Part shown: one piece after another, positions 1 to 64,000 of the stretch
Layout: every line of letters begins with the position of its first letter
Numbering within the stretch: position 1 is the first letter of the stretch
NCBI RefSeq assembly: GCF_020400725.1
Contig: NZ_JAINVG010000003.1
Coordinates: 62,001 to 126,000, forward strand
DNA from: Streptomyces sp. NK15101
GTDB taxonomy: Bacteria; Actinomycetota; Actinomycetes; Streptomycetales; Streptomycetaceae
Direction: 5' to 3'
DNA length: 64,000 nt
Made by a program: the position numbers and the translations under genes
The notes under the pieces: generated by a model
What the model was told of the DNA's origin: nothing
Database searches by the model: none
Seen by the model: only the letters and a program-made list of their open reading frames with translations

Positions 1-92
1 GCGACGCGGGCGCGGAAGTCGGCGGGCTCGTGGTCGTCGAGGTGCTCCCAGAGCGCGGCGACGCGGGTCTCCCAGTCGTGATCGTTCGTCAT
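1..92 (-). CDS. 5' end of a hypothetical protein (window-truncated)
   Basis: Only the first 30 codons lie in the window, starting at the ATG whose first base is 92 and running off the left edge. The visible peptide begins MTNDHDWETRVAALWEHLDD and continues as an acidic, helical segment. This opening resembles short Streptomyces proteins annotated as tetratricopeptide-repeat proteins, but that is from memory and rests on 30 residues. It is transcribed divergently from the GATase gene that follows. The function cannot be assigned from this fragment. Confidence 0.6.
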   Translation of the reverse strand, partial: MTNDHDWETRVAALWEHLDDHEPADFRARV

Positions 93-188
93 GCGGCCAC
101 CCTAGCCGGAGGTTCATTAGCGTCCGTGATGGAGAGTGCAGGAATCATCGTTGGACGTGAACGACGATCGCCGCCCAGCATGGTGGCC

Positions 189-923
189 ATGAACACGAAC
201 ACGCACGCCCCCCGGATCGCCCTGGTCGGCGACCGCTCCCCGCACGTCCGCTCCCACGTCCGGATCCCGGTCCTCCTGGACGCCCTCGCCGAGCGGGACG
301 GGCTCGCGCTCGACGCGTACTGGATCCCCACGGGCGACGCGGAGGCCCCCGGCGCCGTGAAGGGCTTCGACGCGGTGTGGGTGCTGCCGGGCAGCCCGTA
401 CGCGAGCGAGGCGGGGGCTCTCGCGGCGATCCGTACGGCCCGCGAGGACGGCATCCCCTTCCTCGGCACCTGCGCCGGCTTCCAGCACGCCCTGATCGAG
501 TACGCGCGGGACGTCTGCGGCCTGGAGCGGGCGGCGCACGCCGAGAACGACCCGGCGGCCGATCCGGGCGACCTGCTGATCGCACCGCTCGCCTGCTCGC
601 TGGTGGGCCACGAGGGCGTCGTACGGATCACCCCCGGCTCGCTCGCCGAGAAGGCGCTCGGCGCGGAGCGGACGACGGAGCGGTACCACTGCAACTACGG
701 CCCGGACAGCCGCCACCTGGACACCCTGCGGGCGCACGGCCTGCGCTTCACCGGCGCGGACGAGGAGGGCGGCATCCGCATCGCCGAACTCCCCTCGCAC
801 CCCTTCTTCCTGGCGACCCTCTTCCAGCCGGAACTGGCGGGCGACGGCACCGTTCCGCACCCGCTGGTCCGGGCGCTCGCGGTGGCGGCGGCGGAGCACG
901 CGTCGGCCGGATCCGCCGGCTGA
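189..923 (+). CDS. CTP-synthase C-terminal-like class I glutamine amidotransferase domain protein
   Basis: The protein has about 244 residues and looks like a stand-alone class I glutamine amidotransferase fold related to the C-terminal half of CTP synthase. The nucleophile elbow is seen as FLGTCAGFQHALIEYARDV, and a late His-Pro-Phe-Phe followed by LFQPEL matches the catalytic His/Glu region of the fold. There is no synthetase domain. The frame stays open upstream to about position 30, but that part lies antisense to the preceding gene, so I start at ATG 189; ATG 180 is in frame and equally possible, with no clear ribosome-binding site for either. The substrate is unknown; a partner synthetase elsewhere or a degenerate role are both possible. 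Confidence 0.85.
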   Translation: MNTNTHAPRIALVGDRSPHVRSHVRIPVLLDALAERDGLALDAYWIPTGDAEAPGAVKGFDAVWVLPGSPYASEAGALAAIRTAREDGIPFLGTCAGFQHALIEYARDVCGLERAAHAENDPAADPGDLLIAPLACSLVGHEGVVRITPGSLAEKALGAERTTERYHCNYGPDSRHLDTLRAHGLRFTGADEEGGIRIAELPSHPFFLATLFQPELAGDGTVPHPLVRALAVAAAEHASAGSAG

Positions 924-980
924 GCGGAGTCGCGGGGGCCTCCGGCGCGGGCGAGGGGGCGGCGAGGGCCCGGTCGACGG

Positions 981-1499
981 TCAGAGGCGGGGCAGGTGCC
1001 CGTCCACCAGGACGCGCAGCCGATCCGCCTCCTCCGGGGAGCGCAGTCCGCGCAGCGGCAGCACCTCGGCGAGCAGGATGTTCGGGTCGCGGCTGAGCAG
1101 CACCAGGTGGTCGCGGGTCTCGCGGTAGCCGCGGAAGACCGACCAGCGCTGGAGCAGCGACACGTGGGCGGTCTCCATCTCGATCCCGGTCTCGCTCACC
1201 GAGGCGCGGTACTCGCCCTGCCACTCGACCGTGCGCAGCGCGTGGTTGGCCTGGAAGTGGGGCATCGCCCAGATGAGGCCGGCGAGGAGGAGGAAGAGCC
1301 CGGTCGAGACCGTGACGGTCGCCTGTGCGATCGCCGCGAGCACGGCGAAGCCCCCGAAGAGCAGGACGAACGCCCAGCGCAGGATGTGGAGCCGCCGCAG
1401 CCGCTCCCGTACGAGGACGGCCGTGAGGAGGTCGGCCCGCGTCGGCCGGAAGACCAGCCCGACCGTGCCCCGCGTCGCGTCCTGGCTTCCGCTGCTCAT
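981..1499 (-). CDS. YcxB-like membrane protein
   Basis: A 172-residue protein with a Thr/Arg-rich N terminus, two adjacent hydrophobic segments (about residues 40-80, around WAFVLLFGGFAVLAAIA and GLFLLLAGLIWAM) and a soluble C-terminal domain ending in RLRVLVDGHLPRL. This architecture, with W-x-G-EY-x-ASVSETGIEM after the second membrane segment, fits the YcxB-like family of unknown function. I start at ATG 1499; an in-frame ATG two codons upstream (1505) is also possible. No Shine-Dalgarno is obvious, so the mRNA may be leaderless. It is divergent from the secreted nuclease gene. Confidence 0.75.
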   Translation of the reverse strand: MSSGSQDATRGTVGLVFRPTRADLLTAVLVRERLRRLHILRWAFVLLFGGFAVLAAIAQATVTVSTGLFLLLAGLIWAMPHFQANHALRTVEWQGEYRASVSETGIEMETAHVSLLQRWSVFRGYRETRDHLVLLSRDPNILLAEVLPLRGLRSPEEADRLRVLVDGHLPRL

Positions 1500-1597
1500 G
1501 ACCATGACAGAGGAGCGTACTGCCGACCCGCCCGGCCGGCCGGACCGGGGTCGTGCCACGATGCGCCTTTGCCCACCGATCATGAAAGGGGCTGTCG

Positions 1598-2581
1598 GTG
1601 CGCGCATCACTCAGAGCGCTGCTCGCCGCGCTGTTCTCCGTCGGACTGATGGCCGCGGCCGGCGTGCCCGCCCAGGCGGACGTCGTCGACAAGGAGACCG
1701 CTCCCAGGCCGCGCTTCATCACGTACAACGTGTGCGGCGCCTCCTCCACCTGCGAGGACCGGCCGACCAGCGCGGCGAAGACGGAGTGGCTCGACGCCGT
1801 CGTGCACGCCGTCGACTACTGGGAGACGGACCTCGTCATGCTCCAGGAGGTCTGTTACGAGCAGTGGAAGCTGCTCCGCGACCGCCTGGCGAACCGCTCC
1901 GGCACGAGGTACGACTCCGTCTGGGGCGCGGCGCTCCCGTCGGCGTCCGGCTGCGCCCGCTGGGACCCCGACCCCGACGACGGTGTCGCTCCCGACCTGC
2001 GCTTCGGCCTCGCGATCTTCGCGAAGGGCGGCCCCGGCACGTTCGACCTCTCCACCCGGACCGTCGACTTCCTACCGGAGCCCACGAACGCCGAGAACCG
2101 CATCCTGCTCTGCGCCAGGAGCACGGTGACGGGCCGCCCGGTCCGCGCCTGCAACACCCACATCGACTTCCACGCTGCCAACACCACGGCGCAGATCGCC
2201 GAGGTCGCCGAGATCACCCGCGCGCACGCCGCCGCGGGCGACCCGGTGGTCCTCGCCGGCGACTTCAACCAGGTGCCGAAGCACTCCGACCTGGACCCGC
2301 TGTACAACCACGGGGCCGGATCGACCGGTGTGTTCCAGGAGGTCGACGAGAACGACAAGGACCGCTTCACGGGCACGGACTGTCCGCAGACGGCGGACCG
2401 CTGCCGCAGCGGCGAGGACACCGTCACGACCACCTGCTCGGAGCACACCACGGCGAACAGGAAGATCGACTACATCTTCCTGAGCCACCACTGGTTCACG
2501 ACGGTACGGGGCGACGCCGTGGCCTGCGGCGGCATCGCCGATCACCACCTGCTGCGCGGCGCCGCCGCGTGGGAGAACTAG
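1598..2581 (+). CDS. Secreted endonuclease/exonuclease/phosphatase family protein
   Basis: A 327-residue protein with a Sec signal peptide (residues 1-28, MRASLRALLAALFSVGLMAA, cut after AQA) and an endonuclease/exonuclease/phosphatase fold. Metal and catalytic residues are visible: N44 in ITYNVCG, E84 in LQEVCYE, the GDFN motif near residue 227 and the DHH near the C terminus. Several cysteine pairs suggest disulfides, as expected for an extracellular enzyme. It is probably a secreted nuclease or phosphodiesterase; the substrate cannot be told. The GTG start has a good site (GAAAGGGG at 1584-1591). The TAG stop lies exactly at the left end of the 2579-2784 element, so insertion may have created the present C terminus. 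Confidence 0.88.
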   Translation: MRASLRALLAALFSVGLMAAAGVPAQADVVDKETAPRPRFITYNVCGASSTCEDRPTSAAKTEWLDAVVHAVDYWETDLVMLQEVCYEQWKLLRDRLANRSGTRYDSVWGAALPSASGCARWDPDPDDGVAPDLRFGLAIFAKGGPGTFDLSTRTVDFLPEPTNAENRILLCARSTVTGRPVRACNTHIDFHAANTTAQIAEVAEITRAHAAAGDPVVLAGDFNQVPKHSDLDPLYNHGAGSTGVFQEVDENDKDRFTGTDCPQTADRCRSGEDTVTTTCSEHTTANRKIDYIFLSHHWFTTVRGDAVACGGIADHHLLRGAAAWEN

Positions 2582-2784
2582 GGCCTGTCCAGCCATTCGC
2601 GTCGGATCAGGCCGGGGCGTCCGGTGCGTGCGATCGGCGTGCGGCCGGGACGCCCTCGGATGGGGTCTCCCCTGCTCGAACGAAGCCGAGAGCCCGGGGA
2701 AGGAGCCACTCGGGCGTTTCGGCCGTGCGGCGAGCGTGCGTGCCGGGCGGGCCGGACCCGACGGGAACGGTCGGACAGGCCCTA
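2579..2784. mobile_element. MITE-like palindromic-end element between convergent genes
   Basis: A 206-bp segment is bounded by perfect 12-bp inverted repeats, TAGGGCCTGTCC (2579-2590) and GGACAGGCCCTA (2773-2784). The outermost TA on each side could be a duplicated TA target. No transposase is encoded. The interior has a hairpin-prone stretch around 2662-2702 of the CTGCTCGAACGAAG type, which I recall as recurrent in Streptomyces intergenic DNA. Each end supplies a TAG stop codon: to the nuclease gene on the left and to the kinase gene on the right. The shape suggests a miniature element mobilised in trans by a TA-targeting transposase; this is inference. Confidence 0.6.
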
Positions 2785-3417
2785 CGACATCGCGACGACC
2801 AGGTGGGCGCGGTCGCGGCCCCGGACCACGAGGCGGGCGTTCGACTCGTCGGACTCCCTGACCCAGCGTTCGGCCCGGTCCCGGTCCTTGCCGAAGCGGA
2901 CGTGCCGCTCGACGAGCCGGGAGACGCGGCTGCGATCGTCCAGGTCCAGGTACCAGGCCTCGTCGAGGAGGGGGAGGACCGCCGCCCAGGGGCCCTCGTC
3001 GTGGAGGAGGTAGTTCCCCTCCGTCACGACCAGCGGGACTTCGGACGGTACGGGCACGGCCCCGGCGATCGGCTCCTCCAGGGAACGGTCGAAGGCGGGG
3101 GCGTACACGGTGACGCCGGGCTCGGGAGTGCGGAGCCGGGTGAGGAGCGCGGCGTACCCGGCGGCGTCGAAGGTGTCGGGCGCGCCCTTCCTGTCCGCCC
3201 GGCCGAGTCGCTCCAGCTCCGCCTGGGCGAGGTGGAAGCCGTCCATCGGGACGAGGACCGCCAGCCCGTCGAGGCGGGCGACGAGCCGCTCCGCGAGCGT
3301 CGACTTCCCGGCGCCCGGGGCACCCGCGAGGCCCAGGATCCGCCGGCTCCCGGGCACGGCGAGCCCCCGCGCCCGGGCGGCGAGCCGGTCGAACCCCTCT
3401 GCGTCCATGCCGGGCAT
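2782..3417 (-). CDS. Uridine-kinase-like nucleoside/nucleotide kinase family protein
   Basis: The protein has about 211 residues with a Walker A motif GAPGAGKST near residue 35, the MDGFHLAQ motif typical of the uridine kinase/phosphoribulokinase-like P-loop family, and VVTEGNYLLHD as the Walker B-like strand. It probably phosphorylates a small sugar, nucleoside or cofactor; the family (for example fructose or pantothenate-like kinases) is not specific enough to name the substrate. ATG 3417 is chosen because GGTG sits five bases upstream; ATG 3408 in frame is an alternative. It converges on the nuclease gene and its TAG stop falls in the right terminal repeat of the 2579-2784 element. Confidence 0.83.
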   Translation of the reverse strand: MPGMDAEGFDRLAARARGLAVPGSRRILGLAGAPGAGKSTLAERLVARLDGLAVLVPMDGFHLAQAELERLGRADRKGAPDTFDAAGYAALLTRLRTPEPGVTVYAPAFDRSLEEPIAGAVPVPSEVPLVVTEGNYLLHDEGPWAAVLPLLDEAWYLDLDDRSRVSRLVERHVRFGKDRDRAERWVRESDESNARLVVRGRDRAHLVVAMS

Positions 3418-3559
3418 TCTCGCACCGGGGGCGGGGCCGACCCTCTCCCCACCCTCCCCGGACCCTCGTTCCGACCCTCCGTCCCGCAAGGGTCATCCCC
3501 CGTCACGACGCGGGTCGACGCGGGTGGGTTCCCACCCTTCCGCGTATTACGTTGGGGAA

Positions 3560-3976
3560 ATGCCGTCCATCGCACTCGTCACCCTCGTCGTCCGCGAATA
3601 CGACGAGGCCATCGCCTTCTACACCGACGCCCTCGGCTTCGAGCTGGTCGAGGACACCGACCGCGGCGACGGGAGCCGCTGGGTCGTCGTCCGTCCGCGC
3701 GGCGCGGCCGGCGTCGGCGGCCTCGGCAACACCGGGCTGCTCCTCGCCCGCGCGAAGAACGAGGAGCAGGAGGCCTCGGTCGGCAACCAGACCGGCGGCC
3801 GGGTCGGCTTCTTCCTCCACACGGAGGACTTCGCCGGCGACCACGAGCGCATGTCGGCCGCCGGGGTGAAGTTCCTGGAGGAGCCGCGCCACGAGCCGTA
3901 CGGCTCGGTCGCCGTCTTCGAGGACCTCTACGGCAACCGCTGGGACCTCCTGCAGCCGGCGGACCCGGCCGCCTGA
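3560..3976 (+). CDS. VOC family (glyoxalase/bleomycin-resistance fold) protein
   Basis: A 138-residue single-domain vicinal oxygen chelate protein. It begins with the typical MPSIALVTLVVREYDEAIAF, has the TDALGFELVED turn, and ends with VFEDLYGNRWDLLQP, the second-half signature with an Asp/Asn-Trp-Asp/Glu pattern. Such proteins bind a metal or a small hydrophobic ligand; activity cannot be predicted. The start has a clear GGGGA five bases upstream (3554-3558). It stands alone between the kinase gene and the convergent DUF6232 gene. Confidence 0.85.
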   Translation: MPSIALVTLVVREYDEAIAFYTDALGFELVEDTDRGDGSRWVVVRPRGAAGVGGLGNTGLLLARAKNEEQEASVGNQTGGRVGFFLHTEDFAGDHERMSAAGVKFLEEPRHEPYGSVAVFEDLYGNRWDLLQPADPAA

Positions 3977-4017
3977 GGCCCGGCCGGCAGGGCCGCCAGC
4001 GGCAGGGTCCGTCGCGC

Positions 4018-4686
4018 TCAGTTGTTGCTGATCCCGGTGTGCCCCCGGCCGCCGCGGATGTTGACGACGGGACCGAAGTGGTTCGTGGTGGTGTGCTCCA
4101 CGACCGTGCGGAACTCCGCCGCCGGGTTGTCGATCGCGTTCACGATCTGGCCCGCGATGTGCCGCAGCTCGTCCACCGTCGGGAGGGTGACGGTCACCGT
4201 GTTGCCGCCGGCCGTGCCGATGGCGAGCACCGGTTTCGACATCCGGAACACGTCCTTGAGGGCGAACCCGACCACGACGAGCAGCAGGACGATCATCAGG
4301 GGGTTCCCGCTCTCCCCGATGCGTGCCTCGCCCCCGGTGAGGTAGTTGACTCCGGCGTAGAGCAAGACGGCGACGAAGGCCCACTTCAGGAGGCGGAGGA
4401 GGATCGCGCCCGCGTCGGGCTGGTCCTTGTAGGCCTCGACCGAGGTGATGTTGTGGAGCGGTACGGCCGCGGAGCCCACCCACAGCATCCGGCGCCGGAC
4501 CGCGAGCTCGAGGACGCGTCTCCGGCGGGACTTCGACACGAGGGGCGGCATCGGCGGTTCCGCGGGGGGCGGCGGAACGTGCCGGGGCGTCGCCCCTGTC
4601 GGCGGCGTCCTGTTCGGTGACCCGGTCGGCGGCCGGTCGGGTGACCCGGCCGGCGACTCGTCGGGCGGCGGCGCGGCAGTTCCCAT
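4018..4686 (-). CDS. DUF6232 family membrane protein
   Basis: A 222-residue protein with a Pro-rich, low-complexity N terminus (residues 1-50), then SKSRRRRVLELAVRRRMLWV, a segment GSAAVPLHNITSVEAYKDQP typical of DUF6232 proteins, and two hydrophobic stretches (around LLKWAFVAVLLYAGVNYL and NPLMIVLLLVVVGFALKDV). A soluble region VTLPTVDELRHIAGQIVNAI follows. Function is unknown; the fold is reminiscent of PH-like domains. Start ATG 4686 has GGGGGT six bases upstream; the open frame extends to 4737 without a better site. Confidence 0.8.
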   Translation of the reverse strand: MGTAAPPPDESPAGSPDRPPTGSPNRTPPTGATPRHVPPPPAEPPMPPLVSKSRRRRVLELAVRRRMLWVGSAAVPLHNITSVEAYKDQPDAGAILLRLLKWAFVAVLLYAGVNYLTGGEARIGESGNPLMIVLLLVVVGFALKDVFRMSKPVLAIGTAGGNTVTVTLPTVDELRHIAGQIVNAIDNPAAEFRTVVEHTTTNHFGPVVNIRGGRGHTGISNN

Positions 4687-4823
4687 GTGTACCCCCGTCT
4701 TCACGTCCGTCGTACCCGCCCATGGCGGGAGCACCATTAAGCACCCGAGGGGCCCCGCGGGGCAGGAGAGAAGCGGCCAAAAACCGGTGGCGCACGGCCT
4801 GTTCGCTTCCCTACGCTCCCGTC

Positions 4824-4847
4824 ACGGCGCACCGACCGGTGTGCCGT
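4824..4847. promoter_or_regulatory. Inverted repeat upstream of EF-G paralog
   Basis: Two 11-bp arms, ACGGCGCACCG (4824-4834) and CGGTGTGCCGT (4837-4847), match except for one position and are separated by two bases. The spacer is too short for a stable RNA loop without opening the stem, so a protein-binding DNA palindrome is as likely as a hairpin. It lies between the divergent DUF6232 gene and the small ORF that precedes the EF-G-like gene. Confidence 0.35.
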
Positions 4848-4877
4848 CGTGAGACGTCCGACCGAGGGGAGACGACC

Positions 4878-4958
4878 GTGCGTTGCCGTAGCGCCGCCGC
4901 CGTGTCGTCCTCCCGTGCCCGGTACGACGTGATCCTCGCCTCCTCCGCCGAGCGGTGA
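4878..4958 (+). CDS. Possible 26-residue leader peptide upstream of EF-G paralog
   Basis: A short ORF starts with GTG 4878, preceded by GAGGGGAG about seven bases upstream, and ends in TGA at 4956-4958. It encodes an Arg/Ser-rich peptide, MRCRSAAAVSSSRARYDVIL plus six residues. The stop codon lies inside the first arm of a set of alternative hairpins, and the next gene (about 107 bp on) encodes a translation GTPase, so ribosome progress through this ORF could control it. I know of no described family for the peptide; it could be fortuitous. Confidence 0.4.
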   Translation: MRCRSAAAVSSSRARYDVILASSAER

Positions 4959-4997
4959 CGGCTGCGCGCCCGTCATCGCCGCCCGTGACGCCGTCAC
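4952..4997 (+). promoter_or_regulatory. Mutually exclusive hairpins (attenuator-like)
   Basis: Four segments can pair in alternative ways. GCGGTGACG (4952-4960) pairs with CGTCATCGC (4971-4979) with one G-U. GTGAC (4985-4989) pairs with GTCAC (4993-4997). Alternatively CGTCAT (4971-4976) pairs with GTGACG (4985-4990), or GTGACGG (4955-4961) with CCGTCAC (4991-4997). The stop codon of the preceding small ORF is inside segment one. No U-tract follows, so translational control is more plausible than termination. Pairing was done by eye. Confidence 0.35.
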
Positions 4998-5065
4998 ACC
5001 CCTGACCGACGTCCGGGAATCGCGCTGCCCCGTTCTCCACGCAGCAGCGAAAGGCACGACACACC

Positions 5066-7075
5066 GTGCGTACCGACACCACCACCCGAAGCGTCCGCAA
5101 CCTCGGCATCCTCGCCCACGTCGACGCCGGCAAGACCACCGTCACCGAGCGGTTCCTGTACCTGACCGGCGCCACCCACAAGCGCGGCGAGGTCCACGAC
5201 GGCACGACCGTCACCGACTTCGACCCGCAGGAGCGGGACCGGGGCATCACGATCTTCGCCGCGGCCGTCAGCTGCGACTGGGCGGGCCACCGGATCAACC
5301 TGATCGACACGCCCGGTCACGTGGACTTCTCCGACGAGGTCGAGCGCTCGCTGCGCGTCCTCGACGGCGCCGTCGCCGTCTTCGACGCCGTCGCGGGCGT
5401 CGAACCGCAGAGCGAGACGGTGTGGCGCCAGGCCGACCGGCACGGCGTACCGCGCCTCGCGTTCGTCAACAAGCTGGACCGCGCGGGCGCGGAGCTCGAC
5501 GGCGCGGTCGAGTCGATCCGCACCCGCCTGGGCACCGTGCCGCTCCCCGTCCAGCTGCCCATCGGGCGCGAGGACGGCTTCACGGGCGTCGTGGACCTGG
5601 TCCGGATGCGGGCGTACGTGTGGGCCGACGGCACCGACGCCTTCGCCGACCTGCCGGTCCCCGACGAGCTCCGGGACGAGGCCGGGCGCCGCAGGCGGCA
5701 CCTGGAGGAGACGGTCGCGGAGCTGCACCCGGGCGCCCTGGAGGAGTTCTGCGAGCGGAACGCCCTCTCCGAGGACGTCCTCACGGGCGCCCTGCGCGAC
5801 CTGACCCTCTCCGGGGAGGCCGTGGTCGTGCTGTGCGGCTCGGCGTACCGCAACCGGGGCATCGAGCCGCTGCTCGACGCCGTCGTCGCGTACCTCCCGG
5901 CCCCGTCGGACATGCCGCCGGTGCGCGGCGAGGTCCCGGCGGACCCGGAGGCGCCGTTCACCGCGCTCGCCTTCAAGGTGAACGCGACGGCAACCGGCCG
6001 CATGACCTACCTCCGCGTCTACGCGGGCACGATCGGGAAGGGGGACACCGTGCTCGACACCACCGCCGGGCGTACGGAGCGGATCGCCCGCATCCTGCGC
6101 GTCCAGGCCGACCGGGCGACGGAGGTGGACACGGCGCGCGCCGGTGACATCGTCGCCGTCGTCGGGCCGAAGTCCGCCCGCGCCGGGGCGACGCTGTGCG
6201 CCCCGGACGCGCCGGTCGTCCTGGAACCGCCGACGACCGCCGACCCGGTGGTCTCGGTCGCCGTGGAGGCCCGCCGCGGCACGGACACGGGCCGGCTCGC
6301 GACGGCCCTCGCCCGGATGACGGAGGAGGACCCGTCGCTGGTGGTGCGGTCCGACCCGGAGACGGGCCAGACGGTCCTGTCCGGTCTCGGCGAGCTGCAC
6401 CTGGAGGTGGCGGTGGAGAAGCTGCGCCGCGACCGGGACCTCGAGGTCACGGTCGGCCGGCCGCAGGTCGCGTACCGGGAGACGGTGACGAAGGGCGTCA
6501 CGGATCTCCTCCACCGCCACGTCAAACAGGACGGCGGCGCGGGCCAGTTCGCCCACGTCGTCATCGACGTCGAACCGACCGAGGACGGAGAGGAGTTCGA
6601 GTTCCGCTCGACGGTCACGGGCGGCCGCGTCCCGCAGGAGTACGTCCGCGCGGTCGAGGCCGGCTGCCGGGACGCCCTCGTCGAGGGTCCCCTCGGCGGC
6701 CATCCGGTGACGGGCGTCCGGGTCACGCTCACGGACGGCGCCACGCATCCGAAGGACTCCTCGGAGATGGCGTTCCGCACGGCGGGCCGCTTCGCCCTGC
6801 GCGAGGCGCTCCGCGCGAGCGTGATGACCCTGCTCGAACCGGTGGCCGAGGTGACGGTCACCGTCCCCGCCGAGTCGGTCGGCTCGGTCCTCGGCGACCT
6901 CGCGGCCCGCCGGGGCCGGGTCACGGACTCGACGACCCGCTCCGGTACGGCGGTGGTGTCGGCGACGGTCCCGCTGGCCGAGCTCTTCGGCTACGCGTCC
7001 CGCCTCCGCGGCCGCACCCAGGGCCGGGGCACCTTCACCACCCGGCCGGCCGGGTACGAGGCCCTTCGGGGCTGA
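5066..7075 (+). CDS. Elongation factor G paralog (EF-G-like translational GTPase)
   Basis: A 669-residue GTPase with all translation-factor motifs: G1 AHVDAGKTT (17-25), switch I RGITI (59-63), G3 DTPGHVDF (81-88) and G4 NKLDRAG (135-141). The C-terminal half has the EF-G domain IV pattern [15 protein letters not shown] and later KDSSEMAF. It is slightly shorter than a housekeeping EF-G (about 700 residues) and is not next to rpsL/rpsG/tuf, so it is a second EF-G (fusB-like in S. coelicolor). Tet(M)/OtrA ribosome-protection proteins are related, but the [14 protein letters not shown] segment is EF-G type. Start GTG 5066 has a weak AAAGG upstream. A possible leader ORF and alternative hairpins precede it. 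Confidence 0.88.
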
Positions 7076-7141
7076 GGTCGGGCCCGGCCCGCACGGTCTT
7101 CCCGGCCGGTGCGCGGTCGGGCACCGCCCGCCGTGAGGCGA

Positions 7142-7185
7142 GCGCCTCGACGAGGAACGGGCCCCGCCCTCCCTCGTCGAGGCGC
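7142..7185. terminator. Bidirectional terminator hairpin
   Basis: A perfect 14-bp inverted repeat, GCGCCTCGACGAGG (7142-7155) and its complement (7172-7185), with a 16-base loop lies between the convergent EF-G paralog and the secreted 156-residue protein gene. There is no U-run, which is usual for Streptomyces terminators. Confidence 0.75.
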
Positions 7186-7225
7186 CCCGGAACCACGGGC
7201 GCCGGCCCGCGGCGGGTGGTGGGGG

Positions 7226-7696
7226 TCAGCGCATGACGGACGAGAAGCTGTCCAGCTGGATCCAGGTGACCTTGTTCGTCGACTGGGGGCCGAGGACGTT
7301 GACGGTGCCGGCCGTGTTGGCCTCGATGCGCAGGGAGTTGACGCCCTGGCTGTTGTTGCGGGGGCAGACGCCGCGGGTCAGCTTGGGCGGACGGATCGAG
7401 GGGTCCAGCGTGCCGAGCGGGCCGTCGGCGATGAACGAGCAGGTGACCAGGCCGCGCAGCTGGAGGAACTCCGTGCCCGCGAGGCGGATCACGCGCGCCT
7501 CGGCCGGTGAGAGGGGGTCGTTCTGCACGCCCGCCGCCAGGGTGATCGGCGTCCAGTCGACGACGGTCTGGCAGCCGTCCACCGGGTCGACGGCGGCGGC
7601 GGGGGTGGCGGTCAGCAGCGGGGCGCCGACGGCGACGGTGGGGGCGGCCAGGGCCGCGGCGAGCAGGGAGCGGCGGCTGGTCGTGCGCTGGGTCAT
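7226..7696 (-). CDS. Secreted protein homologous to the C-terminal domain of its neighbour
   Basis: A 156-residue protein with a twin-arginine-like signal (TSRRSLLAAALAAPTVAVGA, cut near ATPAAA). The mature part (about 115 residues) aligns by eye along its length with the C-terminal domain of the next gene upstream: DWTPITLAAGVQ, AEARVIRLAGTEFLQLRG, PRNNSQGVNSLRIEANTAG and the end TWIQLDSFSSVMR match DWEDLALEPGV, RLIALAGTTYLQLRG, PRNNNTG..CRVEANIAG and TWIDLDGFSVAWR. Start ATG 7696 has GGAGG seven bases upstream. It is 71 bp downstream of that gene, so co-transcription is likely. The function is unknown; a beta-sandwich receptor- or surface-binding module is plausible. Confidence 0.75.
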   Translation of the reverse strand: MTQRTTSRRSLLAAALAAPTVAVGAPLLTATPAAAVDPVDGCQTVVDWTPITLAAGVQNDPLSPAEARVIRLAGTEFLQLRGLVTCSFIADGPLGTLDPSIRPPKLTRGVCPRNNSQGVNSLRIEANTAGTVNVLGPQSTNKVTWIQLDSFSSVMR

Positions 7697-7767
7697 GGTC
7701 GATCCTCCGGATCGGGCGGGGCGGGCGGGGCGGGCGGTCTGGTGCGTGGCGGCGGCCGGGCGGTGGT

Positions 7768-9138
7768 TCATCGCCAGGCGACGGAGAAGCCGTCGAGGTC
7801 GATCCAGGTGACGGCGTTGTCGCTGGTGGGGCCGTACGCCGTGAGCGCGCCGGCGATGTTCGCCTCGACGCGGCACACGCAGCGTCCGGTGTTGTTGTTG
7901 CGGGGCACGTTCGCGCGCGTCACGTGGGTGGGGCGCAGCCGGTGCGGCAGGGTGGCGATCTTGCTGTCCGCGGTGAGGCCGGGCGAGCAGGTGAGGGTGC
8001 CGCGCAGCTGGAGGTAGGTGGTGCCGGCGAGGGCGATCAGGCGGCCGCGCGGGGGCTGGGCGCCGGGCGTGACGCCGGGTTCGAGGGCGAGGTCCTCCCA
8101 GTCCGCGAGGACCTTGACGCCGTCGACGGCGGGCTTCGTCGGGTACCAGCTGATCGTGACGTCGCGCGAGCCGGTCGTCCCCGGGACGGTGTTGCTGAAG
8201 CCGAACAGCAGGCGGTTCTCCCCGGTCGCGGGGTCGACCTCGATGGCGGCGCCCTCGGGTTCGCGCCGGGTGAGGCCGTCGGCGCTGGTGACGACCTGCC
8301 GGTCGAACCGCTCGCCGGTGGTCCAGGAGTACGAGGTGAGGAAGGCGACGCCCGGGAAGCCGTCGACGGGGAGCGTGGCCGGGTCCTCGTCGACGAAGTA
8401 CGGCGCCCACTGGTACCAGTAGAGGACGTCTCCCAGGACGGTGAAGCCCTGGGAGGTGAGCCTGGCCTCCAGGGGGTAGGGCGACGGCACGGGGGGCGTC
8501 GTCTCCTCGTCCACGCACGTCGACGGGAGGCCGTCGCAGTCCCGCATGACGAAGGTGGTGCCCACCGGGACCCAGTTGCCGGCGGCGGCCGCGGCGAGGT
8601 CGTAACGGGTGAACGTGCGCTTGCCGTCCTTGTGGTACATGACGCACAGGAGGTTGTTCACCGGGTCGATCGAGGGCCCGGTGCTCGAGGTGCTGCCGGG
8701 CGGCGTGAACTTCCGCAGCGTCGGGGAGTTCCCGTCGAGGATCGTGTTCTCCTGGTAGAGGAACCGCGTGACGGCCTTGCCGAAGGCGGCCTTGACCGTG
8801 CCGTCGGCCCTCTTGCTGAGGTGCAGCGGGCCGACCTCGGTCCAGACGTACGTCTCGGTGCCCTGCGGCTCCACGCCCATCGAGATGCCGTGCCCGAAGC
8901 CCTTCAGCTGCATCGAGTCGATGACCCTGCCGGTCAGACGGTCGATGCGGTTGAGCCGCATGTTGCCCTGCTCGATGTCCTCCTGGCTGCCGCTCTCCAT
9001 CTGCAGCACGAAGACGTACCCGTTGCGGGTGTCGGTCGCGATCGCCTGCGGCGCCGGGCCCTTCACCAGGTCGACGGTCTGGATGAGCCTGCCGGTGACG
9101 CCGGACAGGTCGACGCCGTTGGCGTCTGTCTTTCCCAT
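7768..9138 (-). CDS. TagC / phage receptor-binding-protein-like beta-propeller protein
   Basis: A 456-residue protein without a signal peptide. Residues 1-310 look like the P68-RBP/TagC-like propeller fold (repeats such as IATDTRNGYVFVLQM, SIDPVNNLLCVMYHKDG, FTVLGDVLYWYQW). Residues about 330-456 form a second domain shared with the secreted protein encoded immediately downstream. Members are often labelled phage baseplate or teichoic acid biosynthesis protein C, but no other phage or teichoic acid gene is nearby. Start ATG 9138 has GGGGGAGAG just upstream. Export without a signal would need another route, or the protein is cytoplasmic. Confidence 0.72.
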   Translation of the reverse strand: MGKTDANGVDLSGVTGRLIQTVDLVKGPAPQAIATDTRNGYVFVLQMESGSQEDIEQGNMRLNRIDRLTGRVIDSMQLKGFGHGISMGVEPQGTETYVWTEVGPLHLSKRADGTVKAAFGKAVTRFLYQENTILDGNSPTLRKFTPPGSTSSTGPSIDPVNNLLCVMYHKDGKRTFTRYDLAAAAAGNWVPVGTTFVMRDCDGLPSTCVDEETTPPVPSPYPLEARLTSQGFTVLGDVLYWYQWAPYFVDEDPATLPVDGFPGVAFLTSYSWTTGERFDRQVVTSADGLTRREPEGAAIEVDPATGENRLLFGFSNTVPGTTGSRDVTISWYPTKPAVDGVKVLADWEDLALEPGVTPGAQPPRGRLIALAGTTYLQLRGTLTCSPGLTADSKIATLPHRLRPTHVTRANVPRNNNTGRCVCRVEANIAGALTAYGPTSDNAVTWIDLDGFSVAWR

Positions 9139-9284
9139 GGTTCTCTCCCCCGGGGTCCCTGGCGGATCCCCATCGCGAAGAGGAGATCATCACACAGGGC
9201 GCGTCCGGCCGTGTGCCAGGATGCGTGTACCTGCCCTTCACCTCACCGGTCGGGCGGGGGCCGTACGACCCGAGGAGCGACAGC

Positions 9285-10070
9285 ATGAGCACCACCCCCG
9301 GCGGATACCTCTCCGGTCTCTTCTCCCTCGAAGGGCGCAACGCCCTCGTGACCGGCGGCAGTTCGGGCATCGGCAGGGCGATCGCCGGGGCACTGGCCCG
9401 CGCGGGCGCGCGGGTGGTCGTGATGGCCCGCAAGGAGGCCGAGCTCACCGCGACCGTCGACGAGCTGACGGCCGACGGCTGCCGGGCGGCCTGGGTGAGC
9501 GCCGACCTGAGCACCCGGGAGGGCATCAGGGCCGGGGCGGAGGCGGCGGCGGCCGTCTTCGGGGAGCCGGACGTCCTGGTGAACTCGGCCGGCATCAACC
9601 TCCGGCCGCCGTTCGGCGAGGTGGGCGAGGAGGTGTGGGACACGACGATGACCGTGAACCTGGAGGCGCCGTTCCTGCTCGGGCAGCGGTTCGGGCACGG
9701 CATGGCCGAGCGGGGCTTCGGCCGGATCATCCACATCACCTCGCAGCAGGCGCACCGCGCGTTCGTCCAGAGCGGGGCGTACGGGGTGTCCAAGGGCGCC
9801 CTGGAGTCGCTGGCCCGCTCGCAGGCCGAGGCCTGGTCCCCGTACGGGGTCACCGCCAACACCCTGGTCCCCGGCTTCGTGATGACCCCGCTCAACCGGC
9901 GCCTCTCCTCCGACCCGGAGAAGGTCGCCGCCCTGGCGGCCCGCACGATGGTCGGCCGCAACGGCCTGGCGGAGGACTTCGCGGGCGCGGCCGTCTTCCT
10001 GGCGAGCGCCTCCTCCGCGTACGTCACGGGCCAGTCGCTCTTCGTGGACGGCGGCTTCTCGGTGCACTGA
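9285..10070 (+). CDS. SDR family NAD(P)-dependent oxidoreductase
   Basis: A 261-residue classical short-chain dehydrogenase. The cofactor loop TGGSSGIG is at 23-30, NSAG at 100-103 and the catalytic S153-Y166-K170 triad lies in ITSQQAHRAFVQSGAYGVSK. The C-terminal VTGQSLFVDGGFSVH is typical of the FabG-like or gluconate 5-dehydrogenase-like group. The substrate cannot be inferred. Start ATG 9285 has GAGGAG seven bases upstream. It is divergent from the TagC-like gene and convergent with the SUKH-3 gene. Confidence 0.9.
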   Translation: MSTTPGGYLSGLFSLEGRNALVTGGSSGIGRAIAGALARAGARVVVMARKEAELTATVDELTADGCRAAWVSADLSTREGIRAGAEAAAAVFGEPDVLVNSAGINLRPPFGEVGEEVWDTTMTVNLEAPFLLGQRFGHGMAERGFGRIIHITSQQAHRAFVQSGAYGVSKGALESLARSQAEAWSPYGVTANTLVPGFVMTPLNRRLSSDPEKVAALAARTMVGRNGLAEDFAGAAVFLASASSAYVTGQSLFVDGGFSVH

Positions 10071-10071
10071 G

Positions 10072-10161
10072 GAGCCGGACCGGACGACGGAGCCGGACCG
10101 GACGACGGGGCCGGGTCGGACGACGGATCCGGGTCGGACGACGGGTCCGGGTCAGACGACG
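10072..10161. repeat. Five tandem 18-bp repeats between convergent genes
   Basis: Five consecutive units of the form GAGCCGGACCGGACGACG begin at 10072, 10090, 10108, 10126 and 10144. The first two are identical; the others differ at one to four positions. The last unit includes the stop codon and final codons of the minus-strand SUKH-3 gene (stop at 10152), so the array may have grown from that coding end. Confidence 0.8.
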
Positions 10162-10628
10162 TAGAAGTCCTCCGCGTCCCGCATGGGGAAGGCGTAGAGG
10201 CCCGTCATCGCCCCGTGCTTGCCGGTGCCCATGTAGTAGTCGCCGGTGTGGTGCATGCAGAAGAACCGGTTCCGCTCGTCCACGACGTACACCTCCCCGT
10301 CCGTGGAGTCCCAGCCGACCGGAAAGAGCCGCACGCCCAGCCTGCGGCCCAGCTCCGCCATGTCCTCGAAGAGACGGCCCCAGCCGGGAACGGGCGTGAA
10401 GTCGATGTAGGCGTCACGCTCGACGTCGTGCATCACCCGGAGCCCGGCGTGCTCGGTGAGGAAGGCGGTCGCGGCGGCGACGGGCTCCAGCGGGAACCCG
10501 CGCTTCCGGCTCTGCTCGACGGCCTCCGCGACGAACGCGGCAGCCTGCTCGGCGGCGTTGCGGCCGGGAGACCAGCCGTACTCGGCGAACCAGGCGTCGA
10601 CGTCCGCGGGCACCTGGAGACGGGGCAC
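10152..10628 (-). CDS. SUKH-3 domain protein (putative immunity protein)
   Basis: A 158-residue acidic protein. It opens with VDAWFAEYGWSPGRN and has an internal VMHDVERDAYIDFTPVPG and LGVRLFPVGWDSTDGEVYVV, followed by RFFCMHHTGDYYMG, which together fit the SUKH-3 group of the SMI1/KNR4 superfamily. Such proteins commonly neutralise nuclease or deaminase toxins of polymorphic toxin systems. No toxin gene adjoins it, so it is an orphan, or has another regulatory role. Start GTG 10628 has GAGGAG about seven bases upstream. The end lies in the 18-bp tandem repeat array. Confidence 0.8.
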   Translation of the reverse strand: MPRLQVPADVDAWFAEYGWSPGRNAAEQAAAFVAEAVEQSRKRGFPLEPVAAATAFLTEHAGLRVMHDVERDAYIDFTPVPGWGRLFEDMAELGRRLGVRLFPVGWDSTDGEVYVVDERNRFFCMHHTGDYYMGTGKHGAMTGLYAFPMRDAEDFYVV

Positions 10629-10836
10629 GAGGGGCTCCTCGGTCGTGTGGGCGGTCTTCGTGGAGGGCGGCTTCCCGGCAGACGGGCGGCTCAGCGCTTG
10701 CGGGCCAGGAGCCGCACCGCCACGTGACCGACAAGAACACCGTCTCCCTCTGCACGTCCGGTTCCCGGATCGGCCGCGAGGGGCTCACCCCGGAACCGCA
10801 TCCGGACTGGCCCCTCGCGCCCGCGGCCGCTCCGTG

Positions 10837-11241
10837 CTACTCGGTGGGCTCCAGACGCAGCGAGATCGAGTTGATGCAGTACCGCTGGTCCGTCGGGGTC
10901 GGGTAGCCCTCGCCCTCGAAGACGTGGCCCAGGTGGGAGCCGCAGCGGGCACAGCGGACCTCGGTGCGGATCATGCCGTGGGAGGTGTCCGCGACGAGCT
11001 CGACGGCCTCGCTGTCCTTCGGGTCGTAGAAGGACGGCCAGCCGCAGTGCGACTCGAACTTCTCGTTCGACGTGAAGAGCTCCGCACCGCAGGCGCGGCA
11101 GGAGTAGACGCCCTTCGTCTTCGTGTCGGTGTACTCACCGCGGAAGGCGGGCTCCGTGCCGGCCAGCCGGAGCACCTGGTACTCCGCCGGGGTCAGCTGC
11201 GCCTGCCACTCCTCGTCCGGCTTCTCGACCTCGTACGCCAT
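10837..11241 (-). CDS. msrB: Peptide-methionine (R)-S-oxide reductase
   Basis: A 134-residue MsrB that repairs methionine R-sulfoxide in proteins with thioredoxin. The structural zinc site is seen as C48-x2-C51 (CRAC) and C97-x2-C100 (CARC). The catalytic cysteine is C122 in the RYCINS motif and C66 in HCGWPSF is a possible resolving cysteine. Length is normal for the family. It starts 15 bp after the murC stop, so both are probably one transcript. About 200 bp without a gene separates it from the SUKH-3 gene. Confidence 0.96.
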   Translation of the reverse strand: MAYEVEKPDEEWQAQLTPAEYQVLRLAGTEPAFRGEYTDTKTKGVYSCRACGAELFTSNEKFESHCGWPSFYDPKDSEAVELVADTSHGMIRTEVRCARCGSHLGHVFEGEGYPTPTDQRYCINSISLRLEPTE

Positions 11242-11256
11242 CGTTCGTCCACTCCC

Positions 11257-12648
11257 TCAGTTCGACAGGCGGGCGAGGATCTTCGGACCGAGGTCCGTGA
11301 CGTCGCCCGCGCCCATCGTGAGAACGAGGTCGCCGGGGCCGGCCATTCCCGCGACGACGTCGGGGACCGACTCCTTGTCGTGGACGGCCGTCACATCGGC
11401 GCCGGCCCGCTCGGCGGCCGCGATGATCAGCTCGCTGGTGACGCCCGGGACCGGGTCCTCGCGGGCCGGGTAGATGTCGAGGACGACGGAGGCGTCGGCG
11501 AGGGCCAGCGCGTCGCCCATCTCCTTGCCCAGCTCCTGGGTGCGGGAGAAGAGGTGCGGCTGGAAGACGACGAGGAGGCGGGAGGCGCCGGCGGCGCCGC
11601 GCATGGCCTCCAGGTCGGCGGTCATCTCGGTGGGGTGGTGCGCGTACGAGTCGATGACCTGGACGCCCTTGGCCTCGCCCTTGAGCTGGAGGCGGCGGCC
11701 GACGCCGGTGTAGGCGGTGAGGGCCTGGGCGAGCACGGCCGGGTCGATGCCGGCGCGGGCGCCGGCGGCGAGGGCCGCGGCGGCGTTGTGGGCGTAGTGG
11801 CGGCCGGGCACGGAGACGGTGAAGGTGTGCTCGACGCCGTCGAGGAGGACGGTCACCTCGCTCTTCATGCCGTTCGGGACGATCTTCAGGATGCGGGCGT
11901 CGGAGTCCTCGGACTCGCCGACGGTGACGACGTGCAGGCCGTCGCGGTCCGCGACGCGGCGGGCCAGCTCACGGGCGCCGGCGTGCTCGCCGACGACCAG
12001 GGTGCCGCCGGGGCGGATCTTGGCGGTGAAGGCCTCGAAGGACTCGTAGATCTCGTCCATCGACGCGTAGTTCGCGTGGTGGTCCAGCTCGACGTTGAGG
12101 ACGATCGCGACCTGGGGGTCGTACTTCTGGAAGCTGCGGTCGCTCTCGTCGGCCTCGGCGACGAAGATCTCGCCGTCGCCGTGCCGGGCGTTCGTGCCGG
12201 GACCCGCGAGGTCGCCGCCGATGGCGTACGACGGGTCCAGGCCGAGCTCGGTGAGGGCGACGGCCAGCATGGAGGTGGTGGTCGTCTTGCCGTGCGTGCC
12301 GGCGACGGCGATCGCGCTCAGGCCGTCCATGAGGGAGGCGAGGGCGTCGGAGCGGTGGACGACGGGGATGCCGAGCTCCGCGGCGCGGGCCAGCTCGGGG
12401 TTGTCGGCGCGGATGGCGCTGGAGACGACGACGGCGGAGGCGTCGTCGGCGAGGTGCTCGGCGGCGTGGCCGATGTGCACGGTGACGCCGAGGGCGCGCA
12501 GCGACTCGGCGGTCGCGGACTCCTTGGCGTCGCTGCCGGCGACCTTGGCGCCGCGCTGGGCGAGGATCTTCGCGATGCCCGACATCCCGGCACCGCCGAT
12601 GCCGATGAAGTGCGGCCGTTCCATGGCGGCGGGAATGGCGGGTGCCAT
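11257..12648 (-). CDS. murC: UDP-N-acetylmuramate--L-alanine ligase
   Basis: A 463-residue Mur ligase that adds L-alanine to UDP-MurNAc in the cytoplasm, the first step of the peptidoglycan stem peptide. The nucleotide-sugar loop GIGGAGMSG is at 16-24 and the ATP-binding loop GTHGKTTT at 117-124. Later EADESDRSF and the C-terminal VVFQPHLFSRT and MGAGDV are family signatures. Start ATG 12648 has GGGGAGAG just upstream; the frame is open further but contains no better start. It is away from a dcw cluster, as usual for Streptomyces murC, and heads a two-gene unit with msrB. Confidence 0.96.
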   Translation of the reverse strand: MAPAIPAAMERPHFIGIGGAGMSGIAKILAQRGAKVAGSDAKESATAESLRALGVTVHIGHAAEHLADDASAVVVSSAIRADNPELARAAELGIPVVHRSDALASLMDGLSAIAVAGTHGKTTTTSMLAVALTELGLDPSYAIGGDLAGPGTNARHGDGEIFVAEADESDRSFQKYDPQVAIVLNVELDHHANYASMDEIYESFEAFTAKIRPGGTLVVGEHAGARELARRVADRDGLHVVTVGESEDSDARILKIVPNGMKSEVTVLLDGVEHTFTVSVPGRHYAHNAAAALAAGARAGIDPAVLAQALTAYTGVGRRLQLKGEAKGVQVIDSYAHHPTEMTADLEAMRGAAGASRLLVVFQPHLFSRTQELGKEMGDALALADASVVLDIYPAREDPVPGVTSELIIAAAERAGADVTAVHDKESVPDVVAGMAGPGDLVLTMGAGDVTDLGPKILARLSN

Positions 12649-12758
12649 GCGGATCTCTCCCCGGGGTGGTTCGTGGCTGTCTGCCGCGCGGGCGACGGAC
12701 AGGCGTCTGGAAGCTCCCAGCCTAGTGGCTCCCGGCCGGGGACCCGGCGGGCGGCGGG

Positions 12759-12796
12759 TCCGTGTCCGCGCCCCCTGCACGGGGCGCGGACACGGA
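12759..12796. terminator. Strong hairpin between murC and the 156-residue stress-protein-like gene
   Basis: Perfect 16-bp arms TCCGTGTCCGCGCCCC (12759-12774) and its complement (12781-12796) with a six-base loop. It lies just downstream of the minus-strand gene ending at 12804 and upstream of murC, so it probably ends that transcript. Confidence 0.8.
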
Positions 12797-12803
12797 GCGT
12801 CCG

Positions 12804-13274
12804 CTACTCGCTGTGCGCGAAGAGCTTCAGGACGGGGACGCCGACCTTGTGGCGGGCCCGGGAGGCCCAGTCCCGGTGGAAGAACTCCTCCACGTAGTGC
12901 GGGGCGGTGAGAACGATCACCTCGTCCGCCTTCGACTCGTCGACCACCGCCTTCAACTTGTCGAGCGGGTGGTCCTCGACCACCTGGCCGACCGCTTCGC
13001 AGCCGGCCTTTCTCAGCGCCTGGAGCGAGACCTCCAGGGCCTGCTCGGCGGGACCCCTGGCCGCCTTGCCCTCCGGTTCGTCGCCCTCGTGGGCGGCGTC
13101 CTTGAGCTCACCCAGGGCGACGTCGTCGATGGCACGTAGCAGTACATCGGCCTGGTCACCACGCGGCTGCATGAGAACGATGAAGGACATGCCCTCGTCG
13201 CCGTGCAGGGTGGTGACGAATTCCACGTCGACGGACGTGAGGGGCTTCTCGATCATCAGAACGCTTGTGAACAC
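12804..13274 (-). CDS. Conserved small protein with UspA-like C terminus
   Basis: A 156-residue protein conserved in Streptomyces next to murC. It starts VFTSVLMIEKPLTSVDVEFV and ends DEVIVLTAPHYVEEFFHRDW then RHKVGVPVLKLFAHSE, which resembles the last strand and helix of universal-stress-protein folds. The middle is acidic. I recall database entries calling it indole-3-glycerol phosphate synthase, but there is no TIM-barrel length or TrpC motif, so that name is not supported. Start GTG 13274 has AAGGG upstream; ATG 13256 is an alternative. It is followed by a strong terminator. Confidence 0.7.
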   Translation of the reverse strand: MFTSVLMIEKPLTSVDVEFVTTLHGDEGMSFIVLMQPRGDQADVLLRAIDDVALGELKDAAHEGDEPEGKAARGPAEQALEVSLQALRKAGCEAVGQVVEDHPLDKLKAVVDESKADEVIVLTAPHYVEEFFHRDWASRARHKVGVPVLKLFAHSE

Positions 13275-13380
13275 CTGGGGAGCCCTTCTGCGGAAACCAT
13301 CCTTCCCCGTGCCCGCACGGGGTCTGCGACGGTAAGTGTGCCCAGCCGACACTAAGCGGAACGACAAATTCCGCCGATTG

Positions 13381-14172
13381 TCAGATCCGACGGTAGCGGG
13401 TGAAGAGGAAGCCGTCCTGCTCCAGCACGGAAGCCACCTGGAAGCGTGTCGGGACGGCCACCGCGGGCCCCCCGGCGATCCGTTGGGCGTCGCCCGCCGT
13501 CATGGTCGGCGAGATCGTCAGGCACAGCTCGTCGAGGACGTCCGCCCCCACGAACTGGCCGAGCAGCCGGGGCCCGCCCTCGGTCAGCTGGCGGCGCAGC
13601 CCGCGCTCCGCGAGCACCGCCACCGCGCGGGCCGGCACCACCCGGGCCCCGTCGCCCGCGAACAGCACCTCGGCGCCCGCCTCCCGGGCGGCCCGGATCC
13701 GGTCGGCGGGCGCGCCGGAGCCGGTGAGGAGCACGGTCGGCACCAGCGGCTCGGTGAAGAGCGGCAGGGAGAAGTCCAGGTCGAGGGAGGCGCTGACCAC
13801 GGCGATCACGGGTGCCGGGCCCTGTCCCGCGGCGGCCCGGCGGTCCGCGAAGGCCTCCCGCGCCCGGGCCGGGCGGTAGCCCTCGAGCCGCACCGTCTCG
13901 GCGCCCACCACGACCACGTCGGCGAGCCCGCGCAGGACGCCGAAGATCCGCATGTCGGTCTCGGAGGAGAGCGGCCGGGAGCGCCCCTCGTGCTGACCGG
14001 CGCCGTCGAGCGAGGAGACCATGTTGGCCCGCAGCCAGGTGCCGCCGCCCTCCGGATACGCGTAGGCGTCGGCGAGGGCGTCGAGCGACCACTCGCGGTC
14101 GGAGGCGGGCGACCACCCCTGGCCGGCGGCGGTCGAGGCTGTCATGTCCGTCACAGGGAAGAGCTGGCGCAT
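13381..14172 (-). CDS. RibD C-terminal (pyrimidine reductase-like) family protein
   Basis: A 263-residue protein with a dihydrofolate reductase-like fold of the RibD C-terminal class. Visible motifs are WLRANMVSSLDGAG at the start, VVVVGAETVRLEGYRPA in the middle, and LTEGGPRLLGQFVGADVLDE with a late ISPTM segment. There is no deaminase domain. NADPH-dependent reduction of a pyrimidine or pterin is likely; a role in riboflavin synthesis is not required. The ATG at 14172 immediately follows GCGAGG. It is divergent from zapE with only 36 bp between starts, so promoters overlap. Confidence 0.85.
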   Translation of the reverse strand: MRQLFPVTDMTASTAAGQGWSPASDREWSLDALADAYAYPEGGGTWLRANMVSSLDGAGQHEGRSRPLSSETDMRIFGVLRGLADVVVVGAETVRLEGYRPARAREAFADRRAAAGQGPAPVIAVVSASLDLDFSLPLFTEPLVPTVLLTGSGAPADRIRAAREAGAEVLFAGDGARVVPARAVAVLAERGLRRQLTEGGPRLLGQFVGADVLDELCLTISPTMTAGDAQRIAGGPAVAVPTRFQVASVLEQDGFLFTRYRRI

Positions 14173-14194
14173 CCTCGCAGTCTGGCACGGCGCT

Positions 14195-14200
14195 TACAGT
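14195..14200 (+). promoter_or_regulatory. -10 element of a probable leaderless zapE transcript
   Basis: TACAGT lies eight bases before GTG 14209, placing the expected transcription start at or next to the start codon. This is inference from spacing; the GGGGA at 14201-14205 is too close to act as a normal ribosome-binding site. Confidence 0.4.
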
Positions 14201-14208
14201 GGGGAACT

Positions 14209-15294
14209 GTGTCGACCCGTGCCCTCACCGAAGCGGCTTCCTCCGAAGCGGCCCCGCTCTCGCTCTGCTCCCGAGAGCCCCACGTCCCCGCCGACCGCCT
14301 CGTCGCGGAGATGGTGCCGCCGCCGCGCTTCGACTCCGTCCGTTTCGACACGTACCTGCCCGACCCGAACCAGCCGAGCCAGACGGACGCCGTCAAGACG
14401 CTGAGCTCCTTCGCCGAGGGCCTCGGCGGAGCACACGCCTCCGGCGCCGGCAAGCGGCGCTGGTTCGCGAAGAAGCCGGCCGCCCCGAGCGGCCCGCGCG
14501 GGGTCTACCTCGACGGCGGGTACGGCGTCGGCAAGACCCACCTGCTCGCCTCGCTGTGGCACGCGACCCCCGCGGAGCCCGCCCTGAAGGCCTTCGGCAC
14601 CTTCGTCGAGCTGACCAACCTGGTCGGCGCCCTCGGCTTCCAGCAGACCGTGAAGACGCTCAGCGGGCACCGTCTCCTCTGCATCGACGAGTTCGAGCTC
14701 GACGACCCGGGCGACACCGTCCTCGTCTCCAGCCTCCTCGGCAAGCTCGTCGAGGCGGGCGTGGCCCTCGCCGCCACCTCGAACACGCTCCCGGGCAAGC
14801 TCGGCGAGGGCCGCTTCGCCGCCGCCGACTTCCTCCGCGAGATCCAGGGCCTCTCCGCCCACTTCCGGCCGCTGCGGATCGACGGCGAGGACTACCGCCA
14901 CCGCGGTCTGCCCGAGGCCCCGGCCCCGTACTCCGACCAGGTCGTCACCCAGACCGCGTACGCGACGCCGGGCGCCTCCCTCGACGACTTCCCGCATCTG
15001 CTCGAACACCTGTCCAGGGTCCACCCGAGCCGGTACGGCGCCCTCACGGACGAGCTCAGCGCCGTCTGCCTCACGGACGTCCAGCCGGTCCCGGACCAGT
15101 CGACGGCACTGCGGCTCGTCGTCCTCGCCGACCGGCTCTACGACCGCGAGATACCCGTGCTCGCCTCCGGCCTGCCCTTCGACAAGCTGTTCAGCGAGGA
15201 GATGCTGAACGGCGGCTACCGCAAGAAGTACTTCCGGGCGATCTCGCGGCTCACCGCGCTCGCCCGCGACGCGAAGGGGCTCGTCGCGCAGTAG
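14209..15294 (+). CDS. zapE: ZapE (AFG1-like) ATPase
   Basis: A 361-residue AFG1/ZapE-family P-loop ATPase. Walker A is GGYGVGKTH (103-111) and Walker B LLCIDEFELDD (around 156-166); the sensor region ALAATSNTLPG follows. The late FDKLFSEEMLNGGYRKKYFR is characteristic of the actinobacterial version. In E. coli ZapE acts at the division septum and interacts with FtsZ; the Streptomyces role is not defined. The start GTG fits a leaderless transcript. The OsmC gene follows 33 bp downstream. Confidence 0.9.
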   Translation: MSTRALTEAASSEAAPLSLCSREPHVPADRLVAEMVPPPRFDSVRFDTYLPDPNQPSQTDAVKTLSSFAEGLGGAHASGAGKRRWFAKKPAAPSGPRGVYLDGGYGVGKTHLLASLWHATPAEPALKAFGTFVELTNLVGALGFQQTVKTLSGHRLLCIDEFELDDPGDTVLVSSLLGKLVEAGVALAATSNTLPGKLGEGRFAAADFLREIQGLSAHFRPLRIDGEDYRHRGLPEAPAPYSDQVVTQTAYATPGASLDDFPHLLEHLSRVHPSRYGALTDELSAVCLTDVQPVPDQSTALRLVVLADRLYDREIPVLASGLPFDKLFSEEMLNGGYRKKYFRAISRLTALARDAKGLVAQ

Positions 15295-15327
15295 CTTGGG
15301 GCCGTACCCGATCGAAAGGGATCCACC

Positions 15328-15753
15328 ATGGCCGCAACGCGCAGCGCCCACGCCGTCTGGGAGGGCGACCTCCTCAAGGGCTCCGGCACCGTCTCGCTCG
15401 ACTCCTCCGGTCTCGGTTCGTACGACGTGTCCTGGCCCGCCCGCACCGAGGAGCCGAACGGCAGGACCAGCCCGGAGGAGCTGATCGCCGCCGCGCACTC
15501 CTCGTGCTTCAACATGGCCTTCTCCAACGTCCTGGCCAAGGCAGGCAACCCGCCGGCCCGTCTGGAGACCAAGGCCGACGTGACCTTCGTGCCGGGCACG
15601 GGCATCACCACCAGCCACCTCACCGTGCGCGGCACGGTCCCGGGTCTGGACGCGGACAAGTTCCAGGAGCTGGCCGAGGACGCCAAGAAGAACTGTCCGG
15701 TGAGCCAGGCCCTCACCGGCGTGACGATCACGCTCAGCGCCGAACTGGACTGA
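15328..15753 (+). CDS. OsmC family peroxiredoxin
   Basis: A 141-residue OsmC/Ohr-type hydroperoxide reductase. The two active-site cysteines are C60 in AAHSSCFNMAFS and C123 in KNCPVSQAL. It would reduce organic hydroperoxides in the cytoplasm. The N-terminal half WEGDLLKGSGTVSLDSSGL is closer to OsmC than Ohr. Start ATG 15328 has GAAAGGGA nearby. It may be co-transcribed with zapE. Confidence 0.92.
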   Translation: MAATRSAHAVWEGDLLKGSGTVSLDSSGLGSYDVSWPARTEEPNGRTSPEELIAAAHSSCFNMAFSNVLAKAGNPPARLETKADVTFVPGTGITTSHLTVRGTVPGLDADKFQELAEDAKKNCPVSQALTGVTITLSAELD

Positions 15754-15884
15754 CACCCAGTCAGAACGGACGCCACACGGGGCCGTTGCGACCCGCATGG
15801 TTCTCCTGTCACCACCGTGCGTGATACACACATGCGGGTCACACGTCACACACCTGTCCGCCAACAGGAAAAGTGGGTTGCCTC

Positions 15885-17246
15885 ATGTCCGCAACACGAC
15901 GTCAGATCCTCTCCCGCACCGGAGCGTCCGTCGCCGGGATCGCCTTCACGGGCGCCCTCTCCGAGCTCTTCGCCGGAAGCGCCGCGGCCGCGGGCCGTCG
16001 GGGAGGCTACGGTCCCCTCGTACCGGACCCGGACGGTCTCCTCGACCTCCCGGCCGGCTTCCGCTACAAGGTCCTCTCCCGGCAGGGCGACCCGCTCCGC
16101 TCCGGCGAGGGACCGGTCCCCGGCAACCACGACGGCATGGGCGCCTTCGCCGGCCGCCGCGGCCGGGTGCACCTCGTCCGCAACCACGAGAACCGGGTCA
16201 CCGGGAAGATCGCCGTCCCCACCGTCCCCGGCCTCACCTACGACCCGGCCGGCAAGGGCGGCTGCACGGCCCTCGAACTCGACGGCCGCAACAACGTCCT
16301 CGGCGAGCGGGTCGCCATCGCCGGGACCGCCGTCAACTGCGCCGGCGGTCCCACCCCGTGGAACACCTGGCTGACCTGCGAGGAGACCGAGGACCGGGCC
16401 GGCACCAACGGCTACACCAAGGACCACGGCTTCGTCTTCGAGGTCGACGGCGCCGACCCGCACCGCACCGGAGCCGTCCCGCTCACCGCCATGGGCCGCT
16501 TCCAGCACGAGGCCGTCGCCGTCGACCCGGCGAGCGGCATCGTGTACGAGACGGAGGACGCCTTCGAGCGGCCCTTCGGGCTCTTCTACCGGTTCCTGCC
16601 GGAGAAGCCGCTCGGCGGCACCGGCTCGCTGCGCGCCGGCGGCGCCCTGGAGGCCATGCGGGTGCCCGGCGTGCCCGACCTCTCCGCCGTCCAGGAGACC
16701 GGCGCCCGCTTCGAGGGCGTCGAGTGGGTCCCGGTACCGGACCCCCTGGCGACCGGGACCCCGATCCGGCACCAGGACTTCGGGCCCAGGGGCATCACGC
16801 ACGCCCAGAAGCTGGAGGGCTGCTACTGGGGCGGGCGGTCCGTCTACTTCGTGTCCTCCTTCGCGCGGGCCAAGGACGGCTCGGCGGCCACGCACTTCGG
16901 CCAGGTGTGGAAGTACGAACCGCACAGGCGGCGGCTCACCCTCGTCGTGGTCTTCGGCCCGAGCACCGACGTCCGGCTCCCCGGCGAGTCCCCGGACAAC
17001 ATCTGTCTGGCGCCGACCGGAGGCCTGATGGTCTGCGAGGACGGCGACGGGGCGCAGCACGTCTTCGGGGTGAGCGAGAAGGGCGAGGTGTACCCGGTCG
17101 CGAGGGGCGCGCAGAACATCGGCACCCCGGAGGCCCCGGAGTGGGGCGAGTTCGCGGGCGTCACCTTCTCCCCGGACGGCTCGACCATGTACGTCAACTG
17201 CTACACGCCCGGCACGACGTTCGCGGTGACGGGCCCCTGGTGCTGA
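15885..17246 (+). CDS. PhoX family secreted phosphatase
   Basis: A 453-residue protein with a twin-arginine signal (SATRRQILSRTGASVAGIAF) and a PhoX-like domain. Motifs include VPGNHDGMGAF, HLVRNHENR, TWLTCEETED, FQHEAVAVDPASGIVYETED and PGESPDNICLAPTGGLMVCE with CEDGDG. PhoX enzymes are calcium/iron phosphomonoesterases exported folded by Tat, which agrees with the RR signal. Start ATG 15885 is chosen; GTG 15873 is in frame. The upstream region has several GTCAC-type repeats (15835-15855) that could be a degenerate PHO box. The PPK2 gene follows, suggesting a phosphate theme. Confidence 0.85.
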   Translation: MSATRRQILSRTGASVAGIAFTGALSELFAGSAAAAGRRGGYGPLVPDPDGLLDLPAGFRYKVLSRQGDPLRSGEGPVPGNHDGMGAFAGRRGRVHLVRNHENRVTGKIAVPTVPGLTYDPAGKGGCTALELDGRNNVLGERVAIAGTAVNCAGGPTPWNTWLTCEETEDRAGTNGYTKDHGFVFEVDGADPHRTGAVPLTAMGRFQHEAVAVDPASGIVYETEDAFERPFGLFYRFLPEKPLGGTGSLRAGGALEAMRVPGVPDLSAVQETGARFEGVEWVPVPDPLATGTPIRHQDFGPRGITHAQKLEGCYWGGRSVYFVSSFARAKDGSAATHFGQVWKYEPHRRRLTLVVVFGPSTDVRLPGESPDNICLAPTGGLMVCEDGDGAQHVFGVSEKGEVYPVARGAQNIGTPEAPEWGEFAGVTFSPDGSTMYVNCYTPGTTFAVTGPWC

Positions 17247-17327
17247 GCTAGCGGGCGCCCGGGATCCGTCGCACGATCGGGAGAGGACGGCCGGGAGAGA
17301 CGACCGGCGCGGCGGAAGGGGCGACCG

Positions 17328-18209
17328 ATGCCGAAGAAGGGCCGCGGGGGGAAGAAGCCGGGGGCTCCCGATCCCGTGCTGCGGGACCTCCTGCGCGTCC
17401 CCGAGGGCGAGCGGATCGACCTCGGGGCGTACGACACCCGGGCGGTCCCGGCCGGCCCCGCCGACAAGACGGCGGGGCTGGCCGCCACCGCCGCCCTCGG
17501 GCCGCGCCTCGCCGACCTCCAGGAGCGGCTGTACGCGGCGAGCACCGCCGGCGACCGCCGGCGGCTGCTCCTCGTCCTCCAGGGCATGGACACCAGCGGC
17601 AAGGGCGGCACGGTCAAACACGTCATCGGGCTCTTCAACCCGTCCGGCTGCCGCATCCACGCCTTCAAGGCGCCGACGCGGGAGGAGCGGAACCACCCCT
17701 TCCTCTGGCGGGTCGAGCGGGCGCTCCCCCAGCCGGGCGAGATCGGCATCTTCGACCGCTCGCACTACGAGGACGTCCTCGTCGCCCGGGTCCGGGAGCT
17801 GGTCCCCCGCCGTCTGCTAGGCCGCCGCTACGGCCAGATCAACCGCTTCGAGAAGTCCCTCGCCGACGACGGGGTGACCCTCGTCAAGGTCTTCCTCCAC
17901 CTGTCGTACGAGGAACAGCGCGCCCGGCTCCTCGCGCGCCTGGACAACCCCGAGAAGCACTGGAAGTTCGACTCGGGCGACATCGAGGAGCGGGCGCTGT
18001 GGCCGGCGTACCAGCACGCGTACGAGCTGGCCCTCGAACGCTGCACCACGGACGAGGCCCCCTGGTACCTGGTCCCGGCGGACCGCAAGTGGTACCGCAA
18101 CTGGGCGATCAGCAGGCTGCTGCTCGAACACCTGGAGGCGCTGGACCCGCGGTACCCGCCGGGGGACTTCGACGTGCAGGAGTGCCGGGCGCGGCTCCTC
18201 GCTTCGTGA
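17328..18209 (+). CDS. ppk2: PPK2 family polyphosphate kinase
   Basis: A 293-residue PPK2-type enzyme that transfers phosphate between polyphosphate and nucleotides. Walker A is QGMDTSGKGG (85-94) and the second P-loop kinase motif FDRSHYEDV lies at 142-150; the basic lid region RLLGRRYGQINRFEK and WKFDSGDIEERALW match the family. The N terminus is Lys/Gly-rich. Start ATG 17328 has GGAAGGGG upstream. It lies 81 bp after the PhoX-like gene on the same strand. Confidence 0.93.
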   Translation: MPKKGRGGKKPGAPDPVLRDLLRVPEGERIDLGAYDTRAVPAGPADKTAGLAATAALGPRLADLQERLYAASTAGDRRRLLLVLQGMDTSGKGGTVKHVIGLFNPSGCRIHAFKAPTREERNHPFLWRVERALPQPGEIGIFDRSHYEDVLVARVRELVPRRLLGRRYGQINRFEKSLADDGVTLVKVFLHLSYEEQRARLLARLDNPEKHWKFDSGDIEERALWPAYQHAYELALERCTTDEAPWYLVPADRKWYRNWAISRLLLEHLEALDPRYPPGDFDVQECRARLLAS

Positions 18210-18251
18210 GCCGATCCGGCGGGCGGGCGGGGGGTGAGTGTCGAGCCGCCG

Positions 18252-18273
18252 ACCGATCATCACTTTGATCGGT
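18252..18273. promoter_or_regulatory. Inverted repeat before the polysaccharide deacetylase
   Basis: Perfect 8-bp arms ACCGATCA (18252-18259) and TGATCGGT (18266-18273) with a six-base spacer end 12 bases before GTG 18286. The segment is AT-rich against its surroundings, so an operator overlapping the promoter is likely; a translation-blocking hairpin is the alternative. Confidence 0.45.
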
Positions 18274-18285
18274 TAACTTCCGGTC

Positions 18286-19164
18286 GTGAACACTTCTGCA
18301 CGAAAACTGGCGGCACTCGGTCTCCTGGGTGCCGCCCTCGTCGGCTGCGGCGGCGGCGCGGCCGAGACCCCGCCGCCGAAGGCGAAGACGGCCGCCGCCG
18401 ACAGCCCCTCGCCCGGGCCCAGCGCGGCGGCCCCCGGCCCCAAGCCCGCGCGCGTCCCCGCCGCCCCGCCCACCATGGCGCCCGGGCCCGGCGGCCTCAC
18501 CCCCGTCTACTCGCGCCGCGCGAAGGGCACCGAGAAGGTCGTCGCGCTCACGTTCGACGCCGACATGACCGCCGATCAGGGCCCCCGCGCCGCCCGCGGC
18601 GAGCGCTTCGACAACCCCGGGCTCATCGCCACCCTGCGCCGGCTCGAGGTGGACGCGACCGTCTTCATGACCGGCCGGTGGGCGGAGGAGTACCCGGACC
18701 AGGCCAAGTCCATCGGCGGCGATCCGCGCTTCGAGATCGCCAACCACTCCTACAGCCACTACGCCTTCGCGTCCCCCTGCTACGGCCTGCCGACCGTCCC
18801 CCCGCCCGACATGGCGTCCGACGTGCAGCGCGCCTTCGACGCCTTCCGGGACGCCGGGGCCGTCAACGTCGTCCCGTACTTCCGCTTCCCCGGCGGCTGC
18901 TACGACGACGCGGCCCTGCGCGCCCTCGCCCCGGCCGGGGTCACCGCGGTCCAGTGGGACGTCGTCAGCGGCGACGCCTTCGCGAAGGACGCGGACGCCG
19001 TCGCCGAACAGGTCCTCGACGGGGTGAGGCCCGGCTCGCTCGTCGTCATGCACTGCACGCGCAGCGCCGCCCCCGTGACCGAGCGGGCGATCCGCCGGAT
19101 CGTCCCGGAGCTCCGCGCCCGCGGCTACCGCTTCGTCAAGGTCTCGGAGCTCATGAGCCGCTGA
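18286..19164 (+). CDS. Polysaccharide deacetylase (NodB homology) lipoprotein
   Basis: A 292-residue lipoprotein: signal peptide with lipobox LVGC (acylated C21), a Pro/Ala-rich linker to about residue 70, then a NodB domain. Catalytic motifs are TFDAD (89-93), the metal-binding HSYSH (154-158) and FRFPGG (199-204). It probably removes acetyl groups from peptidoglycan or another N-acetylated glycan outside the membrane. Start GTG 18286 is placed directly before the lipoprotein signal. An inverted repeat immediately upstream may regulate it. Confidence 0.9.
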   Translation: MNTSARKLAALGLLGAALVGCGGGAAETPPPKAKTAAADSPSPGPSAAAPGPKPARVPAAPPTMAPGPGGLTPVYSRRAKGTEKVVALTFDADMTADQGPRAARGERFDNPGLIATLRRLEVDATVFMTGRWAEEYPDQAKSIGGDPRFEIANHSYSHYAFASPCYGLPTVPPPDMASDVQRAFDAFRDAGAVNVVPYFRFPGGCYDDAALRALAPAGVTAVQWDVVSGDAFAKDADAVAEQVLDGVRPGSLVVMHCTRSAAPVTERAIRRIVPELRARGYRFVKVSELMSR

Positions 19165-19173
19165 CCCGGCGGC

Positions 19174-19824
19174 TCACTCCAGGCGCGCCGTGGCCCGGCA
19201 CGCGAGCGCCGCCGTCGCCGCCGCCAGGAGCAGCGCGCCGCCGCAGGCGAGCCAGGGCGGATCGGCGGCCGCCGTGCGGGTCCCGGTGACCAGGACGGTC
19301 ATCGCGAGCTTCGCCGGGGACCCCGTGGTCACGAGCGCGAGGAGGGAGCCGAGGACGAGGGCGGCGAGGGACCAGCCGGGGGCCCTGAGGAAGGGGCGGG
19401 CCGTCAGCGCGCCGACGGCGGCGCCCGTCAGGGCGCAGGCCAGGACCGCCGGCAGCCCCGTGAGGACGGCGGCGGGCGCGGTGAGCCCGCGCCGGTCGCC
19501 GACCGCCGTCACCGCGAGGACGGCGACCGTGCCGACGAGCACCGGCCAGGCGGCTCCGGTGAGCAGCGCCGCGAGATGGGCGCGGCCCCGGCCGGCGGCC
19601 GCCGCGACCACGCTCCGGGCGGCGGGCGGCTCCTGCGTGAGGCAGATCCGCACGGTCCAGGCGGAGACCGGGAGCAGGGCGGCCGCGGTGAACCCGAGCG
19701 CCCCGAGCACCGGCTCGCCGGCCTGGACGCCGACGCCGATGAAGGCCGCGTACAGGAGCAGCGGCGCCAGCCAGCGCTGGGATCGGAGCAGCAGACCCGA
19801 CTGGTAGCGCAGCAGCGCCGTCAT
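19174..19824 (-). CDS. ABC transporter membrane subunit (putative)
   Basis: A 216-residue very hydrophobic protein with about six membrane segments (for example WLAPLLLYAAFIGVGV, VLGALGFTAAALLPVSAW, GWSLAALVLGSLLALVTT, WLACGGALLLAAATAALACR). It has no motif that identifies a substrate. Its ATG overlaps the stop of the ATPase gene (ATGA), so the two form a unit, with the membrane subunit encoded downstream. An ABC-2-type exporter or a membrane-enzyme partner is the best guess. Confidence 0.75.
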   Translation of the reverse strand: MTALLRYQSGLLLRSQRWLAPLLLYAAFIGVGVQAGEPVLGALGFTAAALLPVSAWTVRICLTQEPPAARSVVAAAAGRGRAHLAALLTGAAWPVLVGTVAVLAVTAVGDRRGLTAPAAVLTGLPAVLACALTGAAVGALTARPFLRAPGWSLAALVLGSLLALVTTGSPAKLAMTVLVTGTRTAAADPPWLACGGALLLAAATAALACRATARLE

Positions 19825-20810
19825 GACCGTACGCCTTCGGTGCCGAGGTGGTGGATGTGCCAGGACGCGGCGAGGAGCGAGCCGAGCAGGGCGTCGGAGT
19901 GCGCCGGGTCGACGGTGAGGAGGGTGGTGCCGTCGGTGTGGGCGGCGAGCGCGGGGTCGCCGGGCAGGCGTCCGGGAAGCGGTCGTGCACCGGAGGCGAC
20001 GATACGGACGGAGGGCCGGGAGGCCGCGGGAGCGGACACCGACAGGGGCACGGCGGCAGCGGGCCCGGACCCGCCCGTCGAAGGACCGGCCACCGTCGGC
20101 CCGGGCCCGGGCCGGGCCGCCCGGAGGCCCGCGCCCGTCGCCGCGGCCGCGGGCCCGGCCGCCGGAACTCCGGGCCCCGGCCCCGCGAGCCCGGGAGGCG
20201 TCGTCTCCCGTACCCGGCCGCCCTCCACCCCGTACACCACCGTCGCCTCCCCCTCCAGGCGGCGGGGGTCGTGGTCGACGAAGACGACCGTGGCGCCGGT
20301 CGCGAGGCGCTCGCGGACGGCGGTGTCCAGTTCGGCGCGGGCCCCGGTGTCGAGGCCGGTCCAGGCCTCGTCGAGGACGAGCAGGGCAGGGTCGGCGAGG
20401 AGGGCCTGGGCGACGGCGACCTTCTGGCTGGTGCCCTTGGAGAGCTCCGCGAGCCCGGTTCCGGCGTGCTCGCCTGCCCCGAAGCGCTCCAGCCACTCCC
20501 CCGCCCGGGCCCGCGCCGCCGACCGGCCGAGGCCCTGGACGCGTCCGAGGTGGACCAGGTAGTCGACGGCCGTGAAGGGCAGGGCGACGGGGAAGCGCTC
20601 GGGGACGTACGCGGTGCGGGCCGGACGGCCGGTGACGCGGCCCTCGGTGGGCGCGTCGACCCCGGCGAGCAGCCGGAGCAGCGTGGACTTGCCGGTGCCG
20701 TTGGTGCCGACGACCCGGACGAGCGCGGCGGCGGGCAGGTCGAGGGAGACCTCCCGCAGCACCCACGGCCCGCGGAGGCCGTGCCGCCGCCCGACGTGCT
20801 CCAGCCTCAA
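19821..20810 (-). CDS. ABC transporter ATP-binding protein with C-terminal extension
   Basis: A 329-residue protein. The ABC domain covers about residues 1-205: Walker A GTNGTGKST, signature LSKGTSQ, Walker B ALLVLDEA and the H-loop FVDHDP. A Pro/Ala/Gly-rich linker of about 60 residues leads to a C-terminal module (PSVRIVASGARPLPGR to HIHHLGTEGVRS) seen in other exporter ATPases. TTG 20810 overlaps the AIM24 stop (TTGA) and is the only reasonable start; the Shine-Dalgarno is weak (AGAAGAA). Coupled translation with both neighbours suggests one operon. Confidence 0.82.
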   Translation of the reverse strand: MRLEHVGRRHGLRGPWVLREVSLDLPAAALVRVVGTNGTGKSTLLRLLAGVDAPTEGRVTGRPARTAYVPERFPVALPFTAVDYLVHLGRVQGLGRSAARARAGEWLERFGAGEHAGTGLAELSKGTSQKVAVAQALLADPALLVLDEAWTGLDTGARAELDTAVRERLATGATVVFVDHDPRRLEGEATVVYGVEGGRVRETTPPGLAGPGPGVPAAGPAAAATGAGLRAARPGPGPTVAGPSTGGSGPAAAVPLSVSAPAASRPSVRIVASGARPLPGRLPGDPALAAHTDGTTLLTVDPAHSDALLGSLLAASWHIHHLGTEGVRS

Positions 20811-21484
20811 TTCGAGGAGTTCTTCTGCGGGGTGAGCTCGCTCGGCCGGACGACGACGAAGCCCTGCCCCTCCAGCTTGAGCTGCACCGCCTCGCCCGAG
20901 CCGCCGCGGATCATCGAGCCGAGCGACTGCGAGCGGTGCAGGGAGGTGTGGAGCTGCTCGCTCCAGCCGACGACGGCGTCGGTGTCCACGTACACCGGGG
21001 CCTGCGGGGTGACGGGGATGACGATCGGGTTGCCCTCGCACATCAGGGCGATCTTGCCGTGGCCGGAGAAGACGGAGTTGAAGAGGCCGCCGCCGGTCAT
21101 GCCGGCGCCCTTCACCGTCCTGATGTCGTAGTGGAGGGTGGAGTCGAAGCAGAGCACGTTGCGGCCGTTGACGGTGAAGGCCTCGCCCTGCTCGATCTCG
21201 ACGATGAAGCAGTTCTGCGCCTCGTGCGCGAACCAGGCCTCGCCCTGGCCCCGCACGGCCATCAGCGGCAGGCCCTCGCCGGTGACGGCGCGCTTGAGCA
21301 GGCCGCCGATGCCCTGGCCCTTGCGCTCGAACTGGAGGTCGCCGCGGAAGGCGATCATCGAACCCTGGCGGGCGTGCATCTCGCCGTTCACGGTGTACTT
21401 GACCGACTTGGCGTTCTGCAGGGTCATCCCCGGGAAGGCCGCCGCCTCGGCGAGGTGCTCGCCGGCAAAAAGATCGCTCTTCAT
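20807..21484 (-). CDS. AIM24 family protein
   Basis: A 225-residue beta-rich AIM24/TerD-neighbour-type protein of unknown function. Typical features are NAKSVKYTVNGEMHARQGSMI, KGQGIGGLLKRAVTGEGLPLM and the Gly-rich SGHGKIALMCEGNPIVIPV. No signal or membrane segment is present. Start ATG 21484 has AGGA nine bases upstream; ATG 21493 is possible but its AGG is too close. It is the first gene of a coupled set with the ABC ATPase and membrane subunit. Confidence 0.88.
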   Translation of the reverse strand: MKSDLFAGEHLAEAAAFPGMTLQNAKSVKYTVNGEMHARQGSMIAFRGDLQFERKGQGIGGLLKRAVTGEGLPLMAVRGQGEAWFAHEAQNCFIVEIEQGEAFTVNGRNVLCFDSTLHYDIRTVKGAGMTGGGLFNSVFSGHGKIALMCEGNPIVIPVTPQAPVYVDTDAVVGWSEQLHTSLHRSQSLGSMIRGGSGEAVQLKLEGQGFVVVRPSELTPQKNSSN

Positions 21485-21555
21485 GGGGGGCATCCTGGCC
21501 CGGAAGGGATGATTCCCACAAGAATCGCTCCTGGCACCGATGGCAGACTTGCCGG

Positions 21556-22266
21556 GTGAGCAGCAACGAGACCGATCTCCGCGACGAGAAGCCCCAGTTC
21601 GTCCTCCCCCTGGTCGTCCGGATCGAGCGCGACGCGCCCCCGGGCCGCACCGACGCCCTGGAGACCGCGGCGCGGGCCGTCCTGGAGATCCTCGGCGACG
21701 ACCGCTCCCACGGCGAGGGCGAGTGGGCGCGGGCGATCGCCGACTGGCAGGACGCCCGGATCCGGAAGGTGGTGCGCCGGGCACGCGGCGCGGAGTGGCG
21801 CCGGGCGGGCGCCCTGCCCGGGATCACCGTCGGCGGCGCGGAGGCGGAGGTACGGGTCTTCCCTCCGGTCCCGCTCGACGGCTGGCCCAAGGAGCTCGCC
21901 AGGCTCCAGGTGTCGGGCACCGACCTGGACGACCCGGCCGCGCCCGGCCCCGTGCCGGAGGGCGCGGTGGTGCTGTGGCTCAACCCGGAGCTCGACATGT
22001 CGGCCGGCAAGGCGATGGCCCAGGCCGGCCACGGGGCGCAGCTGCTGTGGTGGGCGATGCCGGACGCCGACCGGAAGGCCTGGCGCGAGGCGGGCTTCCC
22101 GCTCGCGGTGCGGACCGCGACGGCCGGGGACTGGTCGGAGCTGACGGCGAGCGGCCTCCCGGTGGTGCGGGACGCGGGCTTCACGGAGATCGCCCCGGGT
22201 TCGTGCACGGTGGTGTCCGAGGGCAGCACGCGCTTCGCCCCGCAGCTGCGTCTCCCCCGGGCCTGA
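21556..22266 (+). CDS. Peptidyl-tRNA hydrolase PTH2-like protein
   Basis: A 236-residue protein. The C-terminal 120 residues carry the PTH2 signature NPELDMSAGKAMAQAGHGAQ and SGLPVVRDAGFTEIAPGSCT. The N-terminal half (PQFVLPLVVRIERDAPPGRT) is a family-specific extension. PTH2 enzymes release peptides from peptidyl-tRNA; actinobacteria also have a Pth1, so this is a secondary or specialised enzyme. Start GTG 21556 has no clear ribosome-binding site and could be leaderless. It is divergent from the AIM24 gene. Confidence 0.82.
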   Translation: MSSNETDLRDEKPQFVLPLVVRIERDAPPGRTDALETAARAVLEILGDDRSHGEGEWARAIADWQDARIRKVVRRARGAEWRRAGALPGITVGGAEAEVRVFPPVPLDGWPKELARLQVSGTDLDDPAAPGPVPEGAVVLWLNPELDMSAGKAMAQAGHGAQLLWWAMPDADRKAWREAGFPLAVRTATAGDWSELTASGLPVVRDAGFTEIAPGSCTVVSEGSTRFAPQLRLPRA

Positions 22267-22350
22267 CCGGCGGCGGGCCGGCGGCCGCGCGGCCGGGCGT
22301 CGGACCCGTGCCGTAGCGTGCGGCGGGTGTCGCGTCCCGAGGAGATCCGC

Positions 22351-23484
22351 ATGCCCGTTCACGCCCGGCTCCGGGCCACCGTCCCCGCCCTCGTGTCCGC
22401 GCCGCAGGCCGGTCCGCCGGAGATCGCGGGGCCGCCGGGGCGCAGGATGCTCGTCCAGGCGAGCGACGAGGAGGTCGTGGCGCAGCCCCTGGACGAGGCC
22501 TTCGCCGCGGTCCCGGCGGCCCGGGTCCGCTTCCCCGCCCCCTGGCCCCGCCGCCGCGGGACGTGGGAGGTGGCGCCGGACGCGAGCCTGGCCGTCTTCG
22601 CCGGGGTGCACGCGGTGCGCGCCGTGGAGCCTTCGGGCGCGACCCGCTGGGAGGTCCGGCACGGCTGCTGGTACGGCGCGTGCCGGGAGATGCACGAGTC
22701 GTACGAGGACTACGCGGAGGCGCGGGACCACCGCTACCCGGACGGGGGTTCGGTCGGCTTCTCGGCGGACGGGAAGCTCGTCTGGGCCCACGTGCGCGGC
22801 CCGTTGCCCGAGGGCGGGCTGGGCCCGGACACCGTCGACGAATGGCTGGTGATCGACGCCGGTGACGGTCGTGTGCTCGCCCGCGGCGACGCCGGGGCCG
22901 CGGCGGCCGGCAGCCTCCACCTCCCCCACCCGACCGATCCCCGTCGGATGGGCCTCGGCATCGGCGAGGGCCAGGACGGCGCGCCCCTGCGCCTGGGCAG
23001 CTGGGACGGAGAGCGGCTGGACGTCACGTACGTGGAGGGCGACCTCTGCCTGCTGGGCGTGAGTCCCTCGGGAGAGCGGCTCATGACGGTCTCCCACGAC
23101 CAGGACGCGCTCTCCGTCCGCGACTTCGGCGGCCTCCCGCTGGAGGGGCTGGAATGGGACGCGGAGTCGGTGCTGCCGCCGCATCCCGACGCCCCTTCGG
23201 GCGAGGAGGACGAAGCACCCGTCTGCTGGGACTGGGCGGGCGGCTTCGTCGACGAGACGACCCTCGTCGTCTCGACCGTGGAGAGCGACGACGAGTGGGG
23301 CGAGGGCAGGCACTGGCTGCTCGACACCACGGGCAGGCACGGACTCCGGCCGATCGCCTACCCGTCCCCGCCCTCCGGCCCGCCGGCCGCGCTCGGAGAC
23401 GGCGCCTGGGCGACGGCGTCCGAGGCGGGCGACGCCGTGCACGTCTGGGTGGCCGTCCGAGGAGAGCCGGAACCGGTCCGGTGA
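22351..23484 (+). CDS. Uncharacterised propeller-like protein
   Basis: A 377-residue soluble protein of unknown function. Repeated segments such as GSVGFSADGKLVWAHVRG, LLGVSPSGERLMTVSHDQD and ETTLVVSTVESDDEWGE suggest WD40/YVTN-like blades. An acidic patch (PSGEEDEAP) and a Trp/Cys-rich stretch (RHGCWYGACREMHESYEDY) are notable. No signal peptide. Start ATG 22351 has GAGGAG six bases upstream, which is better than the upstream in-frame GTG. It is not obviously linked to its neighbours. Confidence 0.72.
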   Translation: MPVHARLRATVPALVSAPQAGPPEIAGPPGRRMLVQASDEEVVAQPLDEAFAAVPAARVRFPAPWPRRRGTWEVAPDASLAVFAGVHAVRAVEPSGATRWEVRHGCWYGACREMHESYEDYAEARDHRYPDGGSVGFSADGKLVWAHVRGPLPEGGLGPDTVDEWLVIDAGDGRVLARGDAGAAAAGSLHLPHPTDPRRMGLGIGEGQDGAPLRLGSWDGERLDVTYVEGDLCLLGVSPSGERLMTVSHDQDALSVRDFGGLPLEGLEWDAESVLPPHPDAPSGEEDEAPVCWDWAGGFVDETTLVVSTVESDDEWGEGRHWLLDTTGRHGLRPIAYPSPPSGPPAALGDGAWATASEAGDAVHVWVAVRGEPEPVR

Positions 23485-23792
23485 CCGACCGTGCGGGCCG
23501 GACGACGGCGGGCGGGCGTCCGGGAAGCGGCACGGGGCCGGAGGTCCGGCAGGCGAGGGCGGCCGGGCTGCCGGCGGGGCCGAAGGCAGGGCGGTCGTCG
23601 TACGCGTACCGGTAGCGGTCCGGGTACGGGCACAGGCCGGCCGGGGCGGTCCCTGGAGACGAAGCGCGGCGTGACCGTCCGGGCGATCACAGCGGCCGAA
23701 GCTCAAATGAAGCTCTGAACCTGGGCTCCTCACGGTTCGGACGGAGGCGCCGGGGCCATCACGTGAGGGACTGGGGACCGAAGGAGGGGGAC
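23485..23792. other. Intergenic region upstream of the DUF692 operon
   Basis: About 308 bp with no convincing gene. The first 200 bp are extremely G+C-rich without codon structure. The last 100 bp are less G+C-rich and contain a near repeat (AAGCTCAAATGAAGCTC, about 23700-23716), consistent with the promoter region of the DUF692 operon. A strong ribosome-binding site AAGGAGGGGG ends at 23790. No -10 or -35 could be fixed with confidence. Confidence 0.5.
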
Positions 23793-25220
23793 ATGACGGA
23801 ACTCGGCATCGGCATCGGCTGGCGTCCCGAGATCGCGGACGCGGTGGAGGCGCTGCCCGGCGTCGACTGGGTGGAGGTCGTCGCGGAGAACATCTGCGCG
23901 GACCATCTGCCCGACTCCCTGACCCGGCTGCGCGAGCGCGGCGTGACGGTCGTGCCGCACGGCGTCTCGCTGGGGCTCGGCGGCGCGGACCGGCCGGACC
24001 CGGCGCGGCTCGCGGCGCTCGGCGAGAAGGCTGTGGCCCTGGGGGCGCCGCTGGTCACGGAGCACATCGCGTTCGTACGCGCCGGGGGGCCGCTCACCGC
24101 GACCCCGCTGCTCGAAGCGGGCCACCTGCTGCCCGTGCCCCGCACGCGGGACGCCCTCGACGTGCTCTGCGAGAACGTGCGCATCGCGCAGGACGCGCTG
24201 CCCGTGCCGCTCGCCCTGGAGAACATCGCGGCCCTGATCGCCTGGCCGGGCGAGGAGATGACGGAGGGGCAGTTCCTGGCGGAGCTGGTGGAGCGTACGG
24301 GGGTGCGGCTCCTCGTCGACGTCGCCAACCTGCACACGAACCACGTCAACCGGGGTGAGGACCCGGCGCGGGCCCTGTCCGAGCTGCCGGTCGAGGCGAT
24401 CGCGTACGTGCACGTGGCGGGCGGTGTCGAGCGGGACGGCGTCTGGCACGACACCCACGCCCACCCGGTGCCCCCCGCCGTCCTCGACATCCTGGCGGAC
24501 CTCGCCTCCCGGGTGTCCCCGCCGGGGGTGCTCCTGGAAAGGGACGACGACTTCCCGCCGGCGGAGGAGCTGGCGGAGGAGCTGAAGGCGATCGCCGCCG
24601 TGGGCACGCGTTCCGCCGGGGCGGAGGGGGTCCCCCCGGACGAAGTCCGGGGGAAGGCGGGCACACCCCGCCGGCACGGCGCCCGGCCGCTGATACCCGC
24701 ACCCCGACGGGCCCCGCTCCTGATCGGCGCGGGCGCCCGGGCCTCGGGCGGCCCGATGCCGGTCGTCGCCCCCGCCGGACAGGAGGCGCCGGAGCCGCCC
24801 GCACCGCGCGAAGCCGCGCGCCAGCGCCTGGCCGTGACCCAGGCCGCCCTCCTCTCCGCGCTCGTCGCCGGCACCCCCGTCCCCGAGGGCTTCGACACCC
24901 GCCGGGTCGGGGTCCAGAGCCGCGCCCTCGCGGCCAAGCGGGCCGGGGTCGTCGCGAAGGTCGCGCCGGAGCTGCCGGAGATCCTCGGCAAGGGCTTCCG
25001 GCCCGCGTTCCTCGCGTACGCCCGGTCCCGTCCCATGACCGGTGGCTACCGCCGGGACGCGCTCGACTTCGTCGAGCACCTGCTGCTCGCCGGCCGGCCG
25101 GAGGACCCGGCGGCACGGCGGCGGCTCACCGAGTGGTGGCAGGACCGTTCCGGCAGCCGCCCGCCGGGCCGCGCCACCCGGCTCGTCCGGGCCGCCCGCC
25201 ACGCCCTCGTACGGAGATGA
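23793..25220 (+). CDS. DUF692 (MbnB/TglH-type) multinuclear iron enzyme fused to a C-terminal partner-like domain
   Basis: A 475-residue protein. Residues 1-265 form a DUF692 TIM barrel with the metal ligands of the family in place: H56 (VVPHGVSLG), H91 (TEHIAF), E143 (LALENIA), D176/N179/H181 ([11 protein letters not shown]), H207 (YVHVAGG), D220/H222 (WHDTHAH) and E249 (LLERDD). Characterised relatives (MbnB, TglH, ChrH) are iron enzymes that rework cysteines of peptides held by a partner protein. After a Pro/Ala-rich linker, residues about 335-450 form a helical domain ([34 protein letters not shown]) like the C terminus of SCO6045. Start ATG 23793 has AAGGAGGGGG. The stop overlaps the next ATG (ATGA), so translation is coupled to the Cys-tailed membrane protein. 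Confidence 0.9.
24633..24653 (+). repeat. Palindromic repeat inside the DUF692 linker coding sequence
   Basis: A 9-bp perfect stem, CCCCCGGAC (24633-24641) and GTCCGGGGG (24645-24653), with loop GAA, flanked by GGGGGT and AAGGCGGG. The layout resembles the palindrome in the 2579-2784 element (GTCTCCCC..GAACGAAG..GGGGAAGG). It encodes part of the non-conserved linker ([13 protein letters not shown]), consistent with a repeat landing in a tolerant spot. Confidence 0.45.
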
Positions 25221-26248
25221 CCGTGAACTTCCTCCTCGTCCTGATCTACATCGCGGGCGCCGTCGGCATCGCCCTCGTCATCACCCGGGTCGTCCGGACG
25301 CGCGGCGGTCCCGGCGGTCCCGTCCACGACCGGTACGAGGTCGCCTTCCTCAACGGCGGCCCGGCCCGCGTCGTCGACACCGCCCTCGCGGCCCTCCAGG
25401 CGGACGGCAGGATCGCGATCGGCGGCCCGGGCATCGTCGCGGTCGTCCGCCCCACCGCGTACGACCCGGTGGAGCGCGCCGTCCTCCAGGAGCACGCCGC
25501 CGCCCCGCACGGCGCCCTGCACCATCTGCGCCTCGGCGTGATGCGCCACCCGGCGGTCCAGGAGATCGGCGACGGCCTCGCGGCGCGCGGGCTGATCGTC
25601 GATCCGGCGACGCGGCGGACCACGGCCCGCTGGTGCGGCGCCCTCGTCATCACGGCCTTCGCGCTGTTCCCGTTGTCGATCGTCCTCACGGTGATCGACT
25701 TCTCCACCGACACGGGGTTCCGGCTGCCGTTCGTCTTCAAGGTGGCGCCGGTCCTGTTCGCCGCGCTGATCACCGGCATCGTCTGCGGGTCGGTCTCCGC
25801 CCGGCAGGTCACCCCGGCCGGCCGCCGTGCGGTCTTCGCGTACGGGCGGGCGCACGGTCGTCCCGCCGACGCCGGGCACCTCGTGGCCCTGCACGGGCTG
25901 CGGGCCGTGCCGGACCCGGTGCTCCGGGAGCAGCTCGTCGCCGCCGCCCGTTTCCACGCGCCGCCGCGGCGGAACCAGCGCGGCCGGAGGCACTCCCCGT
26001 CGCACTTCTCGTCCTCGGACGCGGCCGCGTTCGGAGTGGCGGCCGAGTGGTGCGCGACCAACAGCTCCTGCGGAGGAGGAGGCTCCTGCTCGGGCGGTGG
26101 CGCCTCCTGCTCGTCCGGGTCCTGCTCCTCGGGCTCGTCCTGCTCCTCGGGCTCGTCCTGCTCCGGCGGCAGTTCCTGCTCCAGCTCCAGCAGCTCGTGT
26201 TCGAGTTCGAGTTCCAGCTCGTGCTCCAGCTCAAGCTCCAGCGGCTGA
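25217..26248 (+). CDS. TIGR04222 membrane protein with Ser/Cys/Gly-rich tail (candidate DUF692 substrate)
   Basis: A 343-residue protein: membrane helix at 4-22, a TIGR04222-type domain ([18 protein letters not shown] at 40-57, [15 protein letters not shown]-like region), two further membrane segments (about 138-158 and 168-190), a basic stretch, then a tail from C279 to the end. The 65-residue tail has ten cysteines, almost all in Ser-Ser-Cys or Gly-Ser-Cys context, spaced 4-7 residues apart; the rest is Ser, Gly and a few Ala/Thr/Asn. The tail codes serine with five different codons, including the rare AGT and TCA. The ATG overlaps the DUF692 stop. I infer that the tail is the peptide modified by the DUF692 enzyme; a metal-binding or disulfide tail are alternatives. 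Confidence 0.85.
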
Positions 26249-26296
26249 GCGGCCATCCGGGTGGCGGGCCCGTCCGTCCTCCCGTACAACCGGGAC

Positions 26297-27022
26297 ATGC
26301 TCTGGGTTCCGCTCCTCCTCGTGGCGTTCACGGCCGCCGGCATCGGCTGCGCGCGGGTCTGCCGTGCCTCGCTCGCCACCGCCCGGCCCGACGGGACGCC
26401 CGGGGGCACGGACGAGCTCACCCTCCGCGAGGCGGCCTACCTCGCCGGGGGGCCGCTGCGGGTCACCGACCTGACCCTGGTGTCGATGCACCGGACGAGG
26501 CGGGTGCTGCTCGCCCGCACCGGCTGGGCGACGGTCGTGGACGCCACGGGTGACGGAGACCCGATCGAGCGCGCGGTGCTCGGTGCGATCGGGCCCGTCG
26601 GGCAGTCGCCGATCCCCGCCGTCCGTCCGGTGGTCGCCGCCGCCGAGCCCGTACGGCGCCTCGCGGACGGCCTCGTCGAGCGGGGCCTCGCCGTGTCCGA
26701 GGAAGGGCGCCGGGAGCTCGCCGCCGGGGTGCGCGCCGTGCGGACGGGGTTCCTGCTGACCCTGGCGCTCGGGACGGTCGCGGCGCTCCTGGTGCCGGCG
26801 GGCGAACGGGCCCCGGTCCTCGCCGGTTTCGCGCTGCCGCTGGTCGGGTCGGGGCTCTGCCTGCTGATCGGGCGCACCGAGGTGTACCCGTACACCCGAT
26901 GGGCGTCCCCGGCCGGGCAGCGGCTGCTCTCCGGGCTGTCGCCGGCCGATCCGCTGACGGCCCTCGCGACGCGCGGTCCCTCCGTACTGGAGCCGGAACT
27001 CCGCGCGGCCCTGAAGTCCTGA
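26297..27022 (+). CDS. TIGR04222 paralog without the Cys tail
   Basis: A 241-residue membrane protein similar to the preceding one: EAAYLAGGPLRVTDLTLVSM aligns with [20 protein letters not shown], and DPIERAVLGAIGP with [13 protein letters not shown]. An N-terminal helix (LWVPLLLVAFTAAGIGCARV) and two central helices (GFLLTLALGTVAALLVPAG and APVLAGFALPLVGSGLCLLI) are present. It ends at PELRAALKS with no Ser/Cys tail. Start ATG 26297 is chosen at the hydrophobic N terminus; an in-frame GTG at 26261 would add 12 residues. It lies 48 bp after the tailed gene and probably shares its transcript, perhaps as a hetero-oligomer partner. Confidence 0.8.
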   Translation: MLWVPLLLVAFTAAGIGCARVCRASLATARPDGTPGGTDELTLREAAYLAGGPLRVTDLTLVSMHRTRRVLLARTGWATVVDATGDGDPIERAVLGAIGPVGQSPIPAVRPVVAAAEPVRRLADGLVERGLAVSEEGRRELAAGVRAVRTGFLLTLALGTVAALLVPAGERAPVLAGFALPLVGSGLCLLIGRTEVYPYTRWASPAGQRLLSGLSPADPLTALATRGPSVLEPELRAALKS

Positions 27023-27042
27023 AAGGTCCCGGAAATGACGCC

Positions 27043-27071
27043 GGTGCGGCGCGCGTGACGCGCGCCGCACC
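27043..27071 (+). terminator. Terminator of the DUF692/TIGR04222 operon
   Basis: Perfect 13-bp stem GGTGCGGCGCGCG (27043-27055) with its complement at 27059-27071 and a three-base loop, starting 20 bases after the stop of the second TIGR04222 gene. Confidence 0.8.
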
Positions 27072-27142
27072 CGGAGCCGGACCCGGTGTCGCTGGAGCGA
27101 CGGGCAATGCTGCCGCCCGCCGTCTGATCTTCCGGGTCAAGG

Positions 27143-27177
27143 GGTGGCGCGCCCGGCCGGGAGCCGGGCGCGCCACC
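27143..27177. terminator. Terminator of hemQ transcript (bidirectional)
   Basis: Perfect 15-bp stem GGTGGCGCGCCCGGC (27143-27157) with its complement at 27163-27177 and a five-base loop, 16 bases beyond the hemQ stop on the minus strand. Confidence 0.8.
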
Positions 27178-27193
27178 AGGTTTCACACGGCCG

Positions 27194-27907
27194 TCAGGCC
27201 AGGCCCGCCACCAGGTCGGCGACGCTCTTGCGGCGACCGGTGAAGAACGGGACCTCCTCGCGGACGTGCATCCGCGCCTCGGAGGCGCGCAGGTGGCGCA
27301 TGAGGTCGACGATGCGGTGCAGCTCGTCGGCCTCGAAGGCGAGGAGCCACTCGTAGTCGCCGAGCGAGAAGGAGGCGACCGTGTTGGCGCGGACGTCGGG
27401 GTAGCCGCGGGCCATCTTGCCGTGGTCGGCGAGCATGCGGCGGCGGTCCTCGTCCGGCAGCAGGTACCAGTCGTAGGAGCGCACGAAGGGGTACACCGAG
27501 ACGTAGTCGCGCGGGTTCTCGTCGGCCAGGAAGGCCGGGATGTGCGACTTGTTGAACTCGGCGGGGCGGTGCAGCGCCATGTTCGACCAGACCGGCTCCA
27601 GGGCGCGCCCCAGCTTGGTGCGGCGGAAGAGGTTGTACGCCTCCTGGAGCTCGTCGCTCGTCTCGGCGTGCCACCAGATCATGACGTCGGCGTCGGCGCG
27701 CAGACCGGAGAGGTCGTACGTGCCGCGGATCGTGATGTCCTTGGCCGCGAGCTGGTCGAACAGCTCCTGGACCTCGTCGGCGTAACCGCCGCGGTCCTCG
27801 GGGAGAACGTCGCGCAGCTTGAAGACGGACCACAGGGTGTAGCGGATGACCTCGTTGAGGTCCTTCGCCTTCTTACCGGCGTTCGGGATCTTTTCGGGCG
27901 CACTCAT
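27194..27907 (-). CDS. hemQ: Hydrogen-peroxide-dependent haem synthase (coprohaem decarboxylase)
   Basis: A 237-residue HemQ/ChdC of the chlorite dismutase family, which converts coprohaem III to haem b by two oxidative decarboxylations in Gram-positive bacteria. Family landmarks are [47 protein letters not shown] and [20 protein letters not shown]; the Tyr in the YPFVRSYDW region corresponds to the radical-forming tyrosine site and the His in LADHGKM to the proximal-side region. Start ATG 27907. The hemG gene lies 17 bp upstream on the same strand, giving a haem operon. Confidence 0.93.
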
Positions 27908-27924
27908 ACGCCTATTCTCGCCCG

Positions 27925-29388
27925 TCACGAGGAGTGCCCCGCACCGGGGTGCCCCGTTCCCGACGTGGCGATGATCTCGTCGGCCGCGCGGTGGGCCGAG
28001 GCGATGCAGGCGGGGATGCCGACTCCGTCGTACGCGGCGCCCGCGAGCCGCAGTCCGGGGAGGGCGGCGACGGCCGCGCGGACGCGGGCGACGCGGGCGA
28101 GGTGGCCGACCGGGTACTGGGGCAGGCCGCCGGTCCAGCGGGTGACCGTGCTCGCGACCGGGCGGGCGGAGAGGCCGGTGGCGGCGGCGAGGTCCTTGAG
28201 GGAGGCGTCGACGAGGTCGGAGTCCTCGCGGTGGACCTGGGCCTCCTCGCCGTGGCGGCCGACGGAGGTGCGCAGCACGAACAGGTCGGGGGCGCTGTCG
28301 GAGACCCACCGCCACTTCCGGCCGGAGAACGTGGAGGCCTTGATGGTGTGGCCGTCGACGGGCGGCACGAGGAAACCGGAGCCTTCCAGGGCGGGCACGT
28401 CGGAGCGGCGGAAGGCGAGGGTGATCAGGGCCATGGAGGCGTAGTCGATCGCGTCGAGCTCGGCGGCGGCGGCCGGGGCGTGCCCGCCGAGGAGTCCGGC
28501 GGCGGTGCCGGCGGGGGTGGCGAGGACGACGGCGTCGGCGTCGAAGGTCCGGTGCGGGGTCACGACCCGCCAGCCGGTGGCGCCGGTGCGGACCAGCGCG
28601 TCCACGGGGGTCCCGGTGAGGATCTCGCCGCCGGCGGCGCGGATCGCGTCGGCGACCGCGCCGGGGAGGGTGCCGATGCCGCCCTCGATGCCGAGGAAGG
28701 CCGCGCCGCCCAGGCCGGTGGCGGCGCCCGCCGCGTCGGTGGGGGTGGCGGCGCCGGCCCGCTGGACGGCGTGGACGGCGGCGGTGAGCGTGGGGTGGGC
28801 GCGGGCGGCCTCGAAGAGGGCGGGGACGGCTGCCTTCATCGAGATGCGGTGGGCGTCACCGGCGTACACCCCGCCGAGGAGGGGTTCGACGAGCCGGTCC
28901 ACGACCTCGTGGCCCATGCGCGCGGCGACGTACGCGCCGATGGCGATGTCCTCGCCGATCTCGGTCGGCGGCAGCTCCAGGTCGCCGCCGATGCGGCGCA
29001 CGCCCTCCGCGGAGAGGAGCCCCTCGACGGCGGCGGGGTCGCCGGGGACGCCCATGACGTGCCCCTTGGGCATGGGGACCAGCTCGCCCCGGGACCAGAC
29101 GGACGCGGTGGTCGTCGCGGGGGCCTGGAGCCGGTCGCCGAGGCCGACGGCCCGGGCGAGGGCGACGGCCTCGGGGCGGCGGGCGAGCAGGGACTCGGCG
29201 CCGAGGTCGACGGGCGCGCCCGCGATCTCCCCGGCGAGGAGCTTGCCGCCGAGCCGGCCGTCCGCTTCGAGGAGGGTCACCCGGTGGCCGGCGAGGGCCA
29301 GTCGGTGGGCGGCCGCGAGGCCGGCGATCCCGCCTCCGGCGACGACGGCGTGAGGCCCTGCGTGGTGTCCCGTGGTGTCCGCGTTCAT
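27925..29388 (-). CDS. hemG: Coproporphyrinogen/protoporphyrinogen III oxidase (HemY/CgoX type)
   Basis: A 487-residue FAD enzyme of the HemY class. The dinucleotide motif [17 protein letters not shown] is near the N terminus and [11 protein letters not shown] follows; the C-terminal [20 protein letters not shown] is the second FAD motif. In actinobacteria this enzyme oxidises coproporphyrinogen III to coproporphyrin III, upstream of ferrochelatase and HemQ, and the adjacent hemQ supports that route. The symbol hemG follows actinobacterial annotation habit; cgoX or hemY are equivalent. Start ATG 29388 with GAGAGAG upstream. Confidence 0.93.
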
Positions 29389-29527
29389 GGCACCACTCTC
29401 TCAAATCGCCCGCCCGCTCCCGTTCCGAGGCCGGACCGTGACCGCATCGCTACCGCCGGAGGGCAACCCGCCCCGAGGGCTCGTACGTCCAAGGGGCATC
29501 ACTCGTCACCACCCTGGGGGGATCCTC

Positions 29528-30523
29528 GTGCGGGCAGCAAGAACGAGAACGACGGCCGCGGTCCTGCTGGCGGCCTCATTGGCCCTGGCCGGCTGCGGCG
29601 CGGGCGCCACGGACACGGGCGCGGACGCCAAGGGGGGCGCGGCGGCGGCGAAGCCCGCCGACAGGGGCGCCGCGGACGGCTCGGCGGCCGAGGGCGGCGC
29701 GGGAGCCGCCGGGAAGCCCGCCCCGAAGACGCCGGCCCGGCAGCACGTCATCCGGACCGCCGAGCTCTCCGTGGAGGTGAAGGACGCGGCGAAGGCCCTG
29801 GCCGCGGCCCGCCGGGTGGCGACGGACGTGGGCGGGCGCGTGGAGAGCGAGTCGACGGAGCGCGTCGACGACGCGCGCCTCACCTCGCGGGTCGTGCTGC
29901 GGGTGCCGCAGGAGCGGTACGACTCCGTCCTCACCGAGCTCGCGGGCACCGGGAAGCTCCTCGACCGCAAGGCGGAAGCCAAGGACGTCACCGACCAGGT
30001 GGTGGACGTGGAGAGCCGGATCGCCACCCAGCGGGCGAGCGTGGCGCGGGTGCGGGCCCTGATGGACCGGGCGGAGAAGCTGTCCGACGTGGTGACCCTG
30101 GAGGGCGAGCTGAGTCGCCGTCAGGCGGACCTGGAGGCGCTGCTCGCCCAGCGGGCCTCGCTGAGCGACCGGACGACGATGGCGACGATCACCCTGTGGC
30201 TCTCCGAGGAGGAGAAGCCGTCGGCACGGGAGCGGGAGGAGGGCCGCCCCGGCTTCGGGGACGCCCTGAGCGGCGGCTGGGACGCGCTGGTGGGCTCGGC
30301 GGCCTGGATCGGGATCGTCCTGACCGCCCTCGCCCCGTGGCTCGCGGTCGCCCTGGTCCTCTTCGTCCTGTGGCGCCGTCTGGTCCGCCCGCGCCTCGCG
30401 GCCCGTCCCCGGCCGGAGGCCCCCGCCCCCACCCTGCCGGACACCCCTCGGAACGCCGCCGGAGCCGCCGTGGCCCCCGGGGCGCCGAAGCCCCCGCGGC
30501 CCCGGGAGGACCCCGAGAAGTAG
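29528..30523 (+). CDS. DUF4349 lipoprotein
   Basis: A 331-residue lipoprotein with lipobox LALAGC, an Ala/Gly/Lys-rich linker, and a DUF4349 domain: QHVIRTAELSVEVKDAAKAL, VPQERYDSVLTELAGTGKLL, coiled-coil KDVTDQVVDVESRIATQRAS through LSRRQADLEALLAQRASL, and TITLWLSEE. A single membrane helix (VGSAAWIGIVLTALAPWLAVALVLFVLW) follows, with a Pro-rich cytoplasmic tail. Function is unknown; it probably spans the membrane with the domain outside. Start GTG 29528 has GGGGGG about eight bases upstream. The oxidoreductase gene starts 10 bp later. Confidence 0.88.
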   Translation: MRAARTRTTAAVLLAASLALAGCGAGATDTGADAKGGAAAAKPADRGAADGSAAEGGAGAAGKPAPKTPARQHVIRTAELSVEVKDAAKALAAARRVATDVGGRVESESTERVDDARLTSRVVLRVPQERYDSVLTELAGTGKLLDRKAEAKDVTDQVVDVESRIATQRASVARVRALMDRAEKLSDVVTLEGELSRRQADLEALLAQRASLSDRTTMATITLWLSEEEKPSAREREEGRPGFGDALSGGWDALVGSAAWIGIVLTALAPWLAVALVLFVLWRRLVRPRLAARPRPEAPAPTLPDTPRNAAGAAVAPGAPKPPRPREDPEK

Positions 30524-30533
30524 CGTCTCCCCC

Positions 30534-31907
30534 ATGAGCGAACGACTGGTGGTCATCGGTGGCGACGCGGCGGGCATGTCCGCCGCGTCGCAGGCGCGCA
30601 GGCTCAGGTCTCCCGGGGAGCTGGAGATCGTCGCCTTCGAACGCGGGCGCTTCTCCTCGTACTCGGCATGCGGCATCCCGTACTGGGTCGGCGGGGACGT
30701 GGCCGAGCGGGGGGAGCTGGTCGCGCGCTCCCCCGAGGAGCACCGGGCCCGTGACATCGGCCTGCGGACGCGGACCGAGGTGACGGAGATCGACGTCGCG
30801 GGGCAGCGGGTCCGCGCGCGGGACCTGGAGGCGGGCACGGAGGCCTGGACGGGCTTCGACAAGCTGGTGATCGCGACCGGGGCCCGGCCGCTGCGCCCGC
30901 CGCTGCCCGGGATCGACGCGCCCGGGGTGCACGGGGTGCAGACCCTCGACGACGGCCAGGCGCTGATCGACTCGCTGTCCGCGACGCCGGGGCGGCGGGC
31001 GGTCGTCGTGGGCGCCGGGTACATCGGGGTGGAGATGGCGGAGGCCCTGCTGAGGCGGGGCTACGAGGTGACGGTGCTGACCCGGGGCGAGCAGCCGATG
31101 GCGACCCTCGACCCGGACATGGGGCGGCTCGTGCACCGGGCGATGGACGGTCTCGGCATCAGGACGGTCGTCTCGGCGCCGGTGACGAAGGTCCTGACGG
31201 GTCCGGACGGCCGGGTGCGGGCGGTGGCGACGGAGGCGGACGAGTACCCGGCGGACGTGGTGGTGCTCGGCACGGGCGTGGAGCCGGAGACCTCGCTCGC
31301 GCGGGCGGCGGGGCTGCCCCTCGGGGCGTACGGCGGGCTGCTCACCGATCTGTCGATGCGGGTCCGGGGCCACGGGAACATCTGGGCCGGCGGCGACTGC
31401 GTGGAGGTGCTGGACCTGGTCTCGGGCCGGGAGCGGCACGTGGCGCTCGGCACGCACGCGAACAAGCACGGTCAGGTGATCGGCGCCAACGTGGGCGGCG
31501 GTTACGCGACCTTCCCGGGTGTCGTGGGCACCGCGGTGTCGAAGGTGTGCGACCTGGAGATCGCGCGGACGGGCCTGCGGGAGAAGGACGCCCGGGAGGT
31601 GGGCCTGCGGTTCGTGGCGGTGACGGTCGAGTCGACGAGCCGGGCGGGCTACTACCCGGGGGCCGCGCCGATGACGGTGAAGATGCTGGCCGAGCGGCGC
31701 ACGGGCCGGCTGCTCGGGGTGCAGATCGTGGGCCGGGAGGGCGCGGCGAAGCGGGTGGACGTCGCGGCGGTGGCGCTCACGGCGGGGATGACGGTGGAGG
31801 CGATGACGGCCCTGGACCTGGGGTACGCGCCGCCGTTCTCGCCGGTGTGGGACCCGGTGCTGATCGCGGCGCGGAAGGCGTCGGCGGCCGTTCGGGCGGC
31901 GGGCTGA
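30534..31907 (+). CDS. CoA-disulfide-reductase-like FAD/NAD(P)-dependent oxidoreductase
   Basis: A 457-residue pyridine nucleotide-disulfide oxidoreductase. The FAD motif VVIGGDAAGMSAASQ is at 6-20 and the single redox cysteine is C46 in SYSACGIPYW, the arrangement of CoA-disulfide reductases and NADH oxidases. The NAD motif VVVGAGYIGVEMAE and the second FAD strand NIWAGGDCVEV are clear, and the dimerisation domain ends with YAPPFSPVWDPVLIA, which is typical. It could reduce CoA disulfide or related persulfides. It follows the DUF4349 gene closely. Confidence 0.88.
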   Translation: MSERLVVIGGDAAGMSAASQARRLRSPGELEIVAFERGRFSSYSACGIPYWVGGDVAERGELVARSPEEHRARDIGLRTRTEVTEIDVAGQRVRARDLEAGTEAWTGFDKLVIATGARPLRPPLPGIDAPGVHGVQTLDDGQALIDSLSATPGRRAVVVGAGYIGVEMAEALLRRGYEVTVLTRGEQPMATLDPDMGRLVHRAMDGLGIRTVVSAPVTKVLTGPDGRVRAVATEADEYPADVVVLGTGVEPETSLARAAGLPLGAYGGLLTDLSMRVRGHGNIWAGGDCVEVLDLVSGRERHVALGTHANKHGQVIGANVGGGYATFPGVVGTAVSKVCDLEIARTGLREKDAREVGLRFVAVTVESTSRAGYYPGAAPMTVKMLAERRTGRLLGVQIVGREGAAKRVDVAAVALTAGMTVEAMTALDLGYAPPFSPVWDPVLIAARKASAAVRAAG

Positions 31908-31921
31908 CCCGAGCGGCGGAC

Positions 31922-31965
31922 TCACGCATGGTGACGACTTGCACGCATCGCGTCACCATGCGTGA
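31922..31965. promoter_or_regulatory. Long inverted repeat directly upstream of a secreted RTX-like gene
   Basis: Perfect 15-bp arms TCACGCATGGTGACG (31922-31936) and CGTCACCATGCGTGA (31951-31965) are separated by 14 bases, which themselves hold another CACGCAT (31942-31948). The repeat ends eight bases before ATG 31974 and begins 15 bases after the preceding stop. It may be an operator, a terminator of the upstream unit, or both. Confidence 0.55.
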
Positions 31966-31973
31966 CTCTTCAC

Positions 31974-32480
31974 ATGATCAGACACAGCGTGCGTGCGCTC
32001 TGCGCCGCCTCCCTCGTCCTCGCCCCCATCGTCCTGACGGCCACCCCCGCCCAGGCGGCGACGACGTGCACCCTCAACGGGGCCTCCGTCACCCCCGACC
32101 CCATGGGAGTGGTGAACGGCACCGCCGGCCCGGACTACATCGTGTGCTCGGAGGTGGCCGCCGGCAACGCGGTCAACGGCCTCGGCGGCGACGACTACAT
32201 CGTGCTGACCGGCCCGGTCCTCGGCACCGTCACCGGCGGCGCGGGCCGCGACTACATCACGTCCCGGTCGAACGTGACGGTCAGCGGCCTCATCGAGGGC
32301 AACACCGACTCGGACTACCTCGTCGTCGACGGCCTGCTGACCTCCGGCGGGATCGTCCGCGGCGGGACGGGCAACGACTACCTCAAGGTCAACGTCAACA
32401 ACGGCACGGCCAACGGCGGCGACGGCTTCGACGTCTGCCGGGTGAACACGGGCAGGCCGCCCATCAACTGCGAGTTCTGA
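31974..32480 (+). CDS. Secreted protein with RTX-like (hemolysin-type calcium-binding) repeats
   Basis: A 168-residue exported protein. The signal peptide is MIRHSVRALCAASLVLAPIV, cut after AQA. The mature part is six short repeats with a Gly-rich turn followed by an Asp and a hydrophobic pair: NGTAGPDYIV, NGLGGDDYIVL, GGAGRDYIT, EGNTDSDYLVV, GGTGNDYLKV, NGGDGFDVCRV. This resembles degenerate calcium-binding RTX beta-rolls. Four cysteines could form two disulfides. ATG 31974 is chosen over GTG 31962, which would lie inside the inverted repeat. Function is unknown. Confidence 0.8.
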   Translation: MIRHSVRALCAASLVLAPIVLTATPAQAATTCTLNGASVTPDPMGVVNGTAGPDYIVCSEVAAGNAVNGLGGDDYIVLTGPVLGTVTGGAGRDYITSRSNVTVSGLIEGNTDSDYLVVDGLLTSGGIVRGGTGNDYLKVNVNNGTANGGDGFDVCRVNTGRPPINCEF

Positions 32481-32499
32481 GCGCACCCGACGTCCGCCG

Positions 32500-32531
32500 C
32501 GCGGGCGGCTCGCCTCAGCGAGCCGTCCGCG
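32500..32531. terminator. Convergent hairpin overlapping the hemE 3' end
   Basis: CGCGGGCGGCTCGC (32500-32513) pairs with GCGAGCCGTCCGCG (32518-32531) with a single G-U, loop of four. The hairpin covers the hemE stop codon (32515-32517) and follows the secreted-protein gene by 19 bases, so it may serve both convergent transcripts. Confidence 0.55.
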
Positions 32532-33591
32532 TGTGCACGTACTCGACGAGACGGCTCAGCGCGTCCGGGTCCATCGCCGGCATGACGCCGTGGCCCAGGT
32601 TGAAGACGTGCCCCTCCAGCCCCTCGGCGGCGGCCAGGACCTCGTCCGTCTTGGCCTCCACGACCTCGCGCGAGGCGAAGAGCACGGCCGGGTCCAGGTT
32701 TCCCTGGAGGGCCTTGCCGGGGCCGACGCGGCGGGCGGCCTCGTCGAGCGGGACGCGCCAGTCGACGCCGACGACGTCCGCGCCGGCCTCGCCCATCAGG
32801 CCGAGCAGCTCGCCCGTACCGACGCCGAAGTGGATGCGCGGGACGCCGTAGGAGGCGACCGCGTCGAAGACCTTGGTGGAGGCGGGCATCACCGAGCGGC
32901 GGTAGTCGGCCGGGGCGAGGGCGCCGACCCAGGAGTCGAAGAGCTGCACGGCGGAGGCGCCGGCCTCGATCTGGACCTTGAGGAAGGCCGAGGTGATCTC
33001 GGCCAGGCGGTCGAGCAGGTCGGCCCAGAGCTGCGGGTCGCCGTACATGAGCGCCTTGGTGTGCTCGTGGCTGCGCGACGGGCCGCCCTCGACGAGGTAG
33101 CTCGCGAGGGTGAAAGGCGCGCCGGCGAAGCCGATGAGCGGGGTGTCGCCCAGCTCCTCGGTGAGCATGCCGATGGCCTCGGTGACGTAGTGGACGTCCT
33201 CGGGGGTCAGGTCGCGCAGCCGGTCGAGGTCGGCGCGGGTGCGGATCGGGTCGGCGACGACCGGGCCGACGCCGGGCTTGATGTCGAGGTCGAGGCCGAT
33301 GGCCTTGAGCGGGACGACGATGTCGCTGAAGTAGATGGCGGCGTCGACCTTGTGGCGCCGGACCGGCTGGAGCGTGATCTCGGTGACCAGCTCGGGCCGC
33401 ATGCACGACTCGAGCATGGGGATGCCCTCGCGGACCTTCAGGTACTCGGGGAGGGAGCGCCCGGCCTGTCGCATGAACCAGACGGGGGTGTGGGGCACCG
33501 GCTCGCGCCGGCATGCCTTGAGGAACGCGGAGTCGTACGTCCGCGACTGCTGCTTCGTCTGCTGGCCCTGCGGGCTGTCCGTGGCACTCAC
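32515..33591 (-). CDS. hemE: Uroporphyrinogen decarboxylase
   Basis: A 358-residue UroD that converts uroporphyrinogen III to coproporphyrinogen III in the cytoplasm. Signatures are [15 protein letters not shown] near the N terminus, [16 protein letters not shown] with the key Asp, [26 protein letters not shown] and GHGVMP near the end. With hemG and hemQ about 5 kb away it gives three haem genes in the window. GTG 33591 is chosen; the frame also offers TTG 33597. It is divergent from the DUF3000 gene. Confidence 0.95.
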
Positions 33592-33680
33592 GCCCAAATC
33601 TTCGCATGCGGCGGGAAGCCGCTCGTCCGGGCCGGGTGTCCTCCCTGCACGGAGGCCCCGTTCCGCCTACTCTTCCCCGC

Positions 33681-34373
33681 ATGGCTGCGGCTCAGGGACA
33701 TTTTTCCGATCAATCCGACGGCGATCGAGGGACGGACGAAACGGCGGACAGTACGGAGGCGGACCGGGTTCCGCCCGCGTTCCGGCGGGCGGTGGAGGCC
33801 TTGCGCTCGGCGAGGCTGCGGTCCGAGATCGAGATCGACCCGACCAGGCCGCCGCAGCGGCTCGCCCCGTACGCGTACGCGGTGGAGGCGGCCGTCGTGG
33901 AGGACGAGGAGGACCTGGCGGACGGGCGGCTCGTGCTGCTGCACGATCCGGACGGCCACGAGGCCTGGAAGGGCACGTTCCGCCTGGTGACCCTGGTTCG
34001 GGCGGAGCTGGAGCCGGAGATGGCGGCGGACCCGCTGCTGCCCGAGGTCTGCTGGTCCTGGCTGACCGGGGCGATGGAGGCGCGGGGGCTCCTGTACGGG
34101 GAGGCGAGCGGGACCGTGACGATGGCGGGCTCGCACTACTTCGGCGGGCTCGCCGACCGCAGGCCGGCCACCCAGATCGAGATCCGGGCGTCCTGGACCC
34201 CGCGCGAGGGCCTGGGCGGGGTGCCGGACACGGGGGCGCACCTGGCGGCCTGGTGCGACCTGCTCTGCCAGATCGCGGGACTGCCGCCCGCGCCGGCGGA
34301 CCCGGGATCGGGGACGGTGACGGGGGCGGGCGTCGTCTCGCTGCCCCAGCGGCGGGGGCCTCAGGGGGCCTGA
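33681..34373 (+). CDS. DUF3000 family protein
   Basis: A 230-residue soluble protein of unknown function, conserved in actinobacteria. Typical segments are VPPAFRRAVEALRSARLRSE, PPQRLAPYAYAVEAAV, GRLVLLHDPDGHEAWKGTFR, GSHYFGGLADRRPATQIEIRASWTP (in part) and a closing AAWCDLLCQIAGLPP. TACTCT (33669-33674) seven bases before ATG 33681 suggests a leaderless transcript. It lies between hemE (divergent) and whiI. Confidence 0.88.
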   Translation: MAAAQGHFSDQSDGDRGTDETADSTEADRVPPAFRRAVEALRSARLRSEIEIDPTRPPQRLAPYAYAVEAAVVEDEEDLADGRLVLLHDPDGHEAWKGTFRLVTLVRAELEPEMAADPLLPEVCWSWLTGAMEARGLLYGEASGTVTMAGSHYFGGLADRRPATQIEIRASWTPREGLGGVPDTGAHLAAWCDLLCQIAGLPPAPADPGSGTVTGAGVVSLPQRRGPQGA

Positions 34374-34409
34374 GGGGTTCCGGCGGGGCCGCAGGGGCCC
34401 GAGGGGTCC

Positions 34410-34500
34410 CGGCGCGGCCCGCGGGCGAGGGGCCCGGCGCGGCCCGCGGGCGAGGGGCCCGGCGCGGCCCGCGGGTGGGGGAACCGGTGCGGCCCGCGGG
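34410..34500. repeat. 25-bp tandem repeats, 3.6 copies
   Basis: Units of CGGCGCGGCCCGCGGGCGAG plus five bases start at 34410, 34435, 34460 and 34485. The first two are identical, the third diverges at its end and the fourth is partial. They lie just after the DUF3000 stop, in the 364-bp gap before whiI. No coding sense is visible; the rest of the gap becomes AT-rich towards the whiI promoter (34575-34626). Confidence 0.75.
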
Positions 34501-34622
34501 CTCCTTCGGAAGGGTGCCCCGGCGCTCCCTCGTGGGGGTGACGACGCGGGGGCCGCTCGTAGGATGATCGATCACGCGTCCGAATTGCCCTAATTGTTAC
34601 TCACCAAATCGTGATCTTTCCC

Positions 34623-34650
34623 TAAAGGCGGGCGGCCCTGCTGCCGAAGG
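34623..34650 (+). promoter_or_regulatory. Sigma-WhiG-type promoter of whiI
   Basis: TAAA (34623-34626), 16 bases, then GCCGAAGG (34643-34650) closely fits the sigma-28-class WhiG consensus TAAA-N15/16-GCCGATAA. whiI is known to depend on sigma-WhiG in S. coelicolor, so position and family knowledge agree. The start codon is at 34738, giving a leader of roughly 80 bases. Confidence 0.65.
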
Positions 34651-34737
34651 AGTCAGTGACCCCTTCACAGCACGGGTTCGCCCCCGGCTTCTTCCCCGAG
34701 CCGGCTCCGTCCCGCACCCTTCCCCCCAGGAGGCCTG

Positions 34738-35403
34738 GTGTCCGTTCTCCTCGAGCAGCCCGCAAGCCTGGTCGCCTACCGCCCGAACAAGCCGACGGCC
34801 ATGGTCGTCGTGGCCGATCCGCGCGTCCGTTCCACCGTGACCCGCCACCTGTGGGCCCTTGGAGTACGCGACGTGATCGAGGCTTCGTCCATCGCGGAGG
34901 CCCGTCCCCGCGTCGGCAACCCGCGCGACATCTGCGTTGCCGACGTCCACCTGCCCGACGGCAGCGGCCTGACCCTGCTGTCCGAGACCCGCGCGGCGGG
35001 CTGGCCCAACGGCCTCGCCCTCTCGGCCGCCGACGACATCGGCGCCGTGCGCAACGCCCTGGCGGGCGGCGTGAAGGGCTACGTCGTCACCGGCACCCGG
35101 ACCAACATCGGCCACCCGACCCGCCCCGGCGCCGCCCCCATCGGCGCCGCGGCGGCCCGCCTCGGCCACCGCCGCCCCCCGGGTGCCCCGAGCCACCCGG
35201 GCGGCTACCGCGAGCTCTCCGGCCGTGAGGTCGAGGTGCTGCGGCTCGTCGCGGAGGGCCAGTCGAACAAGGCGATCGGCGTCTCCATGGGCCTCTCCGC
35301 CCTCACCGTCAAGAGCCACCTCGCCCGCATCGCCCGCAAGCTGGGCACCGGTGACCGCGCCGGCATGGTCGCGGTGGCCCTGCGGACGGGGATCATCCAC
35401 TGA
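34738..35403 (+). CDS. whiI: WhiI, atypical response regulator for sporulation
   Basis: A 221-residue LuxR/NarL-type regulator. The receiver domain (about 20-125) keeps D27 and the phosphoacceptor-position D69 (VADVHLPDG) and K113 (GVKGYVV) but lacks the usual acidic pair, in line with WhiI being an atypical receiver. The LuxR-type helix-turn-helix is at about 155-215 (LSGREVEVLRLVAEGQSNKA then LTVKSHLARIARKL). WhiI works with BldM as a heterodimer controlling late sporulation genes. Identification rests on length, the receiver, the hemE/DUF3000/rnd neighbourhood and the sigma-WhiG-type promoter. Start GTG 34738 has AGGAGG six bases upstream. Confidence 0.85.
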   Translation: MSVLLEQPASLVAYRPNKPTAMVVVADPRVRSTVTRHLWALGVRDVIEASSIAEARPRVGNPRDICVADVHLPDGSGLTLLSETRAAGWPNGLALSAADDIGAVRNALAGGVKGYVVTGTRTNIGHPTRPGAAPIGAAAARLGHRRPPGAPSHPGGYRELSGREVEVLRLVAEGQSNKAIGVSMGLSALTVKSHLARIARKLGTGDRAGMVAVALRTGIIH

Positions 35404-35423
35404 CGGCCGGTGGACCCGGGCCC

Positions 35424-35457
35424 GCGCCTGCCGACGGAACGTTCCGTCGGCAGGCGC
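35424..35457. terminator. 34-bp perfect palindrome between whiI and rnd
   Basis: Arms GCGCCTGCCGACGGAAC (35424-35440) and its exact complement (35441-35457) meet without a spacer. As RNA it gives a 14-bp stem with a six-base AACGUU loop, 21 bases after the whiI stop, so it is probably the whiI terminator; rnd starts 27 bases later. Confidence 0.75.
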
Positions 35458-35483
35458 TTGCCGTCGACCGATACCCTTGACAC

Positions 35484-36767
35484 GTGACCGACGCCCAAGA
35501 GACCGCAGCAGACACAGCACTGCGCACCACCGGGGGCGGCCCCCCGGACGACGATGTCCCTGCGAATGGGCTTCCGATCCCGTTGCTGGAGCCCCGTGAG
35601 GGGATTCCGCCCGTCGTCGAGACCGCGGAGGCCCTCGCCGGGGTGATCGCCGCGTTCGCCGCCGGAAGCGGTCCCGTGGCCGTGGACGCCGAGCGCGCCT
35701 CCGGCTACCGCTACGGCCAGCGCGCCTATCTCGTCCAGCTCCGCCGCGAGGGCGCGGGCACCGCGCTCATCGACCCCGTCGGCTGCCCCGACCTCTCGGG
35801 GCTCGGCGAGGCGCTCGCCGGGGCCGAATGGATCCTGCACGCCGCGACCCAGGACCTCCCGTGCCTGCGCGACATAGGCATGCTCCCCACCTCCCTCTTC
35901 GACACCGAGCTCGCCGGGCGCCTGGCGGGCTTCCCGCGGGTCGGCCTCGGCGCGATGGTCGAGTCCGTCCTCGGCTACGCCCTGGAGAAGGGCCACTCCG
36001 CGGTCGACTGGTCCACCCGCCCGCTGCCCGAGCCGTGGCTGCGGTACGCGGCGCTCGACGTCGAACTCCTCGTCGACCTGCGCGACGCCCTGGAGAAGGA
36101 GCTCGACCGGCAGGGCAAGCTGGAGTGGGCCCGCCAGGAGTTCGACGCGATCGCCTCGGCCCCGCCCGCCCCGCCGCGCAAGGACCCGTGGCGCCGCACC
36201 TCCGGCATGCACAAGGTGCGCCGCCGGCGTCAGATGGCGGTCGTGCGGGAGCTGTGGACGGCCCGTGACAAGGTCGCCCAGCGGCGCGACGTCTCCCCCG
36301 GCAAGGTGCTGAGCGACGCGGCGATCGTGGAGGCGGCGCTCGCGGTGCCGGTGAACGTGGCCGCGCTCACCGCGCTGCCCGGCTTCGGCAACCGGATGGG
36401 CCGCCGTCAGCTGGAGCAGTGGCAGGCCGCCGTGGACCGCGCCAGGGCCCTGCCGGAGAGCGAGCTGCCCCAGCCGGGCCAGCAGGTCGCGGGCCCGCCC
36501 CCGCCGCGCGCCTGGGCGGACAAGGACCCGGTCGCGGCGGCCCGCCTCTCGGCGGCGCGCGCGGCGGTCTCGGCGCTCGCGGAGGAGCTGAACCTCCCGC
36601 AGGAGAACCTGATCACCCCGGACACCGTGCGCCGGGTCTGCTGGGAGCCGCCGTCGCCGGGCACCCCGGAGACGGTCGCCGCCGCCCTCACGGGCTACGG
36701 CGCCCGCCCGTGGCAGGTGGAACTGGTGACCCCGCTGCTCGTGAAGGCGCTGTCGGCGAGCGCGTGA
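35484..36767 (+). CDS. rnd: Ribonuclease D
   Basis: A 427-residue DEDD-family 3'-5' exoribonuclease with HRDC domain(s). The exonuclease motifs are VAVDAERASGYRYG (D-x-E), HAATQDLPCL (Asp of motif II) and YAALDVELLVDL (motif III Tyr..Asp). The HRDC region begins at RKDPWRRTSGMHKV and includes DVSPGKVLSDAAIVEAA. It trims tRNA and other RNA 3' ends. GTG 35484 is close to TACCCT (35471-35476), so a leaderless or very short leader is possible. Confidence 0.93.
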   Translation: MTDAQETAADTALRTTGGGPPDDDVPANGLPIPLLEPREGIPPVVETAEALAGVIAAFAAGSGPVAVDAERASGYRYGQRAYLVQLRREGAGTALIDPVGCPDLSGLGEALAGAEWILHAATQDLPCLRDIGMLPTSLFDTELAGRLAGFPRVGLGAMVESVLGYALEKGHSAVDWSTRPLPEPWLRYAALDVELLVDLRDALEKELDRQGKLEWARQEFDAIASAPPAPPRKDPWRRTSGMHKVRRRRQMAVVRELWTARDKVAQRRDVSPGKVLSDAAIVEAALAVPVNVAALTALPGFGNRMGRRQLEQWQAAVDRARALPESELPQPGQQVAGPPPPRAWADKDPVAAARLSAARAAVSALAEELNLPQENLITPDTVRRVCWEPPSPGTPETVAAALTGYGARPWQVELVTPLLVKALSASA

Positions 36768-36774
36768 CCGGGTC

Positions 36775-36816
36775 GGGAGAGCCCCCGGCGCCCCGAGAGG
36801 CGCCGGGGGCTCTCCC
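36775..36816. terminator. Bidirectional terminator between rnd and a convergent hydrolase
   Basis: Perfect 16-bp arms GGGAGAGCCCCCGGCG (36775-36790) and its complement (36801-36816); two more C-G pairs extend the stem into the ten-base loop. It lies eight bases after the rnd stop and four bases beyond the hydrolase stop. Confidence 0.85.
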
Positions 36817-36820
36817 CTTC

Positions 36821-37954
36821 CTACGGGGCCGGGCTGAGGTTGCCGTCGACGTCCATGTCGAAGACGCCCTGGGTCTTGCCGTCGACCTTGAGGTGCTTGA
36901 GCCAGTGCTTCGAGAGTTCGTGCACGTTCTTGTGCTGGACCTCCCACGGCACGGAATGCCCGGCGCAGGCCAGCTTGACCATCAGCTTGTGGGCGCCCGC
37001 GACGGAGTGGTACAGCGCGGGGACCGAGAAGTTGAGTTCCGGGTTGGGGTTGGGCGGTTTCGTGTTCGCCTGCTTGTCGTGCTCCCCGTACACGATCAGT
37101 ACGGGCACGCTTCCGCCGAGCACCTCGTCCTGCGCCGCGGTGGCCTTGTTCCATCCCCACCGGGTGAAGCTCCTGAACCGGCTGAGCCCGTCGATGCCTC
37201 CCCAGACGCTGCCGACCGGATCGCTCTTCTGGAGCGCGTCCCAGACCACGTCGACGATGCCGTCCTCACGCTGACCCTCGCAGAGCAGTTCGCCGCCCCA
37301 GCCGGCCGGGGAGGACAGTCCGCCTTTCGTGCTGAGGTTGGTCGGGAAGCCCGGCGCCGGCAGCGAGGCCGGCGGGTTCGGACTGCCCTCGGCCGGGAAG
37401 ATCGGCGCCAGCAGGAACAGGCTCTCGACCTTGTCGGGGTTCTTGACCGCGTACGGCCCCATCCAGAACGCGGCGGCGGACCAGCCGATGAAGGCGACCT
37501 TGTCCGCCCCGCACAGCCCGCGGATGAACTCCACGACGGTGTGCAGCTCGTCCCAGTCGCTGTACGAGTTGTTCAGCTGGTACGGGTAGTTCAGCTGGCC
37601 ACCAGGCGTGAATCCCGGCGGCCGCGGCGTGAGCAGGTTCTGCTGGTTGGGATTGACGTTGTGGGGGTCGTCCATCGTGGGCCGTGCCGAGAGGCCGGAG
37701 CCCTGGAGGTCCATCATGAAGACGTCGTAGCCGGCCTGCGCCAGCGCCCCTGACCAGCTGTACGTCTTGTACCGGAGGTCGAAGCCCGGGAGCGTCGGGA
37801 CGCTCCGGCCGTGGAGCATGAGGACCGGCTTGCGTTCCTGGCCCTCGGGCGTGCCGTTGCGTTCCCGTACGAAGAGCTCGACCTCCTCGCCCTCGTTCGC
37901 GGGGACGGTGGACGTGTGCCAGACCCAGTGGTCGGTGGTGATGACCTTCGCCAT
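36821..37954 (-). CDS. Alpha/beta hydrolase family protein
   Basis: A 377-residue alpha/beta hydrolase. VLMLHGRSVPTLPGFDL gives the oxyanion strand with HG, FMMDLQGSGLSARP follows, the nucleophile elbow is VAFIGWSAAAFWMG (G-W-S-A-A), the acid probably lies in LIVYGEHDKQ, and the late AGHSVPWEVQ supplies the His. There is no signal peptide. The GWSA rather than GxSxG with Gly at the fifth place is mildly atypical. The substrate is unknown. Start ATG 37954 has GGAAGGGA five bases upstream. Confidence 0.85.
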   Translation of the reverse strand: MAKVITTDHWVWHTSTVPANEGEEVELFVRERNGTPEGQERKPVLMLHGRSVPTLPGFDLRYKTYSWSGALAQAGYDVFMMDLQGSGLSARPTMDDPHNVNPNQQNLLTPRPPGFTPGGQLNYPYQLNNSYSDWDELHTVVEFIRGLCGADKVAFIGWSAAAFWMGPYAVKNPDKVESLFLLAPIFPAEGSPNPPASLPAPGFPTNLSTKGGLSSPAGWGGELLCEGQREDGIVDVVWDALQKSDPVGSVWGGIDGLSRFRSFTRWGWNKATAAQDEVLGGSVPVLIVYGEHDKQANTKPPNPNPELNFSVPALYHSVAGAHKLMVKLACAGHSVPWEVQHKNVHELSKHWLKHLKVDGKTQGVFDMDVDGNLSPAP

Positions 37955-38251
37955 GGAAGTCCCTTCCGTGTGGGAGGGCCGAGGCCGCGCGCCCCGGCCC
38001 GGCCAGCGTCTTCCGGACGGTGGACGGACGCCAGGCCACGGCCGCCCGCCTGAGCCCATCGGGTTGCCGGACCGTCCCAACGGAGGGGCGCGCGGAGGGG
38101 GCGCGCGACGGGTGCGGGATGTGACCTTCACCGCTTGGCCCTCAAGGGGTGGGCAGCCTGGTTACCCACAAGTAGCATGGGGGGAAGCAAGCGCACGCTT
38201 AGGCGTGGGCCGCAGCAGCAGTGCCATCCCGCACCCTGGAGGAGAGCCATC
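37955..38251. other. Divergent intergenic region upstream of fadA
   Basis: A 297-bp gap with no gene. Near 38161-38200 there is a less G+C-rich stretch with TAGCAT (38173-38178) as a possible -10 for fadA and a short inverted repeat AAGCG-CA-CGCTT (38189-38200) that could bind a TetR-type fatty-acid regulator. The rest is G+C-rich. The promoter call is tentative. Confidence 0.35.
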
Positions 38252-39466
38252 GTGCCTCGTACCGTCAGGGACGTCGTCTTCGTCGACGGCGTCCGCACCC
38301 CGTTCGGCAAGGCGGGCCCGAAGGGCATCTACCACGAGACCCGCGCCGACGACCTCGTCGTGAAGGCCATCCGGGAGCTGCTGCGCCGCAACCCGGGCCT
38401 CGACCCCGCGAAGATCGACGAGGTCGCCATCGCCGCGACCACGCAGATCGGCGACCAGGGCCTGACCCTCGGCCGCACGGCGGGCATCCTCGCCGGGCTG
38501 CCGCAGTCGGTGCCGGGCTACTCCATCGACCGCATGTGCGCCGGTGCCCTCACGGCCGTGACGAGCCTCGCCGGTTCGATCGCCTTCGGCGCGTACGACG
38601 CCGTCATCGCCGGTGGCGTCGAGCACATGGGCCGCCACCCCATGGGCGAGGGCGTCGACCCGAACCCGCGGTTCGTCAGCGAGAAGCTGGTCGACGAGTC
38701 CGCCCTCTTCATGGGCATGACCGCCGAGAACCTGCACGACCGCTACCCCACCATCACCAAGCAGCGCGCCGACGAGTACGCCGTGCGCTCGCAGGAGAAG
38801 GCCGCCAAGGCGTACGCCGACGGCAAGATCCAGCAGGACCTGGTGCCGATCTCGGTGCGCCGCACCGACGCCTCCACCGGCGAGACCGGCTGGGGCCTGG
38901 TCACCGCCGACGAGCCGATGCGCCCGGGCACCACCCTGGAGTCGCTGGCGAACCTGAAGACGCCGTTCCGCGTCCACGGCAACGTCACCGCGGGCAACGC
39001 GGCCGGCCTCAACGACGGCGCCACCGCCTCGATCATCGCCTCCGAGGACTTCGCCCGCGAGAACGGTCTCCCGGTCAAGATGCGCCTCGTCTCCTACGCC
39101 TTCGCCGGCGTGGAGCCCGAGGTCATGGGCTACGGCCCGATCCCGGCCACCGAGAAGGCCCTCGCCAAGGCCGGTCTGTCCATCGAGGACATCGACCTCT
39201 TCGAGATCAACGAGGCCTTCGCGGTCCAGGTCCTCGCGTTCCTGGAGCACTACGGCATCGCCGACGACGACGCCCGCGTCAACCAGTACGGCGGCGCCAT
39301 CGCCTACGGCCACCCGCTCGCCTCCTCCGGCGTCCGTCTGATGACGCAGCTGGCCCGCCAGTTCGAGGAGAACCCGCAGGTCCGTTACGGCCTCACCACC
39401 ATGTGCGTCGGCTTCGGCATGGGCGCGACGGTCATCTGGGAGAACCCCCACTGGGAGGGCAAGTGA
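38252..39466 (+). CDS. fadA: Acetyl-CoA acyltransferase (thiolase), beta-oxidation beta subunit
   Basis: A 404-residue thiolase. The nucleophilic cysteine is C96 in SIDRMCAGALTA; the NEAFAVQVLAF helix, the catalytic GHPLASSGVRLM histidine and the second cysteine in TTMCVGFGMGA are all present. It cleaves 3-ketoacyl-CoA to acetyl-CoA and shortened acyl-CoA. GTG 38252 has GGAGGA eight bases upstream. Its TGA overlaps the GTG of fadB, giving translational coupling of the two subunits of the fatty acid oxidation complex. Confidence 0.94.
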   Translation: MPRTVRDVVFVDGVRTPFGKAGPKGIYHETRADDLVVKAIRELLRRNPGLDPAKIDEVAIAATTQIGDQGLTLGRTAGILAGLPQSVPGYSIDRMCAGALTAVTSLAGSIAFGAYDAVIAGGVEHMGRHPMGEGVDPNPRFVSEKLVDESALFMGMTAENLHDRYPTITKQRADEYAVRSQEKAAKAYADGKIQQDLVPISVRRTDASTGETGWGLVTADEPMRPGTTLESLANLKTPFRVHGNVTAGNAAGLNDGATASIIASEDFARENGLPVKMRLVSYAFAGVEPEVMGYGPIPATEKALAKAGLSIEDIDLFEINEAFAVQVLAFLEHYGIADDDARVNQYGGAIAYGHPLASSGVRLMTQLARQFEENPQVRYGLTTMCVGFGMGATVIWENPHWEGK

Positions 39467-41601
39467 GCACCACCGCCGAGCTTCTGAAGGGCGCCGCCGA
39501 GCTCTTCCCGGACGAGGTAGTCACCTCGGCCCACGTACGGCACTTCGAACTCCCGGCGAACGCCGGCCGGTTCGCGCTGATCACGCTGGACAACGGCTTC
39601 GACCACACCAAGCCGACCACCTTCGGCCCGCAGTCCCTCGCCAACCTGAACACGGCGATCGACCAGGTCGAGGCCGAAGCCGCGAACGGTGAGATCGTCG
39701 GCGTCGGCATCACCGGCAAGCCGTTCATCTTCGCCGTCGGCGCCGACCTCAAGGGCGTCGAGCTGCTCAAGAAGCACGACGAGGCGCTCGCCATCGGCAA
39801 GGGCGGCCACGACGTCTTCAAGCGTCTCTCCGCGCTCGCCGTGCCGACCTTCGCGTACTACAACGGCGCGGCCATGGGCGGCGGCGTCGAGGTCGGTCTG
39901 CACTGCACCTACCGCACCGTGTCGAAGGCCCTGCCGGCCTTCTCGCTGCCCGAGGTCTTCCTCGGCCTGGTGCCCGGCTGGGGCGGCTGCGCCATCCTGC
40001 CGAACCTGATCGGTGCCGAGAAGGCCGTCTCGGTCATCATCGAGAACTCGCTCAACCAGAACCGCCAGCTCAAGGGCAAGCAGGTCTTCGAGCTCGGCAT
40101 CGCCGACGCCCTCTTCGAGGGTGCCGACTTCCTGGAGCAGTCGCTGCTCTGGACCGCCTCGGTCCTCAAGGGCGACGTCACCGTGGACCGTCCCGAGGTC
40201 GACCGCGGCGAGGCCTGGGACCAGGCCGTCGCCAAGGGCCGCGCCGTCGCCGACTCCAAGGTGCACGGCGCCGCCCCGGCCGCCTACCGCGCCCTCGACA
40301 TCATCGAGGCCGCCAAGGACGGCGACCTGCAGAAGGGCTTCGACGCCGAGGACCAGGCCCTCGCGGACCTGATCATGGGCGGCGAGCTGCGCTCCGGCAT
40401 CTACGCCTTCAACCTGGTGCAGAAGCGCGGCAAGCGCCCGGCCGGCGCCCCGGACAAGTCCCTGGCCCGCCCGGTCACCAAGGTCGGTGTCGTCGGTGCC
40501 GGTCTGATGGCCTCCCAGCTCGCCCTGCTCTTCCTGCGCCGCCTCGAGGTGCCGGTCGTCCTGACCGACATCGACCAGGAGCGCGTCGACAAGGGCGTGG
40601 GCTACGTCCACGGCGAGATCGACAAGCTGCTCGGCAAGGGCCGCATCAACCAGGACAAGGCCAACCGCCTCAAGGGCCTGGTCTCCGGCGTCCTGGACAA
40701 GGCCGAGGGCTTCGCGGACGCGGACTTCATCATCGAGGCCGTGTTCGAGGAGATGTCCGTCAAGCAGAAGGTGTTCGCGGAGGTCGAGGCCGTCGCCCCG
40801 GCGCACGCGATCCTCGCCACCAACACCTCCTCGCTGTCGGTCTCCGAGATGGCGTCCAAGCTCCAGCACCCGGAGCGCGTGGTCGGCTTCCACTTCTTCA
40901 ACCCGGTCGCGGTCCTCCCGCTCCTGGAGATCGTCAAGGGCGAGCGGACCGACGACGCCTCCCTGGCCACCGCCTTCGGCGTCGCCAAGAAGCTGAAGAA
41001 GACCGCGGTCCTCACCAAGGACGCCCCGGCGTTCGTCGTGAACCGCATCCTGACCCGCTTCATGGGCGAGATCCAGAACGTCATCGACGAGGGCACCTCC
41101 GTCGAGACCGCGGAGAAGGCCGTCGAGCCGCTCGGCCTGCCGATGTCCCCGCTGGTCCTCCTGGAGCTCGTCGGCCCGGCCATCGGCCTGCACGTCTCCG
41201 AGACCCTGAACCGCGCCTTCCCGGAGCGCTTCAAGGTCTCCCCCAACCTGAAGGCCGTCGTCGAGGCCGGCAAGCGCGGCTTCTACGTCTACAAGCCGGA
41301 GAACGGCTTCAAGCCGGAGCTCGACCCCGAGGTCGCCGCGCTCCTGAAGCAGGGCGACACCGTCCTGACGGAGGAGCAGGTCCGCGACCGCGTCCTCGAC
41401 GCGGTGGCGCAGGAGATCGGCCTCATGCTGGAGGAGGGTGTCGTCGCCGAGGCGCAGGACATCGACCTCTGCCTGATCACCGGTGCGGGCTGGCCCTTCC
41501 ACCTGGGCGGCATCACGCCGTACCTGGACCGTGAGGGCGTCTCCGAGCGCGTCAACGGCAAGCGTTTCCTGGCGCAGGGCGTGGCGAGCGTCCCGGCGTA
41601 A
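39463..41601 (+). CDS. fadB: Enoyl-CoA hydratase/3-hydroxyacyl-CoA dehydrogenase, beta-oxidation alpha subunit
   Basis: A 712-residue bifunctional protein. The N-terminal crotonase domain (about 1-300) has GKPFIFAVGADLKGV and NGAAMGGGVEVGLHC for the oxyanion hole, with the Glu in FSLPEVFLGLVPGWGG. The NAD-binding motif KVGVVGAGLMASQLALLF is near residue 340, followed by DFIIEAVFEEMSVKQ, TNTSSLSVSEMA and VVGFHFFNPV with the catalytic His. Two C-terminal dehydrogenase domains end at the protein end. Length is typical of FadB/FadJ. It is coupled to fadA by a 4-base overlap (GTGA). Confidence 0.95.
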   Translation: MSTTAELLKGAAELFPDEVVTSAHVRHFELPANAGRFALITLDNGFDHTKPTTFGPQSLANLNTAIDQVEAEAANGEIVGVGITGKPFIFAVGADLKGVELLKKHDEALAIGKGGHDVFKRLSALAVPTFAYYNGAAMGGGVEVGLHCTYRTVSKALPAFSLPEVFLGLVPGWGGCAILPNLIGAEKAVSVIIENSLNQNRQLKGKQVFELGIADALFEGADFLEQSLLWTASVLKGDVTVDRPEVDRGEAWDQAVAKGRAVADSKVHGAAPAAYRALDIIEAAKDGDLQKGFDAEDQALADLIMGGELRSGIYAFNLVQKRGKRPAGAPDKSLARPVTKVGVVGAGLMASQLALLFLRRLEVPVVLTDIDQERVDKGVGYVHGEIDKLLGKGRINQDKANRLKGLVSGVLDKAEGFADADFIIEAVFEEMSVKQKVFAEVEAVAPAHAILATNTSSLSVSEMASKLQHPERVVGFHFFNPVAVLPLLEIVKGERTDDASLATAFGVAKKLKKTAVLTKDAPAFVVNRILTRFMGEIQNVIDEGTSVETAEKAVEPLGLPMSPLVLLELVGPAIGLHVSETLNRAFPERFKVSPNLKAVVEAGKRGFYVYKPENGFKPELDPEVAALLKQGDTVLTEEQVRDRVLDAVAQEIGLMLEEGVVAEAQDIDLCLITGAGWPFHLGGITPYLDREGVSERVNGKRFLAQGVASVPA

Positions 41602-41611
41602 CACCTCAGGG

Positions 41612-41665
41612 CGTACGAGGAACGGCCCCGGCACCTTCCCAGGTGCCGGGGCCGTTCCTCGTACG
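41612..41665. terminator. Very long perfect terminator hairpin after fadAB
   Basis: A 25-bp perfect stem (41612-41636 with 41641-41665) and a four-base TCCC loop, starting 10 bases after the fadB stop and ending 14 bases before the convergent gene's stop. Confidence 0.9.
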
Positions 41666-41679
41666 TCAGGGGGGCGGAC

Positions 41680-42759
41680 TCACCCTATGGAGCGCCAGCC
41701 TTCGAGCAGCAGCCCCTCGGCTCCCACCTTCTGACGGGTGGTGACCGGCGTGCGCCCGTCGGCGACGGCCATCGCGACCAGGCCGCCGTCGAGGCCCCGG
41801 GTGAGGACTGCTTCCAGGTTCCCGTGCCGCTCCCCGGTCTCCGACCAGTTCAGGCCCTCCGCCTCCTGCTCGCTGGGGTAGGCGGCGAGGGCGAGCCGGC
41901 CGTCCTCGGACTGCTGGGCGAGGACCGTGCAGTCGAAGCCGTCGATGAGACAGCGGGTGGCGGACAGCCGGCCGGTGCCGACGGCCTTGCCCAGCGGCGT
42001 GGGCTGCAGGGAGCGCTCCGGCGACCAGGCGGTGACCTGGCCCTCCTGGTCGAGGTAGAAGAGCGTCACGTGCCCGGAGGGCCCGGTCACGGCCGCGAGG
42101 GTGCCCATGGTCACCGAGGCGGGCAGGAGTTCCTCGCGGAGCGGCTTCGCCCCGGCTTCGCGCTGCACGTAGCGGACGAGGCCCTGGGCGTGCGAGCTGT
42201 ACAGCTCGACGAGACCGGAGCCGTTGGTGACGGCGACCGGCGAGGGGTCGGTCTTGGAACCCTTCAGGTCCCACCAGGGGTGCCAGCCGCCCACGTCCTT
42301 CTGCGCGCGGACGCTGATGCCGCCGCCGCCGTTCCGTACGAAGGCGTAGACGCGGCCCTGGGCGTCCACGGCGACGGCGGGGTTGCCGGTCCAGGGGCCC
42401 TTGCCGTTCGAGTGCCCCAGGGGCCGCCAGGCGGCCGCCGGACGGCCCGTCTGGAACTGGACGGCGTGCACCAGCTCGACGTGTCCCTCGTCCCCGCCCG
42501 TCGGCCGCAGGCCGACGAGGTGGACGTAGCGGTCGGCGCCCTGGCCGACGGCGAGGAAGGGGGTCAGGCCGTCGCCGCCGAGGGAGACGGGGCCGCTCCA
42601 GCCGCCACCGGGCTCCTCGGTCCAGCGCACCACCTCGCCGTCCCGGGGCAGGTAGGCGCTGAACCGGCCCTCCTCCCCTCTGGTCAGCCAGCCGCCCTGG
42701 AGCACGGGGGCGGCGGGGCCGTGAGAACGGTCGGTGGGGGCGTGGGATCGATTCGCCAT
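41680..42759 (-). CDS. Uncharacterised propeller-like protein
   Basis: A 359-residue protein with no signal peptide. Repeating segments around 45-50 residues with GR, Trp and aromatic patterns (EGRFSAYLPRDGEVVRWTEE, QGRVYAFVRNGGGGISVR, GSGLVELYSSHAQGLVRYVQ, SGHVTLFYLDQEGQVTAWSP) suggest a PLL-like/sialidase-like beta-propeller, possibly carbohydrate-binding. The function is unknown. ATG 42759 is chosen; an in-frame GTG at 42774 would add five residues. Confidence 0.68.
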   Translation of the reverse strand: MANRSHAPTDRSHGPAAPVLQGGWLTRGEEGRFSAYLPRDGEVVRWTEEPGGGWSGPVSLGGDGLTPFLAVGQGADRYVHLVGLRPTGGDEGHVELVHAVQFQTGRPAAAWRPLGHSNGKGPWTGNPAVAVDAQGRVYAFVRNGGGGISVRAQKDVGGWHPWWDLKGSKTDPSPVAVTNGSGLVELYSSHAQGLVRYVQREAGAKPLREELLPASVTMGTLAAVTGPSGHVTLFYLDQEGQVTAWSPERSLQPTPLGKAVGTGRLSATRCLIDGFDCTVLAQQSEDGRLALAAYPSEQEAEGLNWSETGERHGNLEAVLTRGLDGGLVAMAVADGRTPVTTRQKVGAEGLLLEGWRSIG

Positions 42760-42867
42760 GGGGGGATCCAGCACTCCGGTCGTCGGGAGGAGTTCGGGTA
42801 CGAACCGACTGTAGTCGCCCTCCCGGACGGTCTCCGCCGCGCCCGGGGCCCCACGGCCCCGGGCCGC

Positions 42868-44382
42868 TCAGTACCGGGCGTCCCGGCCCTGCTTGCCGAG
42901 CCGGCTGTGACCGCGCCCGTACAGGAAGTACACGACGAAGCCGATCACCATCCAGACGGCGAACCGGAACCAGGTCTCGCCCGGCAGGTTGAGCATGAGC
43001 CAGAGCGAGGCGGCGATGGAGAGGATCGGCAGCACCGGCACCCAGGGGGTGCGGAAGGCGCGCGGCAGGTCGGGGCGGGTGCGGCGGAGCACCATGACGC
43101 CGATGGCGACGACGACGAAGGCGAAGAGGGTGCCGATGTTCACCAGGGTCGCCAGCTCGTTGATGCTGGTGAAGCCGGCGACGATGGCGATGACCACACC
43201 GAGCAGGATGGTCGGCCGGTACGGGGTCCTGAACCGGGGGTGCGTGACGGAGAAGAAGCGCGGCAGCAGGCCGTCGCGGCTCATCGCGAAGAAGACGCGG
43301 GTCTGGCCGAGCAGCAGGATCAGACAGACTGTGGTGAGGCCTACGGCGGCGCCGAAGCTGATCACGCCCGCGTAGAACGGATGTCCCACCGCCTTGAAGG
43401 CGTCGGCGAGCGGGGCGCTCACGGACAGCTTCGTGTAGTGCTGCATGCCGGTGACGACGAGGGCGACGGCCACGTACAGCACGGTGCAGATGAAGAGCGA
43501 GCCGAGGATGCCCCGGGGCATGTCCCGCTGCGGCAGCTTGGTCTCCTCCGCGGCGGTGGCCACCACGTCGAAGCCGATGAAGGCGAAGAAGACCACGGAG
43601 GCGGCGGTGAAGATGCCCATGACGCCGAAGTTCGTCGGGTCGTAGCCGAAGATCGTCTGGACCAGCGGGGAGTTCCAGTTGTCGCCGCCGCCCTCGGGGG
43701 TGACGGCCTTCGGGATGAAGGGCTTGTAGTTGTCGCCGACGATGAAGAACAGACCGGCGATGATCACGATCATCACCACGGTCACCTTGATCGCGACGAC
43801 GACCGCGGTGATCCGGGCGGAGAGCTTCATGCCGAGGACGAGGACGACGGTCAGCACGAGGACGAGCAGGAACGCCAGGATGTCGAAGGTGCCGCCCGCG
43901 ACGTCCGGGCCCTCGAGCGAGGACGGCAGGTGCCAGCCGACGTTGTCCATCAGGGATCTGACGTACCCCGACCAGCCGACGGCGACCACCGCCGTGCCGA
44001 GGGCGAACTCCAGGACCAGGTCCCAGCCGATGATCCAGGCGGGCAGCTCGCCGATCGAGGCGTACGCGAAGGTGTACGCCGATCCCGCCACCGGAACCGT
44101 CGAGGCGAACTCGGCGTAGCACAGCGCGGCGAGGGCGCAGACGATGCCCGCGGCGACGAAGGCGAGGGCGGTGGCCGGCCCCGCGTTCTCCTTGGCGACC
44201 TTGCCGGTGAGGACGAAGATGCCGGTGCCGATGATGACGCCGACGCCGAACACCGTCAGGTCCCAGGCCGACAGGGATTTCCGGAGCGCGTGCTCCGGCT
44301 CCTCCGTGTCGCGGATCGACTGCTCGACCGTCTTGGTCCGGAACATTCCGGTATTGGCGCGTGGCTGCTGGTCCGTACTCAC
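42868..44382 (-). CDS. APC family amino acid permease (cationic amino acid transporter type)
   Basis: A 504-residue integral membrane protein with about 12-14 helices. Landmark motifs are LTVFGVGVIIGTGIFVLTGK in helix 1, SAYTFAYASIGELPAWIIGW in helix 3, VVFFAFIGFDVVATAAEETK in the middle and PYRPTILLGVVIAIVAGFTS late. This is the CAT-like branch of the APC superfamily (amino acid uptake, YfnA-like). GTG 44382 has GGGAGGTGG five bases upstream. It is transcribed divergently from nothing and lies downstream of dxs on the same strand. Confidence 0.9.
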   Translation of the reverse strand: MSTDQQPRANTGMFRTKTVEQSIRDTEEPEHALRKSLSAWDLTVFGVGVIIGTGIFVLTGKVAKENAGPATALAFVAAGIVCALAALCYAEFASTVPVAGSAYTFAYASIGELPAWIIGWDLVLEFALGTAVVAVGWSGYVRSLMDNVGWHLPSSLEGPDVAGGTFDILAFLLVLVLTVVLVLGMKLSARITAVVVAIKVTVVMIVIIAGLFFIVGDNYKPFIPKAVTPEGGGDNWNSPLVQTIFGYDPTNFGVMGIFTAASVVFFAFIGFDVVATAAEETKLPQRDMPRGILGSLFICTVLYVAVALVVTGMQHYTKLSVSAPLADAFKAVGHPFYAGVISFGAAVGLTTVCLILLLGQTRVFFAMSRDGLLPRFFSVTHPRFRTPYRPTILLGVVIAIVAGFTSINELATLVNIGTLFAFVVVAIGVMVLRRTRPDLPRAFRTPWVPVLPILSIAASLWLMLNLPGETWFRFAVWMVIGFVVYFLYGRGHSRLGKQGRDARY

Positions 44383-44501
44383 GTCCACCTCCCTGCCATG
44401 GGGCTGCCCGCCCTGTGGCCAGAATGCACGCGAAAGGGCCGGTCGGCACTCCGAAGAGTGATCCGACCGGCCCAATGGTGACGGCTCGTGACGGTGGTCC
44501 G

Positions 44502-46421
44502 TCAGTCGCGGGCGGGCTCCACGGCCTTGGCGCTGCTCTCGAAGCGTCCGTCGAGCCGGGAGACCAGACCGGTGACCTGGCGCGCGATGTCCGGAGCGGT
44601 CAGCCCGATCTCGGCCAGGACCTCGCTGCGGGAGGCGTGGTCCAGGAAGCGCGGCGGGATGCCGAAGTCACGCAGCGGTACGTCCACACCGGCGTCGCGC
44701 AGCGCCTGGGCGACGGCGGAGCCGACGCCGCCGACGCGGCTGTTGTCCTCGACGGTGACGACGACCCGGTGGCGCTCGGCCAGCGGGGCGAGCGCCTCGT
44801 CGACCGGCTTGACCCAGCGGGGGTCGACGACGGTGGTGGAGATGCCCTGCTTGTCGAGCAGGTCGGCGATCTCCAGGCACATCGGCGCGAGGGCGCCCAC
44901 GGAGACCAGGAGGACGTCCGGCCGCTCGCTGTCGGCCTCGCGGAGCACGTCCATGCCGCCGACGCGGCGCACGGCGGGGACGGCCGGGCCGACCGCGCCC
45001 TTGGAGAAGCGCACCACGGTCGGGGCGTCGGTGACCTCGACGGCCTCGCGCAGCTGGGCGCGGACCTGGTCGGCGTCGCGCGGGGCGGCGAGCCGCAGGC
45101 CGGGCACGACCTGGAGGATCGACATGTCCCACATGCCGTTGTGCGAGGCGCCGTCGGTGCCGGTGACGCCGGCCCGGTCCAGGACGAAGGTGACGCCGCA
45201 CTTGTGCAGGGCCACGTCCATCAGGACCTGGTCGAAGGCGCGGTTGAGGAAGGTCGCGTAGACCGCGAAGACCGGGTGGAGGCCGCCGGTGGCGAGGCCG
45301 GCCGCGGAGACCGCGCCGTGCTGCTCGGCGATGCCGACGTCGAAGACCCGCTCGGGGAAGGCCTTGGCGAACTTGTCGAGGCCGACGGGCTGGAGCATGG
45401 CCGCGGTGATGGCGACGATGTCCTCGCGCTCCTTGCCGAGCGCCACCATCTCCTCGCCGAAGACCGAGGTCCAGTCGGCGCCGGAGGAGGCGATGGGCAG
45501 GCCGGTGTCGGGGTGGATCTTGCCGACGGCGTGGAAGCGGTCGGCCTCGTCCTGGAGGGCGGGCTGGTAGCCGCGGCCCTTCTCGGTGAGGCAGTGGACG
45601 ATCACCGGGCCGCCGAAGCGCTTGGCGCGCGTGAGGGCGGACTCCAGGGCCTCGATGTCGTGGCCGTCGATGGGGCCGACGTACTTGAGGCCGAGGTCCT
45701 CGAACATGCCCTGCGGGGCGATGAAGTCCTTGAGGCCCTTCTTGGCGCCGTGCAGGGTCTCGTAGAGCGGCTTCCCGACGACCGGGGTGCGCTCCAGGAT
45801 GTCCTTGCCGCGGGCGAGGAAGCGCTCGTAGCCGTCGGTGGTGCGCAGGGTGGCCAGGTGGTTGGCGAGGCCGCCGATGGTGGGCGCGTAGGAGCGCTCG
45901 TTGTCGTTGACGACGATGACGAGCGGGCGGTCCTTGGCGGCGGCGATGTTGTTCAGCGCCTCCCAGGCCATGCCGCCGGTGAGGGCGCCGTCGCCGATGA
46001 CCGCGACGACGTGGTCGTCCTTCTTCAGGACCTCGTTCGCCTTGGCCAGGCCGTCGGCCCAGCCGAGGACGGTGGAGGCGTGCGAGTTCTCGATGACGTC
46101 GTGCTCGGACTCGGCCTGCGAGGGGTAGCCGGAGAGGCCGCCCTTCATCTTGAGCTTCGAGAAGTCCTGGCGCCCGGTGAGGAGCTTGTGGACGTAGCTC
46201 TGGTGGCCGGTGTCCCAGAGGACCTTGTCCTTCGGGGAGTCGAACACCCGGTGCAGGGCGATGGTCAGCTCGACCACGCCGAGGTTGGGGCCGAGGTGCC
46301 CGCCGGTCTTGGAGACGGCGTCCACGAGGAACGTCCTGATCTCGTCGGCCAGCTGGTCCAGCTGTTCCGGGGAGAGCCGGTCCAGATCTCGCGGTCCCCT
46401 GATACGGGTCAGCAGAGCCAC
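44502..46421 (-). CDS. dxs: 1-deoxy-D-xylulose-5-phosphate synthase
   Basis: A 639-residue thiamine diphosphate enzyme that condenses pyruvate and glyceraldehyde 3-phosphate in the first step of the MEP isoprenoid pathway. The TPP motif [18 protein letters not shown], the early [18 protein letters not shown] and [15 protein letters not shown], and the transketolase-like glutamate in [16 protein letters not shown] are all present, with the C-terminal transketolase domain at the end. GTG 46421 has a strong AAGGAGGAA five bases upstream. A -10-like TAGACT lies near 46465-46470 on the minus strand. Confidence 0.96.
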
Positions 46422-46586
46422 CCGTTCCTCCTTGCTTTGAGCTGGTCGAGCTTGCCGATTTGTCGAGTCTAATGTTCCGTCTTGGATCGTGGGCATCGGG
46501 CCGGGGGGTGGGGCGTCACCCTCACGGCCGACAATCCGCTGATCTGTACGGCTCTGTACGCGTGCGTGCACTGGTCCGGACGCGCC

Positions 46587-46620
46587 ACAGCCCGGCACCG
46601 GTTTCCCGGTGCCGGGCTGT
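46587..46620. terminator. Terminator of the xylFGH transcript
   Basis: Perfect 15-bp stem ACAGCCCGGCACCGG (46587-46601) with its complement at 46606-46620 and a four-base loop, 11 bases beyond the xylH stop on the minus strand. Confidence 0.88.
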
Positions 46621-46631
46621 TGTGACGGGTG

Positions 46632-47930
46632 TTACGCGCGGCCCGCCGTCTTCTGCGTGCGGCGGGAGACCGAGTCGATGATCACGGCGATGAGCAGGAC
46701 CGCTCCGGTGATCATGTACTGGATCGCGTTCGAGGACAGGTTCATCTGGTTGAGGCCCTGGACGATCGACTGGATGACCAGGATGCCCAGGAGCGCCGAC
46801 CAGACCTTGCCGCGGCCGCCGAACAGGGACGTGCCGCCGATGACCGCCGCCGCGATGCACATCATCAGCTGGTTGCCGCCGCCGAGGGAGCGGTCGGCGC
46901 CGCCCGTCGCGGAGGCGAGGAAGAGACCGCCGACGGCGCCCAGCGTGCCGGAGATCATGAAGACCGAGATCCGGATCCAGTCCACGTTGATGCCGGCGCG
47001 GCGGGCGGCCTCGATGCCGCCGCCGACCGCGAAGACCTGACGGCCGTAGGTGGTGCGGCGCAGGACGAAGTCGGTGGCGAGCAGGATCACCAGGAAGATC
47101 ACCAGGGAGAGCGGCAGGCCCTTCTCCTGGTTGAAGCCGTACGCGGCGACGAGGACCAGGACCGCGAGTACGGCGGTGCGCAGGATGATCTCGCTCTGCG
47201 GGCGGTGCGGCAGCTCGGCGGCCTTGCGGCGGCGGGAGTCGCGCAGCTGGGCGAGGTAGAAGCCGGCGATGACGGCCACGGCGAGGCCGTAGGCGGCGGC
47301 GACGTCGGAGAAGTAGTACTTGGTGAGGTCCTCGACGAAGCTGCCGATCGGGGTGGGGATGGTCGACCGGTCGCCCATCACCCAGGTCTGCAGACCGGCC
47401 CAGCCGAGGAAGCCGGCGAGGGTGACGACGAAGGCGGGCACGCCGATCTTGGCGAAGACCATGCCGTGGAAGGCGCCGATCAGGGTGCCGGACAGGATGC
47501 CGAGGAGGATGGCGAGGCCGTCGGGCATGTCGGTGCCGAGGACGCCCCAGACCGAGCCTGCCAGGCCCGCCACGGAGCCGACGGCGAGGTCGATCTCGCC
47601 GAGCAGCAGGACGAAGACGATGCCGACGGCCATGATGCCGGGGCCGACCGCGTACAGCGTGATCTGGTCGAGGTTGTACGAGGTGATGAAGTTGCCGGTG
47701 AGGGCCTGGAAGACGACGCCGATGACGATCAGGCCGACGACGACGGGCAGCGAGCCGATCTCACCCGAGCGGATCTTGCGCTTGAACTCGTCGACGTAGC
47801 CCTTGAAGCCCTGCTCGCGGACGAGGAGGCGGGGGTCGACGGCGGGGACCGCGGCGGCGGCCGGGGCCGCCTCCTCGCCCGCGCGCGGCTCGGGCACGGT
47901 GTCCTCGGAGGTGCTGGGGGTCGTGCTCAC
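46632..47930 (-). CDS. xylH: Sugar ABC transporter permease
   Basis: A 432-residue permease of the ribose/xylose (RbsC/XylH) class with about 10-12 helices. The conserved EIDLAVGSVAGLAGSVWG segment, the long cytoplasmic loop, and FAVGGGIEAARRAGINVDWI and GADRSLGGGNQLMMCIAAAVIGG match the family. The first 60 residues are Ala/Pro/Glu-rich. GTG 47930 overlaps the ATPase stop (GTGA). The xyl names follow the S. coelicolor locus next to rok7B7; xylose is likely but the sequence alone does not prove the sugar. Confidence 0.9.
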   Translation of the reverse strand: MSTTPSTSEDTVPEPRAGEEAAPAAAAVPAVDPRLLVREQGFKGYVDEFKRKIRSGEIGSLPVVVGLIVIGVVFQALTGNFITSYNLDQITLYAVGPGIMAVGIVFVLLLGEIDLAVGSVAGLAGSVWGVLGTDMPDGLAILLGILSGTLIGAFHGMVFAKIGVPAFVVTLAGFLGWAGLQTWVMGDRSTIPTPIGSFVEDLTKYYFSDVAAAYGLAVAVIAGFYLAQLRDSRRRKAAELPHRPQSEIILRTAVLAVLVLVAAYGFNQEKGLPLSLVIFLVILLATDFVLRRTTYGRQVFAVGGGIEAARRAGINVDWIRISVFMISGTLGAVGGLFLASATGGADRSLGGGNQLMMCIAAAVIGGTSLFGGRGKVWSALLGILVIQSIVQGLNQMNLSSNAIQYMITGAVLLIAVIIDSVSRRTQKTAGRA

Positions 47931-48706
47931 TTCGCTACCTCCGCGTTGCGGGCCTGGCGGCGGGTCACGGCGTTGTCCGTGGCACCGGTGATCGCGGCGA
48001 TGATCTCTTCGTGCGTGGTGGTGGCCACCGGGAAGGTGCCGTTGTTGCGGCCGAGGCGGAGCACGGCCACGGTGTCGGCGACGGCCTTGACGTCGGCCAT
48101 GTTGTGGCTGATGAGGATGACGCCGAGGCCCTGCTCGCGCAGCCGCTCGACCAGGTCGAGGACCTGCGCGGTCTGCTCGACGCCGAGCGCGGCGGTGGGC
48201 TCGTCCAGGATCACGATCTTGGGGTTGCCGACCAGGGCGCGGGCGATGGCCACGACCTGCCGCTGGCCGCCGGAGAGGGCGGCGACGGGGATGCGGACGC
48301 TGGGGATGCGGATGGAGAGCGTGGAGAGCAGGTCCTTGGCCCGCTTCTCCATGGCGACCTCGTCGAGGACGCCGCCCTTCTTGAGCTCGCGGCCGAGGAA
48401 CAGGTTGGCGACGACGTCGAGGTTGTCGCAGAGCGCGAGGTCCTGGTAGACGGTCGCGACACCGAGGTTCTGGGAGTCGTGCGGGCGCTGGATCTCGACG
48501 CGCTCGCCCTCCCACTCGATGACGCCCTCGTCGATGGGGTGCACACCGGCGATCGTCTTGACCAGCGTGGACTTTCCCGCTCCGTTGTCGCCGACGAGCG
48601 CGACGACCTCTCCTGCGTGGACTTCGAGATCGACACCGGAGAGGACCTGAACCGCTCCGAACCGCTTGAAGATCCCGCGCAACGCCAACACGGGCGTCTG
48701 GGACAC
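47927..48706 (-). CDS. xylG: Sugar ABC transporter ATP-binding protein
   Basis: A 259-residue single-domain ABC ATPase: Walker A GDNGAGKST (39-47), signature LSGGQRQ (144-150), Walker B KIVILDEP (163-170) and the H-loop LISHNMAD. E. coli XylG/RbsA have two fused ABC domains (about 500 residues), so this is the half-size actinobacterial form that must dimerise. GTG 48706 has AAGGAG nine bases upstream. It is coupled to xylH and separated from xylF by a 292-bp gap with hairpins. Confidence 0.9.
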   Translation of the reverse strand: MSQTPVLALRGIFKRFGAVQVLSGVDLEVHAGEVVALVGDNGAGKSTLVKTIAGVHPIDEGVIEWEGERVEIQRPHDSQNLGVATVYQDLALCDNLDVVANLFLGRELKKGGVLDEVAMEKRAKDLLSTLSIRIPSVRIPVAALSGGQRQVVAIARALVGNPKIVILDEPTAALGVEQTAQVLDLVERLREQGLGVILISHNMADVKAVADTVAVLRLGRNNGTFPVATTTHEEIIAAITGATDNAVTRRQARNAEVAK

Positions 48707-48792
48707 GTGAACCAACTCCTTCGCCGCCCGGGGAAGGGCAGCGGCATGTCGCGCCGCCGGTGCAGCGCCGAAGTTTCGAGGGGGGCTGGGCT

Positions 48793-48843
48793 CGTCCGGC
48801 CCCCGGACCGACAGCGGGGTCTGGGTCGGCCGGGGGCCGGACG
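48793..48843 (-). terminator. Hairpin in the xylF-xylG gap (promoter-proximal to xylG)
   Basis: Perfect 14-bp arms CGTCCGGCCCCCGG (48793-48806) and its complement (48830-48843); an inner CCGAC/GTCGG (48808-48812 with 48825-48829) extends the stem. Together with the hairpin at 48959-48987 it occupies the 292-bp space between xylF and xylG and may limit readthrough or protect the xylF message. Confidence 0.55.
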
Positions 48844-48958
48844 GGCTTGGGGGACGGATCCGGGCGTCGTGCGCCGGCCTTGTTACCGGGGGTCTTCACC
48901 CTCTGTACTCGGGGCCGTGCGGCGCCCGCTTCGGGGGCGGCTCACGCCGGGATCCGTG

Positions 48959-48987
48959 CCGGCCGGGCCCTCGCGGGGCCCGGCCGG
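48959..48987 (-). terminator. Hairpin directly after xylF
   Basis: Perfect 12-bp arms CCGGCCGGGCCC (48959-48970) and its complement (48976-48987), loop TCGCG, 11 bases beyond the xylF stop. Probably a partial terminator or 3' stabiliser that makes the binding protein more abundant than the membrane complex. Confidence 0.65.
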
Positions 48988-48998
48988 GTCGGGCGGGG

Positions 48999-50063
48999 TT
49001 ACTTGATGCCCAGCTCGGCGCACTTGGCGGCGAGGTCCGCCGTGCAGAGGTCGGCGGCCTTGTAGATGCCGTCCTTGACGACCGTGGACTGGATGTTGGT
49101 CTTGTCGACCACGACCGGGGCGAAGAGCGTGGAGGGCACGCCGTCCGTCTCGCCCTGGGCGCCGAGCTCCTTGCCCTTGAGCAGGTTCACCGCGAACTTG
49201 GCGGCCTCGGGGGCCAGCTGGAGCGGCGACTTGTAGATGGTGAAGGTCTGGGTGCCGGCGATGATGCGCTGGATGCCCGCGACCTCGGCGTCCTGGCCGC
49301 CCACCGGGATGCCCTTGACGCCGGCGTTCTCGAGGGAGGTGATGATGCCGCCGGCCATGCCGTCGTTCGCGGAGTAGACGGCGCCGATCTTGTCCTTGCC
49401 GACCGAGGAGATCGCGGCGGACATCTTCTCGCCCGCGACCTTCGGGTCCCACTCGCCGGAGGCCTCGTAGGCGATCTTGCCGACCTTGCCGTCGAGGGCG
49501 GTGTGGGCGCCCTTCTTGAACAGGGCGGCGTTCGGGTCCTTCTCGTCGCCGTTGATCATCACGACGTTGGCGGTGGCGGCCTTCGCGCCGAGCGCGGTCA
49601 GCAGGGCCTGGCCCTGGAGCTCGCCGACCTTGTTGTTGTCGTGGCTGACGTAGGCGTCGGCGCCCGGGACGGCGCGGTCGTACGCGACGACCTTGACGCC
49701 CTTGGCCTTCGCGTCCTTGACCCAGCTCTCGGCCTTGGCCGCGTCGACCGGGTCGAGGGCGATGACCTTGACGCCGTCGGCGATCAGCTGGTCGAACTGC
49801 TGCTTCTGCTTCACGACGTCGGAGACCGCGTTGTTGTAGACGATCTCGCAGTCGGAACAGGCGGCCTTCACGGCCTTCTCGAACTGGGGCTTGTCCAGGG
49901 CCTCGTAGCGCGAGGTCTTGTTCTCCGGCAGGAGCAGGCCGATCTTGGTCGAGCTGCCCTTGTCACCGCTGTCGTCGCCACCGGCCTGGCCGCAGGCGGC
50001 GAGCGAGAGGGCCATCGAGACCGCGGCCGTGGCTATGACGGCACGACGCGTCACTGCGTTCAT
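48999..50063 (-). CDS. xylF: Sugar ABC transporter substrate-binding lipoprotein
   Basis: A 354-residue periplasmic-binding-type lipoprotein. The signal peptide (VTRRAVIATAAVSMALSLAA) ends in a lipobox with acylated Cys (LAACG), followed by a short Gly/Asp/Ser linker. The type I fold is seen in KIGLLLPENKTSRYEALDKP, FDQLIADGVKVIALDPVDAA and AVYSANDGMAGGIITSLENA, like XylF. Cysteine pairs at CSDC and near the C terminus could be disulfides. ATG 50063 has GGGAGG nine bases upstream. It is first in the xylF-G-H transcript. Confidence 0.9.
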   Translation of the reverse strand: MNAVTRRAVIATAAVSMALSLAACGQAGGDDSGDKGSSTKIGLLLPENKTSRYEALDKPQFEKAVKAACSDCEIVYNNAVSDVVKQKQQFDQLIADGVKVIALDPVDAAKAESWVKDAKAKGVKVVAYDRAVPGADAYVSHDNNKVGELQGQALLTALGAKAATANVVMINGDEKDPNAALFKKGAHTALDGKVGKIAYEASGEWDPKVAGEKMSAAISSVGKDKIGAVYSANDGMAGGIITSLENAGVKGIPVGGQDAEVAGIQRIIAGTQTFTIYKSPLQLAPEAAKFAVNLLKGKELGAQGETDGVPSTLFAPVVVDKTNIQSTVVKDGIYKAADLCTADLAAKCAELGIK

Positions 50064-50115
50064 GTGGGGTTGCCTCCCTGACGAGGCCGCGACGGTGCGG
50101 CCGAGGTGGCACGAA

Positions 50116-50143
50116 GTCAACTCGGCTGCAACGTTGACGTCAA
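50116..50143 (-). promoter_or_regulatory. Promoter/operator region of xylF with TTGACGTCAA palindrome
   Basis: The 122-bp gap between rok7B7 and xylF is AT-rich for this genome. TTGACGTCAA (50134-50143) is a perfect 10-bp palindrome containing a -35-like TTGACG, and GTCAAC (50116-50121) with GTTGAC (50133-50138) forms a spaced inverted repeat. These could be Rok7B7 sites; no binding consensus was available to compare. Confidence 0.45.
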
Positions 50144-50185
50144 GAAGTAAATTCTTAACGAGATGACAACGACGGTGTTCGTTAT

Positions 50186-51397
50186 CTAAGTGAAGACAAG
50201 ACGGGAGACCGGAGCGGCCGTCGGCAGCGCACTCTCCAACAGGGTCGAATCGCCCATTTCGCTCAGCACGAGGGCGAGGGCGCCGAGCACCTCGGCGCGG
50301 CCGCCCAGGGCCCCCTGGACCACCGACAGCTGCCGGGCGGCACTGGGGATCGCGTACCGCGAGACGGAGTCCCTGATGGGCGCGAGGACCAGCTCACCGG
50401 CCTCGGCGAGGTCGCCGCCGAGCACCACCCGGCTGGGGTTGAGGAGGTTGCAGAGGTTGGCGATGCCGCTGCCGATGTGCCGTCCGACGTCGGCGATCAC
50501 CCGACGGCAGCCGGGATCGCCCTCCCGGGCCAGCTGGACGACCCGCTCCATGGTCAGATCGGGGCCGTGGCTCGGCTGGAGCAGCGGCAGGACGTACCGC
50601 GCGGCGGTGAAGGTCTCCAGGCAGCCGCGGTTTCCGCAGCGGCAGACCGGTCCCGACTCGTCCAGGGTGATGTGCCCGATCTCCCCGGCGGTGCCGCCGG
50701 GCCCCCGGTAGACCCGTCCGTCGATGACGAGTCCGGCGCCGACGCCGCTGGCCACCTTGATGTAGGCCAGGTCCTTGACGCCCCGGCCGCTGCCCCAGAC
50801 GAGCTCGCCGAGCGCGCCGAGGTTGGCGTCGTTGTCGACGTGCACGGGGACGCCGAGCCGGCCGGAGAGCTCGTCCGCGGGGTTGATGCCGCTCCAGCCC
50901 GGCAGGATCGAGGTCGAGCCGAGGGTCCCGGAGGAGACGTCGATCGGGCCGGGCACGCCGAGGCCGACGCCGATCACCTTGTCGGGGCCGATGCCGGTGG
51001 CCCGGATCAGCCGCTTGACCAGCTGTTCGGCGCGGTCGAAGCCCTCGGCGGCGGAGCCGTCCACGTCGAGCGGCTCGGCCTCCTCGGCGAGCACCTGGTG
51101 GGCGAGGTTGCCGACGGCGACCCGGAGGTGGGTGTGGCCGAAGTCCACGCCGATCACGATGCCGGCGTCGCCGGAGAGCGAGACGCTGCGGGCCCGGCGG
51201 CCCCCGGCGGAGGTCGGCGTGACCTCGACGGTGCCGCCGTCCTTCAGTTCCCGCACGATGTTGGAGACCGTGGCGGCGGAGAGGCCCGTCGCCCGGGCGA
51301 TCTCCGCCTGGGTGAGCGAGCCGGCCATCCGTACCGCCCGGACGACCCGTTCGAGATTGGCCCTGTGCAGAGACGTCTGCGACCCCGGAGTCTCCAT
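50186..51397 (-). CDS. rok7B7: ROK-family transcriptional regulator Rok7B7
   Basis: A 403-residue ROK repressor/activator: winged helix at about 15-65 (LTQAEIARATGLSAATVSNI, then VTPTSAGGRRARSV) and a sugar-kinase-like ROK domain with DFGHTHLRVAVGN, GVGLGVPGPID, and the zinc motif CRCGNRGCLE. Rok7B7 in S. coelicolor controls xylose uptake, carbon regulation and antibiotic production; its gene borders xylFGH as here. ATG 51397 is chosen; the frame extends to ATG 51430, with GTG 51409 also possible. It lies between two sugar transporter operons, all on the same strand. Confidence 0.88.
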   Translation of the reverse strand: METPGSQTSLHRANLERVVRAVRMAGSLTQAEIARATGLSAATVSNIVRELKDGGTVEVTPTSAGGRRARSVSLSGDAGIVIGVDFGHTHLRVAVGNLAHQVLAEEAEPLDVDGSAAEGFDRAEQLVKRLIRATGIGPDKVIGVGLGVPGPIDVSSGTLGSTSILPGWSGINPADELSGRLGVPVHVDNDANLGALGELVWGSGRGVKDLAYIKVASGVGAGLVIDGRVYRGPGGTAGEIGHITLDESGPVCRCGNRGCLETFTAARYVLPLLQPSHGPDLTMERVVQLAREGDPGCRRVIADVGRHIGSGIANLCNLLNPSRVVLGGDLAEAGELVLAPIRDSVSRYAIPSAARQLSVVQGALGGRAEVLGALALVLSEMGDSTLLESALPTAAPVSRLVFT

Positions 51398-51511
51398 CGA
51401 CCCACTCACTCCCACCGTTTTCTCCAACATGTGAACTCTAAGGGGACGCTTTCGGCTTGGCCCCCGTCAAGACCTTGAGTATCGGGCGGCGAGCGTCACA
51501 CGACGCGCGGA

Positions 51512-51537
51512 GCCCCCGGCGCGGGTGCGCCGGGGGC
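51512..51537 (-). terminator. Terminator of the ngcEFG transcript
   Basis: Perfect 11-bp stem GCCCCCGGCGC (51512-51522) with its complement (51527-51537), four-base loop, 22 bases beyond the ngcG stop. Confidence 0.75.
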
Positions 51538-51559
51538 CCTGGAGAACGCGGTGGCGGGG

Positions 51560-52498
51560 TTACTTCACGGCGCCGGCGGTGAGGCCGGCCACCACCTGCC
51601 GCTGGAAGACGATGTACGCGGCGAGGACCGGGAGCATCGCCATCACCAGGCCGGCGAAGAGGCCGGACCAGTCGCCCTTGTAGCCCTGGCTGACGGCCAG
51701 CTGGACGAGGCCCTGCGAGAGCACCTTCCGCTCCGGCTCGGTGTTGAGCACCGTGGGCAGCAGGTACTGGTTCCACTGGCCGAGGAAGTTGAAGATGCCG
51801 ACGCTGATGAGGCCGGGCTTGGCCATCGGCAGCATCACCTGGAAGAAGGTCCGGGTGTGCGAGGCGCCGTCCACGAAGGCCGCCTCCGCCACCGAGGTCG
51901 GCAGGGTGCGGAAGAAGGCCGTGAGGAAGAAGACCGTGAACGGCAGCGAGTACGCGATGTAGACCAGGATCAGGCCGTGCAGGGTGTTGAGCAGGGCCAT
52001 GTTCTGGAGGACGTAGAAGAGCGGCACGAGCGCCAGGATGACCGGGAAGCTCATCCCTCCGATGAAGAGGAAGTAGATGAAGCGGTTGCCCGGGAAGTCG
52101 AAGCGGGCCAGGACGTAGGCCGCCATCGAGCCGAAGAGGAGCGTGCCGACCAGCGAGCCGCCGACCACCAGGAGGGTGTTCAGGAAGTAGTCGCTCATGT
52201 GCGCCTCGGTCCAGGCGCGCGACCAGTTCTCGAAGTGCAGCCTGTCGGGCAGCGACCACGGGGAGGTGAAGATCGCCCTGTCGGTCTTGAAGGAGGTCAT
52301 GACCGCCCAGAGCAGCGGCATGACGACCATGATCGCCCAGATGATCAGGACGCCGTGCGAGAAGACGTTGAGGGTCGCGCCCTCGGCCTTGGCGGTCCTG
52401 CGCGGGACGGACGCCGTCGTCTTGGTGACCGCGGGGCCCGGGCCGGCCGGGGAGCCGGGGATCTCGACGCCGGTGGAGGCAGTGTCGGTCGTCTTCAT
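51560..52498 (-). CDS. ngcG: Sugar ABC transporter permease (NgcG type)
   Basis: A 312-residue MalG-type permease with six helices. The EAA loop is EAAFVDGASHTRTFFQVMLP, the normal C-terminal permease signature; the N terminus carries a Pro/Thr-rich leader of about 40 residues. With its partner it would import an amino sugar or chitobiose, as described for the NgcEFG systems of Streptomyces, and this assignment comes from its place beside rok7B7 and xylFGH. ATG 52498 overlaps the stop of ngcF (TGATG), so they are coupled. No ATPase gene is present. Confidence 0.85.
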   Translation of the reverse strand: MKTTDTASTGVEIPGSPAGPGPAVTKTTASVPRRTAKAEGATLNVFSHGVLIIWAIMVVMPLLWAVMTSFKTDRAIFTSPWSLPDRLHFENWSRAWTEAHMSDYFLNTLLVVGGSLVGTLLFGSMAAYVLARFDFPGNRFIYFLFIGGMSFPVILALVPLFYVLQNMALLNTLHGLILVYIAYSLPFTVFFLTAFFRTLPTSVAEAAFVDGASHTRTFFQVMLPMAKPGLISVGIFNFLGQWNQYLLPTVLNTEPERKVLSQGLVQLAVSQGYKGDWSGLFAGLVMAMLPVLAAYIVFQRQVVAGLTAGAVK

Positions 52499-53427
52499 CA
52501 GAACTCCAGCCGCTCGCGCCGGCCCAGCTTCATCACGACGGCCGCGAAGGCGAGCGTGACGACGAGGAGCGCGACGCCGATGGTCGTTGCGTAGGCGGCC
52601 TGACCGTCCCGGAACGCCTTCTGGTACACGTACAGCGGAAGGACGATGGTGGAGTAGTCGGGCCCGCCGCCGTTGGGGCCGACGGTCATGATCTGGACGA
52701 CGGCGAAGGACTCCGCGCCGAGCGCGAGGATGCCCATGTAGATCCAGCCCGACTGCACGGTGTCCCAGAGCAGCGGCAGGGTGATCTTGAAGAAGGTGGT
52801 GATGCGGTTGGCGCCGTCGAGCAGGGCCGCCTCGTAGAAGTCCCTCGGAATGGACGCCATGCCGGCCGAGAAGAGGACGACGAAGAATCCGACCGTGGAC
52901 CAGACGAGGACCACCATCACGCAGATGAGGGCCAGGTCCGGGTCGCCGAGCCAGTCCGGCTGGACGCTGCCGAGCCCCACGCCCTTCAATACGGAATTGA
53001 TGGCTCCGCTGTTCGGGTTGTACGCGAACTGGAAGAGCAGCGCGACGATCGCGATCGACAGCACCTGCGGGAAGAAATACACGATCTTGTAGAAGGAGGA
53101 ACCGCGCACGCCCGCGATCGCCGCGCCCCTGCGGCGCCGGCCTCCGACATTGAGCATGAAGGCGAAGAAAAGCGCGAGCCCCACGGTCACCAGCGGCAGT
53201 ACCACCGCGAAGGTCAGGCTGTGCTGGAGCGATTTCCAGAAGACCTCGTCGTCCAGCATCCTGCTGTAGTTGTCGAATCCGATCATCCCGAATTCGGGAC
53301 TCAGTCCCGACCAGTCCGTGAACGAGTAGTAGATGGACTGGATGAACGGCCAGATCACGAACAGCGCGTAGAGCGCGAGGGGGGCCGCGAGGAACCCCAC
53401 GATGAAACGGTACTTGCCGTGTTGCAT
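52498..53427 (-). CDS. ngcF: Sugar ABC transporter permease (NgcF type)
   Basis: A 309-residue MalF-type permease with six helices and the EAA loop EAALLDGANRITTFFKITLP. The start MQHGKYRFIVGFLAAPLALY leads straight into helix one. ATG 53427 follows AGGA with almost no spacing, so initiation is probably weak or coupled. A 10-bp stem (53486-53524) lies in the 107-bp gap after the binding-protein gene. Confidence 0.86.
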   Translation of the reverse strand: MQHGKYRFIVGFLAAPLALYALFVIWPFIQSIYYSFTDWSGLSPEFGMIGFDNYSRMLDDEVFWKSLQHSLTFAVVLPLVTVGLALFFAFMLNVGGRRRRGAAIAGVRGSSFYKIVYFFPQVLSIAIVALLFQFAYNPNSGAINSVLKGVGLGSVQPDWLGDPDLALICVMVVLVWSTVGFFVVLFSAGMASIPRDFYEAALLDGANRITTFFKITLPLLWDTVQSGWIYMGILALGAESFAVVQIMTVGPNGGGPDYSTIVLPLYVYQKAFRDGQAAYATTIGVALLVVTLAFAAVVMKLGRRERLEF

Positions 53428-53485
53428 TCCTACCGACCCCGATCTTTCCCGCGCCGGGCGCGCCGCCGGTGCCGCGCGCGAAGGG

Positions 53486-53524
53486 GCCGGGGCCCGCTCC
53501 CGGTCGGCGGGAAGGGGCCCCGGC
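53486..53524 (-). terminator. Hairpin between ngcE and ngcF
   Basis: Arms GCCGGGGCCC (53486-53495) and GGGCCCCGGC (53515-53524) with a 19-base loop, 10 bases beyond the ngcE stop. As in xylFGH, it probably lowers expression of the membrane subunits relative to the binding protein. Confidence 0.55.
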
Positions 53525-53534
53525 GCTTTGTGCG

Positions 53535-54977
53535 TCAGTGCTTGTAGTGCTTGATGCTCGAGTCCTTGGCCGCCTCGTCGGCGAACTTCTGGATCTTCTT
53601 GATCGTCTCGGCCGGGGTGGCGCGGCCGGCCATCATCTCGCCGATGCCCGCGACGCCGATCTTCTCCTTCTGGAGGGCGACGTACCAGTCCTGGAGGCGC
53701 GGGTTGACGACGTTCTGGCCCGCCTTCTCCAGGGCGGCGACGCCGGACTTGAGGCCCGGGGTCAGCTCGATGCCGTCGGTGCCGCCGTTGAAGGCGGTCA
53801 GGGACTTCACGGACTGGGTGAAGTTCTTCGAGGAGGCCTCGCTGAGCATGATGCGCAGCTGCTCCAGGCCGCCCTCCAGGTTCTTCGCCTTCGCCGGGAC
53901 GATGAAGGGCTCGCCGCCGGAGGCCCAGATGGTGCCGAAGGGCATCTTGTCGGAGGAGTCGATGCCGGTCGGGGCGGAGACGGCCAGGTCGAAGTCGGCC
54001 GGCATGGTCTTCGCGGCCTCGTTCTCGACCCAGGAGCCGTTCGGGATGAACAGCGCCTTGCCCTCGGTCCAGGCGGTCTGCGACTGGATGTGGTCGAGAC
54101 CGGGGGTGCCCTTGAGGATGTACCCCTTCTTGACCAGCTCGTAGTACGCCTCGAAGCAGGCCTTGACCGCGGGGTGCTCCCAGGCCTTCGGCTCCAGGTT
54201 GTCGATCGCGTCGAGGACCTCGCGTCCGCCGACCTTGCCGATCATCGGGTAGAGCGAGAAGGGCACGTAGTACGGGTGCTTGCCGGCGTACGTCCAGCCG
54301 GCGATGCCCTTCTTCTTGGCCTTCTCGCAGACGGCCAGCATCTCGTCCCAGGTCTCGGGGTACTTCGCGTCGAGGGAGTCGAGCAGCTTCTGCGAGTACC
54401 AGACGCCGTAGACCGTGTAGGCGTAGTACATGACCCACACCGGGTCGCCGTCGAACTGGCCCATCTCGACGATGCCGGGCCGCAGGGTGTCGCGGACCTT
54501 CTTGCTCGGGTCGTCGATGGACGGCGCGTCCAGGAGCGGGGTGAGGTCCGCCAGCTGCTTCTGGCCGACGAGGACGCCCATGTCCATCTGCTCGGCGCCG
54601 GAGTTGTCGATGAGGTCCGGCGGGGTGCCGCCGTTGAAGCGCGGCTGCAGCGTGGTGGTGATCTTCTGGGTCGGAGTGAACTTGACGCTCGCCTTGGGGT
54701 AATTCGTCTCGTAGACCTTGATCGCGTCCTTGGCGTACTGCTGTCCGAATCCGCCGTCGAAAAGGACGAAATCGAGCGGTGCCGACTCGTTCACCCCGAG
54801 CGGGTTCTTATCGGACTTCGCGCCCTTCTCGACCTTTCCGTTGCCACCGCTGTCACTGCTCGCACAGGCGGACAGGAAGCCCATGGTCGGCACGGAGATC
54901 AGACCGATGGCGGCGGAACGCTTGATCAGATCGCGACGGCCGAGGCCCTCACTGTTGTGTGCGGAGGTGGATCCCAT
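53535..54977 (-). CDS. ngcE: Sugar ABC transporter substrate-binding lipoprotein (NgcE type)
   Basis: A 480-residue extracellular solute-binding protein. A twin-arginine signal (GLGRRDLIKRSAAIGLISVP) runs into a lipobox (FLSAC), so a Tat-exported lipoprotein. The mature part is of the MalE/NgcE class: DFVLFDGGFGQQYAKDAIKV, FNGGTPPDLIDNSGAEQMDM, and WTEGKALFIPNGSWVENEA. In S. coelicolor the protein at this locus binds chitin-derived N,N'-diacetylchitobiose. ATG 54977 has GAGGA eight bases upstream. It is first in ngcE-F-G; the ATPase is probably the shared MsiK encoded elsewhere. Confidence 0.87.
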   Translation of the reverse strand: MGSTSAHNSEGLGRRDLIKRSAAIGLISVPTMGFLSACASSDSGGNGKVEKGAKSDKNPLGVNESAPLDFVLFDGGFGQQYAKDAIKVYETNYPKASVKFTPTQKITTTLQPRFNGGTPPDLIDNSGAEQMDMGVLVGQKQLADLTPLLDAPSIDDPSKKVRDTLRPGIVEMGQFDGDPVWVMYYAYTVYGVWYSQKLLDSLDAKYPETWDEMLAVCEKAKKKGIAGWTYAGKHPYYVPFSLYPMIGKVGGREVLDAIDNLEPKAWEHPAVKACFEAYYELVKKGYILKGTPGLDHIQSQTAWTEGKALFIPNGSWVENEAAKTMPADFDLAVSAPTGIDSSDKMPFGTIWASGGEPFIVPAKAKNLEGGLEQLRIMLSEASSKNFTQSVKSLTAFNGGTDGIELTPGLKSGVAALEKAGQNVVNPRLQDWYVALQKEKIGVAGIGEMMAGRATPAETIKKIQKFADEAAKDSSIKHYKH

Positions 54978-55505
54978 GCTCAAGTCCTCGCCTTCATTCA
55001 GGACTCAGGCGGTGTACCGGTCGCCCGTACTCACTCGCCACAGGCGAAGGGCCCCGCCACCGCGGTCATTTGCAGCCGGGTCGTGCACGCGTCGGGCCGT
55101 CGCCGGATTGCTCCGACTGGCTGGACGCCGACAGGTATAGTCCACTTCCCTTCACGGGAGCAAGATCGAAACCAGGTTTCCACGACCATCTTTCCCGAGT
55201 TGAGACCTCCGGGATAAGCACGCTGGATCTGCGGCGTTTCGTCCAAGCATTCGCCGCACAACACCCTTGACATGTCATCAGGGTCACCCCATGACCGGGA
55301 CCGGCGCGGCAGGCGGCGGAAGGCGCGCGGAAGGAAACGCGCAAATGGGGCATACGACCGACATCGAAACAGTTGTGTCACAAACCAGTTGCCCGGTGAA
55401 GATCTCGTGAGAAGGATCCGGGATCATAGAGGTCCCGCCCTCCCCTGCCTCCGGCACGGGCGCGCGGCGGGGTCTGTCTCATCCCATACGGATCTGGAGT
55501 ACTAC
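54978..55505. other. Divergent regulatory region (ngcE / secreted FG-GAP-like protein)
   Basis: A 528-bp gap with no convincing gene but lower G+C than its surroundings. It contains a perfect inverted repeat GAAACC-A-GGTTTC (55168-55180) about 190 bp upstream of ngcE, and TTGTG-T-CACAA (55373-55383) about 120 bp upstream of the secreted-protein gene. I looked for a DasR dre site and did not see a clear one. Confidence 0.5.
55168..55180. promoter_or_regulatory. Inverted repeat GAAACC-A-GGTTTC upstream of ngcE
   Basis: Two 6-bp arms around a single base form a candidate LacI-, ROK- or GntR-type operator for the chitobiose importer. It is the most symmetric site in the divergent region; no binding protein is identified. 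Confidence 0.35.
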
Positions 55506-56426
55506 GTGGCCAACTCTTCTGGCCTGAACCGCACGGGCGTCCTGTCCCGTGTCACGGTCGCCGCGATAACGGCCGCCCTCGTCGGCACCACCACGGCCGC
55601 CGTCGCCGCCGACGCGCCGCAGGAGCGGACCGCGTCCGCCGCCGTCCAGAAGCCCTCGGGCAACGCGAGCGCCTTCGCCGCCGAGAGCACCTCCGACGCC
55701 CAGGTGAACGCCCTCTACGGCGTCGACTCCCGCGGCGACATGTACGGCTACGCGCCGAACGGTGAGGGCGGCCTCGACGCCCGCGTCTACACCGGCTACG
55801 GCTGGAGCAACGCCAAGTTCATCACCCAGGTCGACCAGGACCACGACGGCAGCGCCGACGGCATCTGGGACGTCACCTCGGGCCGCCTGTCGTACATGGC
55901 CTACGGCGGCGACCCGATCGCCATCGGCAGCGGCTGGAGCATCTACAACAAGGTCCTGTCCGCGGGCCAGCTGGGCGGCGGCACCGCCGACGACCTGCTC
56001 GCCCGTGACAGCTACGGCGTGCTGTGGCTGTACCTGGGCTACGGCAACGGCAAGGTCACCACCCGCTACCGGGTGGGCGGCGGCTGGCAGGCCTACAGCC
56101 AGATCGCCGGCAAGGGCGACCTGAGCGGCGACGGCAAGGACGACATCGTCGCCCGCGACAGCGCCGGTGTGCTGTGGCTCTACAAGGGCACCGGCAGCTA
56201 CACGGCGCCGTTCGCCGCCCGCACCAAGATCGGCGGCGGCTGGAACGCCTACAACGCCCTCGTCTCGACCGGCGACATCGACCTCGACGGCATCACCGAC
56301 CTGGTCGCCCGCGAGAGCAACGGCGCCCTGTGGCTGTACAAGGGCACCGCGAACGGCACCGTGCCGTTCAAGCCGCGCGTGAAGATCGGCACCAGCGGCT
56401 GGAACACCTACCGCCTCATGTTCTGA
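55506..56426 (+). CDS. Secreted FG-GAP/VCBS-like repeat protein
   Basis: A 306-residue exported protein: signal peptide (LSRVTVAAITAALVGTTTAA, cut after AVAA), an Ala/Ser-rich linker, then six or so repeats with Asp-rich calcium loops such as DQDHDGSADGIWDV, DLSGDGKDDIVARDSAGVLW and DIDLDGITDLVARESNGALW, each followed by LYKGTG-type and GGGWNAYN segments. This is an integrin-like FG-GAP propeller, probably extracellular. GTG 55506 has GGAG six bases upstream. No neighbour indicates its role. Confidence 0.85.
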   Translation: MANSSGLNRTGVLSRVTVAAITAALVGTTTAAVAADAPQERTASAAVQKPSGNASAFAAESTSDAQVNALYGVDSRGDMYGYAPNGEGGLDARVYTGYGWSNAKFITQVDQDHDGSADGIWDVTSGRLSYMAYGGDPIAIGSGWSIYNKVLSAGQLGGGTADDLLARDSYGVLWLYLGYGNGKVTTRYRVGGGWQAYSQIAGKGDLSGDGKDDIVARDSAGVLWLYKGTGSYTAPFAARTKIGGGWNAYNALVSTGDIDLDGITDLVARESNGALWLYKGTANGTVPFKPRVKIGTSGWNTYRLMF

Positions 56427-56467
56427 TCCTCGCTCCGTCGTGAGACGGCGCGCGTGACGAACGAAAG

Positions 56468-56497
56468 GGCCCCGCTCCTCCTCCGAGGAGCGGGGCC
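56468..56497. terminator. Bidirectional terminator before acnA
   Basis: Perfect 13-bp stem GGCCCCGCTCCTC (56468-56480) with its complement (56485-56497), loop CTCC, flanked by AAAG and TTT. It serves the convergent secreted-protein gene and acnA. Confidence 0.88.
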
Positions 56498-56522
56498 TTT
56501 CCGTCTACCGGATCCGGTGGCG

Positions 56523-59303
<2,781 letters not shown>

Positions 59304-59304
59304 C

Positions 59305-59338
59305 TAAGGTAAGGCTAAGTTAGGTAATCCTTACCAAG
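59305..59338. promoter_or_regulatory. Overlapping iron-box-like sites upstream of acnA
   Basis: TAAGGTAAGGCTAAGTTAG (59305-59323) matches the DmdR/IdeR iron box TTAGGTTAGGCTAACCTAA at about 14 of 19 positions, and TTAGGTAATCCTTACCAAG (59320-59338) at about 13. They lie 68-101 bp upstream of the acnA start, over the likely promoter, in an AT-rich patch. Confidence 0.6.
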
Positions 59339-59365
59339 GTGGCGGCAGCGGTGCGCCTCGGCAGA

Positions 59366-59383
59366 TATCTCGATGTCGAGATA
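59366..59383. promoter_or_regulatory. Operator 1: palindrome TATCTCGA-TG-TCGAGATA
   Basis: A perfect 18-bp palindrome with the core ATCTC-N6-GAGAT followed by AAC. The same core and AAC occur before the XRE/MurA-like gene at 59900-59917. It sits in the acnA/VOC divergent region, about 130 bp from each start. Confidence 0.6.
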
Positions 59384-59517
59384 ACTCTAGTACATCACCG
59401 CCGCCCGGTCATGCCTGGCATGCTGCGGATCCGCGGGATCCGCAGCCCACCCCCTCCCCGCCCCCGAACGGATGCGGCCCGATTGCCGCGGCGGACGCCC
59501 CGGCGGACGATCGGTTC

Positions 59518-59877
59518 ATGTTCAGCGGCGCGCACGTGATTCTCTACACCCGGGACGCGGAGGCCGACCGGGACTTCCTCAAGGACGTCGTCGGCTTCGA
59601 GCACGTGGACGCCGGAGGCGGCTGGCTCATCTTCAAGCTGCCGCCCGCCGAGATCGCGGTGCACCCCACGACGGGCGAGCCGGAGCACGAGGTGTACCTC
59701 ATGTGCGACGACCTCACCCAAACCCTGACAACCCTGGAGGACCGGGGCGCGGAGATCTCACGGGCCATCACCGACCAGGGCTGGGGCCTGCTCGCCGCCG
59801 TCCGGCTGCCGAGCGGCACCGAACTCCCCCTGTACGAACCGCGCCACCCGACCGCGCACGACGGTTCACCCCAATAG
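59518..59877 (+). CDS. Small VOC family protein
   Basis: A 119-residue single-domain glyoxalase/bleomycin-resistance-fold protein: MFSGAHVILYTRDAEADRDF, VVGFEHVDAGGGWLIFKLPP, MCDDLTQTLTTLEDRGAEIS and LPSGTELPLYEPRHP. No function can be named. ATG 59518 is preceded by no strong ribosome-binding site. It lies between acnA (divergent) and the XRE/MurA fusion gene, 140 bp downstream of operator 1, so it may be regulated with them. Confidence 0.82.
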   Translation: MFSGAHVILYTRDAEADRDFLKDVVGFEHVDAGGGWLIFKLPPAEIAVHPTTGEPEHEVYLMCDDLTQTLTTLEDRGAEISRAITDQGWGLLAAVRLPSGTELPLYEPRHPTAHDGSPQ

Positions 59878-59899
59878 CCCACCCCGATGACGAGTCACA

Positions 59900-59917
59900 T
59901 CTCATATCTGAGATAAC
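59900..59917 (+). promoter_or_regulatory. Operator 2 overlapping the promoter of the XRE/MurA-like gene
   Basis: ATCTC-N6-GAGAT (59900-59915) followed by AAC, identical in core and spacing to operator 1. Its inner arms ATCTCA and TGAGAT are a perfect repeat. It lies 9 to 26 bases before ATG 59926, so it overlaps the -10 region or start, which fits autoregulation by the HTH domain. Confidence 0.6.
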
Positions 59918-59925
59918 GTGACGCC

Positions 59926-61455
59926 ATGGCAGACGACTACCTCGTACGCATCGGCAAGCTCATCCGTGACGCCCGGCAGCACCGTGGCTGGACGCAGACG
60001 CAGCTCGCCGAAGCGCTGGCCACGAGCCAGAGCGCCGTCAACCGGATCGAGCGCGGCAACCAGAACATCAGCCTTGAGATGATCGCCCGGATCGGCGAAG
60101 CCCTCGACAGCGAGATCGTGTCCCTGGGGTACGCGGGCCCCATGCACCTCCGGGTCGTCGGCCGGCGCCGCCTCTCCGGCTCCATCGACGTCAAGACGAG
60201 CAAGAACGCCTGTGTCGCGCTGCTCTGCGCCTCGCTCCTCAACAAGGGCCGCACCGTCCTGCGCCGGGTCGCCCGCATCGAGGAGGTCTTCCGGCTCCTG
60301 GAGGTCCTCAACTCCATCGGCGTCCGCACCCGCTGGATCAACGAGGGCGTGGACCTGGAGATCACGCCGCCGGCCGAGCTCGACATGGAGTCCATCGACG
60401 CCGAGGCCGCGATCCGCACCCGCTCGATCATCATGTTCCTCGGCCCGCTGCTGCACCGCATGGACCGCTTCAGGCTGCCGTACGCCGGCGGCTGCGACCT
60501 CGGTACGCGCACGATCGAGCCGCACATGATCGCGCTGCGCCGCTTCGGCCTGGAGGTCACGGCCACCGAGGGCATCTACCACGCCCAGGTCGAGCGCTCC
60601 GTCTCCCCCGACCGCCCGATCGTGCTGACCGAGCGCGGCGACACGGTGACCGAGAACGCCCTGCTGGCCGCCGCCCGTCACGACGGCGTCACCGTCATCC
60701 GCAACGCCTCCTCCAACTACATGGTCCAGGACCTCTGCTTCTTCCTGGAGGCCCTCGGCGTCCGGGTCGACGGCATCGGCACCACCACGCTCACCGTCCA
60801 CGGCATCCCGGACATCGATGTCGACGTCGACTACTCCCCCTCCGAGGACCCGGTCGAGGCGATGAGCCTGCTGGCCGCGGCGGTCGTCACGGAGTCCGAA
60901 CTGACCATCCGCCGGGTCCCGGTCGAGTTCATGGAGATCGAGCTCGCCGTCCTGGAGGAGATGGGCCTCGACCACGACCGCTCGGCGGAGTACGCGGCGG
61001 ACAACGGCCGCACCCGCCTGGTCGACCTGACGGTCCGTCCCTCCAAGCTGGAGGCGCCGATCGACAAGATCCACCCGATGCCGTTCCCGGGCCTCAACAT
61101 CGACAACGTCCCCTTCTTCGCGGCGATCGCGGCGACGGCCCAGGGCAAGACCCTCATCCACGACTGGGTCTACGACAACCGCGCCATCTACCTCACCGAC
61201 CTCAACCGCCTCGGCGGCCGCCTCCAGCTCCTCGACCCCCACCGCGTCCTGGTGGAGGGCCCGACCCGCTGGCGCGCCGCCGAGATGATGTGCCCGCCGG
61301 CCCTGCGCCCGGCCGTGGTCGTCCTGCTCGCCATGATGGCGGCGGAGGGCACGTCGGTCCTGCGCAACGTGTACGTCATCAACCGCGGTTACGAGGACCT
61401 CGCGGAGCGCCTGAACTCGATCGGCGCGCAGATCGAGATCTTCCGGGACATCTGA
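59926..61455 (+). CDS. XRE-type HTH fused to MurA-like UDP-GlcNAc carboxyvinyltransferase fold
   Basis: A 509-residue protein. Residues about 8-62 are an XRE helix-turn-helix (LIRDARQHRGWTQTQLAEAL, SAVNRIERGNQNIS). From about 75 on it is an EPSP synthase/MurA-type fold: SKNACVALLCASLL matches the MurA KN motif, and C190 in PYAGGCDLG matches the catalytic loop Cys of MurA. Later FMEIELAVLEEMG and HPMPFPGLNIDNVPFFAA fit too. I recall this as the SCO5998 type in Streptomyces. It is either a second cell-wall enzyme with its own DNA-binding domain or a sensor of UDP-GlcNAc-like ligands. Operators 1 and 2 are candidate targets. Confidence 0.85.
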   Translation: MADDYLVRIGKLIRDARQHRGWTQTQLAEALATSQSAVNRIERGNQNISLEMIARIGEALDSEIVSLGYAGPMHLRVVGRRRLSGSIDVKTSKNACVALLCASLLNKGRTVLRRVARIEEVFRLLEVLNSIGVRTRWINEGVDLEITPPAELDMESIDAEAAIRTRSIIMFLGPLLHRMDRFRLPYAGGCDLGTRTIEPHMIALRRFGLEVTATEGIYHAQVERSVSPDRPIVLTERGDTVTENALLAAARHDGVTVIRNASSNYMVQDLCFFLEALGVRVDGIGTTTLTVHGIPDIDVDVDYSPSEDPVEAMSLLAAAVVTESELTIRRVPVEFMEIELAVLEEMGLDHDRSAEYAADNGRTRLVDLTVRPSKLEAPIDKIHPMPFPGLNIDNVPFFAAIAATAQGKTLIHDWVYDNRAIYLTDLNRLGGRLQLLDPHRVLVEGPTRWRAAEMMCPPALRPAVVVLLAMMAAEGTSVLRNVYVINRGYEDLAERLNSIGAQIEIFRDI

Positions 61456-61473
61456 GCCCCTTTCAGAGGCCGC

Positions 61474-61525
61474 TGCCGCCCCTTCCCCACGTGACCTGCC
61501 GGGGCCGGTCACGGAAGGGGCGGCA
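61474..61525. terminator. Terminator after the XRE/MurA-like gene
   Basis: TGCCGCCCCTTCC (61474-61486) pairs with 61513-61525 perfectly, and GTGACC/GGTCAC (61491-61496 with 61507-61512) extends the stem after a small bulge. It follows the stop by 18 bases. Confidence 0.82.
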
Positions 61526-61586
61526 TCCCGCCTCCGTCCCAGGTCACGATGTGCACGAGGCCGTACGGATTGTCGGGCCACCCGGA

Positions 61587-61592
61587 TAATCT
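61587..61592 (+). promoter_or_regulatory. -10 element of the last operon
   Basis: TAATCT lies six bases before GTG 61599, which would make the transcript leaderless from that codon. A -35 is not clear. Confidence 0.4.
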
Positions 61593-61598
61593 GTCGGG

Positions 61599-63299
61599 GT
61601 GTACGACATGACGGACCCCGTCGCCGCTCGCCGGGCGGCCAAAGCTGCCGAACAAGAGCGTCTGAAGCGTGCGCGCGAACGCCGGGAGAACAAGGAGTCC
61701 TCCGGCGTGAGCGGTTTCGCCCAGCGCAAGTGGCGCTGGCTCGGCGTCGGGGGCGGCGAGGCGGTCGAAGCCGTACTGGCCATGCTGACGGAGATCGTGG
61801 CCGTCACCGAGGAGTCCGAGGCCGAACGGGCAGTCCTCACACAGGCCGTCGAAGGCGATCCGAACCGCGAGGCCCTGCTGCCCGTGGTGCGTTCGGGCCT
61901 GAACCTCCTGCCGCCGGAGTCGGTCCTCGGTCACCTACGGAGCCTCTGGGCCGCCGGTGTGCGATGGCTCAACGAGCCGGGTCTCGAGCGGTGCAGCGTG
62001 CTGTGTTCGACGGCGCCCGGCCCGGACCTCGTCAGCACGCGCTCCCACGCGGTGTCGGGCGGGCCGGCCTTCAGTCTCTTCGTGACCGCGGCCACCCGCG
62101 GCGCGATACCCGTACCGAACCGGTTCCTCGACGAACTCCTCGCGTGGGCGCCGCTGTCCGTCGTCGACGACCTGATCGACCATGGTGGCCTCATGGCCGA
62201 AGACGCGCCGTGGGAAGGGCGGAACGAGGACGAGAGCCTCTATCTGCGGGCCCGTCTCGCCCCTGCCGACATCGGCGTCGAACAGGCCGAGCACCTCGGG
62301 TGGCAGGCGTACCTGCGCCGGCGGGCCTTCCGGCACGGCCGAACGCTTGTCCGGCAGGAACCGGACGACGTGTGGGACCTGCTGTACGACGTGGTCATGG
62401 ACGTCGACGTGACGGCCATGGACGCACTCGACGCGGCTCTGCCCCGTACCCAGCAGATCGAGCTGCGCGACCTCAGGTCCGGCGCACTGCTCGGGCAGTG
62501 GCCGCGGGCGCTGGCCGAGGACCGGGGGCTCTGGAGGCTGATGGCCGCCTTGTGGCGCCCGACCGGTCTCGTCGACGCCGGCCGGAGTCCGTTCTACGCC
62601 CTTGTCGCCCTGAACCGTGCCTATGACCTGGTGAAGTCCGGTGATCCGGAGGCCGCGGCCGAACAGGCCCGCTCTCTCACCCTGGCCAAGAACAACCGCA
62701 AGGTCCCGGCGGAGTTGGTCCAGGAGGCCCACGCCCTGGCAGCGTACGCGGCCGTGGCGCAGAGCGAGCGGATCAGTTCCCCCGCCGGCCGCGGCAAGCT
62801 CCTCGACGCCGCCGTGGAGAACGCCGAGGCGGCGGCGGCTCAGGGCGGAGCCGTCGCCGAACTCAACCTCCGGCTGCTTCGCGCCTGGAGAGGGACGAAC
62901 AAGAACAGCCGTGATCCGTTCAGCAATCCCTTTCTCGACATCGGCCTGGAGCATGGGGACGGCGGCTGGGAAGAACGTTGCCGGGAGATATACCGGCAGC
63001 ACGAGGGTGACACCAAGGCGCAGTCGGACCTGAACAAGGCCGAGGGGCGGATCCGGGACGCGCTGCGTGGGGACGCGGGCTGGGACGTCTTCTACCGGCT
63101 GCCGCTCGACCGCTCCCGATACGTCATGCCCTCCGAAGTGCCACGGCATCTGGTGCCTCCGCTCGCAGCTCTGCCGCGCCGGACCCCGGTGACGAGCGGC
63201 GGCGAGCTGGAGGCCATCCGTGCCCGTGCCGCCGTCGAGCTCCTGGACGACTTCCGGACCACCGCACCACGCCTCGACCGCCATCATTCCGTGCGATGA
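61599..63299 (+). CDS. Uncharacterised 566-residue protein
   Basis: I do not recognise this family. The N terminus is a basic/acidic helix rich in Arg, Ala and Glu (DPVAARRAAKAAEQERLKRA), followed by an alpha-helical body with a recurrent L-x-x-A/W pattern, for example LDELLAWAPLSVVDDLIDHG, and a C-terminal segment RYVMPSEVPRHLVPPLAALP. The middle looks like an alpha-solenoid with few recognisable repeats. No membrane or signal segment. The start is GTG 61599 (leaderless) or ATG 61608 (GGGGTG upstream). It heads a same-strand cluster with two more genes and may be part of an actinobacterial accessory or conflict system; this is inference. Confidence 0.75.
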   Translation: MYDMTDPVAARRAAKAAEQERLKRARERRENKESSGVSGFAQRKWRWLGVGGGEAVEAVLAMLTEIVAVTEESEAERAVLTQAVEGDPNREALLPVVRSGLNLLPPESVLGHLRSLWAAGVRWLNEPGLERCSVLCSTAPGPDLVSTRSHAVSGGPAFSLFVTAATRGAIPVPNRFLDELLAWAPLSVVDDLIDHGGLMAEDAPWEGRNEDESLYLRARLAPADIGVEQAEHLGWQAYLRRRAFRHGRTLVRQEPDDVWDLLYDVVMDVDVTAMDALDAALPRTQQIELRDLRSGALLGQWPRALAEDRGLWRLMAALWRPTGLVDAGRSPFYALVALNRAYDLVKSGDPEAAAEQARSLTLAKNNRKVPAELVQEAHALAAYAAVAQSERISSPAGRGKLLDAAVENAEAAAAQGGAVAELNLRLLRAWRGTNKNSRDPFSNPFLDIGLEHGDGGWEERCREIYRQHEGDTKAQSDLNKAEGRIRDALRGDAGWDVFYRLPLDRSRYVMPSEVPRHLVPPLAALPRRTPVTSGGELEAIRARAAVELLDDFRTTAPRLDRHHSVR

Positions 63300-63358
63300 C
63301 CCGTCGACGCCGTTGATCCGACCCACGATCCCGAACCGAACGAAGCAGAGCGGACCTG

Positions 63359-63991
63359 ATGCCTCCCAAGAAGAACATTCCCAAGAGGGAGCGGCCACAC
63401 CGCCCGTGCCCCGCGTGCGGCCAGATACAGCCCGGCACGAAGGGCTCGCCGCCGGTGCACAAGGCCGGAGGGCTGAAGCGCCGCAGGGAGCGACGCAGGG
63501 ACGCTTCGGTCCAGCCCGCGGAGAACAGGGCCGTCGAAGCGTCGCCGCGCCCCGACCCGATCGACGCGATGACGGTGATCAAGGGAGTGGCCGCCCGCGT
63601 GCCGGAGGCACTGGAGGCTGCAGGGGCCGACGAGGTGCCTCCGGCCGGCGCGCTCACCGCGGCGGTGCGCAGGGCGGTCCTGGACGAGTTCCGTACCCGC
63701 GCGCAGTTCGCCGGACGGCTCGCCGAGATCGACGCGCTCCTCTGGTCCCGGGCGGGAGAGAGCCGCGAGACCGTCGCGGGGGCGATGACGGAGCACCTGC
63801 GGGAGCTGCGGCTGCTGCGGGTCACGGAGCCCGAGGAGAGCGACCGGTTCGTGGTGACCGAGGGCGAGGGGAGCGCCTTCGAGCTGCTGAGTCCGGCGTA
63901 TGTGGACGAGTTGACAGGAAAGGTCATACTCGCCGGCCAGTTGCGGCGCGTCGCCGGGCAGGCGGGCATGAAGGTGGGGAAGGAAGCATGA
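63359..63991 (+). CDS. Uncharacterised zinc-knuckle/winged-helix-like protein
   Basis: A 210-residue protein. The N terminus is basic with CPACG (residues 17-21), half of a zinc finger, then a Lys/Arg cluster (KAGGLKRRRERRRD). The remainder is helical, with a possible winged-helix end (LRELRLLRVTEPEESDRFVV). I do not recognise the family. It lies 59 bp after the 566-residue gene; its stop overlaps the next ATG (ATGA), indicating coupled translation in an operon. Confidence 0.75.
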   Translation: MPPKKNIPKRERPHRPCPACGQIQPGTKGSPPVHKAGGLKRRRERRRDASVQPAENRAVEASPRPDPIDAMTVIKGVAARVPEALEAAGADEVPPAGALTAAVRRAVLDEFRTRAQFAGRLAEIDALLWSRAGESRETVAGAMTEHLRELRLLRVTEPEESDRFVVTEGEGSAFELLSPAYVDELTGKVILAGQLRRVAGQAGMKVGKEA

Positions 63992-64000
63992 CGGCAGCCG
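63988..64000 (+). CDS. Start of a further gene cut by the window edge
   Basis: ATG 63988 overlaps the preceding stop (ATGA) and follows GGAAGGAAGC, a good ribosome-binding site. Only MTAA and part of a fifth codon are visible, so nothing can be said about function beyond membership in the operon. Confidence 0.6.

Follow-up and report, generated by a model that had tools for sequence, protein, structure and literature searches.

The closest described relatives of the locus analyzed here are pairs of MNIO (DUF692, PF05114) enzymes and TIGR04222 proteins reported by Antoine et al. in 2025 (PMC12452194). In the main text of that report, TIGR04222 proteins with Ser/Gly/Cys tails, which are often but not always encoded next to an MNIO, are proposed as MNIO substrates; PME-type 2 genes are found in at least 10% of the TIGR04222-MNIO clusters, and many clusters apparently lack a partner gene. 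In the HvfBC, captophorin, and bufferin systems an MNIO and a partner likewise act on repeated cysteines, and the products bind copper (PMC13097082, PMC13419390); HvfB installs copper-binding 5-thiooxazoles (PMC13419390). As described in these sources, the precursors have Sec signal peptides and DUF2063 partners, with GKC-type motifs in captophorins. MNIOs with an extra domain include ChrH and MovX, the latter with a fused C-terminal RRE (PMC13419390).

Because the pairing and the substrate idea were published in 2025 (PMC12452194), the core finding at the present locus is not new. The first-pass annotation had put forward both; the DUF692-TIGR04222 pairing is real, but it had already been described computationally. 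No experimental work on a DUF692-TIGR04222 system was found in titles or abstracts among the literature matches listed. The locus resembles the published pairs in the pairing itself, in the C-terminal Ser/Gly/Cys tails, and in the substrate proposal. Relative to the main text of the 2025 report, four features are put forward as additions: a probable built-in partner domain, fused to or encoded adjacent to 47 of 47 TIGR04222-linked MNIOs; nearby MNIOs for most Cys-rich but no Cys-poor Gly/Ser-ended TIGR04222 proteins; tails that look cytoplasmic, and hence likely face inward; and a single-helix protein as a further tail carrier.

The window, a 64,000-nucleotide stretch of Streptomyces sp. NK15101 DNA, contains the arrangement that the first-pass annotation had described: a DUF692 enzyme gene, coupled through an ATGA overlap to the gene for a TIGR04222 membrane protein with ten cysteines near its end, followed by a tail-less paralog (Table 1). 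This arrangement does not reflect chance, because a tailed TIGR04222 gene lies downstream of the MNIO in 46 of 71 usable Streptomyces loci and all 56 distinct tailed proteins of Streptomyces have a WC motif at the tail. The loci fetched were the best 80 MNIO relatives, all of them Streptomyces records, from which nine that were damaged or at contig ends were set aside.

Table 1. Features of the MNIO-TIGR04222 locus (positions in the window)
Feature	Position	Strand	Evidence and gene call
MNIO (DUF692, PF05114) with C-terminal partner-like domain	23793..25220	+	Pfam E 2e-78, conserved residues; ATG at 23793, stop 25218-25220
MNIO catalytic domain, residues 5-270	23805-24602	+	PF05114 match
Putative fused MNIO-partner-like helical domain, residues ~346-475	24828..25217	+	phmmer/hmmsearch, alignment, AlphaFold pLDDT 83.5, VIA-align
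TIGR04222 membrane protein, three predicted helices, C-terminal Cys tail	25217..26248	+	NCBIfam E 2.9e-45, hydropathy, AlphaFold; ATG at 25217, overlapping MNIO stop as ATGA
Ser/Gly/Cys tail (65 C-terminal residues with 10 Cys)	26051..26245	+	Residue counts; first Cys in EWCA motif
Tail-less TIGR04222 paralog, GCARVC (CxxxC) at first-helix end	26297..27022	+	NCBIfam E 2e-33; ATG at 26297, end 27022, no tail

Downstream of the three genes, the opposite strand encodes HemQ and protoporphyrinogen oxidase, and S. coelicolor SCO6041 and SCO6042 correspond to these downstream genes. Judging from its position, SCO6045 may be the MNIO gene. SCO6045 is reported to be upregulated 3-fold with H2O2, in dependence on HbpS-SenS-SenR and alongside cysteine biosynthesis genes (PMC4991794). 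SCO6041 is described as a protoporphyrinogen oxidase with a bound OsdR site upstream, and SCO6042 as a chlorite dismutase-type protein (PMC5069765).

The tailed protein (343 amino acids) matches TIGR04222 with 154.7 bits against a cut-off of 43. Hydropathy predicts helices at residues 5-23, 142-160, and 172-190, and the last 65 residues include 38 Ser and 13 Gly in addition to the cysteines. The AlphaFold model has a mean pLDDT of 79.7, with most of the tail under 50. Across 81 MNIO-linked tails, there are 3 to 10 cysteines in a Ser/Gly context per tail (median, 7), and 303 of 441 Cys spacings are 5 to 8 residues. Captophorins have GKC-type motifs; here, most of the 579 cysteines in the final 130 residues are preceded by Ser (313) or Gly (173), with a further 57 preceded by Trp.

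The PF05114 match to the MNIO (263.7 bits; curated cut-off, 25) covers the whole domain. The first-pass annotation credited the enzyme with a full set of metal ligands. Eight His, Asp, and Glu residues (H56, H91, E143, D176, H207, D220, H222, and E249) are indeed invariant across the MNIOs of tailed loci (80 of 80), and this conservation makes them candidate metal ligands. The enzyme also runs about 200 residues beyond PF05114, an extension that the annotation had passed over, and a search of these C-terminal residues returned no Pfam or NCBIfam match. In 79 of 80 Streptomyces loci, the last ~130 residues are read in one frame with the MNIO; in the remaining locus (L105) the frame runs off the contig. 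When this region was used as a query (phmmer/hmmsearch with a cleaned profile), it retrieved separate MNIO-adjoining open reading frames (ORFs) in other genera, and an alignment of 41 sequences has five invariant columns. In a 296-genome sample of the class, 75 MNIO matches were tabulated (three pieces of G468:C116 merged, one G521 fragment omitted, and nine of the 75 without partner status), and 47 of these have a TIGR04222 match no more than 5 kb away. All 47 have the partner domain, fused in 28 and as a neighboring ORF in 19 (one of them, L183, weak). Fusion was found in 20 of 21 Streptomyces versus 8 of 26 other TIGR04222-linked loci.

An AlphaFold model of the region, made with 26 Streptomyces sequences (pLDDT 83.5), is a single helical domain. 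In a VIA-align comparison with 125 PDB chains, the top three were 8hi7_A (Z 6.1), 8hci_A (Z 5.8), and 7dz9_C (Z 5.0), although by the tool's own warning Z scores of 5 to 6 can be chance for helical folds. The first two chains come from TglHI entries and the third from an MbnABC entry. We read 8hi7_A and 8hci_A (268 to 269 residues) as the partner TglI, because the DUF692 chain of these entries is longer (304 residues), and 7dz9_C as MbnC. Both are also encoded next to an MNIO. The likeness has limits: the Z scores are only 5 to 6, a Foldseek search with the model gave nothing significant (E above 1), a sequence search against the PDB gave two matches, both at chance level, and in the window the domain is fused to the enzyme. 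Because homology, position, and the fold hint agree, this region looks like a partner domain. It differs from the extra domains of MovX and ChrH in that it is helical and is matched best, though weakly, by partners of MNIOs. Like PME-type 2 partners, it is encoded with the MNIO and has no Pfam DUF2063 signature; DUF2063 was absent among the seven families matched by the 41 members (Pfam, E up to 1), and the domain is thus not a DUF2063 (PME-type 1) partner of the kind that serves bufferin and captophorin precursors. An artificial fusion of HvfB and HvfC, an MNIO and its partner, is reported to be highly active (PMC13419390), and Streptomyces seems to have made naturally the type of fusion that was built in the laboratory.

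The association of tails with MNIOs was evaluated among the best 104 TIGR04222 matches of a longer table, weaker ones being omitted; two were not fetched, leaving 102 proteins. An MNIO lies within 5 kb of 37 of 45 tailed genes and 18 of 57 others, and not within this distance of 8 and 39, respectively; one locus with an MNIO start truncated by the contig edge (L202) was scored as adjacent. A second comparison, of proteins with Gly/Ser-rich ends, was drawn from 100 proteins after L213 (a spurious 3' frame) and L206 (cut at a contig end) were dropped. MNIOs lie within 5 kb of 37 of 41 such proteins when the end is Cys-rich and of 0 of 12 when it is Cys-poor (Fisher's exact test, P = 7e-9, uncorrected for kinship and inflated because the genomes are related). 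The genomes of the four Cys-rich exceptions hold an MNIO elsewhere. G451 (L192) has an MNIO beside a Cys-less TIGR04222 end with 17 Gly/Ser of 40 residues, just outside the count of 12. Many TIGR04222 proteins away from MNIOs also have Gly-rich ends, but these contain few cysteines or none and frequently include Asp. The tailed proteins adjoining MNIOs are spread over nine family codes. The survey proposed in the first-pass annotation, whether DUF692 genes adjoin tailed TIGR04222 genes more often than tail-less ones, thus came out in favor of the pairing in both comparisons, kinship being ignored. Phylogenetically independent pairs on a TIGR04222 tree (86 rows with E up to 1e-12, without L213) numbered only four on well-supported branches and were not significant, at low power. 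Fisher tests limited to strong TIGR04222 matches were also not significant (counts of 33, 5, 17, and 8, P = 0.11, at E<1e-20; 23, 4, 16, and 3, P = 1.0, at E<1e-30), because Streptomyces tail-less paralogs also adjoin MNIOs.

These paralogs bear on whether the tail is the substrate. The paralog in the window matches TIGR04222 with 116 bits (cut-off, 43), and in the tree the tail-less paralogs of Streptomyces group together as a single clade (17 rows, SH-aLRT 100). Of the 71 usable Streptomyces loci, 21 lack the tailed gene but retain the MNIO together with a tail-less TIGR04222 gene, and in 4 the MNIO is accompanied by neither. The eight conserved residues are kept in 32 of 32 MNIOs of loci lacking the tailed gene only and in 9 of 9 lacking both (Streptomyces, with the class sample included; an earlier set of 37 "tail-less" MNIOs had included contig-end and damaged loci, which this recount excludes). 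Median pairwise dN/dS values for the MNIO are 0.132 where the tailed gene is absent, 0.207 where both are absent, and 0.173 in tailed loci, indicating purifying selection. In a deeper search of 15 genomes lacking the tailed gene, a second TIGR04222 gene was read in four, none of them exceeding one Cys per 50 residues of tail, and there were two further weak matches. A scan near the tail-less loci found no ORFs with Gly/Ser/Cys tails at the thresholds set; other Cys-bearing proteins are present. The MNIO stays intact and constrained where the tailed gene is missing, and therefore it acts besides, or instead of, tail modification. The first-pass annotation's reading of the tail as the substrate retains support from the preferential adjacency of tailed genes, but its status as sole substrate is doubtful for this reason.

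The persistence of intact MNIOs beside tail-less genes would also be expected if the true substrate were elsewhere, either the CxxxC of the paralog or a protein encoded at a distance, with the tail as an unmodified, co-inherited thiol buffer for metal or redox. The paralog is a plausible target on this account in that 62 of the 69 MNIO-linked tail-less proteins of Streptomyces have CxxxC at the end of the first helix, compared with 0 of 79 tailed proteins scored. However, outside Streptomyces only two tail-less TIGR04222 genes adjoin an MNIO (one in G399, beside a tailed gene, and the one in G451), whereas 31 of the 36 MNIO-partner loci there have a Cys-tailed protein as a neighbor. Together with the absence of MNIOs near the 12 Cys-poor, Gly/Ser-ended proteins, this distribution makes a substrate elsewhere rather unlikely. 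We favor a modified tail.

The first-pass annotation placed the tail at the cell surface, a placement that the distribution of positive charges does not support. A pattern expected for a protein with its N terminus outside and its C terminus inside is found in 56 of 56 Streptomyces tailed proteins and in 16 of 23 other scorable ones (7 more were unscorable), the window's own protein being counted once. In the Streptomyces tailed proteins, Lys plus Arg per 15 residues amounts to 3.14 both after helix 1 and before helix 2, drops to 0.35 in the stretch joining helices 2 and 3, and reaches 3.39 after helix 3. Judged by charge counts, helix 1, with an uncharged N-terminal end and a basic C-terminal flank, seems unlike a signal peptide. 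From these charges we infer that the tail is cytoplasmic, in contradiction to the earlier annotation and to the 2025 report, in which TIGR04222 tails are placed in the periplasm from predicted topology (PMC12452194). The soluble loop may point to the same side. A fold search with the TIGR04222 model returned mostly generic helix bundles and ExbB/TolQ-like chains, with GOLPH3/Vps74 at Z 6.9 to 8.0 over residues ~34 to 247; the TIGR04222 profile matches bacterial GPP34 at E 2.5e-5, yet with 75% probability over 76 columns; and Pfam gives weak DUF2207_C, GPP34, and HTH matches to family members. The loop may thus weakly resemble the cytosolic GPP34/GOLPH3 fold, which is a lead rather than a membership. 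That the tail is instead exported and acts outside the cytoplasm like a bufferin, the MNIO modifying it before insertion, accords with the published topology and with the 7 of 23 scorable non-Streptomyces proteins that break the charge rule, but it is improbable given the charges of the remaining proteins, the likeness of the loop to a cytosolic fold, and the single-helix proteins, all six of which are strongly basic between helix and tail and have no more than one basic residue ahead of the helix.

These six proteins are encoded at MNIO-partner loci without TIGR04222, as ORFs of 83 to 119 residues with one hydrophobic helix, the basic stretch, and a Gly/His/Cys tail; whole proteins hold 3 to 9 cysteines. 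Five of the loci (L234, L237, L240, L241, and L242) belong to one family code and L244 to another. The proteins had no NCBIfam match and two weak Pfam matches below the cut-off. They may correspond to the "adjamnio-V" group, described as very small proteins whose genes follow those of MNIOs (PMC12452194). The Cys-tailed membrane proteins adjacent at non-Streptomyces MNIO-partner loci are TIGR04222 proteins in 25 cases and single-helix proteins in these 6; the loci without one are L192, L238, L239, L243, and L250. At MNIO loci without a partner domain, an adjacent Cys-tailed membrane protein was found in 0 of 5, a count that excludes L105 (cut by its contig) and L085, both scored as partner-less by rule; the tail scan recovers 78 of 80 known tailed loci.

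We lean toward a mechanism in which the tail is tethered to the membrane, faces the cytosol, and has its cysteines modified by the fused MNIO-partner enzyme; metal handling is the probable purpose. The MNIO and its partner domain, whose homology and adjacency are observed and whose function we infer, would work as a single polypeptide. The TIGR04222 protein made from the overlapping gene would sit in the plasma membrane with its N terminus outside and its Cys tail, to judge from the charges, in the cytoplasm, where the soluble enzyme could oxidize the tail cysteines with no need for export. By analogy with characterized MNIOs, the cysteines would probably become 5-thiooxazole- or oxazolone-type groups. 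The product would remain tethered at the inner membrane face and, in the weakest step of the proposal, would most likely bind or buffer a thiophilic metal such as copper. The membrane anchor would be exchangeable, in that a single-helix protein bears the tail in other actinobacteria, and the tail-less paralog, whose CxxxC would lie at the inner edge of the membrane, probably serves as an accessory or as a second target. More tentatively, such loci may represent a widespread actinobacterial class of MNIO-modified Cys arrays that are never released from the cytoplasmic membrane face, with interchangeable anchors, either a three-helix TIGR04222 protein containing a GPP34-like loop or just a single helix. 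Each array would be served by its own MNIO-partner enzyme, which most Streptomyces make as one fused chain.

If the proposed mechanism is correct, the fused partner would bear on the question, raised by the 2025 report, of how a TIGR04222-linked MNIO could work where no partner gene is evident (PMC12452194), and natural MNIO-partner fusions would avoid the weak-complex problem that lay behind the artificial fusion (PMC13419390). MNIOs would modify membrane proteins in place, beyond exported peptides, widening the scope of RiPP-like products, and Streptomyces would have, along the inner side of its membrane, a layer that handles metals or redox.

Single-helix proteins with Gly/His/Cys tails, in which the TIGR04222 domain is absent, adjoin genes for a DUF692 enzyme (MNIO) and its partner domain at six of the fetched loci. 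The genome that contains the window also encodes a second, different MNIO, which lacks the partner domain and near which no Cys tail was found, and a third TIGR04222 gene, which has no Cys tail and no MNIO match within 5 kb.

The tail-less TIGR04222 proteins linked to MNIO genes in Streptomyces (window 26297-27022 and its relatives) form one clade, with a CxxxC motif at the end of helix 1. Between the soluble loop of TIGR04222 (window 25217-25965) and GPP34/GOLPH3 there is a weak resemblance, with VIA Z scores of at most 8.0 and an hhalign E-value of 2.5e-5 at 75% probability. At one fetched locus (L067), the 3' end of the tailed gene, near 6503, passes into foreign-looking sequence at the contig end, which, judged by eye, is probably an assembly or adaptor artefact.

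The palindrome in the window MNIO gene codes for 14 residues and is present once in the window and twice among the fetched loci. The order of the genes downstream, from HemQ to the CoA-disulfide-reductase-like gene, matches that of SCO6042 to SCO6039.

Locations of features in the window, its genome (G000), and fetched loci (L)
Feature	Location	Remark
GC-rich palindrome	window about 24615-24660	linker joining MNIO and partner domain
HemQ, protoporphyrinogen oxidase, DUF4349, CoA-disulfide-reductase-like gene	window 27194-31907	in this order
Second MNIO	G000:C201:4994-5722 (L247)	same genome as window
Third TIGR04222 gene	G000:C156:63653-64297 (L113)	
Single-helix Gly/His/Cys-tailed protein	L234:5316-5579	
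Same	L237:4223-4471	
Same	L240:4142-4453	
Same	L241:2603-2899	
Same	L242:5313-5669	
Same	L244:3711-3980
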